A stretch of DNA of 64,000 nucleotides, from positions 62,001 to 126,000 of the forward strand of contig JAUIIA010000003.1 in the NCBI GenBank assembly GCA_030432025.1. Reading direction: 5' to 3'. Under the pieces are notes generated by a model. It did no database searches, was not told the origin of the DNA, and saw only the letters and a list, made by a program, of their open reading frames with translations. The position numbers were made by a program, and so were the translations under genes. Position 1 is the stretch's first letter. Each line of letters starts with the position of its first letter. This DNA comes from Alphaproteobacteria bacterium (GTDB lineage Bacteria; Pseudomonadota; Alphaproteobacteria; Micavibrionales; Micavibrionaceae). Positions 1-64,000 of the stretch are shown here, in pieces.

Positions 1-97
1 ACTGGCAAAACCCGAAGGGCGCACAAGTATTATTGTACACCCTAATACAGGCCATTTTTATGACGTAATTGCTCAAATGAGTGCTGAGCAAAACTAA
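1..97 (+). CDS. C-terminal end of an unidentified protein (partial)
   Basis: An open frame read from base 2 runs 31 codons to TAA at 95-97 and enters from outside the window. The visible end reads ...IIVHPNTGHFYDVIAQMSAEQN. This looks like real protein, but it is too short to assign to a family. It converges with uvrD, whose stop lies 3 bases further on. No terminator is visible between the two genes. Confidence 0.5.
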   Translation, partial: LAKPEGRTSIIVHPNTGHFYDVIAQMSAEQN

Positions 98-100
98 GTT

Positions 101-2320
101 TTAATCATGCTTCTCAACGAAGCTGTCCATGACACGTTTTTTACCCGAATGATCGAAATTAATATCCAGCTTATGTCCGTCGATATTAATGATTTTACCG
201 TATCCGAATTTATCGTGAAACACACGGTCACCGCGGGAGAATACTGTGCCGTCCTCATTGCGGGTTTTGCGCTCATGCAACTGGCGCTTTTGTACTTTCG
301 GCGCGAAACCCGATGAATCCCAGTGTGATGAACGCCCCGATCCGGCTAGTCCCATATCATTACTGACCTCAACATGGTCTTTCGGCAATTCATCAACAAA
401 TCGTGACGGAATGGAATTCACAAACTGCCCATACATACGGCGGTTCGCGGCGAATGATATATACGCTCTCTTTCGCGCACGTGTGATCCCGACATAAGCC
501 AAGCGGCGTTCTTCTTCCAGACCTTTAAGCCCGTTTTCATCCATCGTTCGCTGCGATGGAAACAATCCTTCTTCCCAACCGGGCAGGAACACGGCATCAA
601 ACTCCAAGCCCTTCGCCCCGTGCAATGTCATGATGGTCGCAAATTCGCCTTGCGAATTATCCTGATTTTCCAGCACCAGCGCGACATGTTCCAGAAATTC
701 GGGCAGGCTTTCATATTCCTGCATCCCTGAAATCAATTCCTTCAGGTTCTCGATACGCCCGGGCGAGTCCGGATTTTTATCCTGCTTCCACATCTCCATG
801 TAACCGGATTCATCCAGCACCTGCGCCGCCAGCTCGGCATGATCCATCGAATCGACCAGCGTGCGCCAGCGGTCAAAATCATCCAGCAACTTCATCAAGA
901 TGGTTTTGACCTTCGGCCGCAACTCATCCGTTTGCGTCAAATCCATGATCGAATCGTAGAGACAAATCCCCTTCGCACGTCCGTACGCGTACAGTGTTTG
1001 CACCGTCGCATCACCAAGGCCGCGCTTCGGCGTATTAATGATCCGCTCCAGCGCCAGATCATCGGCGCGCTGCGCGATAACCCGCAAATAGGCCAACGCA
1101 TCACGAATTTCCATGCGCTCGTAGAATCGCGGGCCGCCCAAAACCTTGTACGGTAAACCCAGCTGGATAAAACGTTCCTCGAATTCACGGGTTTGAAATC
1201 CCGCACGTACAAGGATAGCAACTTCCTTCAATGACCATTGCTTGCGTTGCAGCTGCTCGATCTCCTCACCGATCCAGCGCGCTTCCGCCTGCCCGTCCCA
1301 AAGTCCGCGCACCTGAAGCTTCTCGCCCTCGCCTGCGTCGCTCCATAACTCCTTACCCAATCGCCCTTCATTATTGGCAATCACCGCATGCGCGGCTTTC
1401 AGGATCGTGTTGGTCGACCGGTAATTTTGCTCCAGACGGATAACCCCCGCACCTTCGAAATCCTTTTCAAAGCGCAGGATGTTGCCAACCTCCGCCCCGC
1501 GCCAGCCATAGATCGACTGGTCATCATCCCCAACGCAGCAAATATTGTTCGATCCCTGCGCCAAAAGCCGCAGCCATAAATACTGCGCCACGTTGGTATC
1601 CTGATACTCATCCACCAGAATATATTGGAAACGTCTGTGATACTCTTCCAATACCGCCTGGTCGGTTTTCAGGATCGTAATCATATGCAGCAACAAATCC
1701 CCGAAATCGCAGGCATTGATCGCCCGCAACCGTGTCTGGTATTGCTCGTACAACATTTTCAGCTTACCGCCCGCAATATCACCGACATCATCAAGCGACA
1801 CCTGGTCAGGCGTCAGCCCGCGATCTTTCCAGCGGTCGATATAACCGATCATCGCTTTCGGCACCCATTTCTTGGTGTCGATATCGTTCACTTCCATCAA
1901 TTGTTTGAACAATCTGACCTGATCATCGGGATCAAGAATTGTGAAATTGCTCGCCAAACCGACCAGTTCAGCATGACGGCGTAACATGCGTGCAGCCAGA
2001 GAGTGAAATGTGCCGAGCCACCAACCTTCAACGGGTGCTCCGTTCAGCAAGCCACTGACCCGCTCTTTCATTTCCTGCGCCGCCTTGTTGGTAAAGGTCA
2101 CCGCCAGAATTTGTGAAGGATAGGCCCGCCCCGTCTGTAATAAATGCGCCAGCCGCGTTGTCAAAACACGTGTCTTCCCCGTACCCGCACCGGCCAGAAT
2201 AAGCAACGGTCCGTCGAGTGTTTCCACGGCTTGCGCCTGTTCTGCATTCAAGCCCTGCAAATACGGGGGAGTAGGAATATCAGGGGCAGAAGAAGGCATA
2301 GCAGAGGGTTCACGCATCAT
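101..2320 (-). CDS. uvrD: UvrD/PcrA-type DNA helicase II
   Basis: ATP-dependent 3'-5' superfamily 1 helicase for nucleotide excision repair and mismatch repair, cytoplasmic. At 739 residues it has a normal family length. Walker A AGAGTGKT lies at residues 43-50, the DEYQDT Walker B at 237-242 and GDDDQSIYGWRGA (motif III) at about 264-276. A late TLHGAKGLEFD motif and a C-terminal Tudor-like tail (RGDRVFHDKFGYGKI...) follow, as in UvrD/PcrA. The protein begins with two ATG codons, so either could be the start. No LexA-type GTTC-N7-GTTC box is visible upstream. The diguanylate cyclase gene lies 54 bases upstream on the same strand. Confidence 0.96.
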   Translation of the reverse strand: MMREPSAMPSSAPDIPTPPYLQGLNAEQAQAVETLDGPLLILAGAGTGKTRVLTTRLAHLLQTGRAYPSQILAVTFTNKAAQEMKERVSGLLNGAPVEGWWLGTFHSLAARMLRRHAELVGLASNFTILDPDDQVRLFKQLMEVNDIDTKKWVPKAMIGYIDRWKDRGLTPDQVSLDDVGDIAGGKLKMLYEQYQTRLRAINACDFGDLLLHMITILKTDQAVLEEYHRRFQYILVDEYQDTNVAQYLWLRLLAQGSNNICCVGDDDQSIYGWRGAEVGNILRFEKDFEGAGVIRLEQNYRSTNTILKAAHAVIANNEGRLGKELWSDAGEGEKLQVRGLWDGQAEARWIGEEIEQLQRKQWSLKEVAILVRAGFQTREFEERFIQLGLPYKVLGGPRFYERMEIRDALAYLRVIAQRADDLALERIINTPKRGLGDATVQTLYAYGRAKGICLYDSIMDLTQTDELRPKVKTILMKLLDDFDRWRTLVDSMDHAELAAQVLDESGYMEMWKQDKNPDSPGRIENLKELISGMQEYESLPEFLEHVALVLENQDNSQGEFATIMTLHGAKGLEFDAVFLPGWEEGLFPSQRTMDENGLKGLEEERRLAYVGITRARKRAYISFAANRRMYGQFVNSIPSRFVDELPKDHVEVSNDMGLAGSGRSSHWDSSGFAPKVQKRQLHERKTRNEDGTVFSRGDRVFHDKFGYGKIINIDGHKLDINFDHSGKKRVMDSFVEKHD

Positions 2321-2374
2321 TATCGGTCTGTAAGTATTAAAGACCTTGGTCTAAACCATGGTCAATCAAGGGAT

Positions 2375-3424
2375 TTAAGATTTTTTCTTATCGCCTTTGA
2401 CAGGCGCAGCGGCAATCTGGTTACGGCCATTATGCTTGGCTGTATAGAGCGCAGAATCCGAACGCTCAACCAGCTTATCCACCTCTTCGCCCATAGTATA
2501 TTCGGCAACACCGCCCGAAAGCGTAACACGGCCGAGTGTGTCGCCCGTATTTCTGTTCACCAACTCTTTGGCTTGAACGACTTTACGCAAAGAATCAGCA
2601 ACCTTGATACCGCCCTGTAATGTCGTTTGCGGTAGGATAATCGCAAATTCCTCACCGCCATAACGTGCGGCAATGTCACGCCCTTTAACCCCATCGGTCA
2701 AAGTCTGCGCAACCAACCGCAAGACCTGGTCACCAACCTGGTGCCCGTAGGTGTCGTTAAAGGATTTGAAGTGGTCGATATCCAGTAAAATGAGACAGAA
2801 TGTAAGATCCTCAACCTGTGCTTCTTCAGCAATGCGCAACAATTCAGCGTCAAAGGCCTTACGGTTGGCCAAATTCGTCAAACCATCCGTAAGCGCTTGC
2901 TGCCTTACCAGCTCAAGATCACGCTGCAATTCCTGCATCACAGCCGTAGAGCGCTCAAGCTCCTCTTCCAGCTGCTGATTCTGCTCCAGAACACTGCGTG
3001 TATTCCCGATCACAGTCTGCAATGTCAGCTTCATTTCCTCGGGCGAACTGTTTTCGTTCAGTGTGCCGCTCGCACTTTGCAGAACTTCAATATATTCATG
3101 CGTAATCGCCTTAACGTTGCCGACACGTTCCTTGACCCCGATGATAGTTTCCTGAATTTGGTCACCTGCTTGGCGTACACGCTCGTTTTCTTTTGAATCA
3201 CTCAAGAAACGCTGGTGTATTTCCGCGCATGTATCGTCATTTACTTTTTGCTTGTTGGCGGTCAGAACATCGATCGCACGAACAACTTCGGTGTTGGCTT
3301 GTGCGAAATAGCAATACCACAACTCAAAATTCTGTGGCACGAGCGACAAGCCCTCACTGTGAATACGTTCTAGCGCTTCACTGGCGAATTCATTGGCTTT
3401 TTCTTTAGAATGCGAATACTGCAC
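2375..3424 (-). CDS. GGDEF-domain diguanylate cyclase
   Basis: Predicted to make cyclic di-GMP from two GTP. Residues 1-170 form an alpha-helical, coiled-coil-rich N-terminal region with no signal peptide. The GGDEF domain fills 175-335, with an intact GGEEF active site at 256-260 (context RYGGEEF). The inhibitory I-site position five residues upstream reads KGRD (247-250) instead of RxxD, so product inhibition may be weak. The tail is lysine-rich. The frame begins with GTG, with no earlier ATG in frame and no clear Shine-Dalgarno. The layout resembles soluble, coiled-coil-regulated DgcB-type enzymes, but that comparison is inference. Confidence 0.92.
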   Translation of the reverse strand: MQYSHSKEKANEFASEALERIHSEGLSLVPQNFELWYCYFAQANTEVVRAIDVLTANKQKVNDDTCAEIHQRFLSDSKENERVRQAGDQIQETIIGVKERVGNVKAITHEYIEVLQSASGTLNENSSPEEMKLTLQTVIGNTRSVLEQNQQLEEELERSTAVMQELQRDLELVRQQALTDGLTNLANRKAFDAELLRIAEEAQVEDLTFCLILLDIDHFKSFNDTYGHQVGDQVLRLVAQTLTDGVKGRDIAARYGGEEFAIILPQTTLQGGIKVADSLRKVVQAKELVNRNTGDTLGRVTLSGGVAEYTMGEEVDKLVERSDSALYTAKHNGRNQIAAAPVKGDKKKS

Positions 3425-3495
3425 TGGCTTTATATTTATCTTTTAAAAATTTCGTTGAGTTTAGCAAGCAGGGCTTGGACACAAAAGCAAATAAG

Positions 3496-4071
3496 TCATC
3501 TATTTGAAAAAAAATCGTTTATTTCCTCAATTTGTTCAACTATGTCGAACAATAATTCCGGCTCACTATACATAAAATTTTCACGGTGGCAATATCGGAA
3601 CTGCTCTAATAACGGGCTCCAAAATCCATCAGAATTCAGCAACCAAATCGGTTTTTTATGAAGCCCGATCTGCTTCCATGTCAGTATCTCGAAAAATTCG
3701 GCCAATGTGCCCAAACCACCAGGCAACACAAGAAAGGCATCGGATAAATCAGCCATCTTTTTCTGCCGCTCATGCATGTCTTTCGTCACATACATCTTCG
3801 TGAGACCGGCATGTTGCCGTTCCTGCCCTGATAACACTTCGGGAATAACACCTGTGACCTTACCGCCGCGCTTCAAAACCGCATCTGCCACGCGGCCCAT
3901 TATGCCGCCGGCCGCACCGCCATAAACCAGATGAATCCTGTGCGCCGCGATGATCTCGCCGACCTTTTCACCAATGGCGTAATACCCCTCATCCAGGGCG
4001 GACGAAGAAGCACAAAACACACATAAAGATTGGATATTCTGAGAATCGTAAGGATTACTGTTCGACGGCAT
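3496..4071 (-). CDS. LOG-family nucleotide phosphoribohydrolase (TIGR00730)
   Basis: Predicted Rossmann-fold enzyme that hydrolyses nucleoside 5'-monophosphates (cytokinin riboside 5'-monophosphate in the plant LOG proteins) to base plus ribose 5-phosphate. It has 191 residues, a usual length. The family signatures are GGAAGGIMG at about 51-59 and PGGLGTLAE at 117-125; the second carries the catalytic and substrate-binding residues. I chose ATG 4071 (MPSNSN...), although the frame extends 8 codons further. This start overlaps the stop of the upstream LprI-like gene by 17 bases, which suggests translational coupling. The real substrate in bacteria is often AMP or unknown. Confidence 0.9.
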   Translation of the reverse strand: MPSNSNPYDSQNIQSLCVFCASSSALDEGYYAIGEKVGEIIAAHRIHLVYGGAAGGIMGRVADAVLKRGGKVTGVIPEVLSGQERQHAGLTKMYVTKDMHERQKKMADLSDAFLVLPGGLGTLAEFFEILTWKQIGLHKKPIWLLNSDGFWSPLLEQFRYCHRENFMYSEPELLFDIVEQIEEINDFFSNR

Positions 4072-4957
4072 AGTTTTGCCCGTCCCAGTACACAATCACG
4101 GGTCTGCACACCGCAGTCTTGTCATTGGCTTTGCGGGTAATGATCAGGCGACGGTTACAGGATGTATCTTCGGCATCAACTGCCTCCGCACTCTCTACCA
4201 TTTCCTCTTCACCCTGCTCTTCCTTGATCTCCTGTTCGATCTCTTCACCCTCTTCGCTCAAAACATCGAAAGAAAAATCAAGCAAGCTGCTGCATCTTAA
4301 AGGTCCGGCCTCTTCCCCCTCTGCCGCAACATGTTCGGGTAAGGACAGTAATATACTTGTAGGTTTACCCGTAGACGGGTTTTCAGAAACAGCAATAACC
4401 GACTTATGCTCTGCCGTTTCACCATCATACATAAGTCCGGCAATCACGAATTCCCCTTCATCATCACAATCCAGATCACCGTTTGTGTATCCGCCATAAT
4501 GCCAATATACGTCCTGATGTTCCTCGGAAAGTGCATTGATCCAGCGCGGCTGTTGCGTCGTTGGTGGTTCACCCGGCATAGAAGCTCCGGTTTCGGCAGC
4601 CAGTGTTTTTTGTAAAGCGTCGATGCGCGCCAATGTCAAACGGGTCTTACACTTCAGACCTTCGAGCCTTTTTAACGATTCACTGGCCAAAGGAGCTGTC
4701 TCGGCTCCGCATTCTCTATCCCTGTACTCAATCCAGAGCTTTTGCAGGCTTTCCATCCCCTCGAGCGGCTCGCCCGTTTTTTTCATGCTTAAATTTTTGT
4801 ATGCATCATTCAGGCTGGCTTCGGCCCGCTCATGATTTTGGTTCACACAACGCATAACATCGGCGGAGGTTTGCGCGGTCGCGCAATCGTCACTGGCCAA
4901 CGCGCTTACGGGCCAGATCAAAACCAGAAATAAGAGATAAGTGAATTGTGTACGCAT
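4055..4957 (-). CDS. Secreted LprI-like (DUF1311) protein
   Basis: 300 residues with a signal peptide (hydrophobic core LLFLVLIWPV, likely cleavage after ALA at about residue 22). Residues 24-115 match the lysozyme-inhibitor LprI N-terminal/DUF1311 pattern: paired cysteines (DDCATAQ, MRCVNQ), an LNDAYKNL helix, a W-x-x-Y-R-D-x-x-C motif, and a final cysteine before an R-L helix. The rest (about 140-300) has no family I recognise and contains an acidic Glu-rich run at about 235-260. DUF1311 proteins are periplasmic, and some inhibit lysozyme; inhibition here is only a possibility. The LOG-family gene overlaps its 3' end. Confidence 0.75.
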   Translation of the reverse strand: MRTQFTYLLFLVLIWPVSALASDDCATAQTSADVMRCVNQNHERAEASLNDAYKNLSMKKTGEPLEGMESLQKLWIEYRDRECGAETAPLASESLKRLEGLKCKTRLTLARIDALQKTLAAETGASMPGEPPTTQQPRWINALSEEHQDVYWHYGGYTNGDLDCDDEGEFVIAGLMYDGETAEHKSVIAVSENPSTGKPTSILLSLPEHVAAEGEEAGPLRCSSLLDFSFDVLSEEGEEIEQEIKEEQGEEEMVESAEAVDAEDTSCNRRLIITRKANDKTAVCRPVIVYWDGQNYAVEQ

Positions 4958-5028
4958 TTATATCGTATCGGTTCCTTCGATACTTCAATGTATATCAGAA
5001 GTCTGTAGAAAATAAAGTATGGAAATTA

Positions 5029-6063
5029 CTATGCGCCGACTGTGGTTTCAAACGCAGAGGTGCGTGCTAAAGCCAGCAATTCGGCTTCACGGTCAAAGCC
5101 TGCACCGTCATCATCACGGGAAAGGTCTTTTCCGGCACCCATAATTCTGTCGCGCTCCGCAGCATCCAGAGATGCAATCGCAATACGGCCAAGACTTAGC
5201 GGATCATCTGCATCTGCTGTGACAATCTCTGCCGGCGGTAATTCGCCCGCAATCTCGACACCGTCCGCGCTAAACCCATACTGTTCAGCTTCGTCCTGAA
5301 CAACTTGCATTTCCGCAATTTTAGTATCGATCTGTTCGCCCGCAGCCTGCAACGCAGCCAATTCAGGAAACGCCTCAAGATTATCCTTGCTGGCATACAT
5401 GATTTGTTCCAAAGCATCGGGATGCTCTTCAAAAACCTGTTCCCAATCAACGGGAGTAGCCACGCCTGTCGCCGCTTCACCGGAATTGACGATAACACCG
5501 GCAAATGTATTCGGGTCATTGTCTGGTGAACTGCTGGAGACCAGCGTTTCGCGGATCGCGTCTTTGATTTCTTCTGCCGGACGGCCACGCATTCCGGCGG
5601 CCACGTCATTGGCAATACTCAAAACATTCGCACTATGGCCCATGGCGGCGGCCATCAACGGCATAGTCGATTTAATCTCTACGGCACCCACTGCAAATTC
5701 AGCGAGTGAATTCGGCGCCATTGCTCTGTCTGGAAATGCCTCACCGGCATCTACATTGTTCACTTGCGCACTTGCGCGTATTTCATTTTGTCTGTCTTCC
5801 AGAACTTCCATACCCGCGGCAAATTGACGATCAACATCGGCACCTGCTCCGGCTAATCCTGCCTGTGCATTCGCTGCAACGCCGGAAGCACCGGCAACGT
5901 CTGCCTTAACGCCAACCGAAGTATCGGCCGCAACGTTGGTTTTTACACCTGAAGTATTAAGTTTGGAGAAAAGGGATGATTTCTGCGCGACGGATTGCCC
6001 TACGGACTCTGCCGAGAAACCGTCAATACCTGACATTTTATTAAAGTCACGATGATACGCCAC
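5029..6063 (-). CDS. Ala-rich orphan protein
   Basis: 344 residues, unrecognised. It has no signal peptide or membrane segment. It is Ala/Asp/Glu-rich with a repetitive stretch (repeated GVKADVAG/ GVAANAQAG-like units) at about 40-75, then helical segments. The frame opens with GTG at 6063. An ATG at 6036 (MSGIDGF...) is an equally good start, and neither has a strong Shine-Dalgarno. A perfect 7-4-7 inverted repeat lies 26 bases upstream at 6089-6106 and may be an operator. It is transcribed alone, between comM and the LprI-like gene. Composition and style resemble the orphan at 24810-25973. Confidence 0.7.
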   Translation of the reverse strand: MAYHRDFNKMSGIDGFSAESVGQSVAQKSSLFSKLNTSGVKTNVAADTSVGVKADVAGASGVAANAQAGLAGAGADVDRQFAAGMEVLEDRQNEIRASAQVNNVDAGEAFPDRAMAPNSLAEFAVGAVEIKSTMPLMAAAMGHSANVLSIANDVAAGMRGRPAEEIKDAIRETLVSSSSPDNDPNTFAGVIVNSGEAATGVATPVDWEQVFEEHPDALEQIMYASKDNLEAFPELAALQAAGEQIDTKIAEMQVVQDEAEQYGFSADGVEIAGELPPAEIVTADADDPLSLGRIAIASLDAAERDRIMGAGKDLSRDDDGAGFDREAELLALARTSAFETTVGA

Positions 6064-6088
6064 TGATTACACACCCATTTATTTTTTG

Positions 6089-6106
6089 TTCCTATTAGTA
6101 TAGGAA
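6089..6106. promoter_or_regulatory. Perfect inverted repeat upstream of the Ala-rich orphan
   Basis: TTCCTAT-TAGT-ATAGGAA, 7-bp arms with a 4-base spacer, in an AT-rich 184-base gap between comM and the orphan gene. Its position just upstream of the minus-strand start fits an operator. It could also form a weak hairpin in a 5' leader. Confidence 0.4.
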
Positions 6107-6247
6107 TTCTTTATTAATTTTTGGTTACCGTACGGCTATATCCCTTTATTTTCAGGGCTTTAACCTATATTAAAAATACCAAATATATCCCGAATCTGCG
6201 AGAAACTCGAAAAATACTGTTTGTTTTCAATGATTTACGGGTACCGA

Positions 6248-7777
6248 TCAGCGCAGTGCAGGACGGCGGTAGCTTAAAGCCTCCGCCACATGGGTTTTTC
6301 CAATTTTTTCAATTGTTTGTCCTGTTTTTACCGATTCCAGATCGGCAATCGTTCGTGCCACACGAATGATTCGATAATAACCACGGGCGGATAATTTGGC
6401 TGTTTGCATCGATTTTTCCAATAGTTCTTGGGCATTATCATCGAAAATTCCGATATTCGCCAAAACATCCCCTTCTGCCTTGGCATTAACGGTATAAGGC
6501 ACATTCTGGGCCGTAAAGCGCTGCGCCTGCAATTCCCGCGCTTTCGCAATACGGGCCGCAACGTCTGCGGATGATTCAGCCGTTTCGGCGTTCAAATCCG
6601 CAACTTCCACGGCCGGAACATCAACCTGTAAATCCATACGGTCCAGCATCGGCCCTGAAATCTTAGCTTGATAATCTCCCGCACATCTTGGCGCTTTCGT
6701 ACATTCAAGATCAGGATCACCCAGATGCCCGCACCGACACGGGTTCATAGCGGCAATCAGCTGAAAATTCGCAGGGAACCGCACATGTCCGTTCACACGG
6801 GAAACCAGCGCTTCCTTACTTTCCAACGGCTGGCGCAGCGATTCCAACGTCCCACGTGCAAATTCAGGAAGCTCGTCCAAAAACAAAACCCCGTTATGGG
6901 CAAGGCTGATCTCCCCCGGCTTCACACGCTGTCCGCCCCCAATCAACGCTGGCAAAGATGCCGAATGGTGCGGGTCGCGAAACGGACGATGCTTCAACAA
7001 CCCACCATCGGGCAACGACCCCGCCAGCGAATGAATCATAGAGACTTCCAGTGCTTCCTTCGGGCTAAGCGGCGGTAATATGCCGGGCATGCAGGACGCC
7101 AGCATCGATTTCCCCGAACCGGGCGGCCCGATCATCAGGAGGTTATGCCCGCCCGCTGCGGCAATCTCCAGCGCACGCTTCGCACTCTCCTGCCCCTTCA
7201 CGGCCGAAAGGTCAGGCAACGCCCGCCCGTCTTCATCGGTCAACCGCGCCTCGGGGCGGTTCATCACTTGCGTGCCTTTAATATGATTGATCAGTTGCAA
7301 CAAATCATTCGGCGCCAGAATATCCAGATCACCCGCCCATGCCGCTTCCCCTCCGCAATCAAACGGACAGATCAGACCGTTATCATTCGAAGCCGCATGC
7401 ATCGCCGCGGGCAAAATCCCCGCTACAGAACGAATAGACGCATCCAGTGACAATTCGCCGAGCACAACGCAGCGCTCCAGCTCTTCTTTCGGGATCACGT
7501 CCATCGCCGCCAACAGCCCCAGCGCGATAGGCAAATCGAAATGACTGCCTTCCTTGGCGAGGTCAGCAGGGGCCATATTCACGGTCAAACGTTTAGGGGG
7601 AAGCGCAATTCCCAGCGCATGCAGGGCGGCACGTACGCGCTCCTTACTTTCCGCCACTGCTTTATCGGGAAGGCCGACAATAGTGAAGGCAGGCAAGCCG
7701 TTACTGATCTGTACCTGCACATCAACGGGCTGTACGTCTATACCCTGAAACGCGACTGTATTAATCCGCGCGACCAT
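6248..7777 (-). CDS. comM: YifB/ComM-family Mg-chelatase-like AAA+ ATPase
   Basis: 509 residues counted from ATG 7777 (MVARINTVAFQG...); the open frame begins 5 codons earlier. The N-terminal ChlI-like domain of the family carries FTIVGLPDKAVAESKERVRAA. Walker A GPPGSGKS lies at about 217-224, Walker B at FLDELPEF, and a C-terminal Mg-chelatase lid ends in AEALSYRRPAL, as in YifB. ComM proteins are hexameric helicases that promote branch migration during natural transformation; a competence role in this organism is inference. A Shine-Dalgarno-like GGGGAGA precedes the chosen ATG. The stop is TGA, which shows that TGA terminates here in a conserved gene. Confidence 0.94.
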   Translation of the reverse strand: MVARINTVAFQGIDVQPVDVQVQISNGLPAFTIVGLPDKAVAESKERVRAALHALGIALPPKRLTVNMAPADLAKEGSHFDLPIALGLLAAMDVIPKEELERCVVLGELSLDASIRSVAGILPAAMHAASNDNGLICPFDCGGEAAWAGDLDILAPNDLLQLINHIKGTQVMNRPEARLTDEDGRALPDLSAVKGQESAKRALEIAAAGGHNLLMIGPPGSGKSMLASCMPGILPPLSPKEALEVSMIHSLAGSLPDGGLLKHRPFRDPHHSASLPALIGGGQRVKPGEISLAHNGVLFLDELPEFARGTLESLRQPLESKEALVSRVNGHVRFPANFQLIAAMNPCRCGHLGDPDLECTKAPRCAGDYQAKISGPMLDRMDLQVDVPAVEVADLNAETAESSADVAARIAKARELQAQRFTAQNVPYTVNAKAEGDVLANIGIFDDNAQELLEKSMQTAKLSARGYYRIIRVARTIADLESVKTGQTIEKIGKTHVAEALSYRRPALR

Positions 7778-7844
7778 AAAGAATCTCCCCAAATAAAACC
7801 TATAATTGTTTTATGGCACAAGAATCGCGGAAAAGGAATGCGCT

Positions 7845-9227
7845 TTAGGGGTTAGACATAACGGTCAGGACAGTTCTTGTGTCTTTATCTTCAGGGCGGT
7901 GTTTGTTCTGTATCCGCTCCGCTGCTCCGACGCGGAAAAAACCTTTGAACTTGCCGCGCTCTTCAAAGTTGTGCCAACTGCCATCTTCATTCCTGAAATC
8001 GTAACGGTCATCATCGCCCGTCTTACAATCCACCTGGACGGGACACACTCCATAATTGGTAAAACCGCGTCTACGCGCATTTGGCTTGGCCGTTATGTCG
8101 AGATATACAACCTGTCCTTCGTGAGCCTTTATAAACTCCTTAAATGGCCCGCCCTTTGGCCCGCGATCAACAAAGCCGATAAAGCTGGGGTATCCATCTT
8201 TCAAACCAAGCTCGGGTTGATACGGCCCGTTTTTACGCAAACCCCATTCATCAAAATCCGCAGGGCCTTCATTTGCTCTACGTGCAAATAACGCATCAAA
8301 CACTGCATTATTTTCCGCGTAACCGCCAAACGTGGCCAGCGCATTTTCACCTCGCTTGGGTATGCCGAGCAACATGGCAACAAGGTCCTTCTCGTCCTCC
8401 ATCATTGGGTTTTTGCCGGGCCATACATCCAACTCGACCTTCTTGCGCGTAAAGCCAAATTCGCATTCCCATGACGGTGTCGCACTGTTAAGCCAGCACC
8501 CCGAAACAAACAACGGAAAGTCACGCAGGCGTAGATAGAACATGCTGCGGTAATCTTTAATGAATTGACCATCCAGCCATAAACCGTAATGCGTGACATG
8601 CAGCTTCTCGTCTTCGGTCTTCTCTTTCTCGATTTTAATCTCCAGCAAATGCTGTTGCGGCTTTTCGGGGATATTAAAGACACAATAATTCTTTTGCTTG
8701 TTCCGATAAGATGTCCCGACAATTGTACGCTCGCCAATCTCTTTCAAGCGATTACAATATTCGCCTGTCGCAAGATATTTAGCCATATATCCTTCCGGCT
8801 CTTGCTTGCGCGGTTCGTACGTCACGGGAATCTCGTATTCAACAGCCAGCGGAAGGGGCGTCACCAGCGCATGAGCGTTCGGATCATATTTTATATGCCC
8901 TGCTTTTTGGGCTTCCATATTCATCGCAGTATATTCAGCGCGCAAATCCTCGACCCGTGCGCCTTCGACCATGGAAACACTGTAATACATCACATACGGT
9001 GCAAGCGCCGCCAGAATATAAGCGCGCGGTAGCCGCCCAGCCAACGCATCCACCACCAACGCAACCGCAATGATATGCACCAAAAAGCCGATCCATAACG
9101 GACCCGCAACCATCATCAGAAAAATCCCCGTTATAGGGATCCACGACAACAGCATCAGAAATGCAAACGCACAGGCCCAGCGAAAACTGAGCAACGGCCA
9201 TAAATCTTTAAACGATGGAAATTTCAT
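7845..9227 (-). CDS. Orphan membrane protein with large C-terminal domain
   Basis: 460 residues, unrecognised. Three or four hydrophobic helices fill residues 10-100 (FLMLLSWIPITGIFLMM, GPLWIGFLVHIIAVALVV, AYILAALAPYVMYYSV). A soluble domain of about 350 residues follows, probably periplasmic. It contains several Trp/Cys-bearing segments and the pattern KNYCVFNIPEK. I recognise no catalytic motif. It shares the 199-base divergent intergenic region with the gene at 9436, where a CtrA-type box lies at 9291-9305. Confidence 0.75.
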   Translation of the reverse strand: MKFPSFKDLWPLLSFRWACAFAFLMLLSWIPITGIFLMMVAGPLWIGFLVHIIAVALVVDALAGRLPRAYILAALAPYVMYYSVSMVEGARVEDLRAEYTAMNMEAQKAGHIKYDPNAHALVTPLPLAVEYEIPVTYEPRKQEPEGYMAKYLATGEYCNRLKEIGERTIVGTSYRNKQKNYCVFNIPEKPQQHLLEIKIEKEKTEDEKLHVTHYGLWLDGQFIKDYRSMFYLRLRDFPLFVSGCWLNSATPSWECEFGFTRKKVELDVWPGKNPMMEDEKDLVAMLLGIPKRGENALATFGGYAENNAVFDALFARRANEGPADFDEWGLRKNGPYQPELGLKDGYPSFIGFVDRGPKGGPFKEFIKAHEGQVVYLDITAKPNARRRGFTNYGVCPVQVDCKTGDDDRYDFRNEDGSWHNFEERGKFKGFFRVGAAERIQNKHRPEDKDTRTVLTVMSNP

Positions 9228-9290
9228 GCTGCCCCCAAATACGCACTTTTTCTTATCTTATGACAGGCCGTTTTAAAAAACTACACGCCG

Positions 9291-9305
9291 TTAACGTGCC
9301 CTTAA
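9291..9305 (+). promoter_or_regulatory. CtrA-type box (TTAA-N7-TTAA)
   Basis: TTAA CGTGCCC TTAA matches the alphaproteobacterial CtrA consensus exactly. A possible -10 (TAATAC, 9317-9322) lies downstream, with no good -35 hexamer in its place. The box therefore sits where CtrA would act as an activator of the plus-strand gene at 9436. It could also influence the divergent gene at 9227. Confidence 0.6.
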
Positions 9306-9435
9306 CTTTTAGGGCTTAATACGGAAGATACAGCGCATCGAAAACAACAACAAAACGCGCAAAACACTATGGAAACTGAGGCTTTTACGTAAATAAGCCA
9401 CATACAAAAAGAAAGACATATAGAAGGTGAAAACA

Positions 9436-10023
9436 ATGTTGAGTGATAGAGACCTAGCCCTGCTGACAAACAGATTACAGATTCCCCTGATTGTACAAGA
9501 TATTCAAAGCGGCCGCGGTATGCTGAGCCCTGATGTTGAATATGGCCTGCATGAAGTGCTGAGCGATTACCAGCCTGATGCCGCGCTACTCTGTATTGCG
9601 TTGAGCGCACGTAAAGTTGCCGCCGCCAATATGCATGTAGCCCCGACAATGGCAATTATGAAGATGGAAGCCGACCGCATTCTGGCTGATTATGCCGAGC
9701 TCTGGATGAGCCATGCGGCCCGCCGTCCGATCCATAACGATGATATTTTTGAAACACTGGAAAACATTCCCGAAGACCTCGAAGCGATGGGCGAACTGCT
9801 GGAAGTCAATACAGCGGCCTTGCGTGAAATCGATGAAGACGTCGCGGGTCTGTGTGAAATTCTGGCCGTACAAGCCAAAGCCCACGTGATTGTTGCGGAA
9901 ACATTCATCGAGGTTCTGGATCAGGCTACAGGCGCGGACGATGCCCTGCCCTATGCGGATGCATTGCCTGTCGGTTCAAACGATAACGTAATTATTTTCC
10001 CGGGTTCTTACGCCGGACAATAG
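9436..10023 (+). CDS. Orphan protein with upstream CtrA-type box
   Basis: 195 residues, unrecognised. It is acidic, largely helical, and has no signal peptide or transmembrane segment. I chose ATG 9436 because AGAAGG lies 8 bases before it; a GTG three codons earlier is also open. The body is rich in hydrophobic heptads (e.g. LYEL-like runs at 90-150), and it ends in a Gly/Asn-rich tail. It is monocistronic: a CtrA-type box lies upstream and a strong hairpin terminator follows the stop. CtrA control would suggest a cell-cycle or motility-linked role, but that is inference. Confidence 0.75.
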   Translation: MLSDRDLALLTNRLQIPLIVQDIQSGRGMLSPDVEYGLHEVLSDYQPDAALLCIALSARKVAAANMHVAPTMAIMKMEADRILADYAELWMSHAARRPIHNDDIFETLENIPEDLEAMGELLEVNTAALREIDEDVAGLCEILAVQAKAHVIVAETFIEVLDQATGADDALPYADALPVGSNDNVIIFPGSYAGQ

Positions 10024-10048
10024 AAATATTTAAAGCTTCCTCCTAGCG

Positions 10049-10078
10049 AAAACGGACTTTCTATGAAGGTCCGTTTTT
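10049..10078 (+). terminator. Bidirectional intrinsic terminator
   Basis: AAAACGGACTTT-CTATG-AAGGTCCGTTTT forms a 12-bp stem with one G-U pair and a 5-base loop, followed by T. It lies between the convergent orphan gene (stop 10023) and the HIT gene (stop 10096). The A-rich left arm gives a U-run on the other strand, so it can serve both genes. Confidence 0.85.
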
Positions 10079-10095
10079 CACATCCCAGAAATAGT

Positions 10096-10473
10096 TCAGG
10101 CCGCTTTCATCACCATCGGCCCGACTTTCGCACCACCCAGCAAATGCACATGGTAATGCGGCACTTCCTGTCCGCCATGATCACCCGTGTTGGCAATGGT
10201 ACGAAAACCGTTTTCTGTCAGGCCCTCTTGCTCCGCCACCTTGGCCACAGCCTTATAAAACCCCGTAACCTCCTCGGCTGAGGCGTTGGTACCGAAATCG
10301 TCAATCGACACATACTTGCCGGTCGGAATTACGAGAATATGGGTCGGGGCCTGCGGGGCGATATCATGGAACGCTAGCGCATATTCATCGCGGTAAACTT
10401 CGTTACACGGGATCTCGCCTTTGAGGATTTTGGCGAAAATATTCTCATCATCATACGTATACGTAACGGCCAT
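10096..10473 (-). CDS. HIT-family (HinT-like) nucleotide hydrolase
   Basis: 125 residues. The histidine triad HYHVHLLGG lies at 106-114, with the upstream FAKILKGEIPCNEVY and HILVIPTGKYV segments of HinT/protein kinase C inhibitor-like proteins. The family hydrolyses purine nucleoside phosphoramidates such as AMP-lysine. The ATG start is clear. The gene is divergent from panD and converges on the terminator at 10049-10078. Confidence 0.93.
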   Translation of the reverse strand: MAVTYTYDDENIFAKILKGEIPCNEVYRDEYALAFHDIAPQAPTHILVIPTGKYVSIDDFGTNASAEEVTGFYKAVAKVAEQEGLTENGFRTIANTGDHGGQEVPHYHVHLLGGAKVGPMVMKAA

Positions 10474-10534
10474 AGGTCAAAAAGTCCTTTTCTTCGGTGT
10501 TCGATGACCCTATATAAAACACATGTTTTTAACC

Positions 10535-10876
10535 ATGCTCAAATCAAAATTGCACCGCGCAACGGTGACGCAAAGCGACCTCCATTACGAAGGATCGATC
10601 ACAATCGACCGCGACCTGATGGATGTCGGCGAAATTTTGCCTTTCGAGCAAGTGGATGTTCTCAACATCAATAACGGTGAACGCTTTACCACCTACGCCA
10701 TCGAAGGCGAGCGCGGCAGCGGCGTCATCGGTATAAACGGCGCGGCGGCCCGTCTCGTTCAAGAAGGCGATCTGGTGATCATCTGTTCCTATACACAAAT
10801 CGAGAAAGAAAAAGCACGCAACTATAACCCCACCGTCATCTTGATGGATGAAAACAACAAGCCTAAAGCAGCTTAA
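10535..10876 (+). CDS. panD: Aspartate 1-decarboxylase
   Basis: Makes beta-alanine for pantothenate and CoA from L-aspartate. The pro-enzyme has 113 residues from ATG 10535 ([11 protein letters not shown]...), a usual length; an in-frame ATG 4 codons earlier is less likely. The self-cleavage site YEGSITID is present, with Gly20-Ser21 as the scissile pair that yields the pyruvoyl group. The [10 protein letters not shown] and GINGAAARL segments are typical. A TATAAA-like -10 (about 10513-10518) lies just upstream, so the leader would be very short. No other pantothenate gene is nearby. Confidence 0.95.
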
Positions 10877-10885
10877 ACCTATTTA

Positions 10886-11944
10886 TCATGGAAATTGGCA
10901 GCGAAAGTCGTGCGGATTAAAATCGTGCGGCGGGCAATGCATATCACTCGTACGATAGGGATGGAATGGATCCGTCCCGTCAATTGGCGGCGGGTATGTC
11001 GGCAAAATCAGCTGTTCTTCCGGTTCAATTTCAATAGGCGGCTCAAGCCCCGGCCATTCAACCGAATGCCGCTCGGCAACCAAACCGGCCAGTTGCCTGT
11101 TCGCCATGGCGGCCTGCGATGAATTCGGCGCCCCCATAACCAGAGAAATCACACGTTTGCCATCAATCACGGCAGAACCAAGATTATGCGCACCCGATGA
11201 ACGTAACCGCCCTGTCTTGATCCCGTCTGCTTCATCCATATTCAGAAAACGGTTAAAGCTGCGCAACTCACGTCCACGCATTTCGGTTTCCGTCATGCCG
11301 TAACGGTCATACTGCTCGGTATATTCCTTGATCAAATGTTGGGCCATCAAACACATATCCATCGGCGTGGTGCGCTGATGTGCATGGTAATAACCTGTCG
11401 GATTTTTCAAAACCGTACCTGTACATCCAATCTCGTCTGCCTTTGCCTGCATTGCCTCGACAAAGCTTTTGCCTGTACGTTCTTCATATAACGCAGCCAG
11501 CATCAATGCAGGCTCGTTCATGGATTGCATGATTTTCAATGTCAGCAGCTCATCAACTGTCAAAGTATTAAAGCCATGATGGCGCAGGAATCTGTGGCTG
11601 CCGTTTTCCTGCCTGTCCACGATACGCGTAATCGACCGCGTGACAGTCGTCTCATCTTCCAGACTGAGTGTGCCGTCGCGCAAGGCATCATATATCACCA
11701 TGTCTCCAAACGGCTTCACGAGAGACGCGGGAATACGGGATGCGTCGGAATCACGGGCGCGCAACACACGACCCGTCTCTGCTTCAATTGCCAATGTCGA
11801 TGAAATACGGCCACGCTCCACTGCATTCAGTGTACGTGTACTTGGGGCCGCTTGTGCACTCTTCGCAAACAATACAGGTGCAACGCCAGCAGCGATAACC
11901 CCGGCACCTAATTGGCGCAGAAAATCTCGACGTGTTTCTCCCAT
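10886..11944 (-). CDS. Tat-exported D-alanyl-D-alanine carboxypeptidase (S11/PBP5-like)
   Basis: 352 residues from ATG 11944. It has the full penicillin-binding triad: SLVK at 74-77 (nucleophile Ser74), SMN at 141-143 and KTG at 243-245. It should trim the terminal D-Ala from peptidoglycan stem peptides in the periplasm. The N-terminus is a textbook twin-arginine signal (TRRDFLR at 4-10, a hydrophobic core, cleavage after SAQA), whereas PBP5 homologues usually use Sec. The tail after about 300 is Pro/His-rich and lacks the usual amphipathic membrane anchor helix. An upstream frame extension of 12 codons is probably untranslated. Confidence 0.88.
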   Translation of the reverse strand: MGETRRDFLRQLGAGVIAAGVAPVLFAKSAQAAPSTRTLNAVERGRISSTLAIEAETGRVLRARDSDASRIPASLVKPFGDMVIYDALRDGTLSLEDETTVTRSITRIVDRQENGSHRFLRHHGFNTLTVDELLTLKIMQSMNEPALMLAALYEERTGKSFVEAMQAKADEIGCTGTVLKNPTGYYHAHQRTTPMDMCLMAQHLIKEYTEQYDRYGMTETEMRGRELRSFNRFLNMDEADGIKTGRLRSSGAHNLGSAVIDGKRVISLVMGAPNSSQAAMANRQLAGLVAERHSVEWPGLEPPIEIEPEEQLILPTYPPPIDGTDPFHPYRTSDMHCPPHDFNPHDFRCQFP

Positions 11945-12053
11945 AGGCGGGAGTATAGAAATATGACAAGTCAAAATCAAGAATTGCTTTTATAAGCCTT
12001 TTCGAATATGTTTTTTGCACAACAACAAAAATAAAAAACGAACAACAGGGACT

Positions 12054-13019
12054 ATGAAGCCACTGCGTATACTTGTTTCATCCCCACTGTGCTTTGAGCC
12101 GCCACCACCTGAACTCGCGGCCAATGCCTTCGAAATTCTGGGCCGCGAACTTTACGAGGCTGATCCCGTACGCTTTCGTGAAACCTGCGTAGAGGAACAC
12201 AGCGCCGAAATCTCCGCGCTCACAAACGGTAATCTCGCCAGCACAATCCAGATACCGCATGCGGCGAACATGCCGGACTCGGTCTTTACACGTGATGGAT
12301 CAATTAACGTCATCGTGAAAAGTGGAGGCGTACGCACCCCGATGTCAATCATCGGTAATTTTACCAACCGGTCGCGTTTCGAGGAGGCGGAAATGCATCG
12401 CCGTGTTTTGGAAACGCTCGATACGGGCAGCCGCATGATTTACCAAAGCCCGTACCCGCTTGAGGGCGGCGACATACAGCTGGACCCCACGCGAAAGATT
12501 TTCTGGGGCGGTTATCACCCCGACCCCCGCCCCGAAAACGCGCAAGAAGGGCGTACGTCTCTGAACGCGCATGCGTTTATCAGCGAAAAGACAGGCATTC
12601 CCGTTGCATCCTTGCGGACATGGAACCCGCGCTATCATATCGATACATTTTTAGGGGTAGCACCAAAAGGTGAGCTGGTCGTCTGCTTCGACGGTATGGC
12701 TAAAGGTGACAGAGACCGTCTGATGGATATCGGCTTCCACATGCCCAATCTTGACCCGAAAGACTATCTAATCGAAGTCAGTGCGGAAGAAGCCGATAAA
12801 TTCGCCACCAACTTCCTCGGTTTGCGTAAAGATCACATTATGATGCCGATGGGTAATGACCGTCTGGCCAGTATTTTCACAGAACGCGGCTATAATGTAC
12901 GCCAGCTCAGCATGCGCTATATCGGCGCGGGCGGCGGCTCCAGCCATTGTTCAACCAATGAAATTGATACCGAAATCGATCTGGATGAAATTGCCGATTA
13001 CTATCTGGCGATGCGCTAA
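12054..13019 (+). CDS. Amidinotransferase/dimethylargininase-like hydrolase
   Basis: 321 residues of the guanidine-modifying superfamily (DDAH, arginine deiminase, amidinotransferase). Family landmarks: PDSVFTRDG at about 74-82 (substrate Asp), LEGGD at 136-140, the catalytic His-Asp in RYHIDTFLG (His195, Asp197) and the nucleophile Cys299 in GGGSSHCSTNEI. The full set of catalytic residues suggests hydrolysis or transfer of a guanidino group from arginine or methylarginine. Which reaction cannot be read from the sequence. I chose ATG 12054 (MKPLRI...). It stands alone, divergent from the carboxypeptidase and convergent with hisE. Confidence 0.85.
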   Translation: MKPLRILVSSPLCFEPPPPELAANAFEILGRELYEADPVRFRETCVEEHSAEISALTNGNLASTIQIPHAANMPDSVFTRDGSINVIVKSGGVRTPMSIIGNFTNRSRFEEAEMHRRVLETLDTGSRMIYQSPYPLEGGDIQLDPTRKIFWGGYHPDPRPENAQEGRTSLNAHAFISEKTGIPVASLRTWNPRYHIDTFLGVAPKGELVVCFDGMAKGDRDRLMDIGFHMPNLDPKDYLIEVSAEEADKFATNFLGLRKDHIMMPMGNDRLASIFTERGYNVRQLSMRYIGAGGGSSHCSTNEIDTEIDLDEIADYYLAMR

Positions 13020-13022
13020 TTT

Positions 13023-13364
13023 CTAAGACTGCGTCCGCGATGCTTTCTCGTCATGGCCGCTAATTCCGAAACGATCCTCAAGCACCCCGAAAACCTCATT
13101 TGGCTCGATATCGTGATGCGCGAGCAATACCATCAAATGAAACAGCAAATCGGCACTTTCATGCACCAAAGCCTTGCGAATTTCAGGGTCTTCTGCTGAT
13201 TTTTCTAACCGCAAGCCTTCAACGATTGTTTCCTCGGCTTCCTCACGGATTTTCTCGGAAATCTTCGCAGACCCCTTGGAATACAAGCTGGCGACATAGG
13301 ATTTATCCGCATCTTGCCCCTTGCGTGACAATAAAACACCGTAAAGCTTATCCAGAATATGCAT
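13023..13364 (-). CDS. hisE: Phosphoribosyl-ATP pyrophosphatase
   Basis: Second step of histidine synthesis, PR-ATP to PR-AMP. 113 residues with the MazG-like all-alpha signature KISEKIREEAEETIVE and ESADLLFHLMVLLAH, which carry the Mg-binding Glu and Asp residues. It lies 2 bases downstream of hisF, so it is co-transcribed. HisE is separate here, not fused to HisI; no hisI is in the window. Confidence 0.95.
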   Translation of the reverse strand: MHILDKLYGVLLSRKGQDADKSYVASLYSKGSAKISEKIREEAEETIVEGLRLEKSAEDPEIRKALVHESADLLFHLMVLLAHHDIEPNEVFGVLEDRFGISGHDEKASRTQS

Positions 13365-13366
13365 GA

Positions 13367-14131
13367 TTAAATCCTCACCTCGATGCCTGCATCGGCCATC
13401 GCCTGTTTGGCTTCCGCAATCGTATATTCGCCGAAGTGGAAAATTGATGCCGCCAGAACGGCACTGGCATGGCCTTCCTTTACACCGTCAACAAGGTGAT
13501 CAAGAGTACCGACACCGCCCGACGCAATCACGGGAATGGAAACTGCATCGCTAACCGCACGGGTCAGCGGCAAGTTAAAGCCCTGCTTCGTCCCGTCACG
13601 ATCCATAGATGTCAGCAAAATCTCGCCTGCGCCGTATTCGGCCATGCGAACGGCCCATTCGACCGCATCAATGCCTGTACCTTTACGCCCGCCATGAGTG
13701 AAAATCTCCCACCCTTCGGAGCCGTCTTCTTTGGCTTTGGCATCAATCGCAACAACAATGCACTGGTTACCGCATTTGTCAGCCGCTTCTTTGACAAAGT
13801 CAGGGTTTTTCACAGCTGCCGAATTGATGGAGACCTTGTCCGCGCCTGCATTCAACAAATTACGAATGTGCGAAATCTCTGAAATACCGCCGCCGACCGT
13901 CATCGGCATAAACACCTCGTCCGCGACTTCCTCGACCATATGGATGATCGTGTCACGGCCTTCATGTGTCGCGGTAATGTCCAGAAAGCAGAGCTCATCC
14001 GCACCTTGGTCATTATAGACCTTGGCTTGTTCGACCGGATCACCGGCATCGACGATATCAACGAAATTCACGCCCTTCACGACGCGACCTTTATCAATAT
14101 CCAGACAGGGAATTATTCGGGTTTTCAGCAT
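13367..14131 (-). CDS. hisF: Imidazole glycerol phosphate synthase, cyclase subunit
   Basis: 254-residue (beta/alpha)8 barrel. It uses ammonia from HisH to turn PRFAR into imidazole glycerol phosphate and AICAR. The [12 protein letters not shown] start carries Asp11, and VVAIDAKA carries the second catalytic Asp near 130. Phosphate-binding loops ([14 protein letters not shown]) are present. It is followed by hisE (2-base gap). Upstream lies a 115-residue orphan gene inserted between hisF and hisA. Confidence 0.97.
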
Positions 14132-14171
14132 AGGGAATATGTATAGGAAGCAAGCCGCAGTGACAACCGCT

Positions 14172-14519
14172 TTAACTCTGGCCGTTCGCCTCTGGCATCG
14201 TGATCATATTCGCGCGTCGGCCATCATCATATTTTACACGCGCACCCTGCAACCTCAGCAGTCCTTTTTCAATATGTCCACGAACGCGATAATGTATCAG
14301 AGCCAAAAGCTGCTTTTGATTATCCGCATTTTGCAACCATTCAACCGATAATGTCGTATTACCAATCGATTTACCGCCCACTTTGACGCCATTCCTATCC
14401 ATTGTCGTAAAAGCACGCGAAAGCTCGGTCATAACCTCGGTTTGATCTTTGAGGTTCAACCCTTTGGCACTCTCGGAAAACAAGGCACCCGTTGCACTGT
14501 CATATCGGACTTTTTTCAT
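14172..14519 (-). CDS. Small orphan protein between hisA and hisF
   Basis: 115 residues, unrecognised and basic. It starts [20 protein letters not shown] and has a helical middle ([24 protein letters not shown]). It has no signal peptide or Cys. It lies 40 bases upstream of hisF and about 70 downstream of hisA on the same strand, so it is probably in the his transcript. A link to histidine synthesis is not supported by anything in the protein. Confidence 0.65.
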
Positions 14520-14591
14520 AGCTCTTCACCAGTTGTTTGGCTGCCTTTTAACGGGCAGAAACAAAAACCGCAAGAAAAATATGGAAAAGAT

Positions 14592-15317
14592 TTAGGCAGC
14601 GATTGCCAGAGCGTCTTTCGGGTCGATACGCTTGTCGTAAAAGGCCTTACCGACAATCACACCATTCAAGCCATGACTGATGCTCGCGGCCTTAACAGCT
14701 TCGATATCGGCAATCGAACCCGCACCACCCGAAGCAATAACGGGAATAGCGGTCGCTTCGGCTAACGCTTTTGTCGATTCAATATTCACACCTTTACCTG
14801 TGCCGTCACGGTCGATATCGGTGTAAATAATCGCAGCCACGCCCGCATCTTCGAACAATTTGGCCAGTTCGACCGCCTGAATGTTTGACCCGTCGACCCA
14901 ACCGTCAACCATCACTTCACCATTCAAGGCATCAATACCGACCGCAATCTGATCGGGGAATTGCTGACATGCCCACTTCACCAGCTCGGGATTTTTCACG
15001 GCTGCCGTACCCAGGATTACGCGGCTTACGCCTGCTTCGATCCAGTGTTCGATCTGGCTTTCATCGCGGATACCGCCACCAAGCTGCACCGGAATATCAA
15101 TCGTTTTCAGGATAGAGCGCACAGCCGTGTGGTTTTTCGGCGTGCCTTCAACCGCACCGTCCAGATCGACGATATGCAGCCAGTTAAAGCCCGCCTGCAC
15201 CCATTCCAGCGCCTGCGCAGCCGGATCGTCATTGTAAACCGTATCGCGATTCATATCGCCCTGAACAAGGCGCACACACTTGCCGCCCTTCAAATCTATA
15301 GCCGGATAAATAATCAT
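14592..15317 (-). CDS. hisA: ProFAR isomerase
   Basis: 241-residue barrel that carries out the Amadori rearrangement of ProFAR to PRFAR in histidine synthesis. The start MIIYPAIDLKGGKCVRL (ATG 15317) matches the family; the frame is open for 20 more codons, which I leave out. Asp8 and the second catalytic Asp (IIYTDIDRDGT) are present, with phosphate loops LGGGIRDE and IASGGAG. A TATAGT hexamer lies 9 bases before the ATG, so the leader may be nearly absent. Divergent from the ChaC-like gene. Confidence 0.97.
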   Translation of the reverse strand: MIIYPAIDLKGGKCVRLVQGDMNRDTVYNDDPAAQALEWVQAGFNWLHIVDLDGAVEGTPKNHTAVRSILKTIDIPVQLGGGIRDESQIEHWIEAGVSRVILGTAAVKNPELVKWACQQFPDQIAVGIDALNGEVMVDGWVDGSNIQAVELAKLFEDAGVAAIIYTDIDRDGTGKGVNIESTKALAEATAIPVIASGGAGSIADIEAVKAASISHGLNGVIVGKAFYDKRIDPKDALAIAA

Positions 15318-15390
15318 GGCGGCGACACTATAAGCATATGGAAACACTTGCAAGTACAAACCAGCGCAGTGCAGCAAGCAAGGTCTTTAT

Positions 15391-15419
15391 TTGACATAAT
15401 TTTAACGCTTTGTTAATAT
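15391..15419 (+). promoter_or_regulatory. Strong promoter with embedded CtrA-type box
   Basis: TTGACA (15391-15396), a 17-base spacer, then TAATAT (15414-15419). A perfect CtrA box (TTAA CGCTTTG TTAA, 15402-15416) covers the spacer and part of the -10. It drives the ChaC-like gene at 15451. The overlap with the -10 suggests repression by CtrA. The same register occurs at 26909-26937. Confidence 0.7.
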
Positions 15420-15450
15420 CTTAAAACTTTTTAAAACGGAGACAGGAACC

Positions 15451-16461
15451 ATGAGCCAACCAGCCAAGCTGATTGAGTTTAACGAAGGCCAACGCACACA
15501 GATTATCGAGGCCGCACGTGAATATTTGATGATCACGGATGACACGCAACTCGAGGCCTTTGTCGACCATATCGAACAAAGCGGCCAGATCAGTGCTTTC
15601 GGAGTTGGTTCCTTGCTTGATTATTCCCACCTGCAACACCCGAACGGCGCGTTTAAGGATAATCTGGAAGAAGAATTCCCGGGCTTGAATGAAAATAACG
15701 TGTTCTCAACCCATGCCGGCGCGGCACAGGGCATCGAGGCGACATTTTGCTGTTTTGATATTTTCTACCGCGGAACCGAAGAAGACCCCGGCGTAACAAT
15801 CGGTAACGAGAAGATCGATGGCGCGCAGACTGAAGGCGGCCTTTTGATTACACAACTGGACGATATGGACCCTAACGTAGCGGCGAACTTTGTCGAACGT
15901 TACCTGCAGCGTTTTAACGAGCGCGAATGCCCGCCGAACATGCCGATTTATAAATTCGAGCTTATGGATATCGAACTGCGTGACGGTACCTCGACAAAAG
16001 GTCTGGTCTGTGTGGCTGATGACGAAGGGCCGCTTTACACCCGCAACGTCAATAACCGCTATGCCCAGGGTAATGAAAACTCAATCTATTACATGCCCGC
16101 CAATGCAGAAGGACACGACCGCGCCTCCGCAGTGATCGCAGTCGCAGCAGGATCACCGACAAACCCGAGCACGGGTGAACTTAAACCCCGCGGCAAAATC
16201 ACCGATATGGATTACTTGCGCAACACGATCAAAGGCTACGAAGAACGCCAGATCCATGTTCCGCCCGCCATGATCGCCCTGTATGAGCAAGCCGGTGAAT
16301 ACCGCAACTTGCTCGAGCCTGATCAATTGGCACGCCTCGAAACTTACGAGCCTAAAGGCGCGCTTTCAAACACAGCTACATTCAGAAGAAGTTTTGTTGA
16401 AGTCGCACGCGCACACAACGACGCTCTGGATTGCCTGGAGCCGGACGTGCACGTCGCTTAA
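15451..16461 (+). CDS. ChaC-like gamma-glutamylcyclotransferase family protein
   Basis: 336 residues. The middle resembles ChaC/GGCT-fold enzymes: ISAFGVGSLLDY at about 47-58 (P-loop-like YGSL substrate loop), CCFDIFYRGTEEDPG at 100-114 (compare ChaC C...S...RGT.E.PG), YLQRFNERE at 151-159 and GLVCVADD near 190. ChaC enzymes cleave glutathione to 5-oxoproline and Cys-Gly. The extra N- and C-terminal parts have no match I recognise, and the catalytic Glu cannot be fixed by eye. It has a good Shine-Dalgarno (CGGAGACAGGA) and a CtrA-overlapped promoter. It sits between hisA and the GNAT gene, on the opposite strand to the his genes. Confidence 0.6.
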   Translation: MSQPAKLIEFNEGQRTQIIEAAREYLMITDDTQLEAFVDHIEQSGQISAFGVGSLLDYSHLQHPNGAFKDNLEEEFPGLNENNVFSTHAGAAQGIEATFCCFDIFYRGTEEDPGVTIGNEKIDGAQTEGGLLITQLDDMDPNVAANFVERYLQRFNERECPPNMPIYKFELMDIELRDGTSTKGLVCVADDEGPLYTRNVNNRYAQGNENSIYYMPANAEGHDRASAVIAVAAGSPTNPSTGELKPRGKITDMDYLRNTIKGYEERQIHVPPAMIALYEQAGEYRNLLEPDQLARLETYEPKGALSNTATFRRSFVEVARAHNDALDCLEPDVHVA

Positions 16462-16462
16462 T

Positions 16463-17026
16463 TTACTTGAATGAATCGGGGTCGATGACCTTGTAGTAGA
16501 AATACCCTTTCAAGGTCTCGTCTTTGACACGAACAGAATATGGGTGCATGCCGAAACGCACATAACCCAAACCTTCATAAATCTCGATCGCACGTGTGAG
16601 GGTCTCACGCACCTCAAGATTGATAACGGCAAAGCCTTCTTTGCGTGCAATATCTTCAGCCTTCGTCACCAGCATTTTGGCCAGACCGTAATTACGCGCC
16701 CACGGCGCAACAAAATTCGTTGTCAGGGTCACGACATGCGCCTGCGCTTCGTTATTCAACGGCGGCTTCCAAAGCTGGCATGTACCGCAGATCACACCAT
16801 CAAGACGCGCAACAAGAAGTATACGCGCGGGCATGGCGATCACACCTTGCCAGTAACGTTCCAGCACCTGACGTGAGGGTTCTTCGACCCAACCGAAACC
16901 ACCACCGCCCTCGATCGCAGCATCCGTCGCATCGCACAAATCGTTCAAATCGCCCGGATTTAACTGTTCCAGAACCTCGACAGTAGGTTCGGGTGGTAAT
17001 GGCTGTAATCTGGTTTGATCGCTCAT
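16463..17026 (-). CDS. GNAT-family N-acetyltransferase
   Basis: 187 residues with the GNAT core: motif A at about 105-130 (TNFVAPWARNYGLAKMLVTKAEDIA, a variant of the acetyl-CoA Q/R-x-x-G-x-G/A loop) followed by GFAVINLEVRETLTRAIEIYEGLGYVRFG, a typical C-terminal GNAT strand-helix. The substrate is unknown. It lies between hisH (36 bases upstream) and the convergent ChaC-like gene and may be in the his transcript. Confidence 0.85.
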   Translation of the reverse strand: MSDQTRLQPLPPEPTVEVLEQLNPGDLNDLCDATDAAIEGGGGFGWVEEPSRQVLERYWQGVIAMPARILLVARLDGVICGTCQLWKPPLNNEAQAHVVTLTTNFVAPWARNYGLAKMLVTKAEDIARKEGFAVINLEVRETLTRAIEIYEGLGYVRFGMHPYSVRVKDETLKGYFYYKVIDPDSFK

Positions 17027-17062
17027 AATTTTGGTCCCAAGACTCTATTCGCAGCTAACTGC

Positions 17063-17749
17063 TTATGGTTTCCAGTGCATAAAATCACTGACTAAACGCA
17101 GACCCGCAGCTTGGCTTTTTTCAGGGTGAAACTGCACACCCACGATATTATCCCGCCCCACAGCTGCGGCAAATTCTACGCCGTAATCGGCTGTGGCTAA
17201 AATGTGATGGTTATACTCACATTCAAACATATAAGAGTGAACAAAGTAATAATGATGCCGTCCTACATCCGAACTTTCTGTGCTGCGCAGCACAAAGTGA
17301 CGATTGTCCTGAGCGCCTGCATTCGGCGTGCTCAAAACGTTCCATCCCATATGCGGTATCTTAAGGGTATCATCCTTGATGCGTGACTTCAAAGGGATCA
17401 CCTGACCCGGTACCCAATTAAGCCCCTCATGCGTTCCGTTTTCCAACCCCGTAGTCGCCAGCAACTGCATCCCGACACAGATCCCTAGAAACGGCGTACC
17501 TTTATCCAGCACCGCCTCGCTCAGCGCCTCGATCATGCCTTCGGTCTCTTTCAGATTCTGCAGACAATCGCCGAATGCGCCCTGACCGGGCAGCACCAGT
17601 TTATCCGCCTGCAAAACATCTTCGGCTTTACCCGAAATATGTACCTCGGCATCCATCGCTTCATTGGCGATAACATGCTCGAACGCCTTGGCGGCGGAGC
17701 GGATATTACCTGATCCGTAATCAATAATGACGATGCGTTCTTTGCTCAT
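17063..17749 (-). CDS. hisH: Imidazole glycerol phosphate synthase, glutaminase subunit
   Basis: 228-residue class I glutamine amidotransferase that feeds ammonia to HisF. The oxyanion strand IIDYGSGNIRS and the nucleophile Cys91 in GICVGMQ are present. His and Glu of the triad lie in GVQFHPEKS near residue 208. It is slightly longer than usual because of an insert around 150-165. It is separated from hisA by the GNAT and ChaC-like genes. Confidence 0.96.
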   Translation of the reverse strand: MSKERIVIIDYGSGNIRSAAKAFEHVIANEAMDAEVHISGKAEDVLQADKLVLPGQGAFGDCLQNLKETEGMIEALSEAVLDKGTPFLGICVGMQLLATTGLENGTHEGLNWVPGQVIPLKSRIKDDTLKIPHMGWNVLSTPNAGAQDNRHFVLRSTESSDVGRHHYYFVHSYMFECEYNHHILATADYGVEFAAAVGRDNIVGVQFHPEKSQAAGLRLVSDFMHWKP

Positions 17750-17804
17750 AGCGCTCCTTTATACGGATCATGTATCAAATGTCGAGGGAAACAGGCGCAA
17801 ATGT

Positions 17805-17834
17805 TTGACATAATTTTCATAAATCGTCTATAAA
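17805..17834 (+). promoter_or_regulatory. Sigma-70 promoter giving a leaderless transcript
   Basis: TTGACA (17805-17810), an 18-base spacer and TATAAA (17829-17834). The ATG of the next gene is at 17841, 6 bases after the -10, about where transcription should start. No Shine-Dalgarno can fit. Confidence 0.65.
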
Positions 17835-17840
17835 CCTGCC

Positions 17841-18626
17841 ATGAGTTTTCCATACGATAAATCTGTGTATCCGCTTGTGACTTCACCTGCCGACGTCATG
17901 CCATTACTGCGCAATGACACCTGTCGCGCACCAATGTTGCGCGAACCCGCATGGGAAGACGGCTTACAGGCCATCCACGACGGTATTCATTTCGCCCAAA
18001 CACCGCCCGAAGACCTCAAGCACAAAAAGCTGATGCACAACCGCGAGCAGACAGGCCCGTTAACCGAAGAACGCATCCTGCGCGAAGCCAATATGCTCGG
18101 CGCGGATATTGACCCCGAGGCCCTCACTCTGATCACAGAGCATTGCAATTACCTGCGTGAACAATTCATCGGCATCTTCCGTGAATTAACGGGCGATCAT
18201 GAACGCGAAATTCTCAGCCGCCTGTTTATCAACCCGATCGGCGGTGAAGGCATCGCCCCGTTGATGCATGTTGATGACCGTGAACTCGTCCTGCACAGCA
18301 CCTTTAAAGGCGCGAGCCTCTTTGTTCATGATGGCAGCGGCTTGCCGGACTATTTCTGGATGCGCATGGACAAGGATATGTTCGATCCGTTTATGATGAA
18401 CGAATATGAACGCGCCGCGCACTTGTCGAGCTTACGTCACTCAACCGAATCCTACGCCCATCAATTTTCGCACAGCGCCATCGGTGATGCCGTCATTCTT
18501 CGCGGCCAGCGCGGTCGCAAACTGACCGATCCTGAAGTCTCCCGAACCGTCTGTGTACACTCATCATCACCAAACATCCCCAAAGAGGGGCAATTCGCCG
18601 TCGCCATCTACCCTAAAATGGGCTAG
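17841..18626 (+). CDS. DUF1826-like protein with possible 2OG/cupin fold
   Basis: 261 residues. The pattern LMHVDDRELVLHSTFKG at about 145-160 followed by IGDAVILRGQRG and VCVHSSSPN near the end resembles DUF1826 proteins (H-x-D, then a T-x-x-G strand, then H-R-S-P). These look like iron-binding double-stranded beta-helix proteins. The function is unknown. It has its own leaderless-type promoter and is followed by hisD 32 bases on. The orphan at 48818-49639 shows a similar His pattern. The assignment is tentative. Confidence 0.5.
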   Translation: MSFPYDKSVYPLVTSPADVMPLLRNDTCRAPMLREPAWEDGLQAIHDGIHFAQTPPEDLKHKKLMHNREQTGPLTEERILREANMLGADIDPEALTLITEHCNYLREQFIGIFRELTGDHEREILSRLFINPIGGEGIAPLMHVDDRELVLHSTFKGASLFVHDGSGLPDYFWMRMDKDMFDPFMMNEYERAAHLSSLRHSTESYAHQFSHSAIGDAVILRGQRGRKLTDPEVSRTVCVHSSSPNIPKEGQFAVAIYPKMG

Positions 18627-18652
18627 ACATCGCGCGCGGCTATGGCTAACTA
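18624..18652 (+). promoter_or_regulatory. hisD: Promoter of hisD, leaderless geometry
   Basis: TAGACA (18624-18629), a 17-base spacer and TAACTA (18647-18652), then 6 bases and the hisD ATG at 18659. The hexamers are moderate matches, but spacing and position repeat those of the promoter at 17805-17834. Confidence 0.5.
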
Positions 18653-18658
18653 AAGGCC

Positions 18659-19960
18659 ATGAGCATAAACACTTACATCTGGAATGATATCGACGAAGCG
18701 ACCAAGGCCCGCATTATGCGCCGTTCGCAAGCCAATATCGATGACGTGATTAAAATCGTCGAGCCAATCATCGAGGATGTAAAAGCCCGTGGTGATGCAG
18801 CGCTCATCGACTATGCGCAAAAATTCGATAAGGCCGACATCACAAACATCAAAGCGACAGAGGCTGAATTCGAAGCCGCCGAAGCGGCACTGGATGATGA
18901 CCTCAAGGCTGCGATCAAACACTGCGTCGCCAATGTCCAAAAATTCCATCAGGAACAAATGAACCGTGTCGAGGACCCGTGGATGGTCGAAATCGAACCG
19001 GGTGTTTTTGCAGGCGAACAAGTCAACGCGATTGAAAGCGTCGGCCTCTATGTTCCGCGCGGTAAGGGCGCGTTTCCTTCCGCACTCTACATGCTGGCCG
19101 TCCCTGCAAAAATCGCAGGCGTAGAAAATATTGCAGTGGTTAGCCCGCCAACACCCGAAGGCACAACAGATGACGCAACGCTGTTCACAGCAAAACTTTG
19201 CGGCATAACCGATGTCTATAAATGCGGCGGCGCGCAGGCAATTGCTGCGCTCGCTTACGGCACCGAAACGGTACCGCAAGTGAAAAAAGTTCTCGGCCCC
19301 GGCTCGCCTTATGTTGCGGCAGCCAAACGCGTATGCTCCGTTCTGATGGACCCCGGCATGCCCGCAGGACCGTCCGAATCCATAGTACTGGCCGACAAAA
19401 CCGCTGACCCCGAAAACACCTGCTGGGATATTTTGAACGAAGCCGAGCACGGCGAAGACAGCGCAGTCCTTTTCATCACACACGACAAGACGCTGGCTGA
19501 CTATGTTGAACAAAACCTGCCGAACACAATCGCCGAATTGCCCGAGCCGCACAAATCGATCTGCACAAAAGTCATGTCTGATTACGGCGGCATCATCTTG
19601 ACCGAAAGCCTGGAGCAATCCATTGCTGTGGCCAATGAATATGCACCCGAGCACTTGCACCTGAAAGTTGCCGACGCGGAAAATATCGCCAAACAACTCA
19701 AGCACGCCGGCGAAATTCTGATCGGGGAATATACGCCGTCATCTCTGGGTAATTACGGCATCGGCGTAAATCACGTACTACCAACCGGTGGTTGGGCGCA
19801 CACTTATTCGTGCACATCTGTTTGGGATTTCCTTAAACGCACTTCTGTGTCAAAATGCACACAACAGGGGTTCGAAGCACTCAAATCTGATGTAGAGACC
19901 TTAACCGACTACGAAAATTTTCCGGCTCACGGCGATGTCCTGCGAAAAAGAAACATATAA
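18659..19960 (+). CDS. hisD: Histidinol dehydrogenase
   Basis: 433 residues. Catalyses the last two NAD-dependent oxidations from L-histidinol to L-histidine, with a Zn site. Family blocks are intact: VPRGKGAFPSALYMLAVPAKIAGV, GPGSPYVAAAKR, GPSESIVLAD, EAEHGEDSAVLF, YAPEHLHL and the C-terminal NHVLPTGGWAHTYS. It runs on the plus strand, opposite to hisB, hisH, hisA, hisF and hisE. The pilin-like gene overlaps its last 26 bases. Confidence 0.97.
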   Translation: MSINTYIWNDIDEATKARIMRRSQANIDDVIKIVEPIIEDVKARGDAALIDYAQKFDKADITNIKATEAEFEAAEAALDDDLKAAIKHCVANVQKFHQEQMNRVEDPWMVEIEPGVFAGEQVNAIESVGLYVPRGKGAFPSALYMLAVPAKIAGVENIAVVSPPTPEGTTDDATLFTAKLCGITDVYKCGGAQAIAALAYGTETVPQVKKVLGPGSPYVAAAKRVCSVLMDPGMPAGPSESIVLADKTADPENTCWDILNEAEHGEDSAVLFITHDKTLADYVEQNLPNTIAELPEPHKSICTKVMSDYGGIILTESLEQSIAVANEYAPEHLHLKVADAENIAKQLKHAGEILIGEYTPSSLGNYGIGVNHVLPTGGWAHTYSCTSVWDFLKRTSVSKCTQQGFEALKSDVETLTDYENFPAHGDVLRKRNI

Positions 19961-20651
19961 AGACACGCAAAGATCAGCAGAAAACGGCAATGTCCTCTTT
20001 CTGATCCTGATTGCTGTCGCACTTTTTGCCGCACTTTCATACGCCGTCAGCACAAGCTCCCAAGTCTCCCCCGGTGGACAGGGGAATGAAAAAGGCGGCA
20101 TTCAGGCTGCACAAATCAACATTTTTCCGACCGTTGTGCGCTCGCAAATTTTGCGGATGGTCGTCAAAAACATCGACGTCACCGAACTGGAATTCAACCC
20201 GCCATCAACATTCGGCACAATTTCTGACACTGATCTGGCCGTCTTTCACCCCGATGCGGGAACACCATACGCACGAACCGACCCCGCCGTTATGGCGAAT
20301 GAGCTACAAGGCGATTGGTATTTCAACATGAATTTCGAAATCAATAATATCGGCTCCTCCACGCCCGGATCACTCAGCGGCAACGACATCGTCGCCTTCC
20401 TTCCCGGTGTGAAGCAAAATGTCTGCCTGCGGGTAAATCAGGAAAACGCCGTTGATTTAATCCCTTCGGTCAGCAGCTCCAGCTATCTGTCCGATGCGAT
20501 GGAAATGATGGATGACTCCTACATTCCCCCATCCACCGAAACCGATATCGGTGACGGCGTCCTGACCGAGCTTTCAGGAAAAAGCTTCGGCTGCTTCGAG
20601 GAAGCGAACTCCGGCACATATATTTACTACTTTGCGCTGATTGAGCTATAA
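19935..20651 (+). CDS. Pilin-like secreted orphan protein
   Basis: 238 residues, unrecognised. The N-terminus (ENGNVLFLILIAVALFAALSYAVS at about 16-39) has a polar lead and a single hydrophobic helix, like type IV pilin/pseudopilin or TadE-like exports. The Glu at the expected +5 position is absent, so processing by prepilin peptidase is uncertain. The rest is a beta-rich domain of about 190 residues with two Cys (about 158 and 222) that could form a disulfide. The start lies inside the end of hisD, so translation may be coupled. It is followed 8 bases later by greB. Confidence 0.7.
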   Translation: MSCEKETYKDTQRSAENGNVLFLILIAVALFAALSYAVSTSSQVSPGGQGNEKGGIQAAQINIFPTVVRSQILRMVVKNIDVTELEFNPPSTFGTISDTDLAVFHPDAGTPYARTDPAVMANELQGDWYFNMNFEINNIGSSTPGSLSGNDIVAFLPGVKQNVCLRVNQENAVDLIPSVSSSSYLSDAMEMMDDSYIPPSTETDIGDGVLTELSGKSFGCFEEANSGTYIYYFALIEL

Positions 20652-20659
20652 AGCTCATC

Positions 20660-21193
20660 ATGACCCGCAAACGAACGCTCAGCCCCGTCCAGCCCGACCA
20701 GGAAACCATCCATTACATGACGCCTAATGGGTATAAGGCACTGGCTGATGAGCAAGACCACCTCATCCATAATGAACGCCCGAAAATTTGCGAGATCGTC
20801 TCATGGGCCGCCGGAAACGGCGACCGCTCCGAAAACGGCGACTACATATATAACAAGAAACGCCTGCGCGAGATCGACGGACGGCTCCGTTACCTGAAGA
20901 AGAAGCTCGATAACTGTAAAATCGTCGACCCCAAAGATCAGCAAGGCTTGGACCGCGTGTTCTTCGGCGCACAAGTCACGTATGTGAAGGATGACGCCAA
21001 GGGAGACGAGATTGAGATAACCGTCCACCTCGTCGGTGTTGATGAGGCCAATGTCGATGAAGGCAAGATCAACTGGCTGTCGCCTGTCGGCAAGGCACTC
21101 ATGAAAGCACAAGAAGGCGATGTCGTAAAAGTGCGCAACGAAAACGGCCTCGAGGAAATCGAGATCGTCGAAATCACATATCCGTTAGATTGA
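20660..21193 (+). CDS. greB: Transcription elongation factor GreB
   Basis: 177 residues. The N-terminal coiled coil carries the GreB signature: ERPKICEIVSWAAGNGDRSENGDYIYNKKRLREIDGRLRYLKKKL at about 33-77, with the acidic tip D/E residues that stimulate transcript cleavage in stalled RNA polymerase. The C-terminal FKBP-like domain ends in ITYPLD. GDRSENADY-type wording separates GreB from GreA. Convergent with hisB, with only 1 base between stops. Confidence 0.93.
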   Translation: MTRKRTLSPVQPDQETIHYMTPNGYKALADEQDHLIHNERPKICEIVSWAAGNGDRSENGDYIYNKKRLREIDGRLRYLKKKLDNCKIVDPKDQQGLDRVFFGAQVTYVKDDAKGDEIEITVHLVGVDEANVDEGKINWLSPVGKALMKAQEGDVVKVRNENGLEEIEIVEITYPLD

Positions 21194-21194
21194 T

Positions 21195-21809
21195 TTAAAG
21201 CGCGCCTTTGGTCGTTGGCAATGCATCTGCCGCACGCGGGTCGGTCTCCAGCGCCATACGCATGGACTTCGCCGCCGCCTTAAACGTCGCTTCGATAATG
21301 TGGTGATTATTCGTACCCGCCAGTTGCGTGGCATGGAACGTGATCCCCGCCGCCTGCACCAGCGCATTAAAGAATTCCTGAAACAGCTCGGTATCCATCT
21401 CGCCCAAGCGGTCAACCGTGAAGTTCACATCCCAGACCAGATACGGGCGGTTTGAAAAATCGAGAGACACGGATGAACGTGCTTCGTCCATCACCAGGTC
21501 AAAGTGACCGTAACGGCGGATACCTTTTTTATCACCAACGGCTTCCTTAATAGCTTGGCCCAGCGTAATACCGACATCCTCGGCAGTGTGGTGCGCATCA
21601 ATGTGCAGGTCACCTTCCGCCTTGATCGTGATGTCAATCAGACTGTGTTTGGAAAGCTGCTCCAGCATATGGTCAAAAAACCCGATACCGGTCGAGACAT
21701 CGTAACGCCCCTGCCCGTCGAGATTCACACTCGCGCTCACGCTGGTTTCTTTTGTTTTACGGGTAATACTGCCCGTTCTTTCCGTACTATTATCCTTTGG
21801 CATATCCAT
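21195..21809 (-). CDS. hisB: Imidazoleglycerol-phosphate dehydratase
   Basis: 204 residues, the monofunctional dehydratase. Mn-binding His motifs DAHHTAEDVGITLGQ (about 70-84) and NNHHIIEATFKA (about 167-178) are intact. Upstream of hisH in the usual alphaproteobacterial order, but here separated from it by four plus-strand genes. MPKDNS two codons later is an alternative start. The extra N-terminal 15 residues are Ser/Thr-rich. Confidence 0.96.
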   Translation of the reverse strand: MDMPKDNSTERTGSITRKTKETSVSASVNLDGQGRYDVSTGIGFFDHMLEQLSKHSLIDITIKAEGDLHIDAHHTAEDVGITLGQAIKEAVGDKKGIRRYGHFDLVMDEARSSVSLDFSNRPYLVWDVNFTVDRLGEMDTELFQEFFNALVQAAGITFHATQLAGTNNHHIIEATFKAAAKSMRMALETDPRAADALPTTKGAL

Positions 21810-21883
21810 AGCTCTTTCGCACGCTTCAACTTTGGGTTACGCTTGAAGCTGTTTAAACGCAACGACACCTTATCACAAGGCCT

Positions 21884-23257
21884 ATGCGCTTTCCATATAT
21901 ATCAATCATAGCAGTTTTTGCCCTTTTAGGCCCCTTTGGCTGCACCCCGATTCCGCAAGCTGACTTCAAGCAAGCCACGCCCGTACCCGAAACAACCAGC
22001 CCACCACCAATCATGTTTTCGCGTCTGCGCGTAGATATTCCGGTCGGCAGTTCCATCGGCACATTAAATGATAATTCCGTCGCGGGGCTAAGCCTGTTCG
22101 CTGTTCCTGCAGACCGCCGCATGCTCCAGCGCGGCATTGATAACACTGAGCTTGCACGTGTCTTCAACGATGTCCTCGAGGGGCAGGGTTATGACGTTGT
22201 GCGCCATCTCGACCTCACCTTTGATGAAGAAATCGAGAATGAATTGCTGCGCACCGAATACCGCGTCAGCGGTAAAATCATTGATGCGAAAACCAACATC
22301 CATAATCAAGGCCGCCCGATCATCGGCGGTTCAGTCGGCATCGGTTCAGGCGGCTATAGCGGTGAGCTGTATGTGAAAGTTGAATGGAGTGTGTTTGACG
22401 CGCTTCAACGCAAAACAATTTACAAAACAGTCACCGAAGGGAGCGGCAAACATAATGATGCCAACCCTGACGGTTTGATCCTGATGACCAATGCTGCGTT
22501 TGAAATGGCGGTCCATAATCTGGGTGCCGATCAAGATTTCTACGATCTATTCGCCCGCGGCATCCAACCGCCAGATTGGCGCAAAAATAAATCCGACCAG
22601 CGTCCGCTTAAATTTGAAAGTGACGAAATCGTCGAGCTGGATGTCAAACCGCTTTCAACCACACCGTTTTTGCAACAAACGACAAAAGCACAAGCATCCG
22701 CCGTTTTGGTGCAGGGCGGTGCGGGCCATGGCTCCGGCTTTTTCATCACCGAAGAGGGCCATATCATCACCAACCAGCATGTTGTTGGAAACGCCCAACG
22801 CGTCCGCATTGTCACCTCGGGCAAAGCCGAACAACTCACGGCACAAGTCCTGCGCGTCGACCATCAGCGAGACGTAGCGTTATTAAAGATCGAAAATTTG
22901 CCTAATAATCTTTCGGTGCAACTTCAACCCATCCGTCTGGACTGGCCCAAAGTCGGCGAAGACATATATGCACTGGGCGCTCCCAAGACTCCGCGCCTGC
23001 AAGACACAATCAGCCGCGGCATCGTTAGCGCACACCGCCCGCAATATAAGCAATTCGGAACCCAGCGTCAGGACTTCATCCAAGGGGACGTGCCGATTCA
23101 TGGCGGCAATAGCGGCGGACCGCTGTTCGATGCTTACGGTAACGTCGTCGGCATCTCTGTCATCGGCTTATACATGCATGAAGGCAAGCGCAGCTCCGAC
23201 CTCAATCTGTTTATACCGATTGAGGACGCGCTACAGAAACTACAAATCAGCTATTAA
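21884..23257 (+). CDS. Trypsin-like serine protease, envelope-anchored
   Basis: 457 residues. The hydrophobic N-terminus is followed by Cys20 (GPFGC, a loose lipobox). Residues 40-240 form a beta-rich domain without known match. Residues 270-455 are an HtrA/Deg-type chymotrypsin fold: GSGFFITEEGHIITNQHV with His299, RDVALLKI with Asp330 and GGNSGGPLF with Ser410. No PDZ domain follows, so it is not a standard DegP. It probably acts in the periplasm or at the outer membrane. Its stop overlaps the end of the interrupted gene on the other strand. Confidence 0.85.
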   Translation: MRFPYISIIAVFALLGPFGCTPIPQADFKQATPVPETTSPPPIMFSRLRVDIPVGSSIGTLNDNSVAGLSLFAVPADRRMLQRGIDNTELARVFNDVLEGQGYDVVRHLDLTFDEEIENELLRTEYRVSGKIIDAKTNIHNQGRPIIGGSVGIGSGGYSGELYVKVEWSVFDALQRKTIYKTVTEGSGKHNDANPDGLILMTNAAFEMAVHNLGADQDFYDLFARGIQPPDWRKNKSDQRPLKFESDEIVELDVKPLSTTPFLQQTTKAQASAVLVQGGAGHGSGFFITEEGHIITNQHVVGNAQRVRIVTSGKAEQLTAQVLRVDHQRDVALLKIENLPNNLSVQLQPIRLDWPKVGEDIYALGAPKTPRLQDTISRGIVSAHRPQYKQFGTQRQDFIQGDVPIHGGNSGGPLFDAYGNVVGISVIGLYMHEGKRSSDLNLFIPIEDALQKLQISY

Positions 23258-23421
23258 GCCGCGTTGGATTTACGCGTTTTTGCGGAAGTGTTCGCCGCTT
23301 TTTTTCCGGTCAGCGGTTTACGTTGCGTAGACCTGCCGCCCGACTTCATACCTTTCGATACAAGAACAGCGTGATACTCGCGCATCGCATGACGATACAA
23401 AATCCAGTACTGACGCAGATC
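23254..23421 (-). pseudogene. In-frame continuation beyond a TAA stop
   Basis: Directly after the TAA at 23422-23424 the same frame stays open for 55 codons to a second TAA at 23254-23256. It reads DLRQYWILYRHAMREYHAVLV, then a Ser/Lys/Arg-rich tail ending KTRKSNAA. This looks like the natural C-terminus of the 87-residue frame upstream. A single base change could have created the stop (for example CAA, GAA or AAA to TAA). The second stop overlaps the stop of the protease gene on the other strand. Confidence 0.55.
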
Positions 23422-23685
23422 TTAACGGCAGAGCAAACCTTCATAGCCTAGATACCGTTTTTCCAGCGCATTAAAAGCCGCGCCATATTGCGTGCGCCAT
23501 CGGCGGTAAGCACTGACTTGATTCAGGACATGCGCCCGAAAACGGTCAACGACGCGCTCTAAACGCTCGATATTCTCGAATTCTGTGGCTTGAATGTAAT
23601 CGCTGAAATCATGTTGAAATGCCGAAGGGGCTTCCGTCCCGACAAGCAGGTCCGCCATAAAGGCAGAGTCTTCATAACTACCCAT
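23422..23685 (-). CDS. Small orphan protein, probably truncated by in-frame TAA
   Basis: 87 residues (MGSYEDSAFMADLL... to ...YEGLLCR). It is helical, without signal peptide or known family. Read together with the continuation at 23254-23421 it would make a 143-codon gene with a basic tail. It has no obvious promoter. The product may be a truncated but stable protein, a pseudogene fragment, or the result of a sequencing or assembly error. Confidence 0.5.
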   Translation of the reverse strand: MGSYEDSAFMADLLVGTEAPSAFQHDFSDYIQATEFENIERLERVVDRFRAHVLNQVSAYRRWRTQYGAAFNALEKRYLGYEGLLCR

Positions 23686-24011
23686 TTTTAGTTCTCCCTG
23701 AGTAACTTCCCATACACAATAATGAGGCGTTATCGCCTTCTTTATGACTTAACCAAGAGCACATAAATTGCCGATCCGTCAACTTTTTTGCAGCTATATG
23801 AAAAAGAAAATTGCACACGCTATAGGAATTCACATTTAGGACATTTTTTTGTCACTGGAATGCGAATCTCAGCGCGGCTTTTCGGCAGACGCGATCAAAA
23901 TCTCGAATCTGAATGCAATTTAATTTTAGTGTTATAGAAAATAATGAGTCTTTTCCCTTGATTTTTGAAGGGCCTAGTGATACGTATCGTTTAGAAATTA
24001 GGAGAAAAACT
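23686..24011. other. 326-base AT-rich intergenic region
   Basis: The region separates the interrupted gene (minus) from the exported orphan at 24012 (plus). It holds a small hairpin (AGGCG-TTAT-CGCCT, 23725-23738) and a 10-bp palindrome GATACGTATC (23979-23988). I find no convincing -35/-10 pair, RNA gene or short ORF with a ribosome-binding site. Confidence 0.5.
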
Positions 24012-24800
24012 ATGGGGTTTCCTAAATTTAACTCAGAAACATTCCGTAACGCTGTCCTCGGCGCAGGCGCACTTGCGCTCGTGTCCATGCCAGGTGCAAT
24101 GGCTCAAGAAGCCCCGCCTGACCCATCTACAGCAACTCGAGCAACTGCCGCACAATTACTGGCGGCCAATACGGTAACATCTACTGAAACGACCCCTGCA
24201 GTATTTACTGAAAATGACTCTGTAGACATGCCGCCCATACAGGCAGCCACTCAAGAGCGTCCTTACTCTTACGTGCGCTTCGACGGCGAGACTGCAGAAG
24301 AATTTCCCGACGCAACGCCTTTGATGGCGATGATTGAAAATCCGGATAAGATGATTGTCATCAATTTTATTGATGAAAGAAGCCGTTTCTCTGCTATGCA
24401 AAGTCAGGTGCTCGCACAGACCTTGACAAACTTGGCCCCACGTAGCGAAGCCAAAGAGCTCATGCTCATGGACGTTGTAGTCCGCGATCAGGCCGGTGAA
24501 GACTTTTATATGTACTTTTATGCTAGCTATTACGACGAGAACAATTTAGGGCCCGACGGAGCGGTACGTGAAGATGCCGTGCTGCCATATGGTGTTGTAT
24601 GGGGTGACCCGTTGCGTGACGGTAGTGATGATTACACGTTGTATGACTTTGCACTGATGAACGGCGTACAGAACGATGCCGATTTGAACGCGAATGCTAA
24701 CGCTATCGCAGGTACTCTGTACTCATTCGTAAACGCCTATAACCAAAAAAAACTAGCAGCACTGGACAGTAGCCGCCCTACTCTCGCCGGTTTGCAGTAA
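24012..24800 (+). CDS. Exported orphan protein
   Basis: 262 residues from ATG 24012, preceded by AGGAGAAAAACT; the longer frame from 23913 is not supported. The Sec signal peptide cleaves after AMA (about residue 32), giving a periplasmic or secreted acidic protein. An Ala/Thr-rich linker (33-80) leads into a folded domain of about 180 residues, with a strand-like KMIVINFIDE and an acidic DYTLYDFALMN region. The layout is vaguely thioredoxin-like, but there are no cysteines, so I do not assign it. Convergent with the coiled-coil orphan. Confidence 0.75.
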   Translation: MGFPKFNSETFRNAVLGAGALALVSMPGAMAQEAPPDPSTATRATAAQLLAANTVTSTETTPAVFTENDSVDMPPIQAATQERPYSYVRFDGETAEEFPDATPLMAMIENPDKMIVINFIDERSRFSAMQSQVLAQTLTNLAPRSEAKELMLMDVVVRDQAGEDFYMYFYASYYDENNLGPDGAVREDAVLPYGVVWGDPLRDGSDDYTLYDFALMNGVQNDADLNANANAIAGTLYSFVNAYNQKKLAALDSSRPTLAGLQ

Positions 24801-24809
24801 GTTTAACAC

Positions 24810-25973
24810 TTACCCTGCTAAATCAGTTTTAAGCCCCAAATCCGCAACATAAGTATCTGGCTGCCCATCATTTGTCGCGTCAGCAACAGTCTCTTTAGGC
24901 GTATCAAGTGGCTCATTGGCATTCAACGCCAACTGAAAACCGCCAGCCAGCCCTGTGGCATTCGCTAAAAAGTTTTCTTCCTTAACATCAGCTTCAATAC
25001 CTTGGGCAGCCGTGGCTTGAATAACCTGCTCTTCATAGCCCATACGACTTAACGTGGTTTGAGCCTCTATCACTTCAGTTAACTCTGTTTCCGTTTCGAC
25101 CCTCTCAACTTCTAGGGCGGCTGAATCGGCTGTCACTGTTTGTTCCACCAACGTAATACTTTCATCAAATGTTGCTTCGTCAGGAATATCGACATCTAGA
25201 TCAGGTGTATCGTCAACCAGATCGACAACATCCTGACGGCTTCCGCCCCTGGCTCTCAACGTATTTAACCTGTCTATTAGAATAATATTGTCACCCAGCC
25301 GGGCATCAATTTCGGCGCGCTTCTCAGTAAGCTGCAATTGTTTTAAACTAAATTGATGCGCAATGAGAGCAGCATTTTCATCTCGTGATAAATTTTCATT
25401 CTGACTCAGTACTTTTTCTTCTATAGCTGCGATACTATAGGCAACAGGATTATACTCTGTATATTGCTGCATAAACTCTGCATATTTTTCAGCTGAAATC
25501 TCACCATTTGCTAGCTTTGCGTCCATTAGACGCTTGGTTGCATCAAACTGTTCTTCCGGAGGAAGCGCATCAATAGCGGCATTTTCTTCCGCGGATAAAT
25601 TCTCTGCTCGCCACTCCTTTAAATCATCCAACATCTGCTCTCGGACTTCATATAAAGCCTGCAACTCGGCCAACATATCCATTGAGCTCTGAATAAGAAC
25701 GTTATCAATCGTCGTACTGTCATTAATAAGATCAAGATCGGAATATTCATTGCGTCCGTTACGACGCTGACGGCCACCGGACAGCACATTGCCCTCTGCG
25801 CGCATGCCTTTGAACAAATCTTCCATTTCCTGCTCTTTTGCTAGGAAATGGACGAGATCAACCGCATCAACATCAAAGCCGTACTGGGCACTCATTGTCG
25901 GTAGCACCGTACGGGACTCATCGCCTGTAATTGTCTTGAGATTGTCTAAGAATTCCGTTCCATCGAAACCCAT
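24810..25973 (-). CDS. Orphan coiled-coil protein
   Basis: 387 residues, unrecognised and strongly acidic. Residues 70-330 are almost wholly charged helices with coiled-coil character. It has no signal peptide, transmembrane segment or Cys. It ends in a Pro/Thr/Asp-rich tail. ATG 25973 has a GGGGTG just upstream. In composition it resembles the orphan at 5029-6063. It is transcribed alone, away from the hslV promoter region. Confidence 0.75.
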   Translation of the reverse strand: MGFDGTEFLDNLKTITGDESRTVLPTMSAQYGFDVDAVDLVHFLAKEQEMEDLFKGMRAEGNVLSGGRQRRNGRNEYSDLDLINDSTTIDNVLIQSSMDMLAELQALYEVREQMLDDLKEWRAENLSAEENAAIDALPPEEQFDATKRLMDAKLANGEISAEKYAEFMQQYTEYNPVAYSIAAIEEKVLSQNENLSRDENAALIAHQFSLKQLQLTEKRAEIDARLGDNIILIDRLNTLRARGGSRQDVVDLVDDTPDLDVDIPDEATFDESITLVEQTVTADSAALEVERVETETELTEVIEAQTTLSRMGYEEQVIQATAAQGIEADVKEENFLANATGLAGGFQLALNANEPLDTPKETVADATNDGQPDTYVADLGLKTDLAG

Positions 25974-26313
25974 TGTGTCACCCCTGTTTTCACGCCTTGA
26001 ATAAGTGTTTTTTATTTTTATACAACTGCTGATTGCGCCCCTCGCATTTGCAGTTGATAGGGGTAGACTAATCTATATATGTAAATAAGGAATTAATATT
26101 ATGTAAAATGCTATATTCTAAAATTTTATATATCTCTTACATGTCAAGATTACGATATAAAGTTTAAGAGATTCAATATTTTAGACACAATTTTATGCAA
26201 TGCTGAATCCCGCGAATCACGGGGGTTTCGGAATATTAGCATTCTATTTCCCCCTTGACTTGCGCCTACCCTTGCGCCCATATCGGCTAAAGAAATAAAA
26301 GGAAAAATTTTTT
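25974..26313. other. 340-base AT-rich divergent promoter region
   Basis: Very AT-rich between the coiled-coil orphan and hslV. The hslV side holds a heat-shock-type promoter (26252-26283). A short inverted repeat CCCG-CGAATCA-CGGG (about 26209-26223) precedes it and lacks a U-run. A TTAA-N7-TAAA sequence near 26093 is a poor CtrA match. No ORF or recognisable RNA gene is seen. Confidence 0.6.
26252..26283 (+). promoter_or_regulatory. hslV: RpoH-like (sigma-32) promoter of hslV
   Basis: CCCTTGAC(T) at 26252-26260 and CCCATAT at 26277-26283, 16 bases apart, match the heat-shock consensus (CTTGAAA, 11-16 bases, CCCCATNT) better than sigma-70. It lies 31 bases before the hslV ATG. HslVU is a classical RpoH target. 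Confidence 0.6.
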
Positions 26314-26865
26314 ATGCATGACTACGCAAAAGCAGAGAATTGGCGCGGGACGACTATCCTGTCGGTCAGAAAAGGCGACGAAATCGTTATCGCGGGGGAC
26401 GGTCAGGTCTCCATGGGCCATACAGTTCTTAAGAATAATGCCCGTAAAGTGCGTAGATTAGGCCGTGATGAAGACATTATTGCCGGTTTTGCAGGTGCCA
26501 CAGCCGATGCCTTTACATTGTTTGAGCGCCTCGAAGCCAAGCTGGAGGCGCATCCCGGTCAATTAACCCGTGCCTGCGTGGAACTGGCAAAAGACTGGCG
26601 CACAGACAAGTATCTGCGTCGCTTAGAGGCTCTAATGGCCGTATGCGACAAAGACACATCCCTAATCTTAACCGGTACAGGTGACGTGGTGGAGCCGCAA
26701 GACGGCATAATCGGCATAGGGTCAGGCGGGAATTACGCTCTTGCCGCAGCCAGAGCGCTTTACGATCAGAATCTAAGTGCAGAGGAAATCGCCAAAAAAT
26801 CCATGCAAATCGCAGCCGACATCTGTGTTTACACCAATGAAAACGTAATCATTGAAAAACTCTAA
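26314..26865 (+). CDS. hslV: ATP-dependent protease peptidase subunit HslV
   Basis: 183 residues. N-terminal-threonine peptidase of the HslVU (ClpQY) complex. The propeptide [12 protein letters not shown] ends at Gly12, leaving Thr13 of TTILSV as nucleophile, within the usual propeptide length for alphaproteobacteria. [22 protein letters not shown] and [16 protein letters not shown] are typical. Its partner hslU is 2.8 kb downstream, not adjacent. Confidence 0.97.
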
Positions 26866-26908
26866 GTCGCCTCAAAGCCTTACCTAGCCTTATTTTCCAT
26901 AGATTTTG

Positions 26909-26937
26909 TTGACATATTGTTAACTTTTTGTTAACTT
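26909..26937 (+). promoter_or_regulatory. Promoter with embedded CtrA-type box
   Basis: TTGACA (26909-26914), a 17-base spacer and TAACTT (26932-26937). A perfect CtrA box (TTAA CTTTTTG TTAA, 26920-26934) fills the spacer and reaches into the -10. It sits upstream of the 876-residue gene and has the same geometry as the promoter at 15391-15419. Confidence 0.65.
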
Positions 26938-26992
26938 ATGGGAATTACGGACAAACGAAAACGGTTTAGAACCTTTTAATAGAGAGGTGAGC

Positions 26993-29623
26993 ATGGCTAG
27001 TCTCGATACACTTGACGGTAAAATTTTACAGGCTGAAAGCCTTGAAATGCGTACAGGCATTCCTTTGAAAGAAATGCAGGGCATTCGCGCATGGAAAGAT
27101 GAAGAGAGCGGCAAGTTCGGTCTGGAAATCCTGCATAAATATAAAGCCGGACGCTTCGGTAAGAATAAGCCACAATGGCACCGCTTCGCCATGGAGCCTC
27201 GCGAAGGCGGTCCTGCTATCTCGTACGAAAAAGCTCAAGCCGTTGCCAGACATATGGACCCGTTCGTCAGAGATGCTGACTATGAAGCACCCAAAGAAAA
27301 ACGCAGCCGCACAGCCAAGCCAAAGAAACAAAAAGCTGAAAAGCCTGCCCCTAAACAGGCAAAACCGAAGGCTGCTCCAAAGGCAGAAAAACCAGCAAAA
27401 TCAGAAGGCAAATCAATGTTCTCAGGACTAAAACGCTTTTGGCCTAAACAACTTACCCCGGGCTATTGGGCCGCCATCCAAAGAGGTGAAGACCCGAACG
27501 CTAAAGACAAACCTGTGATCAAAACGGGCGCAGAAAAGTCGGGTGAGCGCAAAGAGCCGTATGTCGGCAAACCTGCAGAAACAGATAAAGAAGAAAGCCC
27601 GTTGCCTGAAACAGACGAATTGATCCAAGGCCGCAAGCTGGTTGAAAAGCTGGCCAGAACAGCCAACATCGACCCGAAATTCATTCAAAATGTTGAATTG
27701 GTTCGCGGCGAAGGCAAAACAGGCGAAAACGCACACAAAATCAATTTGCTGATTGGTTCGGTCATGGGCGGTGAACCTGCAATTGAAAGCTTCAGCTTTG
27801 ACGATGTCTTCAAAGAAAAAGCCGATAAAATCAGCGCTGATAAACTGGAACAGGGTATAGCAAACGCAAATGCCTATATTAAGGCACGCGACGGTGCAGA
27901 CGTTGAAACAAAAGCCGATGCAAAAGCTGACGCTAACCCTGCAGAACCGGCCGCTAAAACCGACGCAGAGCCTGAAGCAGAAGCTGAAGAGCCAAAAATT
28001 GAGCCACAGTCAACAGATGCGCCTGATAAGGAAGCGGCAATGGCGGCTATCGCATTACTCTCCGGCTTCCCGAAAAAAGCAGCCGAAGAGCTGGGCATTG
28101 AAGAAGGCCCCGCATGGCGCGATGACAGCGGTACAGGTCACCTGTATTTCCGCGGAATTTTCGCCGCTATCGAACGCATGGAAAATGGCGAAGGCAACCC
28201 GAAAGCCGCTTTGGAAGCTGCTGCCACATCCATTCAAGCAACCAAAAACCCGAAATTCTTCGTAGGTGACGACGCAGCACTGGCAAAAGTCGGTGACATC
28301 GGCGTTAACCTTGCTTTTGCCGAAATCAGAGGCGAGCCATTGGAAAACACATTAAGCCTGGAAGAACTTGAACACCTGACAGCAAACCTGCAGGACTTCA
28401 CAGACCGCATCAATGAACGTGTTGGCACTGACAAGGCCTATCCTGGTCTGGAAAATTTCGCAGCTACTTTGGCTACAGCCAACGCCTATTACCAGCATCA
28501 TGCAAAGAATGTACTGGCGCCTAAATTGGGCGGAGAAACTCCCGAACCTGCCGTCGTCAAACAGCCTGAGGCTGAGCCAAAAGCAGCACCAAAAGCCGCA
28601 GAAACGCCAGCAAAAGACAAGGGCGGTGACCTTCCGTCTTTCCTGAAGCCGGGGGCCAAAACAATGGACGAGCGTGTAGCAGAACACCAAGCTAAAAAAG
28701 CTGCCGCAAAACCGACACGTGAAACGGCACTAATGAAGGCTGCGAATGCCGTATTGCTTAAACAACAAAATATCGACATTGATGATGTCCTCGATGCCGA
28801 CCCAAGCAAGGTATTCGAACAAATCGATGCTCTGGAGCTGTCCGCCAAAGACACACAGTTCGAGTCAGTAGATCAGATCAAAGAACAGTTGAAGCTCCTG
28901 AAAGAGCACCGCGTGGCTGTACGCGCAAGACACGCCTTCAGCAACGACAACACAGCGGCTATCGAAGAAAGAACCCAAAAGGAAGCACCTTTCTACGAAG
29001 CTTTGGACAAAATCTACGGCAAAATCGATCAGATCGATCCCGAAAATGTCGCATCCGTATCCATTCCGAATGGTCTGGACGGCAAAAATCACTGCATCAT
29101 GATCCAGTATAAAAATGATGAGACAGCAGGCCCGAAAAAGATCACTGTTCCATACGCAATGAGCGGAGACGTACATGCAGGCCAGAAGACACTGGACCTC
29201 GCACTGATGAGACTACGTGAAAAAACAGGCCAGATGGTCGAACACGAAGAAATCTGCCATGCTTCACAAGACTTCATTAAGGCACACGCCAAAGAACACG
29301 GTTCAGTGCAGGAAGAATATAAAATCGACGTTGATAACGTTGATGATCTAGGTCTGATCCACTTCGGTGACATCATGATCGGACATGCAAAGCCTGCAGG
29401 TATCAAAAACGAGGATCTGCTCGGCGTGAACTTTGACGAAGAAAACAGTGCACTCGTATTTGTCCAGTTTGACGGTTCAGAGCACAAAGTCACTGTAAAC
29501 CCCGATAAGTCTATCTTCCGCAGTGGTGAAGATATGGCCGCCGCGATCAACAGATCACTTGAGAATGAGCGCTACATGAAGGCTGCTGCTGTTCAGCATA
29601 CGCCGGGTGCGGAAGCCGCTTAA
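26993..29623 (+). CDS. Large low-complexity orphan protein inserted between hslV and hslU
   Basis: 876 residues from ATG 26993, preceded by AGAGAGG; a GTG two codons earlier is open. Unrecognised. Residues 1-85 look folded. Lys/Ala/Pro-rich linkers lie at about 90-140, 300-345 (Ala/Glu/Pro repeats) and 520-560, separating helical domains. Residues 640-870 look folded again. It has no signal peptide or membrane segment, so it is probably cytoplasmic or exported by a non-Sec route. It has its own CtrA-overlapped promoter. A strong hairpin follows the stop, just before hslU. Scaffold-like or disordered design is inference from composition. Confidence 0.8.
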   Translation: MASLDTLDGKILQAESLEMRTGIPLKEMQGIRAWKDEESGKFGLEILHKYKAGRFGKNKPQWHRFAMEPREGGPAISYEKAQAVARHMDPFVRDADYEAPKEKRSRTAKPKKQKAEKPAPKQAKPKAAPKAEKPAKSEGKSMFSGLKRFWPKQLTPGYWAAIQRGEDPNAKDKPVIKTGAEKSGERKEPYVGKPAETDKEESPLPETDELIQGRKLVEKLARTANIDPKFIQNVELVRGEGKTGENAHKINLLIGSVMGGEPAIESFSFDDVFKEKADKISADKLEQGIANANAYIKARDGADVETKADAKADANPAEPAAKTDAEPEAEAEEPKIEPQSTDAPDKEAAMAAIALLSGFPKKAAEELGIEEGPAWRDDSGTGHLYFRGIFAAIERMENGEGNPKAALEAAATSIQATKNPKFFVGDDAALAKVGDIGVNLAFAEIRGEPLENTLSLEELEHLTANLQDFTDRINERVGTDKAYPGLENFAATLATANAYYQHHAKNVLAPKLGGETPEPAVVKQPEAEPKAAPKAAETPAKDKGGDLPSFLKPGAKTMDERVAEHQAKKAAAKPTRETALMKAANAVLLKQQNIDIDDVLDADPSKVFEQIDALELSAKDTQFESVDQIKEQLKLLKEHRVAVRARHAFSNDNTAAIEERTQKEAPFYEALDKIYGKIDQIDPENVASVSIPNGLDGKNHCIMIQYKNDETAGPKKITVPYAMSGDVHAGQKTLDLALMRLREKTGQMVEHEEICHASQDFIKAHAKEHGSVQEEYKIDVDNVDDLGLIHFGDIMIGHAKPAGIKNEDLLGVNFDEENSALVFVQFDGSEHKVTVNPDKSIFRSGEDMAAAINRSLENERYMKAAAVQHTPGAEAA

Positions 29624-29661
29624 AAGCAATCATACTCTTGATTTCATACCTATCTCGTTTA

Positions 29662-29689
29662 TATGTGTCGGTGCAGCAACCGACACATA
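29662..29689 (+). promoter_or_regulatory. 11-bp stem-loop at the hslU translation start
   Basis: TATGTGTCGGT-GCAGCA-ACCGACACATA, a perfect 11-bp stem with a 6-base loop. It ends 7 bases before the hslU ATG (29697). It has no U-run, so it is not a standard terminator. It could protect an mRNA end or limit access to the weak ribosome-binding site. Confidence 0.6.
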
Positions 29690-29696
29690 AGAGTTT

Positions 29697-31043
29697 ATGG
29701 CTTTAAAATCTGAAACATCCGATACCTACGAAATCCCTTCTTTCTCACCACGCGAAATCGTGAGCGAGCTTGACCGCTTTATCATCGGTCAAAAAGACGC
29801 CAAAAAGGCCGTCGCCGTCGCACTCCGTAACCGCTGGCGCAGGCAGCAGCTGGACCGCGAGCTACAGGAAGAAGTTTACCCCAAGAACATCCTGATGATT
29901 GGCCCCACGGGTGTCGGTAAAACCGAAATCGCCCGCCGTCTGGCTAAACTGGCGCAAGCCCCGTTCGTGAAGGTCGAAGCAACCAAATTTACTGAAGTCG
30001 GCTATGTCGGTAAGGATGTGGAGTCCATCATCCGTGATTTGACCGAAAACGCCATTCACATGACCCGTGACGCCATGCGCCGCACCGTCATGGCCCAGGC
30101 CGAGATATATGCAGAGGAACGCGTCCTCGATGCGCTGGTTGGTGAAACCGCAGGCGAAGGCACACGTAAGAACTTCCGCGATAAACTACGCTCCGGTGAG
30201 CTAAACGACCGCGAAATCGAAGTGGAGGTCGTCGACAATTCCAACCCAATGGGTGGCATGATGGATATTCCCGGCATGCCCGGCACTTCCATGTCGATGA
30301 TCAATATGAACGATCTATTCGGCAAGGCATTCGGCGACCGCACCAAGAAGAAGAAAATGCGCGTCGATGAGAGCTACGACATCCTTATGCGCGACGAAGC
30401 CGATAAGCTTCTCGATGAGGAGAAAGTGGTTGAACAAGCCCTGCACCTTGTTGAGCAAAACGGCATTGTCTTCCTCGACGAAATAGACAAAATTGCAGCC
30501 CGTCAGGACGTACGCGGCGGCGATGTATCGCGTGAAGGCGTACAGCGTGACCTGTTGCCGCTCATCGAAGGCACAACGGTTACAACCAAGCACGGCCCGG
30601 TTAAAACCGATCATATTCTGTTTATCGCCAGTGGCGCGTTCCATTACGCCAAGCCGTCAGACTTGCTGGCCGAACTGCAAGGACGCCTACCGATTCGTGT
30701 AGAGCTGCGCGCGCTCACCGAAGAAGACTTCAAGAAAATCCTTAAAGACACCGAAGCCAGCTTGATCAAACAATATGTCGCCCTGATCGGTACGGAAAAA
30801 GTCACTTTGGAATTCGAGGATGAGGCGATCGATGAAATCTCGCGCCTGTCCTTCGAGGTCAATGAACAAGTCGAGAATATCGGCGCACGCCGTTTGCATA
30901 CCGTGATGGAGAAATTACTGGAGGAAATCAGCTTTTCAGCCAGTGACCGCGGTGGTGAGACTGTAAAAATTACAGCCGACTATGTCCGTGAAAATGTAGA
31001 AGAGCTTGTGAAGTCGACAGACCTGAGCAAATTCATCCTCTAG
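29697..31043 (+). CDS. hslU: HslU ATPase subunit of the HslVU protease
   Basis: 448 residues, AAA+ unfoldase that feeds HslV. Walker A GPTGVGKT lies at 69-76, Walker [10 protein letters not shown] near 260, and the I domain with the Met-rich segment [14 protein letters not shown] lies between. The pore motif ([11 protein letters not shown]) is intact. The C-terminus FIL docks on HslV. No separate promoter is evident. Its 3' end overlaps the convergent gene at 31040 by 4 bases. Confidence 0.97.
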
Positions 31044-32083
31044 TCATTGCCGTAATCATCATACCATGTTGACGGATCATCGGGGTCGTAGTCATCTTCG
31101 GCCGCCTTGGCATTCAGGCTGTTGATGTAATCAGCCCTATAGACAGGCTCGTCTTCCATACTGGTTTCAAAATCAGCCGTAATCGCCGATACATGGTCCG
31201 CATTGCGAACGGGCACAACCATGTACTTTACGCTATCACCCGGCGGGTCTATGCCCGTCAGTTCAAAAAATTCCTGTCGCTCCAGCATCGGCACATCCAT
31301 CTGCGCATAACCCTGTACCGCAACTTTGTCCCCTTTGGTCAAGGCTTCAGCAGCCTTGTCATCGGAGGTCATGAACAAAACCCTGAAACCCGTAATATCG
31401 CCATTGGCATCATCACCCCCGCGTGTCATACGCGGCACGACGAATGTGTTGCCGGCAAAATTCTCAACGACATGGGCATCTTGCGTATTCGCCGTAATAA
31501 CGCTCGGCATCTTCAAACCCAATTCCTCACGCATTTGCGTGGACGAACCCAGATTGACCCAATCCTCGCCCGCAATCATCTCGGACAGCGGCAAAGCCTT
31601 CTTCTCGGAAATAACGTGGATGCTGTCATAAACAGTCTCAGGATCAGGCATCGTACGGATCATCGCGATCATCGCCGCAGCTTCTCCTGCCGTCTTGACC
31701 GAATAGGTCGCCCTGTATCTTCGCGGATCAATCGGATTAGCATCAGGTTGACTAAGATCAATCACATCATCGCCCATATCCACGCTTGTCATCATACCCT
31801 CGGGCGGACCCTTATGATGCACTAGTGCTACATCACGGTGATTGTCGGAATATTCGCCGCGGCGTGTCCCGTTGTTGAAATTCCAGTTCAAACGTTTCAA
31901 GCCCGGCGTATTCAGGAAGCCCAGCATTGAAAACGCCCGCGAGCGTACGCTGGCTTTTTCATGTCCGAACGGACAGGCATCCTGATGGTCTTTAAGATTT
32001 TTACTGCGAAAATAGCGCCCCTCTTTGTAGGAGCCTTGAGACATATAGCTGCCGTCTTCTTCAGTTTTCGAGCCGGCGGCCAA
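31040..32083 (-). CDS. Zinc-ribbon orphan, main part, downstream of an in-frame TGA
   Basis: The frame is open from TTG 32083; the first ATG is at 32044 ([10 protein letters not shown]). It is in the same frame as the 60-codon ORF at 32105-32287, separated only by TGA plus seven codons reading PCCHTKL. The N-terminal part has [15 protein letters not shown], a Cys/His pattern also present in the neighbour at 32394-33443 (LDHLDDCDFAHRHE). The rest (about 100-340) is an acidic mixed alpha/beta region without known family. I think the original gene ran from 32287 to 31040 (about 416 codons). If only this part is made, half of the metal site is lost. Confidence 0.6.
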
Positions 32084-32104
32084 AAGCTTGGTGTGGCAGC
32101 ACGG

Positions 32105-32287
32105 TCAACCAATACGGTCCTTATGCTCATCATCATTGTACTGATCCGGGGTAATACTGTCGCCTGTCGGCTGGCCATGCTCGTCCAGAAGCGGCACACG
32201 CGGAAATTTTAATGAACTTTCGCGGTTCTGCTCGCCATAGGCTTCGGCATTAAAGCCTTCGATGTTGTCATCATCCCTGTCAGACAT
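32105..32287 (-). CDS. N-terminal fragment of the interrupted zinc-ribbon orphan
   Basis: 60 codons (MSDRDDDNIEG... to ...DEHKDRIG), acidic and probably disordered. They end at TGA 32105-32107. The next in-frame codons are CCG TGC TGC (Pro-Cys-Cys). In the neighbouring gene the equivalent place reads Tyr-Cys-Pro-Cys-Cys (TGC CCG TGT TGT). The TGA therefore replaces the first Cys of a CPCC motif. Alternatives: a recent nonsense mutation, a sequencing error, or recoding as selenocysteine. Confidence 0.5.
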   Translation of the reverse strand: MSDRDDDNIEGFNAEAYGEQNRESSLKFPRVPLLDEHGQPTGDSITPDQYNDDEHKDRIG

Positions 32288-32393
32288 TTTCTAAACCATG
32301 GTTATTGAGGCTATGAATGTACCGCTTTTATGCAATTATGTCAAATTATTTGGCAGTGTGTACGTGTCTCTAAACCCTTTTGAAATATGGGTT

Positions 32394-33443
32394 TTAGAAC
32401 AAATCAGCCTGCGGGTTCGGCTCTTGCCAGCTTGTCACCTGTTCAGGTCTGAAAATGCGGATTTCCGGACGTCCGTCACTGCGCATTCCGGCCAATCCAT
32501 AAGCCAGTATTTTATCACCGCTTCCTTGCCCTTTGGGGCTAAATAGATCCTTGAGATGTTCATAGGATTCCTCGTTCTGTGCCGAAAACATTACAACAGG
32601 TGTCGTCGAAGGATGGCTCGGCATATCGTACCCTTCCCAGAATCTGGGAATACGGTTCGGCAACAACGACGCAACGACGGTTCCCATACCCTGCCCCAAT
32701 TGCTGTCGTGTTTGGCAATAGGTCATCACACCACGGTTACTGTTCAAAAATATATCGTGCAGGCTCTGTGGGCCGTCGGCCGTATGCAGTAACTTTTCGT
32801 CCCACTGCACCTGATCGTGCTTATGCGCGATGATAAACGCGGCCAGCTCGTTAATTGTCCGCAATGGCGGTGGCTTAATGATTGCGGACCTTTTCGAAAC
32901 CTGCCCGTTATCTTCGGGTCCGAATTCGGCCGCATCGTGACTATAACTGACAATGCGTCGCGGCGGCATGGTAATAACCGCAGCTGTGGGAATAGAAATC
33001 GTGTGTAACCGTTGGTCCAGCTCGGCACGACGCTCCGCTATCTCCGCGCTGCTAATGCGCGAGCGCGGATCAAAACGCTCATGCCTGTGCGCAAAATCGC
33101 AATCATCCAGATGATCCAGCCCATCATGCCGCTTGGTAAAGCTGGCGGGATGGTGCATCACCTCTTCTTCACCCTGAAAGTTGATATGCGGACGATCGAA
33201 AGAACGTACACCCTTATGACGGGACAAATGTCCCTTATCCAGACAACACGGGCAGTACAGCCTGTGCGCGCCCTTAATCCATTCAGGCTTATCACGCCCA
33301 TCCCGTGCCTGTATGTATGGCTGCGCTCTGATTTTGCTCAAGGCTGCGCGGTCTACCTCACTGGATAGATCGGGGTCACGATCCACACCGTCAGGCGGAA
33401 TGAATAATACGGCTTCAGCTATAGGTACATTGACGACGCGCAT
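32394..33443 (-). CDS. Zinc-ribbon orphan (CoiA-like Cys/His pattern)
   Basis: 349 residues, unrecognised as a whole. Residues about 62-130 contain LYCPCCLDKGHLSRHKG followed by HHPASFTKRH and LDHLDDCDFAHRHE. This spacing of CPxC and F-A-H motifs recalls the N-terminal zinc finger of CoiA-type proteins. The region after about 150 is mixed alpha/beta with no nuclease motif that I can point to. It is followed on the same strand by the TGA-interrupted gene, which shares the Cys/His pattern, so the two may be old duplicates. No signal peptide is seen. Confidence 0.7.
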   Translation of the reverse strand: MRVVNVPIAEAVLFIPPDGVDRDPDLSSEVDRAALSKIRAQPYIQARDGRDKPEWIKGAHRLYCPCCLDKGHLSRHKGVRSFDRPHINFQGEEEVMHHPASFTKRHDGLDHLDDCDFAHRHERFDPRSRISSAEIAERRAELDQRLHTISIPTAAVITMPPRRIVSYSHDAAEFGPEDNGQVSKRSAIIKPPPLRTINELAAFIIAHKHDQVQWDEKLLHTADGPQSLHDIFLNSNRGVMTYCQTRQQLGQGMGTVVASLLPNRIPRFWEGYDMPSHPSTTPVVMFSAQNEESYEHLKDLFSPKGQGSGDKILAYGLAGMRSDGRPEIRIFRPEQVTSWQEPNPQADLF

Positions 33444-33524
33444 CTTGCAGGCCTGTGTTAGGGAACTACAAAGTTTCTACACCAAAATCGCCCGCGCACG
33501 AAATGATTCCGAATGCCCGCATCA

Positions 33525-34106
33525 CTAACGTTTGCGACGAAGCAACACGTACAGCGCGCCTTCCCCGCCATCTTTAGGCTTGGCCGTCGCTGTTTTGAGC
33601 ACTAGAGAGCGGTTAGGCGGCTCCGCCAGCCATTGCGGTACAGATTGCTTCAGAACACCAAAACCCTCATTCAGCGGGTCCCTGCGCCCGTCTTTACCCG
33701 GTCCCTTACCGGTAATAACCAGCACGCAACGTTTTCCGGCAACATATTGTCGATGAATAAAGCCTAGTAATGCCTGCTGCGCCTTTTCCCTGTTCATCCC
33801 ATGCAAATCGAGCCGTGCTTCGACAGGTAATTGCCCTCTTCTCAAGCGCTCAGCGGTATTGCGGTCAATCCCCGCATTCGGGGTTTCGGATCCCCTAGCG
33901 GGCGCTGCAGGCGCATTTTTAGGGTACTTTGAAGCAGCTTTAACCGTATTCTTTGGAGGATTTACAGGTGTACGTGTCTTTTTTGCGGGTTTACCCGCCT
34001 CTTCAGACAACGGCTTATCCTGCTCTATCTGTTTGACATCTTTGGTAATTTCAGCCCAAAGACCGTCTTCATCTTCCGTATTTTCACCATTTTTATCGTT
34101 AGCCAT
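33525..34106 (-). CDS. Smr-domain protein
   Basis: 193 residues. A disordered Lys/Pro/Glu-rich N-terminus (1-90) precedes a Smr domain: RLDLHGMNREKAQQALLGFI at about 96-115 and CVLVITGKGPGKDGR near 132-146, the LDxHG and HGxG-equivalent (TGKG) nuclease motifs. Smr proteins cleave DNA or RNA; standalone alphaproteobacterial versions near hslU are common. The TGKG variant in place of HGxG may alter activity. Confidence 0.88.
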   Translation of the reverse strand: MANDKNGENTEDEDGLWAEITKDVKQIEQDKPLSEEAGKPAKKTRTPVNPPKNTVKAASKYPKNAPAAPARGSETPNAGIDRNTAERLRRGQLPVEARLDLHGMNREKAQQALLGFIHRQYVAGKRCVLVITGKGPGKDGRRDPLNEGFGVLKQSVPQWLAEPPNRSLVLKTATAKPKDGGEGALYVLLRRKR

Positions 34107-34144
34107 AAAAAATGCACAACTTGATTGTAATATTCAGCCAAATC

Positions 34145-34160
34145 TGGCATGAATCCTGCA
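34145..34160 (+). promoter_or_regulatory. Sigma-54-like promoter (near-consensus)
   Basis: TGGCATGAATCCTGCA matches TGGCACG-N4-TTGCA except at two positions and keeps the essential GG-N10-GC. Transcription would start near 34171, about 30 bases before ATG 34202. A TACAAT at 34168-34173 could instead be a sigma-70 -10, but it has no good -35. Confidence 0.45.
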
Positions 34161-34201
34161 GTTTTGCTACAATGAACTTAGAATTTTTAAGGCTGGAAGC
34201 C

Positions 34202-34780
34202 ATGTTACACACGATTGGAAATATTTTTGTTCGCGAACCGCGTCAGGCGGAGCAAACCGACACACGTCAGGGCATCAAACGCCACGACCCTGATCAGGAG
34301 CGTTCACGTCGCCGCCGCAAAGAAGACACAAGCGAGGAATTCGGCGAAGATTTCGCCCATGTCTCGGTCGAGGCACTTAGCGTCTTTCTCAAAAATTTTG
34401 TTAAAGAACAGGCAGCAGAAGAGCTGAAAACAGATAGTGGACAACCTCTTGCGCACGAAGCCACCATCATAGAACCGGACAACATTGTTCAGGAACAGCC
34501 CGTTAATCGACCGACAAACCCCGCAGCCGCAAAGGCCGCCAGTGCCTACCAATCCATGTCACAATCCCATAAGCAGGATGACGTACTGATTGAAACAACC
34601 GATACCGCGCAAGGACCTGCTTTTGACTTAAGTGCCGAGGATGTACGTGCCATTAATGTCCTGATCGAGGACCTCGAAACCTTAAAAAAAGCACGGATTG
34701 AAACCCTTACAATCGAAAGAGCCGCGAGTTTTCTTGAAAGTCTTACAAACGCGGTTCAACAAGCCAAAGCTACCCTTTAA
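34202..34780 (+). CDS. Orphan acidic protein behind a sigma-54-like promoter
   Basis: 192 residues from ATG 34202 (MLHTIGNIFV...), preceded by GGCTGGAAG. Earlier in-frame ATGs at 34172 and 34112 lie at or before the predicted transcription start. It begins with a basic Arg-rich stretch (RHDPDQERSRRRRKE). It continues with a helix (VSVEALSVFLKNFV), a disordered middle, and a helical C-terminus. No known family. The sigma-54-like promoter hints at flagellar or nitrogen-type regulation. Its end overlaps the convergent response-regulator gene by 11 bases. Confidence 0.7.
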   Translation: MLHTIGNIFVREPRQAEQTDTRQGIKRHDPDQERSRRRRKEDTSEEFGEDFAHVSVEALSVFLKNFVKEQAAEELKTDSGQPLAHEATIIEPDNIVQEQPVNRPTNPAAAKAASAYQSMSQSHKQDDVLIETTDTAQGPAFDLSAEDVRAINVLIEDLETLKKARIETLTIERAASFLESLTNAVQQAKATL

Positions 34781-35345
34781 GCCTGTATCCCTTCTCCGTT
34801 GTTAACACCAATTTCGGCTCGGCCGGATCATCTTCTATTTTTTGACGCAGCCGGTAAATATGCGTCTCCAATGTATGTGTTTCCACATCTTCCGCATACT
34901 CCCATACAGCCTGTAATAGTTCGTCTTTCCCGACATCGGCCTTTTGCGCATGCAGATATTTCAGGATCGCCGTCTCTTTTTCGGTCAGCTTTTCTATTTG
35001 GCCCCCAGGAGTTTTCAGCGTGTTATAAGCCGTATCCAACACCCAATCACCAATCACAATGTCGCTATCTCCGGCAGAAATATGTTTTTTGTAGCCGGAG
35101 AGTAACGCGTCCATCACCGCCCCTGCGCGACACGGCTTGGTGATTTCAATGCGGCTCTCATCCTCGCCAATGACCTCACGAACAAGGACATGCGCACTGT
35201 CGGGATCAATATCTTCGAAAACCAGGCTTTCTGCAGGCAAGGCGATTTTGACCTGCCCCGCCAACGCCCGCAACACGTCTACGCCGCGCTCATCAAGGCC
35301 GCTGATGTGAAATTTTATCTCTGCTGAATCGTCTTTACTGGGCAA
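34770..35345 (-). CDS. OmpR-type DNA-binding protein with degenerate receiver domain
   Basis: 191 residues. Residues 100-190 are a full OmpR/PhoB winged helix (LTEKETAILKYLHAQ, then LETHIYRLRQKIEDDP, ending LVLTTEKGYRLKG). The N-terminal 90 residues are too short for a normal receiver (about 120). I see no clear phospho-acceptor Asp, although a receiver-like ITKPCRAGAVMDAL (the conserved Lys-Pro of beta5/alpha5) survives. The only start before an upstream in-frame TAA is TTG 35345. It probably binds DNA without phosphorylation. No histidine kinase is nearby. Confidence 0.8.
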   Translation of the reverse strand: MPSKDDSAEIKFHISGLDERGVDVLRALAGQVKIALPAESLVFEDIDPDSAHVLVREVIGEDESRIEITKPCRAGAVMDALLSGYKKHISAGDSDIVIGDWVLDTAYNTLKTPGGQIEKLTEKETAILKYLHAQKADVGKDELLQAVWEYAEDVETHTLETHIYRLRQKIEDDPAEPKLVLTTEKGYRLKG

Positions 35346-35438
35346 AATTATACGGTCTTTCCAAATATTTCCCGCTTACTCTGCTTCAAGGTTATCGCTA
35401 ACCATCTCTTTTTGCTAGCAGTTTCATTGATTCGAGCA

Positions 35439-35454
35439 TGGCACGCCGCTTGCA
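35439..35454 (+). promoter_or_regulatory. Perfect sigma-54 promoter
   Basis: TGGCACG-CCGC-TTGCA is an exact match to the RpoN -24/-12 consensus. The predicted transcription start is near 35465. An SD (TTGGAGG, 35473-35479) and ATG 35489 follow at normal distances. Confidence 0.8.
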
Positions 35455-35488
35455 AAGTCTTTTCAAGAACGATTGGAGGCATTCACAT

Positions 35489-36247
35489 ATGAAGATGGAC
35501 GGACTTTACAGCGCATTGCAAAACCCCGCGGCGGCCAACAAGCCCGATACGGCCGCACAGCAGCCTGTAAAATACCGTAAAGTCCTGCATATGGTGGAAA
35601 ACGAGCGTATGGGCGGCAAAGTACCCGTATGGAAAACCGAGCGTATAGACACATCCGCAGACACCGTTAAAGGTTTCGAAGCCACGCTCACCAGCGCCCT
35701 GAACGGGGAGGATACAAGTGTGAGCAACGCGGCCATCGCCCTTAATCCTGCAGAAGTAGCCGATACTTCAATTGATGGAAAACCGTTCAGCTTCGGTGAT
35801 CTGGTCGATATGGTGAACCCGTTACACCATATTCCGGTCGTAAATTACGCTTACCGCGGCATTACCGGCGACCAGATTCGTCCAATCAGCCAGATTATAG
35901 GTGGGGCCGCTTATGGCGGACCTATCGGCGCAGCCGGTGGGCTGGTCAATGTCGCCATTAAGGAAGAAACGGGCCGCGATATCGGTGAGCACGCTATGGC
36001 CATGGCATTCAGCGGCCGCACAACCTCATATTCGAACAAGCCTGCGCAAGAGGAAATTCCCGCAAGCCTGCTCGCATACACCGCGCCCGAACAACCACGT
36101 ACGCAATCCCTAACGGATCAACGAACAGAGCAGCCAGCGCACAAAAACAAATTTAAAGGGATACAATATCCGGATCTGGCCCTGACACAGAACCAGCGGG
36201 AACCAATCACAGAATTACTCTTGGGAAGCAGCGCAAAGTCCTTCTAG
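35489..36247 (+). CDS. RpoN-controlled conserved protein, possibly flagellum-linked
   Basis: 252 residues from ATG 35489. The middle (about 110-175) reads DLVDMVNPLHHIPVV, then YRGITGDQIRPISQIIGGAAYGGPIG, then a helix ending TGRDIGEHA. I recall this block from hypothetical proteins encoded near flagellar genes in other alphaproteobacteria, but I cannot confirm it. The Gly-rich GGAAYGGPIGAAGG segment could be a membrane-inserting hairpin. N- and C-terminal regions are Gln/Pro-rich and probably disordered. The gene has a perfect sigma-54 promoter, which fits a flagellar regulon. No flagellar structural gene is in this window. Confidence 0.7.
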   Translation: MKMDGLYSALQNPAAANKPDTAAQQPVKYRKVLHMVENERMGGKVPVWKTERIDTSADTVKGFEATLTSALNGEDTSVSNAAIALNPAEVADTSIDGKPFSFGDLVDMVNPLHHIPVVNYAYRGITGDQIRPISQIIGGAAYGGPIGAAGGLVNVAIKEETGRDIGEHAMAMAFSGRTTSYSNKPAQEEIPASLLAYTAPEQPRTQSLTDQRTEQPAHKNKFKGIQYPDLALTQNQREPITELLLGSSAKSF

Positions 36248-36248
36248 C

Positions 36249-36911
36249 CTAACTTCGCTCGCCGAATACGCCCGTACCGACGCGAATATGGGTCGCCCCA
36301 AGCTTGATCGCATCCTCATAATCCGCACTCATCCCCATACTCAACTTCTCAAGGTCCAATTGACCCGCCAGTTTTTGCAGTAATGCGAAATGCAATGCGG
36401 GTGGCTCGTCAATCGGTGGAATGCACATCAGACCAACAATCTTCAAGCCGCATTCGTAATAACAATAATCATAGAATTCTTTTAAACGTGCCGGTGTAAC
36501 ACCCGATTTCTGCTCTTCTTCACCTGTATTCACCTGAATAAAGCACGGCAAATCACGTCCCTGCTTCGCCATTTCCTTGGCCACCGTTTTTGCAATCTTT
36601 TCACGGTCTATGGTTTCAATGACATCAAACAACGCCACCGCGTCGGCGGCTTTATTGCTCTGTAACGGGCCGATCAGATGCAGAACCAGGTCGGAATTGT
36701 CTTTTTTACGGGCTTCCCAATGCTCGTAAGCTTCCTGCACACGGTTCTCACCGAAAACCCTGTGTCCGGCAGCCAGCGCCTCATCTATGCGCTCCGCAGG
36801 CTGCTTTTTACTGACCGCCACCAGCGTGACATCGGACTCCGAACGCTGCGCATCCTCTGCAGCGTTCTTAATATCGGCATATATATGATCAAGATTTTCA
36901 GAAACAGACAT
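36249..36911 (-). CDS. YggS-family PLP homeostasis protein
   Basis: 220 residues from ATG 36911 (MSVSENLDHI...); 16 further upstream codons overlap the porin terminator and are excluded. Fold-type III PLP-binding protein: VAVSKKQP carries the PLP lysine near residue 35, FGENRVQEAYEHW follows, then HLIGPLQSNK, IDREKIAKTVA, MGMSADYEDAI and the phosphate-binding GATHIRVGTGVFGER. It buffers pyridoxal phosphate; no catalytic activity is known. Convergent with the sigma-54 gene (1 base between stops). Confidence 0.94.
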   Translation of the reverse strand: MSVSENLDHIYADIKNAAEDAQRSESDVTLVAVSKKQPAERIDEALAAGHRVFGENRVQEAYEHWEARKKDNSDLVLHLIGPLQSNKAADAVALFDVIETIDREKIAKTVAKEMAKQGRDLPCFIQVNTGEEEQKSGVTPARLKEFYDYCYYECGLKIVGLMCIPPIDEPPALHFALLQKLAGQLDLEKLSMGMSADYEDAIKLGATHIRVGTGVFGERS

Positions 36912-36945
36912 ACAAACAAGTGTAAAGCTTTGTTCACAAAAGAAA

Positions 36946-36970
36946 AGAGCCTCTCGCAATGAGAGGCTCT
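36946..36970 (-). terminator. Intrinsic terminator of the porin gene
   Basis: AGAGCCTCTC-attgc-GAGAGGCTCT (minus-strand reading) is a perfect 10-bp stem followed by TTTTCTTTTG. It begins 32 bases after the porin stop and lies just before the yggS-type gene. Confidence 0.9.
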
Positions 36971-37001
36971 CGTCGAATTCTTTAAGGGTTAAATCAACCG
37001 A

Positions 37002-38150
37002 TTAGAAGTTGATTTGTGTACCCAATGTTACGTATGTAGCGTCAACATCGTTACCGCCGCCAACAGGGTTGATACCTGTAGCTTCGTGCTCAACATAACC
37101 TACAGAACCGCGCAATGTCATGCCAGGACCGTATGTGTATGTAACACCACCGGAGTAACGCTTTGTTTCAAGATCTTTAACTGTGAAAGTGTTGTCTTGA
37201 TCATAGTAAGAAGCACCAAGTTTGAATGGGCCAGTTGTGTAGTCAACACCAACAACGAATGTTTCTTCGTCATCAACTGTTGCAGAACCGTCCAGACCAC
37301 CATTGTCTTCTACGTATGCAGCACCAACACCGAAAGGACCGAAGTCTAGGTCAAGACCTACGTTCCATACTTCACGGTCGTCAGAGTTAACAGCAGCAAG
37401 AAGGTCAGCTTCGTTATCACCATGTGAGTAACCAGCACCACCGATTACGCCAACATTCTGGAATTGACCTTCGTAACGAACGGCAATTTCATATGTTGCA
37501 CCGATTGTGTCTTCTTGGTCATCAAGACCGATACCAGCTTCAACAGCTGAGTCAGTATCAGGTGCGAAAGACAGACCACCCTGGAAGCCGTTCATGATTG
37601 GCGTCAGGTATGTGAATTTGTCAGACTTACCAGATGGGTCAGCATCGTAGTCTACGCCGCCAGAGTTAGCAGCACCAATGTTGAAGTTAGCAATCTGACC
37701 AGCAGCAGTACCGCCTGTCAGCAATGATGTGTAGTTAACTGGGTTAACGAACTGACGGATACCGTCGATGTTAGAGTCTGCAGAAGGAGCAGCAACCTGC
37801 AAGAGGTATACAGCACCATCTTCAGCACCGAAGTTCACACGACCCCAGCCACCGCTGAAGTATACGTATGATTCGTCAACACCGAAAGCGTCGCCGCCAT
37901 CAGCTTCAGCTTCAATGTGCGCACCAACTGTCAGACCGTTGTCCAATGTTGTTTCGCCACCGAAGTGAACTTCTGTGTTACGGATGATGTCAAAGTCGTT
38001 AACTTCTTGGCCTGTTGCTTCGTCTTGATCTACGAATGCACCATAACCTTTGAAGTAACCACCAAGCTCAAGCTGAACTTGAGCAGCTGCAGGTGTAGCA
38101 ACCATGGCTAAACCAGCAACAGCAGCTGTGCTAAGAAGTAATTTTTTCAT
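37002..38150 (-). CDS. Major outer-membrane porin
   Basis: 382 residues from ATG 38150, with a strong Shine-Dalgarno (TTGGAGGA). The signal peptide MKKLLLSTAAVAGLAMVATPAAA is cleaved before QVQLELGGYFKGYG. The mature part is Gly/Asp/aromatic-rich with alternating amphipathic strands and ends in a final strand VTLGTQINF, the C-terminal Phe needed by BamA. It matches Gram-negative porin (Porin_4/OmpC-like) architecture. Codon choice is biased (GCA, GTA, CAG, ACA) compared with neighbours, as in highly expressed genes. It has a long structured leader and a strong terminator. Confidence 0.92.
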   Translation of the reverse strand: MKKLLLSTAAVAGLAMVATPAAAQVQLELGGYFKGYGAFVDQDEATGQEVNDFDIIRNTEVHFGGETTLDNGLTVGAHIEAEADGGDAFGVDESYVYFSGGWGRVNFGAEDGAVYLLQVAAPSADSNIDGIRQFVNPVNYTSLLTGGTAAGQIANFNIGAANSGGVDYDADPSGKSDKFTYLTPIMNGFQGGLSFAPDTDSAVEAGIGLDDQEDTIGATYEIAVRYEGQFQNVGVIGGAGYSHGDNEADLLAAVNSDDREVWNVGLDLDFGPFGVGAAYVEDNGGLDGSATVDDEETFVVGVDYTTGPFKLGASYYDQDNTFTVKDLETKRYSGGVTYTYGPGMTLRGSVGYVEHEATGINPVGGGNDVDATYVTLGTQINF

Positions 38151-38455
38151 TATCATTCCTCCAATTTTAAACAGATGATAATTTGTTGAACATTTCGGTT
38201 TAATTATTAAACCTAAAGAATGCCCATGTACTATGGACACCCTCATCAAGCCTGAAAACAGGAGCCAATTCAAACGCAAGGGCCTTTTCTCAAAAAAAAA
38301 GTTACAGGCGTTGCAAAAATGCAACAGTGCCTTTTTTGCAGGAACAACCAAACTAAACCGTATTAAGGAACAGTGCGCAATCAGGGGCGTTAGCTCTTGA
38401 GCAGTACAAAAAGGCGTGCTAGTTACAACCAGTTAAGACAATAAGAAGGTAAAAT
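38151..38455. other. Structured 305-base region between porin and DUF3576 genes
   Basis: Holds a perfect palindrome GGTTTAAT-T-ATTAAACC (38207-38223), a small hairpin CCTG-AAAA-CAGG, and a hairpin with a plus-strand U-run (about 38307-38335). It serves as the porin promoter and leader on the minus strand, and may encode a small RNA on the plus strand. I could not fix a -35/-10 pair with confidence on either strand. Confidence 0.55.
38307..38335 (+). terminator. Terminator-like hairpin on the plus strand upstream of the porin
   Basis: GGC-GTTGCA-AAAA-TGCAAC-AGT-GCC followed by TTTTTT. The 6-bp core is perfect (38310-38325) and the outer GGC/GCC pairs with a small bulge. No plus-strand gene precedes it, so if it works it would end a small RNA. 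Read on the minus strand it is also a hairpin, with a T9 run six bases later. Confidence 0.5.
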
Positions 38456-39001
38456 ATGCGTCACCCTTTAAGAACAGCAGCTTTGATTGTGGCCTCAACA
38501 TCGTTTCTCGTCGCTTGTGGCGGCGAAGAAGGAGGCGGCATTAAAACCGAAGCCAAATACCCGACCGGATATGAACGCCACGGCACAGATGCCAATGCGA
38601 TCTATGATAAACCAGAAAGTGTTTTTGGTGACGGCGGTTTTGTCTTCGGTAAGAAGGACAGTGAAGGCGAAGGTGACAGCATCACGGTCAATAGCTTCCT
38701 GTGGCGCGCATCTCTGGATACAGTCTCCTTTATGCCGCTCGCCAGCGCGGACCCGTTCGGCGGCGTCATCCTGACCGACTGGTACAGCCCCGAAGGCGCG
38801 AATAACGAACGCTTCAAGCTCAATGTCTTTATTCTGAGCCGTCAGCTGCGTTCCGATGGTATCGAGGTCCGTGTATTCAGACAGCAAAAGCGCGGCAGCT
38901 CATGGGTAGATGTCGAACCCGCCCCTGAAACGGCGCGACAGCTGGAAGACTCAATCCTGACCCGTGCCCGTCAGTTGCGGATCGCCAAAGCGGGAGAATA
39001 A
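38456..39001 (+). CDS. DUF3576 lipoprotein
   Basis: 181 residues. The lipoprotein signal peptide has lipobox LVAC (Cys21), then a Gly/Glu-rich linker and a conserved domain (SFLWRASLDTVSFMPLASADPFGGVILTDWY) typical of DUF3576. These proteins are encoded just upstream of leuS in many alphaproteobacteria, exactly as here (9-base gap). The function is unknown; an outer-membrane location is likely. AGAAGG precedes the ATG. Confidence 0.9.
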   Translation: MRHPLRTAALIVASTSFLVACGGEEGGGIKTEAKYPTGYERHGTDANAIYDKPESVFGDGGFVFGKKDSEGEGDSITVNSFLWRASLDTVSFMPLASADPFGGVILTDWYSPEGANNERFKLNVFILSRQLRSDGIEVRVFRQQKRGSSWVDVEPAPETARQLEDSILTRARQLRIAKAGE

Positions 39002-39010
39002 TACCGCCTC

Positions 39011-41572
39011 ATGAGTAGCGCTGAAAAATACAATATTAAGGAAGCCGAAGCGAAATGGCGCAAGATCTGGGAAGACAAAAAGTCTTTCGAGGTCTCGGAA
39101 GATGAATCCAAGGAAAAATACTACGTCCTTGCCATGTTGCCATACCCTTCCGGCCGCATTCACGTTGGTCATGTACGCAACTACACCCTTTCCGACGTTG
39201 TCGCCCGCTACAAAAAGGCCAAGGGCTTTAACGTTCTAAACCCAATGGGTTGGGACGCGCTGGGTCTGCCGGCTGAAAACGCGGCAATGGAACGCGGTTC
39301 CCACCCTGCTGACTGGACTTACGGCAATATCGACGACATGAAACGCCAGCTCAAATCCATGGGTTTGGCGATTGACTGGTCACGCGAAGTCGCAACATGT
39401 GACGCGTCTTATTATAAGCATGAACAAAAGATGTTCCTCGATTTCTACGAGAAAGGCCTAGCCTACCGTAAAGAATCAGTTGTGAACTGGGACCCCGTCG
39501 ACAACACGGTTCTGGCCAATGAACAAGTTGTTGATGGCAAAGGCTGGCGCACGGGCGCACCCGTTGAGCGCCGCAAGCTATCCCAATGGTTCCTCAAAAT
39601 CACAGAATATGCCGATGACTTGCTCGAAGCCTTGCAGGAACTCCCCCGCTGGCCTGAAAAAGTCAAAATCATGCAGGAAAACTGGATTGGCAAATCCCAA
39701 GGCCTGCAATTCAAGTGGAATATTGAAGGCCGCGATCAGGAGATCGAGGTATTCACAACACGCCCCGATACATTATTCGGCGCGTCTTTCCTCGCCCTCG
39801 CGCCCGACCACCCGCTTTCAAAAGAACTAGCCGGCGATAAGGACGGTTTCGAGGATTTCTTAAAAGAATGCCAAAGCGTCGGCACCTCCGAGGAAGCCAT
39901 CGCCCAAGCCGAGAAAATCGGCTTCGATACAGGATATAAAGCCACCAACCCGTCATTACCGGGTCAGGAATTCCCAATTTATATCGCGAACTTCATCCTG
40001 ATGGATTACGGAACGGGTGCGATCTTTGGCGTTCCGGGCCACGACCAGCGTGACTGGGATTTCGCCAAGAAATACGACCTGCCAATCAAGGAAGTCATTT
40101 CAGGCGGCGAGAAATCCGTCGATGAAGAGCCATATACAGGTCCGGGTAAAACCGTGAACTCCGATTGGCTGGATGGCCGAGAAATCGACGAAGCCAAAGA
40201 ATTCGTCATTCAGAAGGCAGAAGAAAGCGGCAACGGTTTCGGTGTAACAAAATACCGTCTGCGCGACTGGGGTGTCTCCCGTCAACGTTACTGGGGTTGC
40301 CCGATTCCGATGGTCCACTGTGATGATTGCGGTGTTGTCCCTGTTCCTGCAGACCAGCTTCCCGTCGAATTGCCGATGGATATCGATTACGACGAACCCG
40401 GAAACCCGTTGGCCCGCCACCCGACATGGAAGGACACCAAATGTCCGAAATGCGGCGGCAAAGCGACTCGTGAAACCGACACATGCGATACGTTCTTTGA
40501 ATCCAACTGGTACTTCCTGCGTTATCTCGACCCGAACAACACGGAACGCGGCGTTGACAAGGACAAGGCCGATTACTGGATGCCCGTTGATCAATATATC
40601 GGTGGTGTCGAACATGCCGTACTGCACCTGCTTTACGCCCGTTTCTGCACAAGAGCGCTGGCCGATTGCGGCTGGCTGGAGGCGAAAGAACCGTTTGCGG
40701 GTTTGTTCACGCAAGGCATGGTTACGCACGAAACATACACCAATGACAATGGTGAATGGGTAACGCCCGCCGAATACGACGCGATGAGCGATGCAGACAA
40801 GGCCAAGATCAAAACAGGCCCGTCGATCAAGATGTCAAAATCGAAAAAGAACGTCATCGACCCAGAAGACATTTTGAAAACCTACGGTGCCGATGCCGCA
40901 CGTTTGTTTATCCTGTCCGACTCGCCGCCTGAACGCGATCTGGAATGGACCGAAGCCGGTATCGAAGGCGCATGGAAATTCGTCAACAAACTTCACCGCA
41001 TGGTCGTTGATTACAAACACTTCATCCCCGCCGATGACATGGAAAAACCAGAACATTTCGCCGATGATGTGCTGGAACTGCGCCGTGCCGCACACAAAAC
41101 TGCCGCCGGTGTTGCACAAGACATCGAAGATTTCGCGATGAACAAGGCCGTGGCCCGCATCCGCGAACTCTCCAACACCATCCTTCACCCGCAACAAGCC
41201 GAAGCCTTCGTCAAACTCGATGGCGGTGCCTGGGCAACAAAAGAAGCGTTGGAAATTTTGATCAAAGTCTTCAACCCGATGATGCCACATCTGGCCGAAG
41301 AACTCTGGAGCGAAATGGGTCACGACACCTTACTGGCTGACGAACCATGGCCGGAAGTCGAGCAAGACTTGCTGGTTGATGACACCGTCACCATCGGGGT
41401 GCAGGTCAACGGCAAGGTCCGTGCACAAATCACACTTTCGCCCGACGCCAACGAAGACGAAGCCCGCGAAGCGGCCCTGTCGGAACACAATGTCGAGAAA
41501 TTCATCGAAGGCAAACAGATCCGAAAATTCATCTACGTGCCCGGAAAGATCGTCAACGTCGTCGCCGCATAA
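39011..41572 (+). CDS. leuS: Leucyl-tRNA synthetase
   Basis: 853 residues, class I synthetase. The HIGH-type HVGH lies at 51-54 in [16 protein letters not shown], a CP1 editing domain with [11 protein letters not shown] follows, a zinc-ribbon-like [18 protein letters not shown] lies at about 475-495, and KMSKS is near 610. Typical bacterial length. The stop overlaps the ATG of the next gene (TAATG). Confidence 0.98.
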
Positions 41573-43353
41573 TGGACACTGCGCAGCATTATAACCAACA
41601 AGGTGAGAGTTTTCTCAAGCAGGGTGATTTGCAGTCTGCTGAAGCTGAATTCGTCAAAGCCATCCAGACCGATGCGGAATACGCCCCGACCTATGGCAAC
41701 ATGCTGCGTCTGACAATTGCGCAGCAAAACTATCTGAAAGCGCTGGAATGGGGAGCGCTCGCGCTGCAAGCCGAGCCCGAAAACGATGGCCACAAAGAAC
41801 AGCTAATCGAGGTTCTCAAAACCCTCAACATCACCACATATAACGACACGCTATGCTGGATCACGCAGGAATGCCTGACCGCGAACAATGTCGACTTCTT
41901 TGGACTTCACAACACATGGCTCGGCTTGATCAAGAAAAACCCGCAATTCGCAAAGATCTATAAGCTGGCGGGTGCGAAGGATTACAAGAAATTCGCCAAG
42001 GGCTTTGAAAAACTCTCCAGCCATAAAATCCTCAGCGATATATATGTCTTGCGCGGGCTGCAAAAACTGCTCGTCCCCGATTATGAATTCGAGATGTTCC
42101 TGACACATCTGCGCCGCTGGCTGCTCGAAAACGGCTTTGCCAAAATCAAGGACATGCCCTCGCAGGATTACGAGAACATGCTCGCCGCGCTCGCGCTCTA
42201 TTGCTTTCACACCGAATATATTTTCTTCGAAGATGACAGCGAAAAACAAACAATCGAAAAGCTTCGCGCACAAATCGAAGCCGATACAAACGGATCAAAA
42301 CGCGAAGACGTTCTCCGCTATGCCTGCTACCGTCCGTTCCATACGCTTAGCAATGCAAAGGAACTGACAGACACGCTCTTCACGAAAGACCGTTTTGAAT
42401 ATTTTGTCGACATCCAATACCGCGACCATGTCGCCGAACAGGCCATCAAGGCACAGACAAAGTCCCTGACGCCGATTGAAGACGAAACCTCACAGAATGT
42501 GCGTGAGCAGTATGAGCAATTCCCCTACCCGCGCTGGCAATCCGTATCCGCCAGCGCATCACCCGAGGAACATGTCATCTTTCTCGGTGAGGATCGAGCG
42601 GCCTATCTCGCGACCGATAAGATAAACATCCTGATCGCGGGCTGCGGCACAGGACAGCAGGCTTGCGAATACGCCATGGCATTCAAAAACGCCAAACTTA
42701 CAGCGGTCGATCTCAGCCTGACCAACCTTGCCTATGCGCAAAACAAGGCGATGGATTACGACATCGACAATATCGAATTTTTCCATGGTGATATTTTACA
42801 GCTGCCACAAAATCTCGGTCCGTTCGACCTGATCATCTGTACGGGCGTGCTACACCATATGCAGGACCCTGAAGAAGGTTGGAAAGTCATCGCTAAATTA
42901 CTCAAGCCAGCTGGCTTCATGCGCATCGCCTTGTATAGCGATATCTCACGCGGCTTCATCAACCGTGGCCGCGCAGTCATTGCGAACAAAGATATTCCGC
43001 CCACCGCGGACGGCATGCGCTATTTCCGCAAAAACGCAAAAAGCCTTCTCGGCAAAAAAGACTGGCTGCGTGCCTTGAACACCGCGGATTACTATTCCAT
43101 GTCCGAATGCCGTGATGCGTTCTTCCATATCCATGAGGACAATTTCGACATCCCCCGCATCCAGCAGGATATCGAGGATTTAGGTCTGGAATTCTGCGGC
43201 TTCGAACAGGCCCGCCTACACAAGGACGCCTTTGCCAAACTCTTCACCGATAACCCTGATATGATGGATCTCGGGAACTGGCATGCCTTCGAACAAAAGC
43301 ACCCCGAGACATTCCTCGAAATGTACCGCTTTTTCGTCCGAAAGCCGGCTTGA
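41572..43353 (+). CDS. TPR-containing class I SAM methyltransferase
   Basis: 593 residues. Residues 1-100 hold tetratricopeptide helices (YNQQGESFLKQGDLQSAEAEFVKAI). A helical middle follows. After ENVREQYEQFPYPRW (about 308-322) comes a Rossmann methyltransferase: INILIAGCGTGQQACEYA (SAM-binding GxGxG) and LIICTGVLHHMQDPEEGW. The YExFPYPRW motif before the domain marks a known group of TPR methyltransferases of unknown substrate. It overlaps the leuS stop by one base, so it is translationally coupled. Confidence 0.88.
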   Translation: MDTAQHYNQQGESFLKQGDLQSAEAEFVKAIQTDAEYAPTYGNMLRLTIAQQNYLKALEWGALALQAEPENDGHKEQLIEVLKTLNITTYNDTLCWITQECLTANNVDFFGLHNTWLGLIKKNPQFAKIYKLAGAKDYKKFAKGFEKLSSHKILSDIYVLRGLQKLLVPDYEFEMFLTHLRRWLLENGFAKIKDMPSQDYENMLAALALYCFHTEYIFFEDDSEKQTIEKLRAQIEADTNGSKREDVLRYACYRPFHTLSNAKELTDTLFTKDRFEYFVDIQYRDHVAEQAIKAQTKSLTPIEDETSQNVREQYEQFPYPRWQSVSASASPEEHVIFLGEDRAAYLATDKINILIAGCGTGQQACEYAMAFKNAKLTAVDLSLTNLAYAQNKAMDYDIDNIEFFHGDILQLPQNLGPFDLIICTGVLHHMQDPEEGWKVIAKLLKPAGFMRIALYSDISRGFINRGRAVIANKDIPPTADGMRYFRKNAKSLLGKKDWLRALNTADYYSMSECRDAFFHIHEDNFDIPRIQQDIEDLGLEFCGFEQARLHKDAFAKLFTDNPDMMDLGNWHAFEQKHPETFLEMYRFFVRKPA

Positions 43354-43429
43354 TACATTTCTCTTCCATTTCGCGCATAAACTCTGTAGAACTTGCCGCA
43401 AATAAAGCTCCAGATTAGAGAACGGAAAA

Positions 43430-45247
43430 ATGACTAAAGAATTACGCAACATTGCGATTATCGCCCACGTTGACCACGGCAAAACTACGCTTATCGATTC
43501 CATGATGAAACAAAGCGGTATGTTCCGTGAAAATCAGGCCGTTGAAGAGCGCGCCATGGACTCCGGCGATCTGGAAAAAGAGCGCGGCATCACCATTCTG
43601 GCCAAACCCACATCCATTCAGTGGGACGATACCCGCATCAACATCATCGACACACCGGGTCACGCCGACTTCGGTGGTGAGGTCGAACGTGTTCTGCATA
43701 TGGCCGATGGCGTTATCCTACTGACCGACGCTGCCGAAGGCCCAATGCCGCAAACAAAATTCGTACTTGGTAAAGCACTGGCACAAGGCCTTCGCCCGAT
43801 CGTGATCATCAACAAGGTTGACCGTCCCGACGGCCGTCCCGAAGAAGTCGTTGATGAAGTCTTCGACCTGTTCGTATCTCTGGATGCCAACGATGAACAG
43901 CTGGATTTCCCAATCATGTATGCATCTGGCCGTGACGGCTGGTGCGTAAAGGAACTAGATGATCCGCGTGAAAACCTACACCCGCTGCTTGATCTTGTGC
44001 TTGAACATGTCCCGGCACCGAAAGGCGATAAGGACGCACCGTTCGCCATGCTGGCAACCCTGCTCGATTCCGACCCGTTCCTTGGCCGTTGTCTGACGGG
44101 CCGCGTTATCCAAGGCTCCGCCAAAGTAAACGACACCGTAAAAGCCATCGGCCTTGACGGTTCAACGATCGAAAATGGCCGCCTGACCAAATTGCTGACC
44201 TTTGATGGCACAGAACGTGTTCCTGTCGATCAGGTCAATGTCGGCGACATTATCTGTATCGCTGGTCTAGCCAAGGCGTCCGTGGCCGACACAATCGGGG
44301 CACCGGCTCTGGACACACCTGTTGAATCCACACCGATCGACCCGCCAACAATGGCCGTCATGATCACCGTGAACGACTCACCGTTCGCCGGACAAGAAGG
44401 CAAAAAAGTCACATCCACCATGATCCGCGAACGCCTAATGGCCGAAGCGGAAGTGAATGTCGCCATTACCTTCCAAGAAAGTGAAAACAAGGATGCGTTT
44501 GAAATCGGTGGCCGCGGCGAATTGCAGCTTGGCGTTCTGATCGAACAAATGCGCCGCGAAGGTTTCGAGTTAACCGTATCCAGACCAAAAGTGCTGTACA
44601 AAGAAATCGACGGCGAGCGTCAGGAACCAATCGAAGAAGTCACCATCGATGTTGATGAGGAATATTCCTCAACCGTGGTCGACAAGATGAACCGCCGTAA
44701 AGCCGAAATGACCGATATGCGATCTTCGGGCGCAGGAAAAACACGTATTACGTTCCTCGCCCCATCACGCGGCTTGATCGGATATCAATCCCAGTTCATG
44801 ACCGATACACGCGGTACAGGAGTCTTTAACCGTGTCTTCCATTCATACGCACCATATAAGGGCGACATCCCCCAGCGTACAAAAGGTACGCTCATCTCAA
44901 TGGATCAAGGCACAGCCGTTGCATACGCCATCTTCAACCTGCAGGATCGCGGCGTGATGTTTGTCGAACACCAGACACCTGTCTATCAGGGCATGATCGT
45001 CGGCGAACATAGCCGTGAAAACGACCTCGAAGTCAATGTCCTGAAAGGGAAGAAGCTGACCAACGTCCGCGCGAGCGGTACTGACGATGCGGTAACATTG
45101 ACCCCGCCACGTAAAATGTCGCTCGAAGACATGATGGCCTACATCAATGATGACGAGCTGCTGGAAGTCACACCGACCAGCCTGCGTCTTCGTAAATTCC
45201 ACCTTTGCCCGCATGAGCGTAAAAAAGCGGCGCGTGCCGCCAGCTAA
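43430..45247 (+). CDS. typA: Ribosome-associated GTPase TypA/BipA
   Basis: 605 residues, translational GTPase. G1 [10 protein letters not shown] lies at 10-19, G2 RGITI near 52, G3 [14 protein letters not shown] and G4 NKVDRPD. EF-G-like domains II, III and V follow, then the BipA-specific C-terminal domain ([32 protein letters not shown]). It helps 50S assembly and stress growth at low temperature. Clear ATG, 76 bases after the methyltransferase gene. Confidence 0.97.
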
Positions 45248-45252
45248 TCGTC

Positions 45253-46458
45253 ATGGATAAGCCCGACGTCATCATTATAGGTGCGGGCGCGGCTGGCTTG
45301 ATGTGCGCAATTGAAGCCGGAAAGCGCGGCCGCAAGGTCTGGCTCATCGATCACGCCAAAAAGACGGCGGAGAAAATCCGTATCTCGGGCGGCGGGCGTT
45401 GTAATTTCACAAACCTGCACACTAGTCCCGACCATTTCCTGTCTAACAATCCGCATTTCTGCAAATCGGCACTGAGCCAGTACACGCAACATGACTTCAT
45501 TACGCTGGTTAAAAAGCACGGCATCGCGTTTCACGAAAAAAACCCTGAGAATGATTTAGGCCAGCTATTCTGCGACGGCTCCTCACAGCAAATCATCGAC
45601 ATGTTGCTGAAGGAATGTGACGACGCCGGCGTTATATACGAGAATGAAACGACAGTTGAAAGCATCAAACCGCTCGACAATTACCGCTACAGCGTCAAAA
45701 CAACCCATAAAGGCAAAACAACAACGAAAAGCTGCGACTCACTGGTTATCGCCACGGGTGGGCTATCCATCCCGAAAATCGGCGCAACCCGACTGGGATA
45801 CGATATCGCCATTCAATTCGGCATTAACGTCCATGACACTGTCCCTGCCCTTGTGCCATTGACATTCCAATCCGCCATTCTGGAACGTTGCAAGGCCTTG
45901 AGCGGCCTATCCGTCGATGCGATTGTCTCCCACGGCAAAGTCTCTTTCCGTGAAGGCCTACTCTTTACCCATCGCGGGCTTAGCGGCCCTTCGATCCTGC
46001 AGATCTCCTCCTACTGGAAGGAAGGCGATGAAATCACGGTTAACCTCGCGCCTAATACCGACATGCTTGAATTCTTCAAGGACCGACGCGAAACCAACCC
46101 GAAGCAGGATATCGAAACCGCCCTCTCCCACATCCTGCCCAACCGTCTGGCCGAAAGCATTTGCGAAGACCAAGGCATTGTCGGTCGCCTCGCCGAATTG
46201 GGAAATAAGAAAATCGAAACATTAGCCGCAGCCGTCAATAGCTGGCGCATAAAACCCGCAGGCACCGAAGGCTACCGCACTGCCGAGGTTACGTTATATG
46301 GCGTTGACACGGATGAGCTATCGTCCAAGACTATGGAAGCTAAAAACCATCCGGGTCTTTACTTCATCGGCGAAGTCGTCGACGTAACCGGACATCTGGG
46401 CGGATATAATTTCCAATGGGCATGGTCTTCGGGCTATATCGCCGGACAAAATGCATAA
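45253..46458 (+). CDS. HI0933/YhiN-family flavoprotein
   Basis: 401 residues. The N-terminal FAD-binding GxGxxG is GAGAAGLMCAIEAGKRG at 9-25, with KIRISGGGRCNFTNLH near 45, typical of the HI0933/TIGR00275 'aminoacetone oxidase' family. The C-terminal ATDDELSSKTMEAKNHPGLYFIGEVVDVTGHLGGYNFQWAWSSG ending is conserved. FAD or NAD(P) dependent; the physiological substrate is not known. It follows typA by 5 bases, so they are probably co-transcribed. Confidence 0.93.
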   Translation: MDKPDVIIIGAGAAGLMCAIEAGKRGRKVWLIDHAKKTAEKIRISGGGRCNFTNLHTSPDHFLSNNPHFCKSALSQYTQHDFITLVKKHGIAFHEKNPENDLGQLFCDGSSQQIIDMLLKECDDAGVIYENETTVESIKPLDNYRYSVKTTHKGKTTTKSCDSLVIATGGLSIPKIGATRLGYDIAIQFGINVHDTVPALVPLTFQSAILERCKALSGLSVDAIVSHGKVSFREGLLFTHRGLSGPSILQISSYWKEGDEITVNLAPNTDMLEFFKDRRETNPKQDIETALSHILPNRLAESICEDQGIVGRLAELGNKKIETLAAAVNSWRIKPAGTEGYRTAEVTLYGVDTDELSSKTMEAKNHPGLYFIGEVVDVTGHLGGYNFQWAWSSGYIAGQNA

Positions 46459-46467
46459 AAGGATCAC

Positions 46468-46815
46468 ATGACAAAAATTTACGGCATCAAAAACTGCGAC
46501 ACGATGAAAAAAGCCTTCAAGTGGCTCGATGAACACAACATCGAATACACATTCCATGACTATAAAAAGGACGGTCTGGATGAAAGCGCCCTGAAACAGG
46601 CGATTGACGAGCATGGCTGGGAAACCGTAATCAACAAACGCGGGACAACATGGCGCCAACTCCCGCCTGCCGTACAGGATGATATGGATGCGGAAAAAGC
46701 CATCAGCATCGCCCAGGACAACGCATCGATCGTCAAACGCCCGCTCCTTATTCATGAGGGCAAAGCATATTTAGGCTTCAAAGCCGACACATATAAAGAT
46801 ATCTTCGGACTATGA
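46468..46815 (+). CDS. ArsC/Spx-family (YffB-like) thioredoxin-fold protein
   Basis: 115 residues. The start KIYGIKNCDTMKKAFKWLDEH places Cys10 at the ArsC/YffB active-site position; TTWRQLP and the cis-Pro segment SIVKRPLL match YffB. It may be a glutathione-dependent thiol reductase; arsenate reduction is not implied. The stop overlaps the lptE start by 4 bases (ATGA). Its TGA stop is another normal use of TGA. Confidence 0.92.
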   Translation: MTKIYGIKNCDTMKKAFKWLDEHNIEYTFHDYKKDGLDESALKQAIDEHGWETVINKRGTTWRQLPPAVQDDMDAEKAISIAQDNASIVKRPLLIHEGKAYLGFKADTYKDIFGL

Positions 46816-47309
46816 GAATTTTTCTAAGCCTAGCTGTCCTCCTCCTCGCCGCGTGCGGTTTTCACCCCGTCTACGGTGTCAATAAATACACATCCGTAGG
46901 AGTAGAGGAGCATCTGCAGAATATTGAAATCGCCAATATCCCGAACCGCGAAGGCCAATATTTACGCAACCAGCTTATCGATCAGTTTTATCGCAACGGC
47001 CGCCCCCGCAACCCGCAATACACACTGGAAATTACCAGCATCGCCGAAACCGAGCGTGATCTGGATATCACTATCGATTCCGACACAACCCGCGGGCAGC
47101 TGCGCCTCAGTACCACTATGATATTAATCGAGAACGAAACGGGCGAAGAGCTGCTGAACAGGCCCTTGCGCAGCATCGCCAGCTTTAACATCATTGAAAG
47201 CGAATTCGCCAACCGCGTGTCCGAACAAGACACCCGCGAAAACTTGCTGAACGATATTGCCCGCCAGGTCGAAGAACATCTCGCGCTCTATTTCAAGAAT
47301 CAGCATTAG
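46812..47309 (+). CDS. lptE: LPS-assembly lipoprotein LptE
   Basis: 165 residues. Lipoprotein signal with lipobox LAAC (Cys15), followed by the hallmark GFHPVYG. LptE plugs the LptD barrel for lipopolysaccharide export to the outer leaflet. Length and the YTLEITSIAETERDLDI middle are typical. In many alphaproteobacteria lptE lies between leuS and holA; here four genes separate it from leuS and three from holA. Start coupled to the ArsC-like gene. Confidence 0.9.
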   Translation: MRIFLSLAVLLLAACGFHPVYGVNKYTSVGVEEHLQNIEIANIPNREGQYLRNQLIDQFYRNGRPRNPQYTLEITSIAETERDLDITIDSDTTRGQLRLSTTMILIENETGEELLNRPLRSIASFNIIESEFANRVSEQDTRENLLNDIARQVEEHLALYFKNQH

Positions 47310-47336
47310 ATTCCTCAAATATTCCATAAAAGTATG

Positions 47337-47366
47337 TTGACACCCGTCATCCATCGGGTCTATAAC
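47337..47366 (+). promoter_or_regulatory. Strong sigma-70 promoter of the structured leader
   Basis: TTGACA (47337-47342), an 18-base spacer and TATAAC (47361-47366). Transcription should begin near 47373, about 225 bases before the next ATG. Confidence 0.7.
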
Positions 47367-47372
47367 GCCTGA

Positions 47373-47598
47373 ACTTCGTGGGATTTGATGGAATCAGCTT
47401 GCACCACGTTAAAAAAGCTAAAGCGCCACGGCTCGCGCAGAGCCGGCCTTTTGAAAGACTTTCAAAAGATCGAACAGCGCCCGCCCGTGGTCTCCATATT
47501 TGGAAACCTGGCGGGACGTAGATCAAAAAATCCTACAGCTCCGACAGATATTTAATTGTCCGCTTAACCGCGGCCTAAAACCTATTGGAGTGCTACAG
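47373..47598 (+). ncRNA. Structured RNA leader or small RNA, class unknown
   Basis: This 226-base stretch between a strong promoter and ATG 47599 is packed with complementary arms. Examples: GATT/AATC and CGTGG/CCACG near the 5' end, CGGCTC-gcgca-GAGCCG (about 47434-47450), TTTTGAAAG-A-CTTTCAAAA (about 47451-47470), CCCGCC/GGCGGG flanking a TCCA/TGGA hairpin (about 47482-47515), and CCACGG/CCGTGG as a longer-range alternative. It could be a cis-regulatory leader of the following cassette or an independent RNA such as a divergent 6S RNA. I recognise no named riboswitch core, no SRP GGAAG loop, no RNase P or tmRNA signature. Confidence 0.45.
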
Positions 47599-48789
47599 AT
47601 GAGACTCGATAAAGACGCTATTCACCCGCTCGTGAAACAACCGACAGAAGTCAGCATGGCTTCAAGAGACGCAATCATTGCGGCCTATCACGAAAAAATT
47701 TCCGGCCTGACAGATGTTTTCCAGACTTCACACGATCTATGGAGCCCGCCTGTACCGGTTACCGTTTATTATTACAGCGATAATGGCGGCCGCCTCGACG
47801 ACACCGCACCAAAGGAAATCCAGCGCTTCCTGAATGACAGCGCCAACGCGGTTTCCGCACTGTCCGGCATCACACCCCCACGCATTGAGCAGGCCAACAC
47901 CCCTGCGCAAGCATGGGTTCAGGGCGGCTTCGACCTTGCGCAAACAACACGCCACGGCTTGAGCGGCGTTGGTAACGTCACATTCCTGAACTGCGCCCCA
48001 CGTATTGATGAGCGTGGCCAGGAAGGCAATGTCTCCAACAAGGGCGAACCCGTATATGTCGGTATCCTGCCGAACGGCCACGTGGTTTCCGCCAACTCCC
48101 GCTATAACTTCACATTCTTCCGTGACGCTATCGAAAACGGTGAGATGGAAGTCTTTGCAGCCGATGTGCAACCTGACGGCACACAATTCCGCTCCCGCGA
48201 TACATTTCCGATGCACAGCGTCCTGCTGGCCAACCAGCTGACGCAGAATATCGATAAATGGAAGCCGGAAATGAGCCTTGAGGAGCGTAGAGAACTGCTC
48301 GCCGCTACAGGCTATGTCGATCTCGACGCGCCTTTGAAAGCTGAAGACATTCCGGCGCTGAAACAATTCTCCGTCGCGCATATCGACGTGCACGGCAATA
48401 TCAAGCTAAACACCCGCACCAGCGAGCTCGACTCCGACGTGGTGGCGCAGCTTAAAGACGAGCCGTTCAAAATCCAGATCAACGGGCAAACACTGGATGC
48501 ACGTTTTACCGACCGCATGTTCGACCGTGCCGAAGGCGAAGCCGGATTTTCCGTCGGTTCCTCTGGCCGTGACTGGCAAGGTGCCGTAAACCATGACGGC
48601 TTTATCGAGCTCAGCATTATCGGCGGCGACGCCGCGCAAGCATTCGAAATCGAAGCCGGCCAGTTCAAAAAGCCGATCGAATTGACCATTCCGGGCATCA
48701 CAACCACAAATGACAATGTAGCCAGCGCTCCAAGACCTGTTCTGGACCGCAAAGGTGACAGCGGCGGCGCATTAGAAGCACACGCCTAA
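47599..48789 (+). CDS. SAM hydroxide adenosyltransferase-like (DUF62) protein
   Basis: 396 residues from ATG 47599, preceded by TTGGAG; the frame is open from 47500 but that part lies in the structured leader. The middle and C-terminal parts follow the order of DUF62 (SAM chlorinase/fluorinase/hydroxide adenosyltransferase) proteins. The matching parts are NVTFLNCAPRIDERG with VYVGILPNGHVVSAN (compare VDPGVGt.R...PDNG), FRSRDTFPMHSVLLANQL (compare FHGRDIFAPVAA), VAHIDVHGNIKLNT (compare IDRFGNLITN) and GFIELSIIGGDAAQAF (compare ELAvn.GsA). Known members hydrolyse SAM to adenosine and methionine. This one is longer, so the substrate may differ. First gene of a three-gene cassette. Confidence 0.5.
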   Translation: MRLDKDAIHPLVKQPTEVSMASRDAIIAAYHEKISGLTDVFQTSHDLWSPPVPVTVYYYSDNGGRLDDTAPKEIQRFLNDSANAVSALSGITPPRIEQANTPAQAWVQGGFDLAQTTRHGLSGVGNVTFLNCAPRIDERGQEGNVSNKGEPVYVGILPNGHVVSANSRYNFTFFRDAIENGEMEVFAADVQPDGTQFRSRDTFPMHSVLLANQLTQNIDKWKPEMSLEERRELLAATGYVDLDAPLKAEDIPALKQFSVAHIDVHGNIKLNTRTSELDSDVVAQLKDEPFKIQINGQTLDARFTDRMFDRAEGEAGFSVGSSGRDWQGAVNHDGFIELSIIGGDAAQAFEIEAGQFKKPIELTIPGITTTNDNVASAPRPVLDRKGDSGGALEAHA

Positions 48790-48817
48790 GCTTTAAAAAA
48801 ACATAGAGGATGTAATT

Positions 48818-49639
48818 ATGAGTACCCTGGCAACCACGATCGATACCTCGGTTCTGTCGAGCGACAAAGACGGCTTCATTATCTCTTACGAAGATGAAGC
48901 CCGTTTGCTCGGCAATGAAGGTGAAAACCAATACCGTACCGCGCATGGCCGCCTGCTCTCTGACCGGTCAGCACAAAAGGCTTACGGTGGGGCCCTGGCC
49001 AAAATGCGTGAGTTCGCCCGTCCGACAGTTCTGGGCTACACACCCGAAATCGGCAACGGTCCGGAAATTACAGCCAGCGGTATCGTTATCAAAGACAAAA
49101 ACTCTTTCGACATCGCAGTACCGCAATGTTTTGCCGACCTGCTGCCGATCGCGGATTATACCGCTCGAGATGTTTTGGGCCTGTATGGTCCCGAGGGTTT
49201 CGAGAAAGCGGCAATCCAGCTTGTCGTACAACGTACGGTCATGGAGCCGAACGAAGCGCACAGAAAGCCGTTTGCGGGTTGGCATGATCATATGAGCGAA
49301 CGCAGAGTTGCCGCGATTGACCTCGTATATGCCTTTTCCGATGTTCTGCCGACCGAATTCAAAATCAGCGGACAGGAAAAGACAACAGAGCCCGAAAGCC
49401 TGACGCGTTTTGGCGCAGAATTCCTGCACCGATCACCGACCAATAAAGGTGATTCACCACTGCAGAGAACATGGGGTGGATTGATTGTAATCCCTCATGA
49501 CTCGCCGAATATTCTAGCCACAAACCAGATCAGCAAGGCAGAAGGACAAGCAAGAGAAGCGTTTCTGGCCAAGGCTTCCGAAGGATTGAGAACTTACGGT
49601 TCACGTATGGAATCAACCGCGCCTGCACCTTTATTCTAA
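48818..49639 (+). CDS. Orphan protein with 2OG/DUF1826-like His pattern
   Basis: 273 residues, not confidently assigned. AGWHDHMSERRVAAIDLVYAFSDVLPTEF (about 148-176) followed by AEFLHRSPTN (about 204-213) and a strand WGGLIVIPHD resembles the H-x-D/H ... H-R-S-P layout of DUF1826 and iron/2-oxoglutarate oxygenase folds. The gene at 17841-18626 ends similarly (VCVHSSSPN... then a strand). It has no signal peptide. It sits 28 bases after the DUF62-like gene and 79 before the GCS2-like gene, with GAGGATG as ribosome-binding site. A metal-binding role is inference. Confidence 0.6.
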   Translation: MSTLATTIDTSVLSSDKDGFIISYEDEARLLGNEGENQYRTAHGRLLSDRSAQKAYGGALAKMREFARPTVLGYTPEIGNGPEITASGIVIKDKNSFDIAVPQCFADLLPIADYTARDVLGLYGPEGFEKAAIQLVVQRTVMEPNEAHRKPFAGWHDHMSERRVAAIDLVYAFSDVLPTEFKISGQEKTTEPESLTRFGAEFLHRSPTNKGDSPLQRTWGGLIVIPHDSPNILATNQISKAEGQAREAFLAKASEGLRTYGSRMESTAPAPLF

Positions 49640-49718
49640 TACAAATATGCGCTTCAAGTTTGCCTTTCATGGCCAAAAGCCCATATTCTTTCAAAGTAGA
49701 TAACAAGGGGCGGAAGCC

Positions 49719-51170
49719 ATGTCTGAAGTAAATGCCGCCGATACACGGCCTATCGAGTCAATTGATGACGTCTATGACACCTATGCAGGTGTAGGAATTG
49801 ATAACGCCAGAGCCGGCATTGAAACGGAACTCGCCTTTTTCGACCCGGCCAGCCCGGATCTTAAAACCATGACCGTATGCCAGAATAAAGTCGTGAAAAA
49901 CGCGGCCAATGCGGCATGCGGCAATGATTTCATCCGCAATGAACCAACCTCGGAAATGCTGGAAGTCGGCTCAGTAGCCGATAAACCCGAAAATCTGGGA
50001 ATAGTTCTGCGTGATACACAGAAACGGATAGAGTGCTTAACGCAAAAAGCTGCTGATATAGGCCTCAAACGCTCATATTTCCAGCACTTGCCTGACAAAA
50101 CCGCACAAGATCTGCTTGCCAACCTTATGGATGTCGACCGCTACCAAGCATTTTTCGGCCCTCCGCGCGATGATATGCAAGCCGTGGCCGCTTATTTTTC
50201 GGTCTGTAAGTCCAATCAAGTCTCGGTAAGCTACAAAAACCCCGACCACATGCTGGAAAACGTGCGCAGGCTCTATGTTCTGGCCCCTTTCCTCTTTACC
50301 GTTCTGGACAACGGCGCTCCTTTTAATGAAGGGCAACGCTTCAGCGGTAATCCGGGTATGCACCACCGTGCGGCACTTCTTGGGCGGGGCGGCGTTCCGC
50401 CTTATGTTTACACCGCGAAATCAGGTGAAGAATACCTCAACAACCATATCGATCATGTCATGAATAACCCCCTCTTCGTCTATTACGACGAGACCGGGAA
50501 AATGATCCGCATCCCTACGGGTGAATGGATTACGTTCAATGAACTAAAAGAAAAAGGCCTGAACACGGCGACAAATTACTATTTCTCCGAGAGCATTCTG
50601 TGGCCGGATGTCAAAATCGCCGCGCTAAAGGACGCCAACGAGAAGGTCATCGACCATCGCTACGAAGCCCGCATGATTGGCGTCGGCATGCACCAGCATC
50701 AAACCGCCGCCATCCTGATCGCTGCGCTGGCCTTTGATCCCACCTTCGCGCGTGGTGTAGACCGCCTGTTAGCAAAACACGGCTTTAATCAGGCGCAGCC
50801 TGAAGCCTTAAAAGAACCGCTGGAGAAGGCCTACAAAGTCGCAAGAGAGCACGATTTACAATTCATGGATATACGTTACGGCAGTCGTTCCATGCATGAA
50901 TTTGCTCTCGCCTTCGCAGATTTGATAGAAAAAAGTTATTTCATTGCCTCCTATGATGCTGAAATAACGCCGCTTTTAGGGATATGCCGCACGGGCCTAA
51001 CCGATTCGAAGGTCAATGCCTATCTGTTCGACACACTCGAGAAAGCCGTCACTTTCCAGCGTGAATACGATGCGGCTATTTTTGAAAATCCCCTGCAATC
51101 TGCGCAGATGCTTTTCGAAAAAGAATTAGCAAAAAACCCTGCATTTTCAACATCTTCTAGCCTACTATGA
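49719..51170 (+). CDS. GCS2-type glutamate-cysteine ligase-like enzyme
   Basis: 483 residues. The pattern follows the carboxylate-amine ligase family GCS2: GIETELAFFDPAS (about 33-45; Glu for Mg/ATP), SNQVSVSYKNPDHMLENVRRLYVLAPFLFTVLDNGAPF (about 165-203; compare TVQVNLDf...lqPi..aLfAnSPF), GNPGMHHRAALLGRGG and HRYEARMIGVGMHQHQTAAILIAALAF (compare E.R..D......P.f..gLLYD). Such enzymes join glutamate to an amine such as cysteine. The substrate here is open. AAGGGGCGGAAG precedes the ATG. The ChaC-like gene at 15451 could act on gamma-glutamyl products, but that link is inference. Confidence 0.6.
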   Translation: MSEVNAADTRPIESIDDVYDTYAGVGIDNARAGIETELAFFDPASPDLKTMTVCQNKVVKNAANAACGNDFIRNEPTSEMLEVGSVADKPENLGIVLRDTQKRIECLTQKAADIGLKRSYFQHLPDKTAQDLLANLMDVDRYQAFFGPPRDDMQAVAAYFSVCKSNQVSVSYKNPDHMLENVRRLYVLAPFLFTVLDNGAPFNEGQRFSGNPGMHHRAALLGRGGVPPYVYTAKSGEEYLNNHIDHVMNNPLFVYYDETGKMIRIPTGEWITFNELKEKGLNTATNYYFSESILWPDVKIAALKDANEKVIDHRYEARMIGVGMHQHQTAAILIAALAFDPTFARGVDRLLAKHGFNQAQPEALKEPLEKAYKVAREHDLQFMDIRYGSRSMHEFALAFADLIEKSYFIASYDAEITPLLGICRTGLTDSKVNAYLFDTLEKAVTFQREYDAAIFENPLQSAQMLFEKELAKNPAFSTSSSLL

Positions 51171-51176
51171 CACCAA

Positions 51177-51192
51177 TACCGACCAGTCGGTA
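51177..51192. promoter_or_regulatory. TetR-type operator palindrome
   Basis: TACCGAC-CA-GTCGGTA, 7-bp arms with a 2-base centre. This matches the ACCGACYRGTCGGT shape bound by many TetR-family repressors. It lies 7 bases after the GCS2-like gene and 48 before holA. No TetR gene is in the window. Confidence 0.5.
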
Positions 51193-51205
51193 TGTTTGAC
51201 GCCCC

Positions 51206-51233
51206 TTGACCCCGTCAGGCAAAGATTTACGCT
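51206..51233 (+). promoter_or_regulatory. holA: Possible holA promoter, leaderless geometry
   Basis: TTGACC (51206-51211), a 16-base spacer, TACGCT (51228-51233), then 6 bases and ATG 51240. The -10 is weak, but the spacing to the ATG equals that at hisD and the DUF1826-like gene. There is no Shine-Dalgarno. Confidence 0.4.
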
Positions 51234-51239
51234 AAAAGC

Positions 51240-52256
51240 ATGAAGCTTGCGTATAGAGACATCGAGCCCTTCGTGGCCAACCCCAACCCCGCCGCACGTG
51301 TAATTTTAATTTACGGCCCTGACCACGGGTTAATGCGGGAACGGGCGCAAATTATCGCCAAAAGCACAGTCGAGGATCTCAACGACCCTTTTAATGTCAT
51401 TACCGATTCCGCCGACGAATTTGTGCGCGATTCCGAACGTTTGGGCCACGAAGCCCACGCACAATCGATGATGGGTGGCAATAAGCTCATCCGTATTGAA
51501 AGCGCTACGGACAAGCTCACCACGCTCATCAAGGATTACCTTAAAGACCCCAGTGACACGACACTCATTATTATCGAAGCTGGCGAATTAGGACCGCGTA
51601 GCTCCCTGCGTAAAGCGTGCGAAGCGGCGAAAAATGCCGCTGCCGTACCATGTTATGTAGAAGATGAGCGTGATTTGTCCCGCTTTATTCGCAATACATT
51701 ACAAGCCGACAACCTCAACATCGACCAGGACGCTTTAAGCTGGCTTGCTGCTAACATTGCCGGCGATCGTCAGAAAGTCCGCTCCGAACTTGAAAAACTG
51801 ATCGTCTATAAGGGCAAAGACCCTGCACCCATTTCTTTCGACGACGTTCGTGCCGCGTGCGGTACCGGTGGAGACGTCGCACTCGAGGACTTAATCTACG
51901 CCGCCGCCGGTAACAACGCGGCCGCTGCGCTCCGGCATTATCAAAAATTAACGGAAGAAGGGGTTTCCTTCATCGTAATTGTGCGCGGATTACAGACACA
52001 TTTTCAAAAACTGCACAGAACCCTGCAGGCTCAAAGCTCAGGCCAAACCATTGAAAGTGCTATGAAATCCCTATCTCCGCCAATCTTTTTCAAGCAGCAG
52101 CCGGCATTTAAAGCACAACTTCAGCGCTGGAGTATTCCGGGATTGAAAAAAGCCATGCTAAAGCTTCAGGAACTCGAAGCTATGTGCAAACAAACTGCCA
52201 TGCCCGCCGAAACCCTTTGTCAGCAGGCGATCTTAAGCATTTCAAAATCACGTTAA
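51240..52256 (+). CDS. holA: DNA polymerase III delta subunit
   Basis: 338 residues. Clamp-loader wrench subunit: VILIYGPDHGLMRERAQII at about 21-39, DLNDPFNVI, the HAQSMMGGNKLIRIE strand and RSELEKLIVYKG, with C-terminal helical collar. The family order lptE-holA-parB is conserved in alphaproteobacteria, which supports the call. Convergent with parB (1 base between stops). Confidence 0.92.
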   Translation: MKLAYRDIEPFVANPNPAARVILIYGPDHGLMRERAQIIAKSTVEDLNDPFNVITDSADEFVRDSERLGHEAHAQSMMGGNKLIRIESATDKLTTLIKDYLKDPSDTTLIIIEAGELGPRSSLRKACEAAKNAAAVPCYVEDERDLSRFIRNTLQADNLNIDQDALSWLAANIAGDRQKVRSELEKLIVYKGKDPAPISFDDVRAACGTGGDVALEDLIYAAAGNNAAAALRHYQKLTEEGVSFIVIVRGLQTHFQKLHRTLQAQSSGQTIESAMKSLSPPIFFKQQPAFKAQLQRWSIPGLKKAMLKLQELEAMCKQTAMPAETLCQQAILSISKSR

Positions 52257-52257
52257 A

Positions 52258-53190
52258 TTATTCGGAAAGCCGCGCCGGACCACCATTGCCGCCCGCAAGA
52301 CGCTGTATTACATCGTCAAGCTGATCCAGAGACTTAAAGTTGATCACGACTTTGCCTGATTTTCCATCGCGGCTGTCGATACTGACGCGCATACCGATAG
52401 AATTCGACAGTTCCTGCTCAAGCGCGAGCGTATCAACATCCTTATGATAGGTCTCTTCTTCGGCCTTTTTAGCTTTGGAGGAGGGTGCCGCTTTACGGCC
52501 GGCCGCCTCTGCCGCGAGCTTTTCCGTCTCACGAACACTCAAACCCTTGGCAACGACTTCTTTAGCCAGAACTTCTGCATTTTTTGCTGTAACAAGTGCG
52601 CGCGCATGCCCGCTGGAGAGTTTTCCTTCGCTCACCAATTTCTGTACAGGCTCGGGCAGCTGCAATAAACGTGTAATATTGGCGATGTGGGAACGGCTCT
52701 TGCCAAGACTTTCCGCCAATTTCTCTTGCGTGTAATCATATTGCGCCATCAAACGCTGATACCCCATAGCTTCATCGATAGGATCAAGATCCTCACGCTG
52801 CAGGTTTTCGATCAACGCGACCTCGAAAGCCTCAAGGTCACTGAGCGTCAGGACAATGACGGGAACTTCATGCAATTGAGCTTTTTGCGCTGCCCGCCAA
52901 CGGCGCTCACCCGCGATAATTTCGTATTTTCCGCTACTATCTGTATGTTCACGCACCAAAAGCGGCTGCAAAACACCATGACGCTTAATTGAGGATGCCA
53001 GCTCGGCTAGCGCGTCATCATCAAAAACAGTTCTGGGCTGCCCCGCACCTGGCTCAAGTTGATCAACACCGACCATATCGCGCTTACGGCCCTGAACCGG
53101 ACCCTCCGGGTCAACTTGCGGATAAGTTGTCTCATCATCATCAAACAGCGCGTTTAGCCCGCGCCCCAATCCTCTGCTTTTGGGGTCCAT
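52258..53190 (-). CDS. parB: Chromosome-partition protein ParB
   Basis: 310 residues from ATG 53190, 5 bases after GGAG; a GTG and an ATG just upstream are also in frame. Start RGLGRGLNALFDD; the CTP-binding/ParB-nuclease fold carries ELASSIKRHGVLQPLLVRE and AGERRWRAAQKA (GERRxRA). The HTH region carries LAESLGKSRSHIANITRLLQLP. The C-terminal dimer domain is present. It binds parS sites, five of which lie within the next 4.2 kb. Directly downstream of parA. Confidence 0.96.
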   Translation of the reverse strand: MDPKSRGLGRGLNALFDDDETTYPQVDPEGPVQGRKRDMVGVDQLEPGAGQPRTVFDDDALAELASSIKRHGVLQPLLVREHTDSSGKYEIIAGERRWRAAQKAQLHEVPVIVLTLSDLEAFEVALIENLQREDLDPIDEAMGYQRLMAQYDYTQEKLAESLGKSRSHIANITRLLQLPEPVQKLVSEGKLSSGHARALVTAKNAEVLAKEVVAKGLSVRETEKLAAEAAGRKAAPSSKAKKAEEETYHKDVDTLALEQELSNSIGMRVSIDSRDGKSGKVVINFKSLDQLDDVIQRLAGGNGGPARLSE

Positions 53191-53208
53191 CATCACTCCT
53201 CAAATTTG

Positions 53209-53224
53209 TGTTTCACGTGAAACT
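53209..53224. promoter_or_regulatory. parS site 1 (parA-parB gap)
   Basis: TGTTTCACGTGAAACT matches the universal parS TGTTTCACGTGAAACA at 15 of 16 positions. It lies between parA and parB, just before the ParB start. Confidence 0.92.
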
Positions 53225-53235
53225 GTAATCATGCA

Positions 53236-54084
53236 TCAGGCGGCAAGCAATTGCTTTTTTAACTTACGCTCGCGCTTTATAACCTCTGATGCCAGCTGAA
53301 TATAGGCCCGCGCACCGGCGCATTTCATATCATATACAATCGCAGGCAAACCGTAAGAAGGGGCCTCAGAAAGCCTTACATTGCGGGGAATCACGGTTTT
53401 ATAGACCTTATCACCGAAATAGCCACGAACATCTTTCTCCACCATAGACGTCAGCTTGTTGCGCTGGTCATACATCGTCAGAACTACACCATGAATGCTC
53501 AAACGCGGATTAAACTGCTTCTTCACACGCTGGATAGTTTTCGTGAGGTGACTGAGACCCTCCAGAGCATAAAACTCACACTGCAACGGCACAACAAGCG
53601 AATCGACAGCCACCAAAGCATTTAAAGTCAGCAAGTTCAAAGAGGGCGGGCAATCAAGTAGCACATAATCATACGGCAGATCCGTAGAAAGAGCCTCCTT
53701 CATGCGGTATTCGCGATTATGCGCTGTAACCAGCTCGATCTCAGCGCCAGAGAGGTGAATGGAGGAGGGGACTACATGCAAACGCGGCACCTTGGTCTCC
53801 ATCGCTACATCCGTAATGTGCGCATCACCAAAAAGAACGTCATACGCACTGGCCTTAATAACGGAGCGGCGAACACCCAAACCTGTAGACGCGTTGCCCT
53901 GCGGATCAAGATCAACGATCAGCACTTTCTTACCAACCGCGGCCAAAGCCGTCGCCAAATTAATGGCGGTTGTCGTCTTGCCAACGCCACCCTTTTGATT
54001 CACCACTGCCAGCAATCGCGGACGATCATGGGATGGGAAATCTTGCAGTTTTGCCGGTGTCTTTACGGACTGCGAAAGGCTCAT
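53236..54084 (-). CDS. parA: Chromosome-partition ATPase ParA
   Basis: 282 residues from ATG 54084 (MSLSQS...); a 12-codon upstream extension is open but lacks support. Deviant Walker A KGGVGKTT lies at about 31-38, with LIVDLDPQGNAS, YVLLDCPPSLNLLT and VVPLQCEFYALEGLS, as in chromosomal ParA/Soj. It is an ATP-dependent DNA-binding protein that moves ParB-parS complexes to the pole. It heads the parA-parB pair and follows rsmG. Confidence 0.97.
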   Translation of the reverse strand: MSLSQSVKTPAKLQDFPSHDRPRLLAVVNQKGGVGKTTTAINLATALAAVGKKVLIVDLDPQGNASTGLGVRRSVIKASAYDVLFGDAHITDVAMETKVPRLHVVPSSIHLSGAEIELVTAHNREYRMKEALSTDLPYDYVLLDCPPSLNLLTLNALVAVDSLVVPLQCEFYALEGLSHLTKTIQRVKKQFNPRLSIHGVVLTMYDQRNKLTSMVEKDVRGYFGDKVYKTVIPRNVRLSEAPSYGLPAIVYDMKCAGARAYIQLASEVIKRERKLKKQLLAA

Positions 54085-54200
54085 ATGCGCTCCTGAGTGA
54101 TAAAATGTTGGATACCGCAATCATGAGAGATTCGGCGCCAAGCATCAACAAAAAGAGTCTGATTTCAGCAACTTATGCACGAATGATTCCGCCGCGAAAG

Positions 54201-54824
54201 CTAAGCGGTGTGCAATTTTGGGGAAAGCGTGTGTATATGTAGCACCCTGCCCTGTGGATCAGTTAAACTATCGTGAATATCGCACTGAAAATCATAGATT
54301 TCATGAGCCGCAGCCACCTCTTGCTCTGTTTTGGCACCCTTCATCAGCACAGCTTCAAGTTTTGGGTTTCTTTGAACCCACGGCTCGCAAAAAGATAATA
54401 ACTTTGGCAAGTCCGCCAGCGCGCGCGCCGTTACACAATCCGGTGTAAAGTCATCTTCTAAATCTTCGATTCTCGTCGACCTCACGGAAATTTTCGCGTC
54501 TGTTTCACGTGAAACAGCTCTGAGAAACTGACATTTTCTCTGATCTGACTCAATAAGGTGCATTTCCAGCTCTGGCCTCAATATAGCGAGCACCAATCCG
54601 GGGAAACCACCGCCCGATCCAATATCGGCAACCGTCTTTATATGCGGCCCAACAAGCCTTGAAATCTGGGCGGAATCAAGGAAGTGGCGCTCCCACGCAT
54701 CATCAATTGTTTTGGGGCTAACAAGGTTTATAGCTTTTTGCCATTTAACGAGCAAACGCTGGTAAACTTTCAGCTTCTCTATGGATTCACGTGAAACATC
54801 GTGAAGCACGTCTTCAGGCGACAT
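54201..54824 (-). CDS. rsmG: 16S rRNA m7G527 methyltransferase
   Basis: 207 residues from ATG 54824, which overlaps the mnmG stop (AATGTCGCCTGA); earlier in-frame ATGs would lie inside mnmG. Family blocks [38 protein letters not shown] (SAM site) and [13 protein letters not shown] are present. It methylates G527 of 16S rRNA. A perfect parS lies within the gene (54501-54516), encoding part of RAVSRETD, and a second weaker site near its start. Confidence 0.96.
54501..54516. promoter_or_regulatory. parS site 2 (inside rsmG), perfect
   Basis: TGTTTCACGTGAAACA, 16 of 16 consensus positions, embedded in the rsmG coding sequence. Confidence 0.96.
54783..54798. promoter_or_regulatory. parS-like site 3 (start of rsmG)
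   Basis: GGATTCACGTGAAACA, 14 of 16 positions; the TTCACGTGAA core is intact. It is likely a weaker ParB site. The same word (encoding VSRE) recurs in site 2. Confidence 0.7.
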
Positions 54825-56733
54825 TGGATGCTTGTCCTGTATCGGATTTATGACTTTTAGCTTGGACATATCGAAGCACCGCAATAACCGCCGCCGGGGT
54901 TACACCAGGTATGCGGGATGCCGCGCCAAGTGTTTCAGGCTGAGCCTGTTCAAGTTTTGAACGGACCTCATTCGAAAGACTCCCGATTTCAGCATAGTTC
55001 AATGTCTTCGGCAGCCTCAATGCCTCGTCCTTACGGAATGCGGCAATGTCCGCCTCATGACGATCCATATATTTGGAGTAAAGTGCATCGCATTCAATCT
55101 GCTCCCGTATAGGGGCCTCAACATTTTCCAGCTCCGGCCAGACATTGGCAACTTGCTCCCAATCGACATCGGGATAGGCCAGCAAGTCCATAACAGATCG
55201 GCGAACACCATCTTGGTTCACCTTAATACTGTAGGACTGTAATTCATTTGGTGTGGCCTGTAGCGTAGTTGCTATTTCGCGCGCGGCCTCCAGCTTTTGC
55301 TTTTTCTCGCCCCAGACTTTACGTCGCTTCTCACCGACACATCCGATATTCAGCCCCATATCCGTGAGGCGTTGATCGGCATTATCCGCACGCAAACGCA
55401 AGCGATATTCGGCCCGGGATGTAAACATGCGGTAAGGCTCCGGCGCACCGCAAGTGATCAAATCATCGATCAGAACGCCTATATAGGCATCTGCACGGTC
55501 CAATGTGAAAATTTTAGCTGTTTCACGTGAAACGCTTCCTGAGGACTCTGTGGCCGACTGCAGCGCGGCGTTAATGCCCGCCATCAATCCTTGAGCTGCC
55601 GCTTCCTCATACCCGGTTGTGCCGTTAATCTGTCCGGCAAGGAAAAGACCCGGAATACGTTTACTCTCCAAAGTCGACTTCAAATCACGCGGGTCACAAT
55701 AATCATACTCAACCGCATAACCCCATTCGAAAACCTCGACATTCTCTAATCCCGCTATTGAGCGGATATATTGTTCCTGTACCTCAACGGGCAGGGATGT
55801 CGAAATACCGTTCGGGTAAACCGTGTCATCATCCAGACCTTCCGGCTCCAGAAAAACCTGATGGCGGGACTTATCGGCAAAGCGGGAAATCTTGTCCTCG
55901 ATAGAAGGGCAATAGCGCGGACCGACTCCTTTAATATTGCCTGAATACATCGCCGAACGGTGCAAGTTATTAGCGATAATTTTATGCGTCTTTTCGTTCG
56001 TGAAAGTAATGTGGCAAGGGATCTGCGGCACAGTTATTTTGTCATTCAGATACGAAAACGGTTGTGGCGGATTATCGCCCGGTTGTTCCTCACAAACGCT
56101 CCAATCAATGGTCTTGCCATTGAGGCGGGCAGGGGTCCCGGTCTTCAAACGCCCCAGCGGAAACTCCAGACGTTCCAGCGTTTCTGCCAAACCGATCGCC
56201 GGTCCTTCACCGACACGACCCGCAGGCGTAACTTCTTCGCCGCGGAAAATCTGCCCACGTAAAAATGTGCCAGTTGTAATGACAACGGCGTGCGCTTTAT
56301 AAACTTCGCCATCCTGCCCGACGACTCCGGCGATTTCACCATCTTCATCCAGATAGAGATCTTCGACAGGCATACCAATCAATGTCAGATTGTCTGTGCT
56401 GTTTAATTCGGCCTGCATCGCCTCGCGATATAGCTTACGATCGGCTTGTGCTCGCGGTCCTCGAACTGCCGGTCCCTTGGAAGCATTTAACATGCGGAAC
56501 TGGATTCCCGCCTGATCGATAATACGGCCCATTATCCCGTCTAGCGCATCAATCTCACGCACCAGGTGTCCCTTGCCCAAACCGCCGATTGCGGGGTTAC
56601 AAGACATCACCCCTACAGTTTCCAGCTTATGAGTCATTAATGCCGTTTTCGCGCCCATGCGCGCAGATGCCGCCGCCGCTTCACAGCCTGCGTGACCTCC
56701 ACCAATAATTATGACATCAAAATCCTTACCCAT
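54814..56733 (-). CDS. mnmG: tRNA uridine 5-carboxymethylaminomethyl modification enzyme, FAD subunit
   Basis: 639 residues. FAD-binding [17 protein letters not shown] at 11-27, [24 protein letters not shown] and [36 protein letters not shown] are hallmark blocks. It works with MnmE to modify U34 of certain tRNAs. C-terminal MnmE-binding helices end in [15 protein letters not shown] parS site lies within the gene (55519-55534). Confidence 0.98.
55519..55534. promoter_or_regulatory. parS site 4 (inside mnmG)
   Basis: TGTTTCACGTGAAACG, 15 of 16 consensus positions, in the coding sequence (encoding part of GSVSRET). Confidence 0.92.
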
Positions 56734-56855
56734 GGCCGCTATCTATACATATTTTATACCTAAAAATACAGCATTTATTTTTTCTGTAAAATAAGCTTGC
56801 CCTCGGATTTTTAGAGGCGTATTGCTGAATATATAACCATTCACGCATATAGAAA

Positions 56856-57215
56856 ATGGCCGTACAAGAGATACCGACAAACGCAGAAATCAAAGACGAG
56901 CTTACTGGTCTACAGCAAGCCTTTGAAAATGCGCACGGTAAAGAAGCCTTCATGGATGTTTACATCAAACAGTTCAATGAACGCCCATCTATGCGCGCTG
57001 ATAATTTCAACCGCTCAGCACATATCCCGCTAATGGCATATTTTTTCAGCTATGCGCTTGGACGGCCGGATCAGCGATACCTCGAAGCCTTCAAGCTTGA
57101 AGCGTGCAAACCTTGGTCAGGCATGAAAGACGCCGCGAGCTTCGATCCGGCACAGGTCATCACCGATCTGCATACTGCCGTCGATACCTACCTGCCTGAG
57201 CATCACGCCGCGTAA
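56856..57215 (+). CDS. Small orphan protein between mnmG and mnmE
   Basis: 119 residues, unrecognised, helical. KEAFMDVYIKQFNERPSMR and HIPLMAYFFSYALGRPDQRYLEAF look like folded helices. No signal peptide or obvious metal motif. It lies on the opposite strand to its neighbours, and its stop abuts the mnmE stop. The 122 bases upstream, shared with mnmG, are AT-rich with no clear promoter. Confidence 0.65.
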   Translation: MAVQEIPTNAEIKDELTGLQQAFENAHGKEAFMDVYIKQFNERPSMRADNFNRSAHIPLMAYFFSYALGRPDQRYLEAFKLEACKPWSGMKDAASFDPAQVITDLHTAVDTYLPEHHAA

Positions 57216-58544
57216 TTATTTACCGATACAAAAATCATTGAAAATAACGTCGAGCAAATCCTCGACATTCACCTTGCCTGTGATTTTACCCAGCGATCGC
57301 ATCGCCAGTCGCACATCTTCGGCCATCAATTCGGGCAAGGTCGCCTCATGGCTTTGACGCAAACAATCCAACGCATCCTGCAAATGCGCCCGATGACGCT
57401 GACGCGTTAACGACGGTGTTTCACGTGAACCGATGAATTGTTTGATCTTCTCCAATACCGTATCCAGCAAGATCTGGATCCCGTCGCCCTTATCGGCGGA
57501 AATCATAATCGAGGCATCAATCTGTGATCGTGCGCCGTCCATATCCATTTTATTGGTCACCAGAATCGCACGCCCATCAATAAGGTTGAGCGTATGCGGA
57601 TCGGGAATTTCAGCCGTGCCGTCAAAAATCAGCAAGGTGATATCGGCATCTTCAGCGCGTTGTAAGGCGCGCTTTATACCCTCGCCCTCAATCGCATCTT
57701 GCCCCTGACTACCGATCTGATCAGGGCGAAGTCCGGCTGTATCCGCCAGAATAACCGGGTATCCGCCGATATCCAGATGCGCTTCAATAACATCGCGAGT
57801 TGTTCCGGCCGTCTCCGATGTAATTGCGACATCTCTTTGCACCAGCGCATTCACCAAAGATGATTTACCCGCATTCGGTGCACCGATAACGGCAACCTGA
57901 ATACCGTCACGCAATCGCTCACCGCGACGGTTGTCACTCAGATGCTCATCAATCTCGGCTTCCAGCTTTTTGATCGTGTCTGTAACTTCCGGCGCAATAC
58001 CTTCCGGCAAATCCTCATCGGGAAATTCAATATCCGCCTCCAGATGCGCCAATGTCTTTTTCAGCTCCTCAGCCCAGCGCGCATAAAGTGCGGACAAAGC
58101 GCCACCCAGCTGTTGCAAAGCTTGCTGCTTTTGCATCTCGGTTTGCGCATCAATCAAATCGGCAACCGCCTCGGCCTCGGTCAAATCCAGCTTTCCGTTC
58201 TCGAAAGCGCGGCGCGTAAATTCGCCTGGCTCCGCCATGCGGTGGTTTTCCTGTGCCGTTAAAGCCGCCAGAACGGAATCGATAACCGCCCGCCCACCAT
58301 GGACATGATACTCGACGACATCCTCACCCGTATAGCTTGCTGGCGCCTTAAAAGGGAGTATAACTGATTGATCTAAAACATTATTTTTATATTTTAGCGC
58401 CGTATAATGCGCGGCGCGAGGCTTTATATAACCTAAATCCGAGAACACCTTGAGACTATCCCAGCTTTGCGGGCCGGACACGCGAATAACCGCGACTCCT
58501 GCACGGCCTGCTCCGCTCGCCAATGCAAAAATCGTATCGCTCAT
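57216..58544 (-). CDS. mnmE: tRNA modification GTPase MnmE
   Basis: 442 residues from ATG 58544 (MSDTIFALASG...); 32 codons of upstream frame belong to the preceding gene. N-terminal formyl-THF-binding domain with RAGVAVIRVSG, G1 GAPNAGKSSLVN, G3 DTAGLR, G4 TNKMD, and the C-terminal FCIGK with the essential CxGK cysteine. Partner of MnmG. The start overlaps the stop of the DUF6489 gene (TAATG). A parS-like site lies at 57417-57432. Confidence 0.97.
   Translation of the reverse strand: MSDTIFALASGAGRAGVAVIRVSGPQSWDSLKVFSDLGYIKPRAAHYTALKYKNNVLDQSVILPFKAPASYTGEDVVEYHVHGGRAVIDSVLAALTAQENHRMAEPGEFTRRAFENGKLDLTEAEAVADLIDAQTEMQKQQALQQLGGALSALYARWAEELKKTLAHLEADIEFPDEDLPEGIAPEVTDTIKKLEAEIDEHLSDNRRGERLRDGIQVAVIGAPNAGKSSLVNALVQRDVAITSETAGTTRDVIEAHLDIGGYPVILADTAGLRPDQIGSQGQDAIEGEGIKRALQRAEDADITLLIFDGTAEIPDPHTLNLIDGRAILVTNKMDMDGARSQIDASIMISADKGDGIQILLDTVLEKIKQFIGSRETPSLTRQRHRAHLQDALDCLRQSHEATLPELMAEDVRLAMRSLGKITGKVNVEDLLDVIFNDFCIGK
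57417..57432. promoter_or_regulatory. parS-like site 5 (inside mnmE)
   Basis: TGTTTCACGTGAACCG, 14 of 16 consensus positions; one arm is degraded. Confidence 0.7.
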
Positions 58545-58798
58545 TACTTCTTGGACGTTGTCGTGCCTGTATGCATGTTCATATTTTCCCAGAACATCTT
58601 TTGCAACTCGGCCATGTTCTGTAACGCGATCGGCATCCATGTCTTAACCATGGTTTCAGGGTCCATCGCTTTCACGTTTTCCTGCATCTTCTTCTCGATC
58701 TCGTCCATCATGCGTTCCTGCATGGGTTGTACGTCAGGCAGGCCAAAGAAACTGCGCGCTTCTTCCGGTGTGCATTCGATATCAAAAGTAACTTTCAT
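58544..58798 (-). CDS. DUF6489 family protein
   Basis: 84 residues from ATG 58798 (MKVTFDIECTPEEARSFFGLPDV...). That opening, followed by QPMQERMMDEIEKKMQ, matches small alphaproteobacterial DUF6489 proteins encoded just before mnmE. The rest is a Met-rich amphipathic helix (MVKTWMPIALQNMAELQKMFWENM), a pattern also seen in phasin-like proteins. The function is unknown. The frame is open 41 codons upstream, but that part overlaps the divergent gene's promoter region. Confidence 0.85.
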   Translation of the reverse strand: MKVTFDIECTPEEARSFFGLPDVQPMQERMMDEIEKKMQENVKAMDPETMVKTWMPIALQNMAELQKMFWENMNMHTGTTTSKK

Positions 58799-58890
58799 GG
58801 GGTAATTATCTCCCGCCTTTTCAATAAAGCTCATATGTGTTTGTATATTTTCAGACACACTTATAGCCCGTATTGCCCGAGGAGAAAACC

Positions 58891-59622
58891 ATGCCTGACT
58901 TCCAAGCACAAATTCCTGCACATGATGGTGACGATTTCGGCGTCTATATCGCCCGCCCGAAAACTACGCCCGCGCCTGCTGTTATTGTTATTCAGGAGAT
59001 TTTCGGCGTAAATCAGGAACTGCGCGCAAAATGTGATGCGCTGGCCGAGCTGGGCTATGTGGCTATTGCACCCGACCTGTTCTGGCGCATTGCTGAAAAA
59101 GGTTTAGAGCTAAACCCCGAAAATGAAGATGAACTGCAAAGAGCTTTTGATCTCTACGGAGAGTTTGATGCTGAAAAAGGTATCAAGGACCTCAAATCAA
59201 CCCTCGCATTCGCCCGTGACCATGAAGATGTCATCAGTGACAGCGTCGGCTGCGTCGGGTTTTGCCTTGGCGGATTTCTGGCCTTCGCCATGGCTGTCGA
59301 AAGTGATGTTGATGCCGCCGTCAGCTATTACGGCGTAAGCATCCCGTCCATGCTCGATAAAAAAGATAAAATTACAAAACCGCTGCTCATGCATATCGCG
59401 GAAAAAGACCAGTTCGTCTCCGCGGAAGAACAAACACAAATGCAGGATGCGCTGGGCGATCATGCGCAAGTCACTATGTACACCTACGAAGGCGAAGATC
59501 ACGCTTTCGCCCGCTTCATCTCGCTTGATGCCTCGGAAACCGAAGGTGCAGGCGGATTGGCAAACAGCCGCACACGCGACTTTTTCGCCAATACCCTCAA
59601 ACCCAAAGCAGAAGCGGCGTAA
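58891..59622 (+). CDS. Dienelactone hydrolase family protein
   Basis: 243 residues from ATG 58891, with GAGGAGAAAACC before it. Alpha/beta hydrolase: VIVIQEIFGVNQELRAKCDALAELGYVAIAPDLFWR at about 31-66, nucleophile Cys in GCVGFCLGGFLAFA (about 121), then the Asp and His in LMHIAEKDQFV and YEGEDHAF. Carboxymethylenebutenolidase-type. No other aromatic-degradation genes are nearby, so the native substrate is unclear. Confidence 0.94.
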   Translation: MPDFQAQIPAHDGDDFGVYIARPKTTPAPAVIVIQEIFGVNQELRAKCDALAELGYVAIAPDLFWRIAEKGLELNPENEDELQRAFDLYGEFDAEKGIKDLKSTLAFARDHEDVISDSVGCVGFCLGGFLAFAMAVESDVDAAVSYYGVSIPSMLDKKDKITKPLLMHIAEKDQFVSAEEQTQMQDALGDHAQVTMYTYEGEDHAFARFISLDASETEGAGGLANSRTRDFFANTLKPKAEAA

Positions 59623-59625
59623 CAT

Positions 59626-61218
59626 ATGAGTGGCGAGCCGCCATATCCACCGGATAATCCTGACGCGATGCCGCCGGGCGCCACATTCTCGAGCGATCCA
59701 CATGACGATCCGACCAAGGAAGTCATTCATAACCCTGAAAACAAACATGGCGGCGCAAAGGTTTATCACTCCGAAATCAATCCGGAGTTACGCGAAATCG
59801 CCAAACAGCAAATTCTCGAGGCGGTCAAAGGTAACGGCATAAAACCCGACGAAGTCGAGATGACCAAATTCGAGGGGGAAACGCTGGAATTCCTTGCCGG
59901 TACCGAACTCAAACTGATGAACAAAAACGTCATCAAGCACCAGATGGGTAAGGTCACAGGACCCAAACTTCTGGCCAATACCAAAATGTTTGATGAAGAA
60001 GCGAAGAAGGAGATGGTCAAAATCTCCCGCAGCCCCGACGTCATTGCCCGTATGCGCGATGCCATCACCGCCCGCGAAGATAAAGGGCTGGCGCTAGACA
60101 ACATCAAAATCAAACTGACATTTCTGCATAAGGACTTTGTCGTCCACCAGCCATGCAAAAACTGCTCTGCGCAAGGGCGGCTGCAATGCCAGCGCTGCGC
60201 CGGAAAAGGTAAGGAATCATGCCCGCGCTGTCAGGCACGCGGTTCGGAAACCTGCCCCACATGCTCAGGCCGTCAATATATTCAAGGGCCTAATAATCAA
60301 AACCAGCAATGTATGCGTTGTAACGGGACGGGACGTACACCCTGTTCGGGCTGCCACGAAGCTAAATATGTGACATGTAGTGCCTGCAAAGGCCAGGCCA
60401 CCGTGATCTGTCAACAATGTAACGGCCACGCCTATAACTCCGTCATCTGCATGGCGCAGATCGACCCTGTCGGTCATTACGGATTCCAGCGCGATGAAAT
60501 CCCGAAACGGGCACTGGACAGGCTCGACGCGTTGGGCTCCGACATTCAGCATCATGCAGATATCGAAATCATCAAACGGACCGCCGATATGGAGCGTGAC
60601 CATGACGATATTGTCATCCTTTACCACATCAAGGTGCCGATGGCGCAAGTCGGGTTCGATGTTAAAGGACTAGCCGTGCCCGCATTCCTATTCGGTAAGC
60701 AAGGTTTACTCTACGATGCCTCATCATTTCTCGAAACCATAACCTCGCCGGGCATTAAGGCGCTCAAACGCGCGGCATTGGGACAGGGGGATGTCGCAAA
60801 ACTGCTGACACAGGCCGGAAAATACAAAATGTTGCGCACCGTCATCACCGACACATCGCGTATGGCTAATAAAAAGGTGCTGCAAAAGGCACTGAGAGAA
60901 AACCGTATCGGTCTATCCGAGGAAACCGCGAAAAAACTGATCATCATGAGCCACAAGGCGCTGGCTTTACTCAACAAACGCCCCAAACAAATCGGCATGG
61001 CGTTGGGCATAATCGTTGCTTCTGCCTGCAGTGCAGGCTATTTCTTTGCCGGACGCGATATATTACCGCCAATGATTCCTATGGCCAATGCGCAGATGAT
61101 CGCCGATACGGCCGCCGCCTTCGCGGCTTGCGTTGTCGGTTACGGCGCAGGTGCGCTTTACACCAAAATCTCCTTGAGCAAATCACTCAAAGCACTTTTT
61201 GCGAATTCGGATGCCTAA
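59626..61218 (+). CDS. DnaJ-type zinc-ribbon repeat protein with C-terminal membrane helices
   Basis: 530 residues. Residues about 170-290 contain a long run of CxxC-x-G/x-G units (CKNCSAQG, CQRCAGKG, CPRCQARG, CPTCSG, CMRCNGTG, CSGCHE, CSACKG, CQQCNG), eight CxxC motifs in all. This resembles the DnaJ cysteine-rich domain but is longer and has no J domain. Near the C-terminus two hydrophobic segments (IGMALGIIVASACSAGYFF, ADTAAAFAACVVGYGAGALY) should cross the inner membrane. It probably binds zinc and unfolded or partner proteins at the membrane. It starts 4 bases after the hydrolase gene. Confidence 0.8.
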   Translation: MSGEPPYPPDNPDAMPPGATFSSDPHDDPTKEVIHNPENKHGGAKVYHSEINPELREIAKQQILEAVKGNGIKPDEVEMTKFEGETLEFLAGTELKLMNKNVIKHQMGKVTGPKLLANTKMFDEEAKKEMVKISRSPDVIARMRDAITAREDKGLALDNIKIKLTFLHKDFVVHQPCKNCSAQGRLQCQRCAGKGKESCPRCQARGSETCPTCSGRQYIQGPNNQNQQCMRCNGTGRTPCSGCHEAKYVTCSACKGQATVICQQCNGHAYNSVICMAQIDPVGHYGFQRDEIPKRALDRLDALGSDIQHHADIEIIKRTADMERDHDDIVILYHIKVPMAQVGFDVKGLAVPAFLFGKQGLLYDASSFLETITSPGIKALKRAALGQGDVAKLLTQAGKYKMLRTVITDTSRMANKKVLQKALRENRIGLSEETAKKLIIMSHKALALLNKRPKQIGMALGIIVASACSAGYFFAGRDILPPMIPMANAQMIADTAAAFAACVVGYGAGALYTKISLSKSLKALFANSDA

Positions 61219-61231
61219 AAGGAAGGGTGGC

Positions 61232-61265
61232 CGTCTCGGGATATTCGGGGTGAATTCCTGAGACG
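61232..61265. repeat. Inverted repeat after the zinc-ribbon gene
   Basis: CGTCTCGGGA ... TCCTGAGACG, a 10-bp stem with one G-T pair and a 14-base loop, 14 bases after the stop at 61218. No U-run follows, so it is more likely an RNA-stabilising or attenuated 3' element than a standard terminator. Confidence 0.45.
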
Positions 61266-61370
61266 ACCAGCGACGCGAGGGACAGTCAAAGTAACAGCGG
61301 TTTTTAGTTTTTCGCCGGATCTTCCGCAAAGTGGAGCGAGGGTGTGTGTTGCGGAATTAGGGGTGTAGTC

Positions 61371-61856
61371 TTATCTAACCCAGCGAAAATCCTCCATAGC
61401 CTTAAGCGCTTGTTCTTTCTGGCACTGACGGTAAGCAGTAACCGCGAGAGCGGAACGGTCATTGCTCGCTTCAGCTGGATGCCAAACATCTACGCTAGGT
61501 TTCTGAGGGGCCAGGCCTGCTTTATTAGGAGGCGAGAGGGCAAAACGCACACCTAATACAAGCCCGAGGGCCGCTGCTTTTCCAGCTGAGCGCTGGTTCC
61601 GATCCATGGCAGTTGGCTGCGGTGATTGACGGAGTGTGTCGAGCAAGGGAAGGCACGCATCCGCCACGGACGGGGAGGGAGTTGGAGCATCTACCGACTG
61701 AGCGGCAGAATGTTCATTCATATTAATTGTTTCAAAAGACCATGCCGGTCCAGCGAACAGGCACAGTACGACGACGAAGGATCCGAGAATAATACCGGGC
61801 ACATAGGCGGTACGGGGATCCGTCTTCCATTTATTGGAGAATCTAAGAGTTTTCAT
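61371..61856 (-). CDS. Orphan protein with N-terminal membrane segment
   Basis: 161 residues, unrecognised. A hydrophobic segment (VPGIILGSFVVVLCLFAGPAWS, about 19-40) is either an uncleaved anchor or a signal peptide (cleavage after AWS). A Pro/Ser/Ala-rich linker follows, then a Cys-containing segment (DACLPLLDTLR) and a short helix with Cys (AYRQCQKEQALKAMEDF). The ATG has AGGTGGG before it. The sequence after the stop has a loose inverted repeat (TTCCGCA/TGCGGAA, 61322-61356). Confidence 0.65.
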   Translation of the reverse strand: MKTLRFSNKWKTDPRTAYVPGIILGSFVVVLCLFAGPAWSFETINMNEHSAAQSVDAPTPSPSVADACLPLLDTLRQSPQPTAMDRNQRSAGKAAALGLVLGVRFALSPPNKAGLAPQKPSVDVWHPAEASNDRSALAVTAYRQCQKEQALKAMEDFRWVR

Positions 61857-62179
61857 GTCTACCCACCTAAGTCTTACGCACTAAAAAGTTTTTTATTTTT
61901 TTGTTTGGCCTTCTTAGATGTGAACCCGTTTTTTTTCTTATTTTTTTATAACCTTATGTCTAGGCCTTATACTTTCAGTCCACCATAATTAATGCATTAT
62001 GGCAAATACTTTCGTTTCGATTTTATATTGAATTTCAAGTGATTAAGCGAAAAATTCATATCAAATTCGAAATAAATTGCGTGTTTTAAAGCCCGAAAAA
62101 TAGCCTAAATCGCGGAACTCTTAGGCCTCAGGAGCGTAGGCTAATTAAATAGCAATTGAAACAAAACAGGAGAGAACTA
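61857..62179. other. 323-base AT-rich divergent intergenic region
   Basis: Lies between the membrane orphan (minus) and the CBS gene (plus). It contains T-rich tracts and an inverted repeat CCATAAT-TAATGC-ATTATGG (61983-62002), a possible operator. No DnaA box, CtrA box, RNA gene or ORF with a ribosome-binding site was found, despite the origin-proximal context. Confidence 0.5.
61983..62002. promoter_or_regulatory. Inverted repeat in the CBS-gene promoter region
   Basis: CCATAAT-TAATGC-ATTATGG, perfect 7-bp arms with a 6-base centre that is itself part of a TAATGCATTA palindrome. A protein-binding site is plausible; no partner is known. Confidence 0.4.
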
Positions 62180-62710
62180 ATGAAAATCAATGAAATGCCG
62201 GAATTCAGGGACAAAAAACATGTTCTTCTTGCTGACCAATCCGAGACGGTTGAGGCGGCGGTTAAAAGAATGTCTGAGAAAAATTATGGCGCTCTCGTCG
62301 TAACTGATAACGGCAAACTCGCCGGAATTTTTACCGAACGTGACGTTTTACGCCGTGTCGTCGCCAATGATTTGAATATCAAAAAGACAAAATTGAAGGA
62401 TGTCATGTCCACGGACCTTAAGACTGCAGGCACAGATGATCTGATTTCGGATTCCTTGCGTCGTATGAGCCAGGGCCGTTTTCGACACCTTCCTGTAGTT
62501 GATGACTCCGATAAAGTAATCGGCATGCTTTCACAAGGCGACTTTGTAGCCTTCACTATGAGTGACATTGTCGGTCGTGTCGGACAAGCCGCCACAGCCA
62601 GTGTACAAGCAGGAAAGGCAACACCATGGTCAATGCTGACTGCTATTTTGGTGTATACATTGGCGCTGCTATTCCTAGCCTCAGGGCTGGAACATATGAT
62701 CGGCGCTTAA
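62180..62710 (+). CDS. CBS-domain protein with C-terminal membrane helix
   Basis: 176 residues from ATG 62180, preceded by CAGGAGAGAACTA. Two CBS modules (about 15-65 and 75-130): MSEKNYGALVVTDNGKLAGIFTERDVLRR and MSQGRFRHLPVVDDSDKVIGMLSQGDFV. Such pairs bind adenine nucleotides. A single C-terminal hydrophobic helix (MLTAILVYTLALLFLASGL) follows, which is uncommon for stand-alone CBS pairs and would place the sensor on the inner membrane. Convergent with rho (11 bases between stops). Confidence 0.88.
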   Translation: MKINEMPEFRDKKHVLLADQSETVEAAVKRMSEKNYGALVVTDNGKLAGIFTERDVLRRVVANDLNIKKTKLKDVMSTDLKTAGTDDLISDSLRRMSQGRFRHLPVVDDSDKVIGMLSQGDFVAFTMSDIVGRVGQAATASVQAGKATPWSMLTAILVYTLALLFLASGLEHMIGA

Positions 62711-62721
62711 AATTTAGCTGA

Positions 62722-63978
62722 TTATTGGTTCATGGAGTTGAAGAACTCGTCATTGTTCTTCGTCTGCTTCATCTTACCGAGCAGGAATTCAACGGCATCC
62801 ACAGTACCCATAGGGTTGAGGATACGGCGCAGGACCCACATCTTGGAGAGTGTTTCCTTGTCGACCAGCAATTCTTCTTTCCGTGTACCGGATTTCTGAA
62901 TATCGATCGCAGGGAATACGCGCTTATCGGAGATCTTACGATCAAGAACGATTTCGGAGTTACCCGTACCTTTAAATTCTTCGAAGATCACTTCGTCCAT
63001 ACGGGAACCTGTGTCGATCAGGGCCGTAGCAATGATGGTCAATGATCCGCCTTGTTCGATGTTACGTGCAGCACCGAAGAAACGCTTCGGACGTTGCAGG
63101 GCGTTGGCATCCACACCACCGGTCAAAACTTTACCTGATGACGGCACGACCGTGTTGTAAGCACGGGCTAGACGTGTAATCGAGTCAAGCAGGATAATCA
63201 CATCGCGCTTATGTTCAGTCAGGCGTTTCGCCTTCTCCATAACCATTTCCGCGACCTGTACGTGTCGTGAAGCAGGCTCGTCAAATGTAGAGGATACAAC
63301 CTCACCACGCACTGAACGCGCCATATCGGTCACTTCCTCAGGACGTTCGTCAATCAGAAGAACGATCAGATAAGCATCAGGATGGTTGGCAGTAATCGAC
63401 TTAGCGATTTCCTGCAACATTACGGTTTTACCTGTACGTGGCGGCGCCACAATCAAGGCACGCTGACCGAAACCGATCGGCGATGTAAGCTCGATTACGC
63501 GCTGTACGTTATCTTTTTTCGTCGGATCATCAAGCTCCAACTTGATTTTACGCTCCGGATAAAGCGGGGTCAGGTTATCAAAGTTGATACGGTGACGCAG
63601 CTTATCAGGCGACTCATTATTGATCTGGCCGACTTTCAAGAGTGCGAAATAACGCTCCGAGTCTTTCGGAGCGCGGATCTCACCTTCTACGATATCCCCT
63701 GTACGCAAGCCGAAACGGCGAATTTGTGACGGGGATACATAAATATCATCTGGACCGGGAAGATAGTTTTCCTCGGGGCTACGCAAGAAACCGAAGCCAT
63801 CCTGCAGAACTTCCAGAACGCCGGCACCGGAGATCGGTGTACCTTGGCTGGCAAGCTGCTTGAGAATGGCAAACATCATGTCCTGTTTGCGCATGGAATT
63901 GCAGTTTTCTACCTCTAGCTCTTCAGCAAAGGCGAGTAATTCTGCGGGGGATCGTGTTTTTAAGTCTTGTAAGTTCAT
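62722..63978 (-). CDS. rho: Transcription termination factor Rho
   Basis: 418 residues, complete. N-terminal [35 protein letters not shown] and the cold-shock-like RNA-binding region [29 protein letters not shown]. Walker A APPRTGKT is near 178, then [13 protein letters not shown] and the Q/R-loop [20 protein letters not shown]. Hexameric RNA helicase. The gene order rho...mnmE-mnmG-rsmG-parA is typical of alphaproteobacteria. Its upstream region lies outside the window. Confidence 0.98.
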
Positions 63979-64000
63979 ACTGCTACTATGCTTTGCATAT

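Follow-up and report, generated by a model that had tools for sequence, protein, structure and literature searches.

We have analysed a 64,000-nucleotide stretch of an alphaproteobacterial genome, referred to here as the window, in which a minus-strand frame, designated gene A, is interrupted by a TGA codon and lies next to an intact minus-strand gene, gene B. The gene A frame runs from an ATG at 32287 to a TAG at 31040-31042 with a single internal stop, and it contains neither a second stop nor a frameshift. The features of the locus are as follows.

31040..32287, minus strand: gene A, a 416-codon frame consisting of 415 coding positions, the TGA included, followed by TAG
32105..32107, minus strand: the internal TGA, codon 61 of gene A, which is Cys in the homologue
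32105..32287, minus strand: upstream fragment of gene A, 60 codons plus the TGA, the expected product of normal termination
31040..32083, minus strand: downstream fragment of gene A, a 347-codon ORF called from a TTG
32316..32344, minus strand: sigma-70-like promoter, TTGACA-17-TACATT, ahead of gene A, with hexamers and spacing conserved in NORP248
32394..33443, minus strand: gene B, an intact orphan of 349 codons with YCPCC, 68% identical in NORP248

The original prediction described a 60-codon ORF ending at the TGA, a continuation of the frame through CCG TGC TGC into the 347-codon ORF, and a neighbouring gene with an intact CPCC motif, all of which was confirmed from the sequence. The window context of the TGA is R-I-G-stop-P-C-C, and gene B reads CTG TAC TGC CCG TGT TGT (L-Y-C-P-C-C). 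With the TGA counted as Cys, the N-terminal motif of gene A is CPCC followed by H-x(3)-C-x(3)-H, and the similar His/Cys segment claimed for the two genes was recovered by BLASTP with an E value of 0.009 over 72 columns at 28% identity (TGA as C). A second weak segment of similarity, collinear with the first, lies towards the C-termini, and a profile comparison of A with B returned a probability of 25% for the C-terminal segment only. Thus, the description of gene A as one of a paired set stands as regards adjacency, the two genes adjoining in both genomes that carry them; paralogy was borne out less firmly and is plausible on these scores. All four sequences, A and B from both genomes, have D-H-x-x-x-C-x-F in common, and CPCC is present in both NORP248 proteins and in window gene B, as it is in window gene A save for the TGA; the last His of the His/Cys segment in the window is Asn in NORP248 gene B. 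Our guess, from these motifs, is that the CPCC...H...C module of gene A may be a metal-binding site, probably for zinc.

Comparison of genes A and B with Pfam, NCBIfam, PHROGs, PADLOC and PDB sequences returned nothing over cut-off, the best E values (0.13 to 0.66) being at chance level, and structure prediction from two-row alignments gave poor models (mean pLDDT 38.4 and 32.8). When the read-through gene A protein was searched in 57 genomes, comprising the window's own genome and relatives from its genus, family and order, two were matched, the own genome and one other of the same genus (G004), and a two-row gene A profile matched the same two among 142 genomes of the order. A scan of the genome collection with gene A returned one locus (L022), on contig JAESRE010000016.1 of the Alphaproteobacteria MAG NORP248; G004 and this locus were taken as one record, their translated proteins being the same. 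Searches of viral contigs, plasmids and phages gave no relatives of gene A, and viral contigs gave none of gene B. Gene B had a weak third match (E 9.3e-4, G114); it contains two stops among frames that appear unrelated, and was taken as chance. We regard gene A as a genuine chromosomal gene whose family, a nameless orphan one, is represented in 2 of the 142 genomes searched in the order.

The homologue in NORP248, a MAG of the same genus, is 65% identical to gene A and runs for 398 residues free of stops; at the TGA position it reads H-I-G-C-P-C-C, its Cys aligned with codon 61. It had been proposed that the TGA sits where a metal-binding Cys is expected; the sole homologue found does carry Cys there, the role as a ligand being putative. 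Homologues starting downstream of the TGA were not seen, the NORP248 protein being unbroken across this position. hslU, gene A, gene B and the Smr gene occur in NORP248 in the same order as in the window, such that an intact gene A orthologue occupies the same genomic place in a relative. If codon 61 is counted as Cys, 126 single-base changes can create a stop in the gene A frame and four of these (3.2%) fall in C61, C63, C64 and C105; the TGA landing on a putative ligand Cys is a mild coincidence of roughly 3%.

Constraint on gene A was similar on both sides of the stop. With respect to NORP248, pN/pS was 0.281 for codons 1-60 and 0.337 from codon 62 to the end, the latter comprising 0.285 (codons 62-130), 0.518 (131-200) and 0.312 (the rest), values which come from one homologue pair and are insensitive to a recent end of selection in the window lineage. 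The corresponding values were 0.314 for gene B, 0.393 for the Smr gene, 0.295 for g34112, 0.350 for the OmpR-like gene, 0.254 for g35492 and 0.081 for hslU. Synonymous sites are near saturation (pS 0.64-0.78 for whole genes), and the ratios are therefore long-time averages, indicating that both gene A halves were similarly selected for most of that time. The promoter scan detected 5 promoter-like sites compared with 2.9 (sd 1.5) in shuffles, and it is therefore conservation that makes the gene A promoter credible. The promoter is followed by a 21-base block (window 32293-32313) that is identical in NORP248 and contains the palindrome AACCATGGTT, and which could be an operator or leader. Combined, a homologue open across the TGA with Cys in its place, similar constraint on both sides and a conserved promoter indicate that the gene A halves were one gene.

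Whether the pieces have since become separate genes, a 60-residue and a 347-residue (or shorter) product translated separately by termination and reinitiation, bears on the same region. An in-frame TTG lies 8 codons past the TGA, and its Shine-Dalgarno-like match extends to at most three bases; the ATGs of genes A and B have matches that are no better (3 bases each), so that the weakness of the TTG in this respect does not count against such a fission. In the NORP248 homologue this TTG is ATT, and a TTG occurs one codon earlier. However, TTG is rarely used as a start, the ATG at gene A codon 82 is Lys in the homologue, and NORP248 makes one chain. The split also passes through the conserved CPCC motif, and thus neither piece would hold the whole motif. 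We give fission a very small probability, and interruption of a formerly single gene is the preferred reading of the locus.

Selenocysteine recoding had been named as a less likely source of the TGA, and this ranking was sustained when the genome was examined for the machinery. The SelA profile had no match in the genome. Seven matches to the SelB profile were obtained, the best at 193 bits and none reaching the cut-off of 242; NCBIfam identifies them as EF-Tu, IF-2, TypA, LepA, RF3, EF-G and, at a contig end, a CysN-like frame. The CysN-like and EF-G names are taken from the matched stretch only, where these families score far higher than SelB. Both SelD matches were below cut-off and are ThiL and PurM. 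Among 11 matches to the tRNA-Sec model none exceeded the cut-off, the best (45.8 versus 47 bits) being a tRNA-Ser whose anticodon is TGA. ARAGORN calls the eight highest-scoring as ordinary tRNAs, and the remaining three coincide with genes for tRNA-Arg, tRNA-Lys and tRNA-Arg. The same models, applied to 14 named genomes as a control, were over cut-off in 1 (SelA), 2 (SelB), 2 (SelD) and 5 (tRNA-Sec). Thus selA, selB, selC and selD were not found as such in an assembly estimated to be 99.91% complete.

The claim that no SECIS hairpin follows the TGA was also substantiated, three stretches from or around the TGA folding no better than shuffles (z +0.37, +0.22 and +0.20), a result that is weak if taken alone as bacterial SECIS elements vary. 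No Rfam family was matched in the window at gathering level, and the RNA past the TGA is not unusually structured. The TGA/Cys pair between gene A and its homologue speaks for selenocysteine, though a single homologue is too few to establish a conserved Cys, and U-P-C-C would retain a chalcogen at the presumed ligand position. Gene A resembles in this the bacterial selenoproteins found as Sec/Cys pairs, as described in the available part of PMC1088965, in that a TGA is aligned with a homologue Cys. The method, according to the same part of that source, requires at least two Cys homologues and examines candidates for SECIS elements; gene A differs in having one Cys homologue, on which the UGA/Cys alignment rests, no SECIS-like fold and no Sec machinery found. 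That the TGA encodes selenocysteine is, on this evidence, vanishingly improbable.

Other ways of reading the UGA were assessed from the translation apparatus. RF2 is present in the genome (519 bits versus a cut-off of 370), and a UCA anticodon is absent from its 33 tRNA matches, which comprise 30 loci and three stretches, one of these read by eye. The tRNA-Trp is ordinary, having a CCA anticodon, a 5-bp anticodon stem, A at position 9 and G at position 24. Genome-wide UGA reassignment was rejected, RF2 being present, no UCA anticodon being found and an in-frame stop occurring in 1 of 30 compared genes, and a suppressor tRNA reading the gene A UGA was rejected on the tRNA evidence. The stretch read by eye, a tRNA-like cloverleaf at G000:C17:50647-50720 (L069, positions 348-421) that ARAGORN left uncalled, has a CAT anticodon loop and is probably an initiator tRNA.

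Gene A could still be in use if its UGA is read through at a low level, the ordinary tRNA-Trp probably supplying Trp at a weak stop context. The base following the TGA is C, and UGA-C is reportedly weak in E. coli. In eukaryotic reporters UGA-C is a weaker terminator, as given in the available text of PMC9841425. C is next in 5 of 14 TGA-ended window ORFs of at least 150 codons (antisense ORFs included), however, and the stop context of gene A is therefore not special. The promoter and downstream frame of gene A are intact, which speaks for continued use; against this, the tRNA-Trp has none of the readthrough-promoting features described in the part of PMC13092985 available, and Trp should not substitute for a metal-ligand Cys. 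The systems described there, UGA-to-Trp codes and readthrough by a tRNA-Trp with a 4-bp stem, are alike in having an in-frame UGA but differ from the present genome, in which RF2 is present, no UCA anticodon was found, the tRNA-Trp stem is 5 bp, a single gene is affected and the homologue has Cys, not Trp. Such readthrough is very unlikely. We regard as highly improbable a further reading, in which codon 61 is kept and read usefully in the absence of a Sec system, a near-cognate tRNA that inserts Cys or Trp being one conceivable means. Gene A would then give two products, 60-residue and full-length, constituting a switch on a CPCC metal site; this would be a new case of recoding, and nothing found points that way. 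Termination at an ordinary UGA in a broken gene remains the favoured reading.

The TGA might be absent from the organism altogether and have entered the assembly either as an error in the consensus or as a base from a minority strain. An error of this kind would give the same picture as a real mutation, with the gene A frame otherwise intact, similar constraint on both sides and no second lesion. The assembly is in 19 contigs, and neither Ile-GAT nor Ala-TGC is present among the 33 tRNA matches, an absence suggesting that the assembly lacks rRNA operons, as occurs in short-read or metagenome assemblies. The frequency of stops was compared between genomes. When ORFs of at least 100 codons from NORP248 contig C6 were searched against the window with tblastn, 70 queries gave a match and 31 non-overlapping places were kept, two of them with a stop in the window. 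One of these (58572-58820) is the antisense shadow of a minus-strand ORF (58544-58921) and was dropped, leaving gene A alone as 1 of 30, a comparison that covers window 30126-63978 with one alignment piece per query and would miss lesions outside these pieces. In the reverse comparison of window ORFs with contig C6, 3 of 30 encounter a single NORP248 stop; it always falls in the first 18 columns of the alignment, and in these cases the called ORF probably begins ahead of the true start. A stop in only one of the 30 compared genes indicates that the assembly is not generally error-ridden, and isolated substitution errors are rare in short-read assemblies, which also counts against an error. We consider an assembly artefact unlikely, while allowing it a real chance, and most likely the TGA marks either a gene broken recently in the ordinary way or an error in the sequence.

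Between the readings offered originally, recent nonsense mutation is preferred, as NORP248 is intact with Cys and no Sec machinery was found, and we consider it probable that gene A is a recent nonsense mutation and a very young null allele. A single-base change would have turned the first Cys codon of the CPCC motif into TGA, upon which RF2 would end translation at codon 61; the resulting 60-residue product would lack the presumed metal site together with the rest of the protein, leaving a very young null allele. The absence of further lesions bears on age. Under neutrality since the stop arose, approximately 42 further stops are expected per unit of neutral distance and 0 are seen, with no second stop in the 354 downstream or the 60 upstream codons. 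If the gene has been neutral, this places the event within ∼0.07 substitutions per site (95% bound), and in simulation runs without a further stop made up 6.9% at a distance of 0.07 and 2.3% at 0.1. Gene A is like young pseudogenes and nonsense alleles of bacteria in having one in-frame stop, an intact relative, an intact promoter-like sequence and no second lesion. It differs in that its family is nameless and was found only in two species of one genus, such that the loss of a known function is not apparent. As found, gene A matters little, being one interrupted orphan gene, and it illustrates cleanly why a TGA/Cys pair is not in itself enough to name a selenoprotein.

The surroundings of the pair vary within the genus. 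The Smr gene is present in 6 of 7 genomes of the genus, and in four that have it without the A/B pair (L063-L066) the interval between hslU and Smr holds other reading frames; this interval, window 31040-33443, is a variable slot. Elsewhere in the window, positions 26987-29623 contain an 878-codon ORF that by eye is rich in K, P, A and E and for which Pfam gave no match at E 0.001. In NORP248 the hslU frame passes, at the contig end (L022 8100-8416), into an unrelated N-terminus which by eye resembles acyl-CoA dehydrogenase, similarity to hslU being limited to residues 98-402 of that ORF, and this contig end is probably chimeric.
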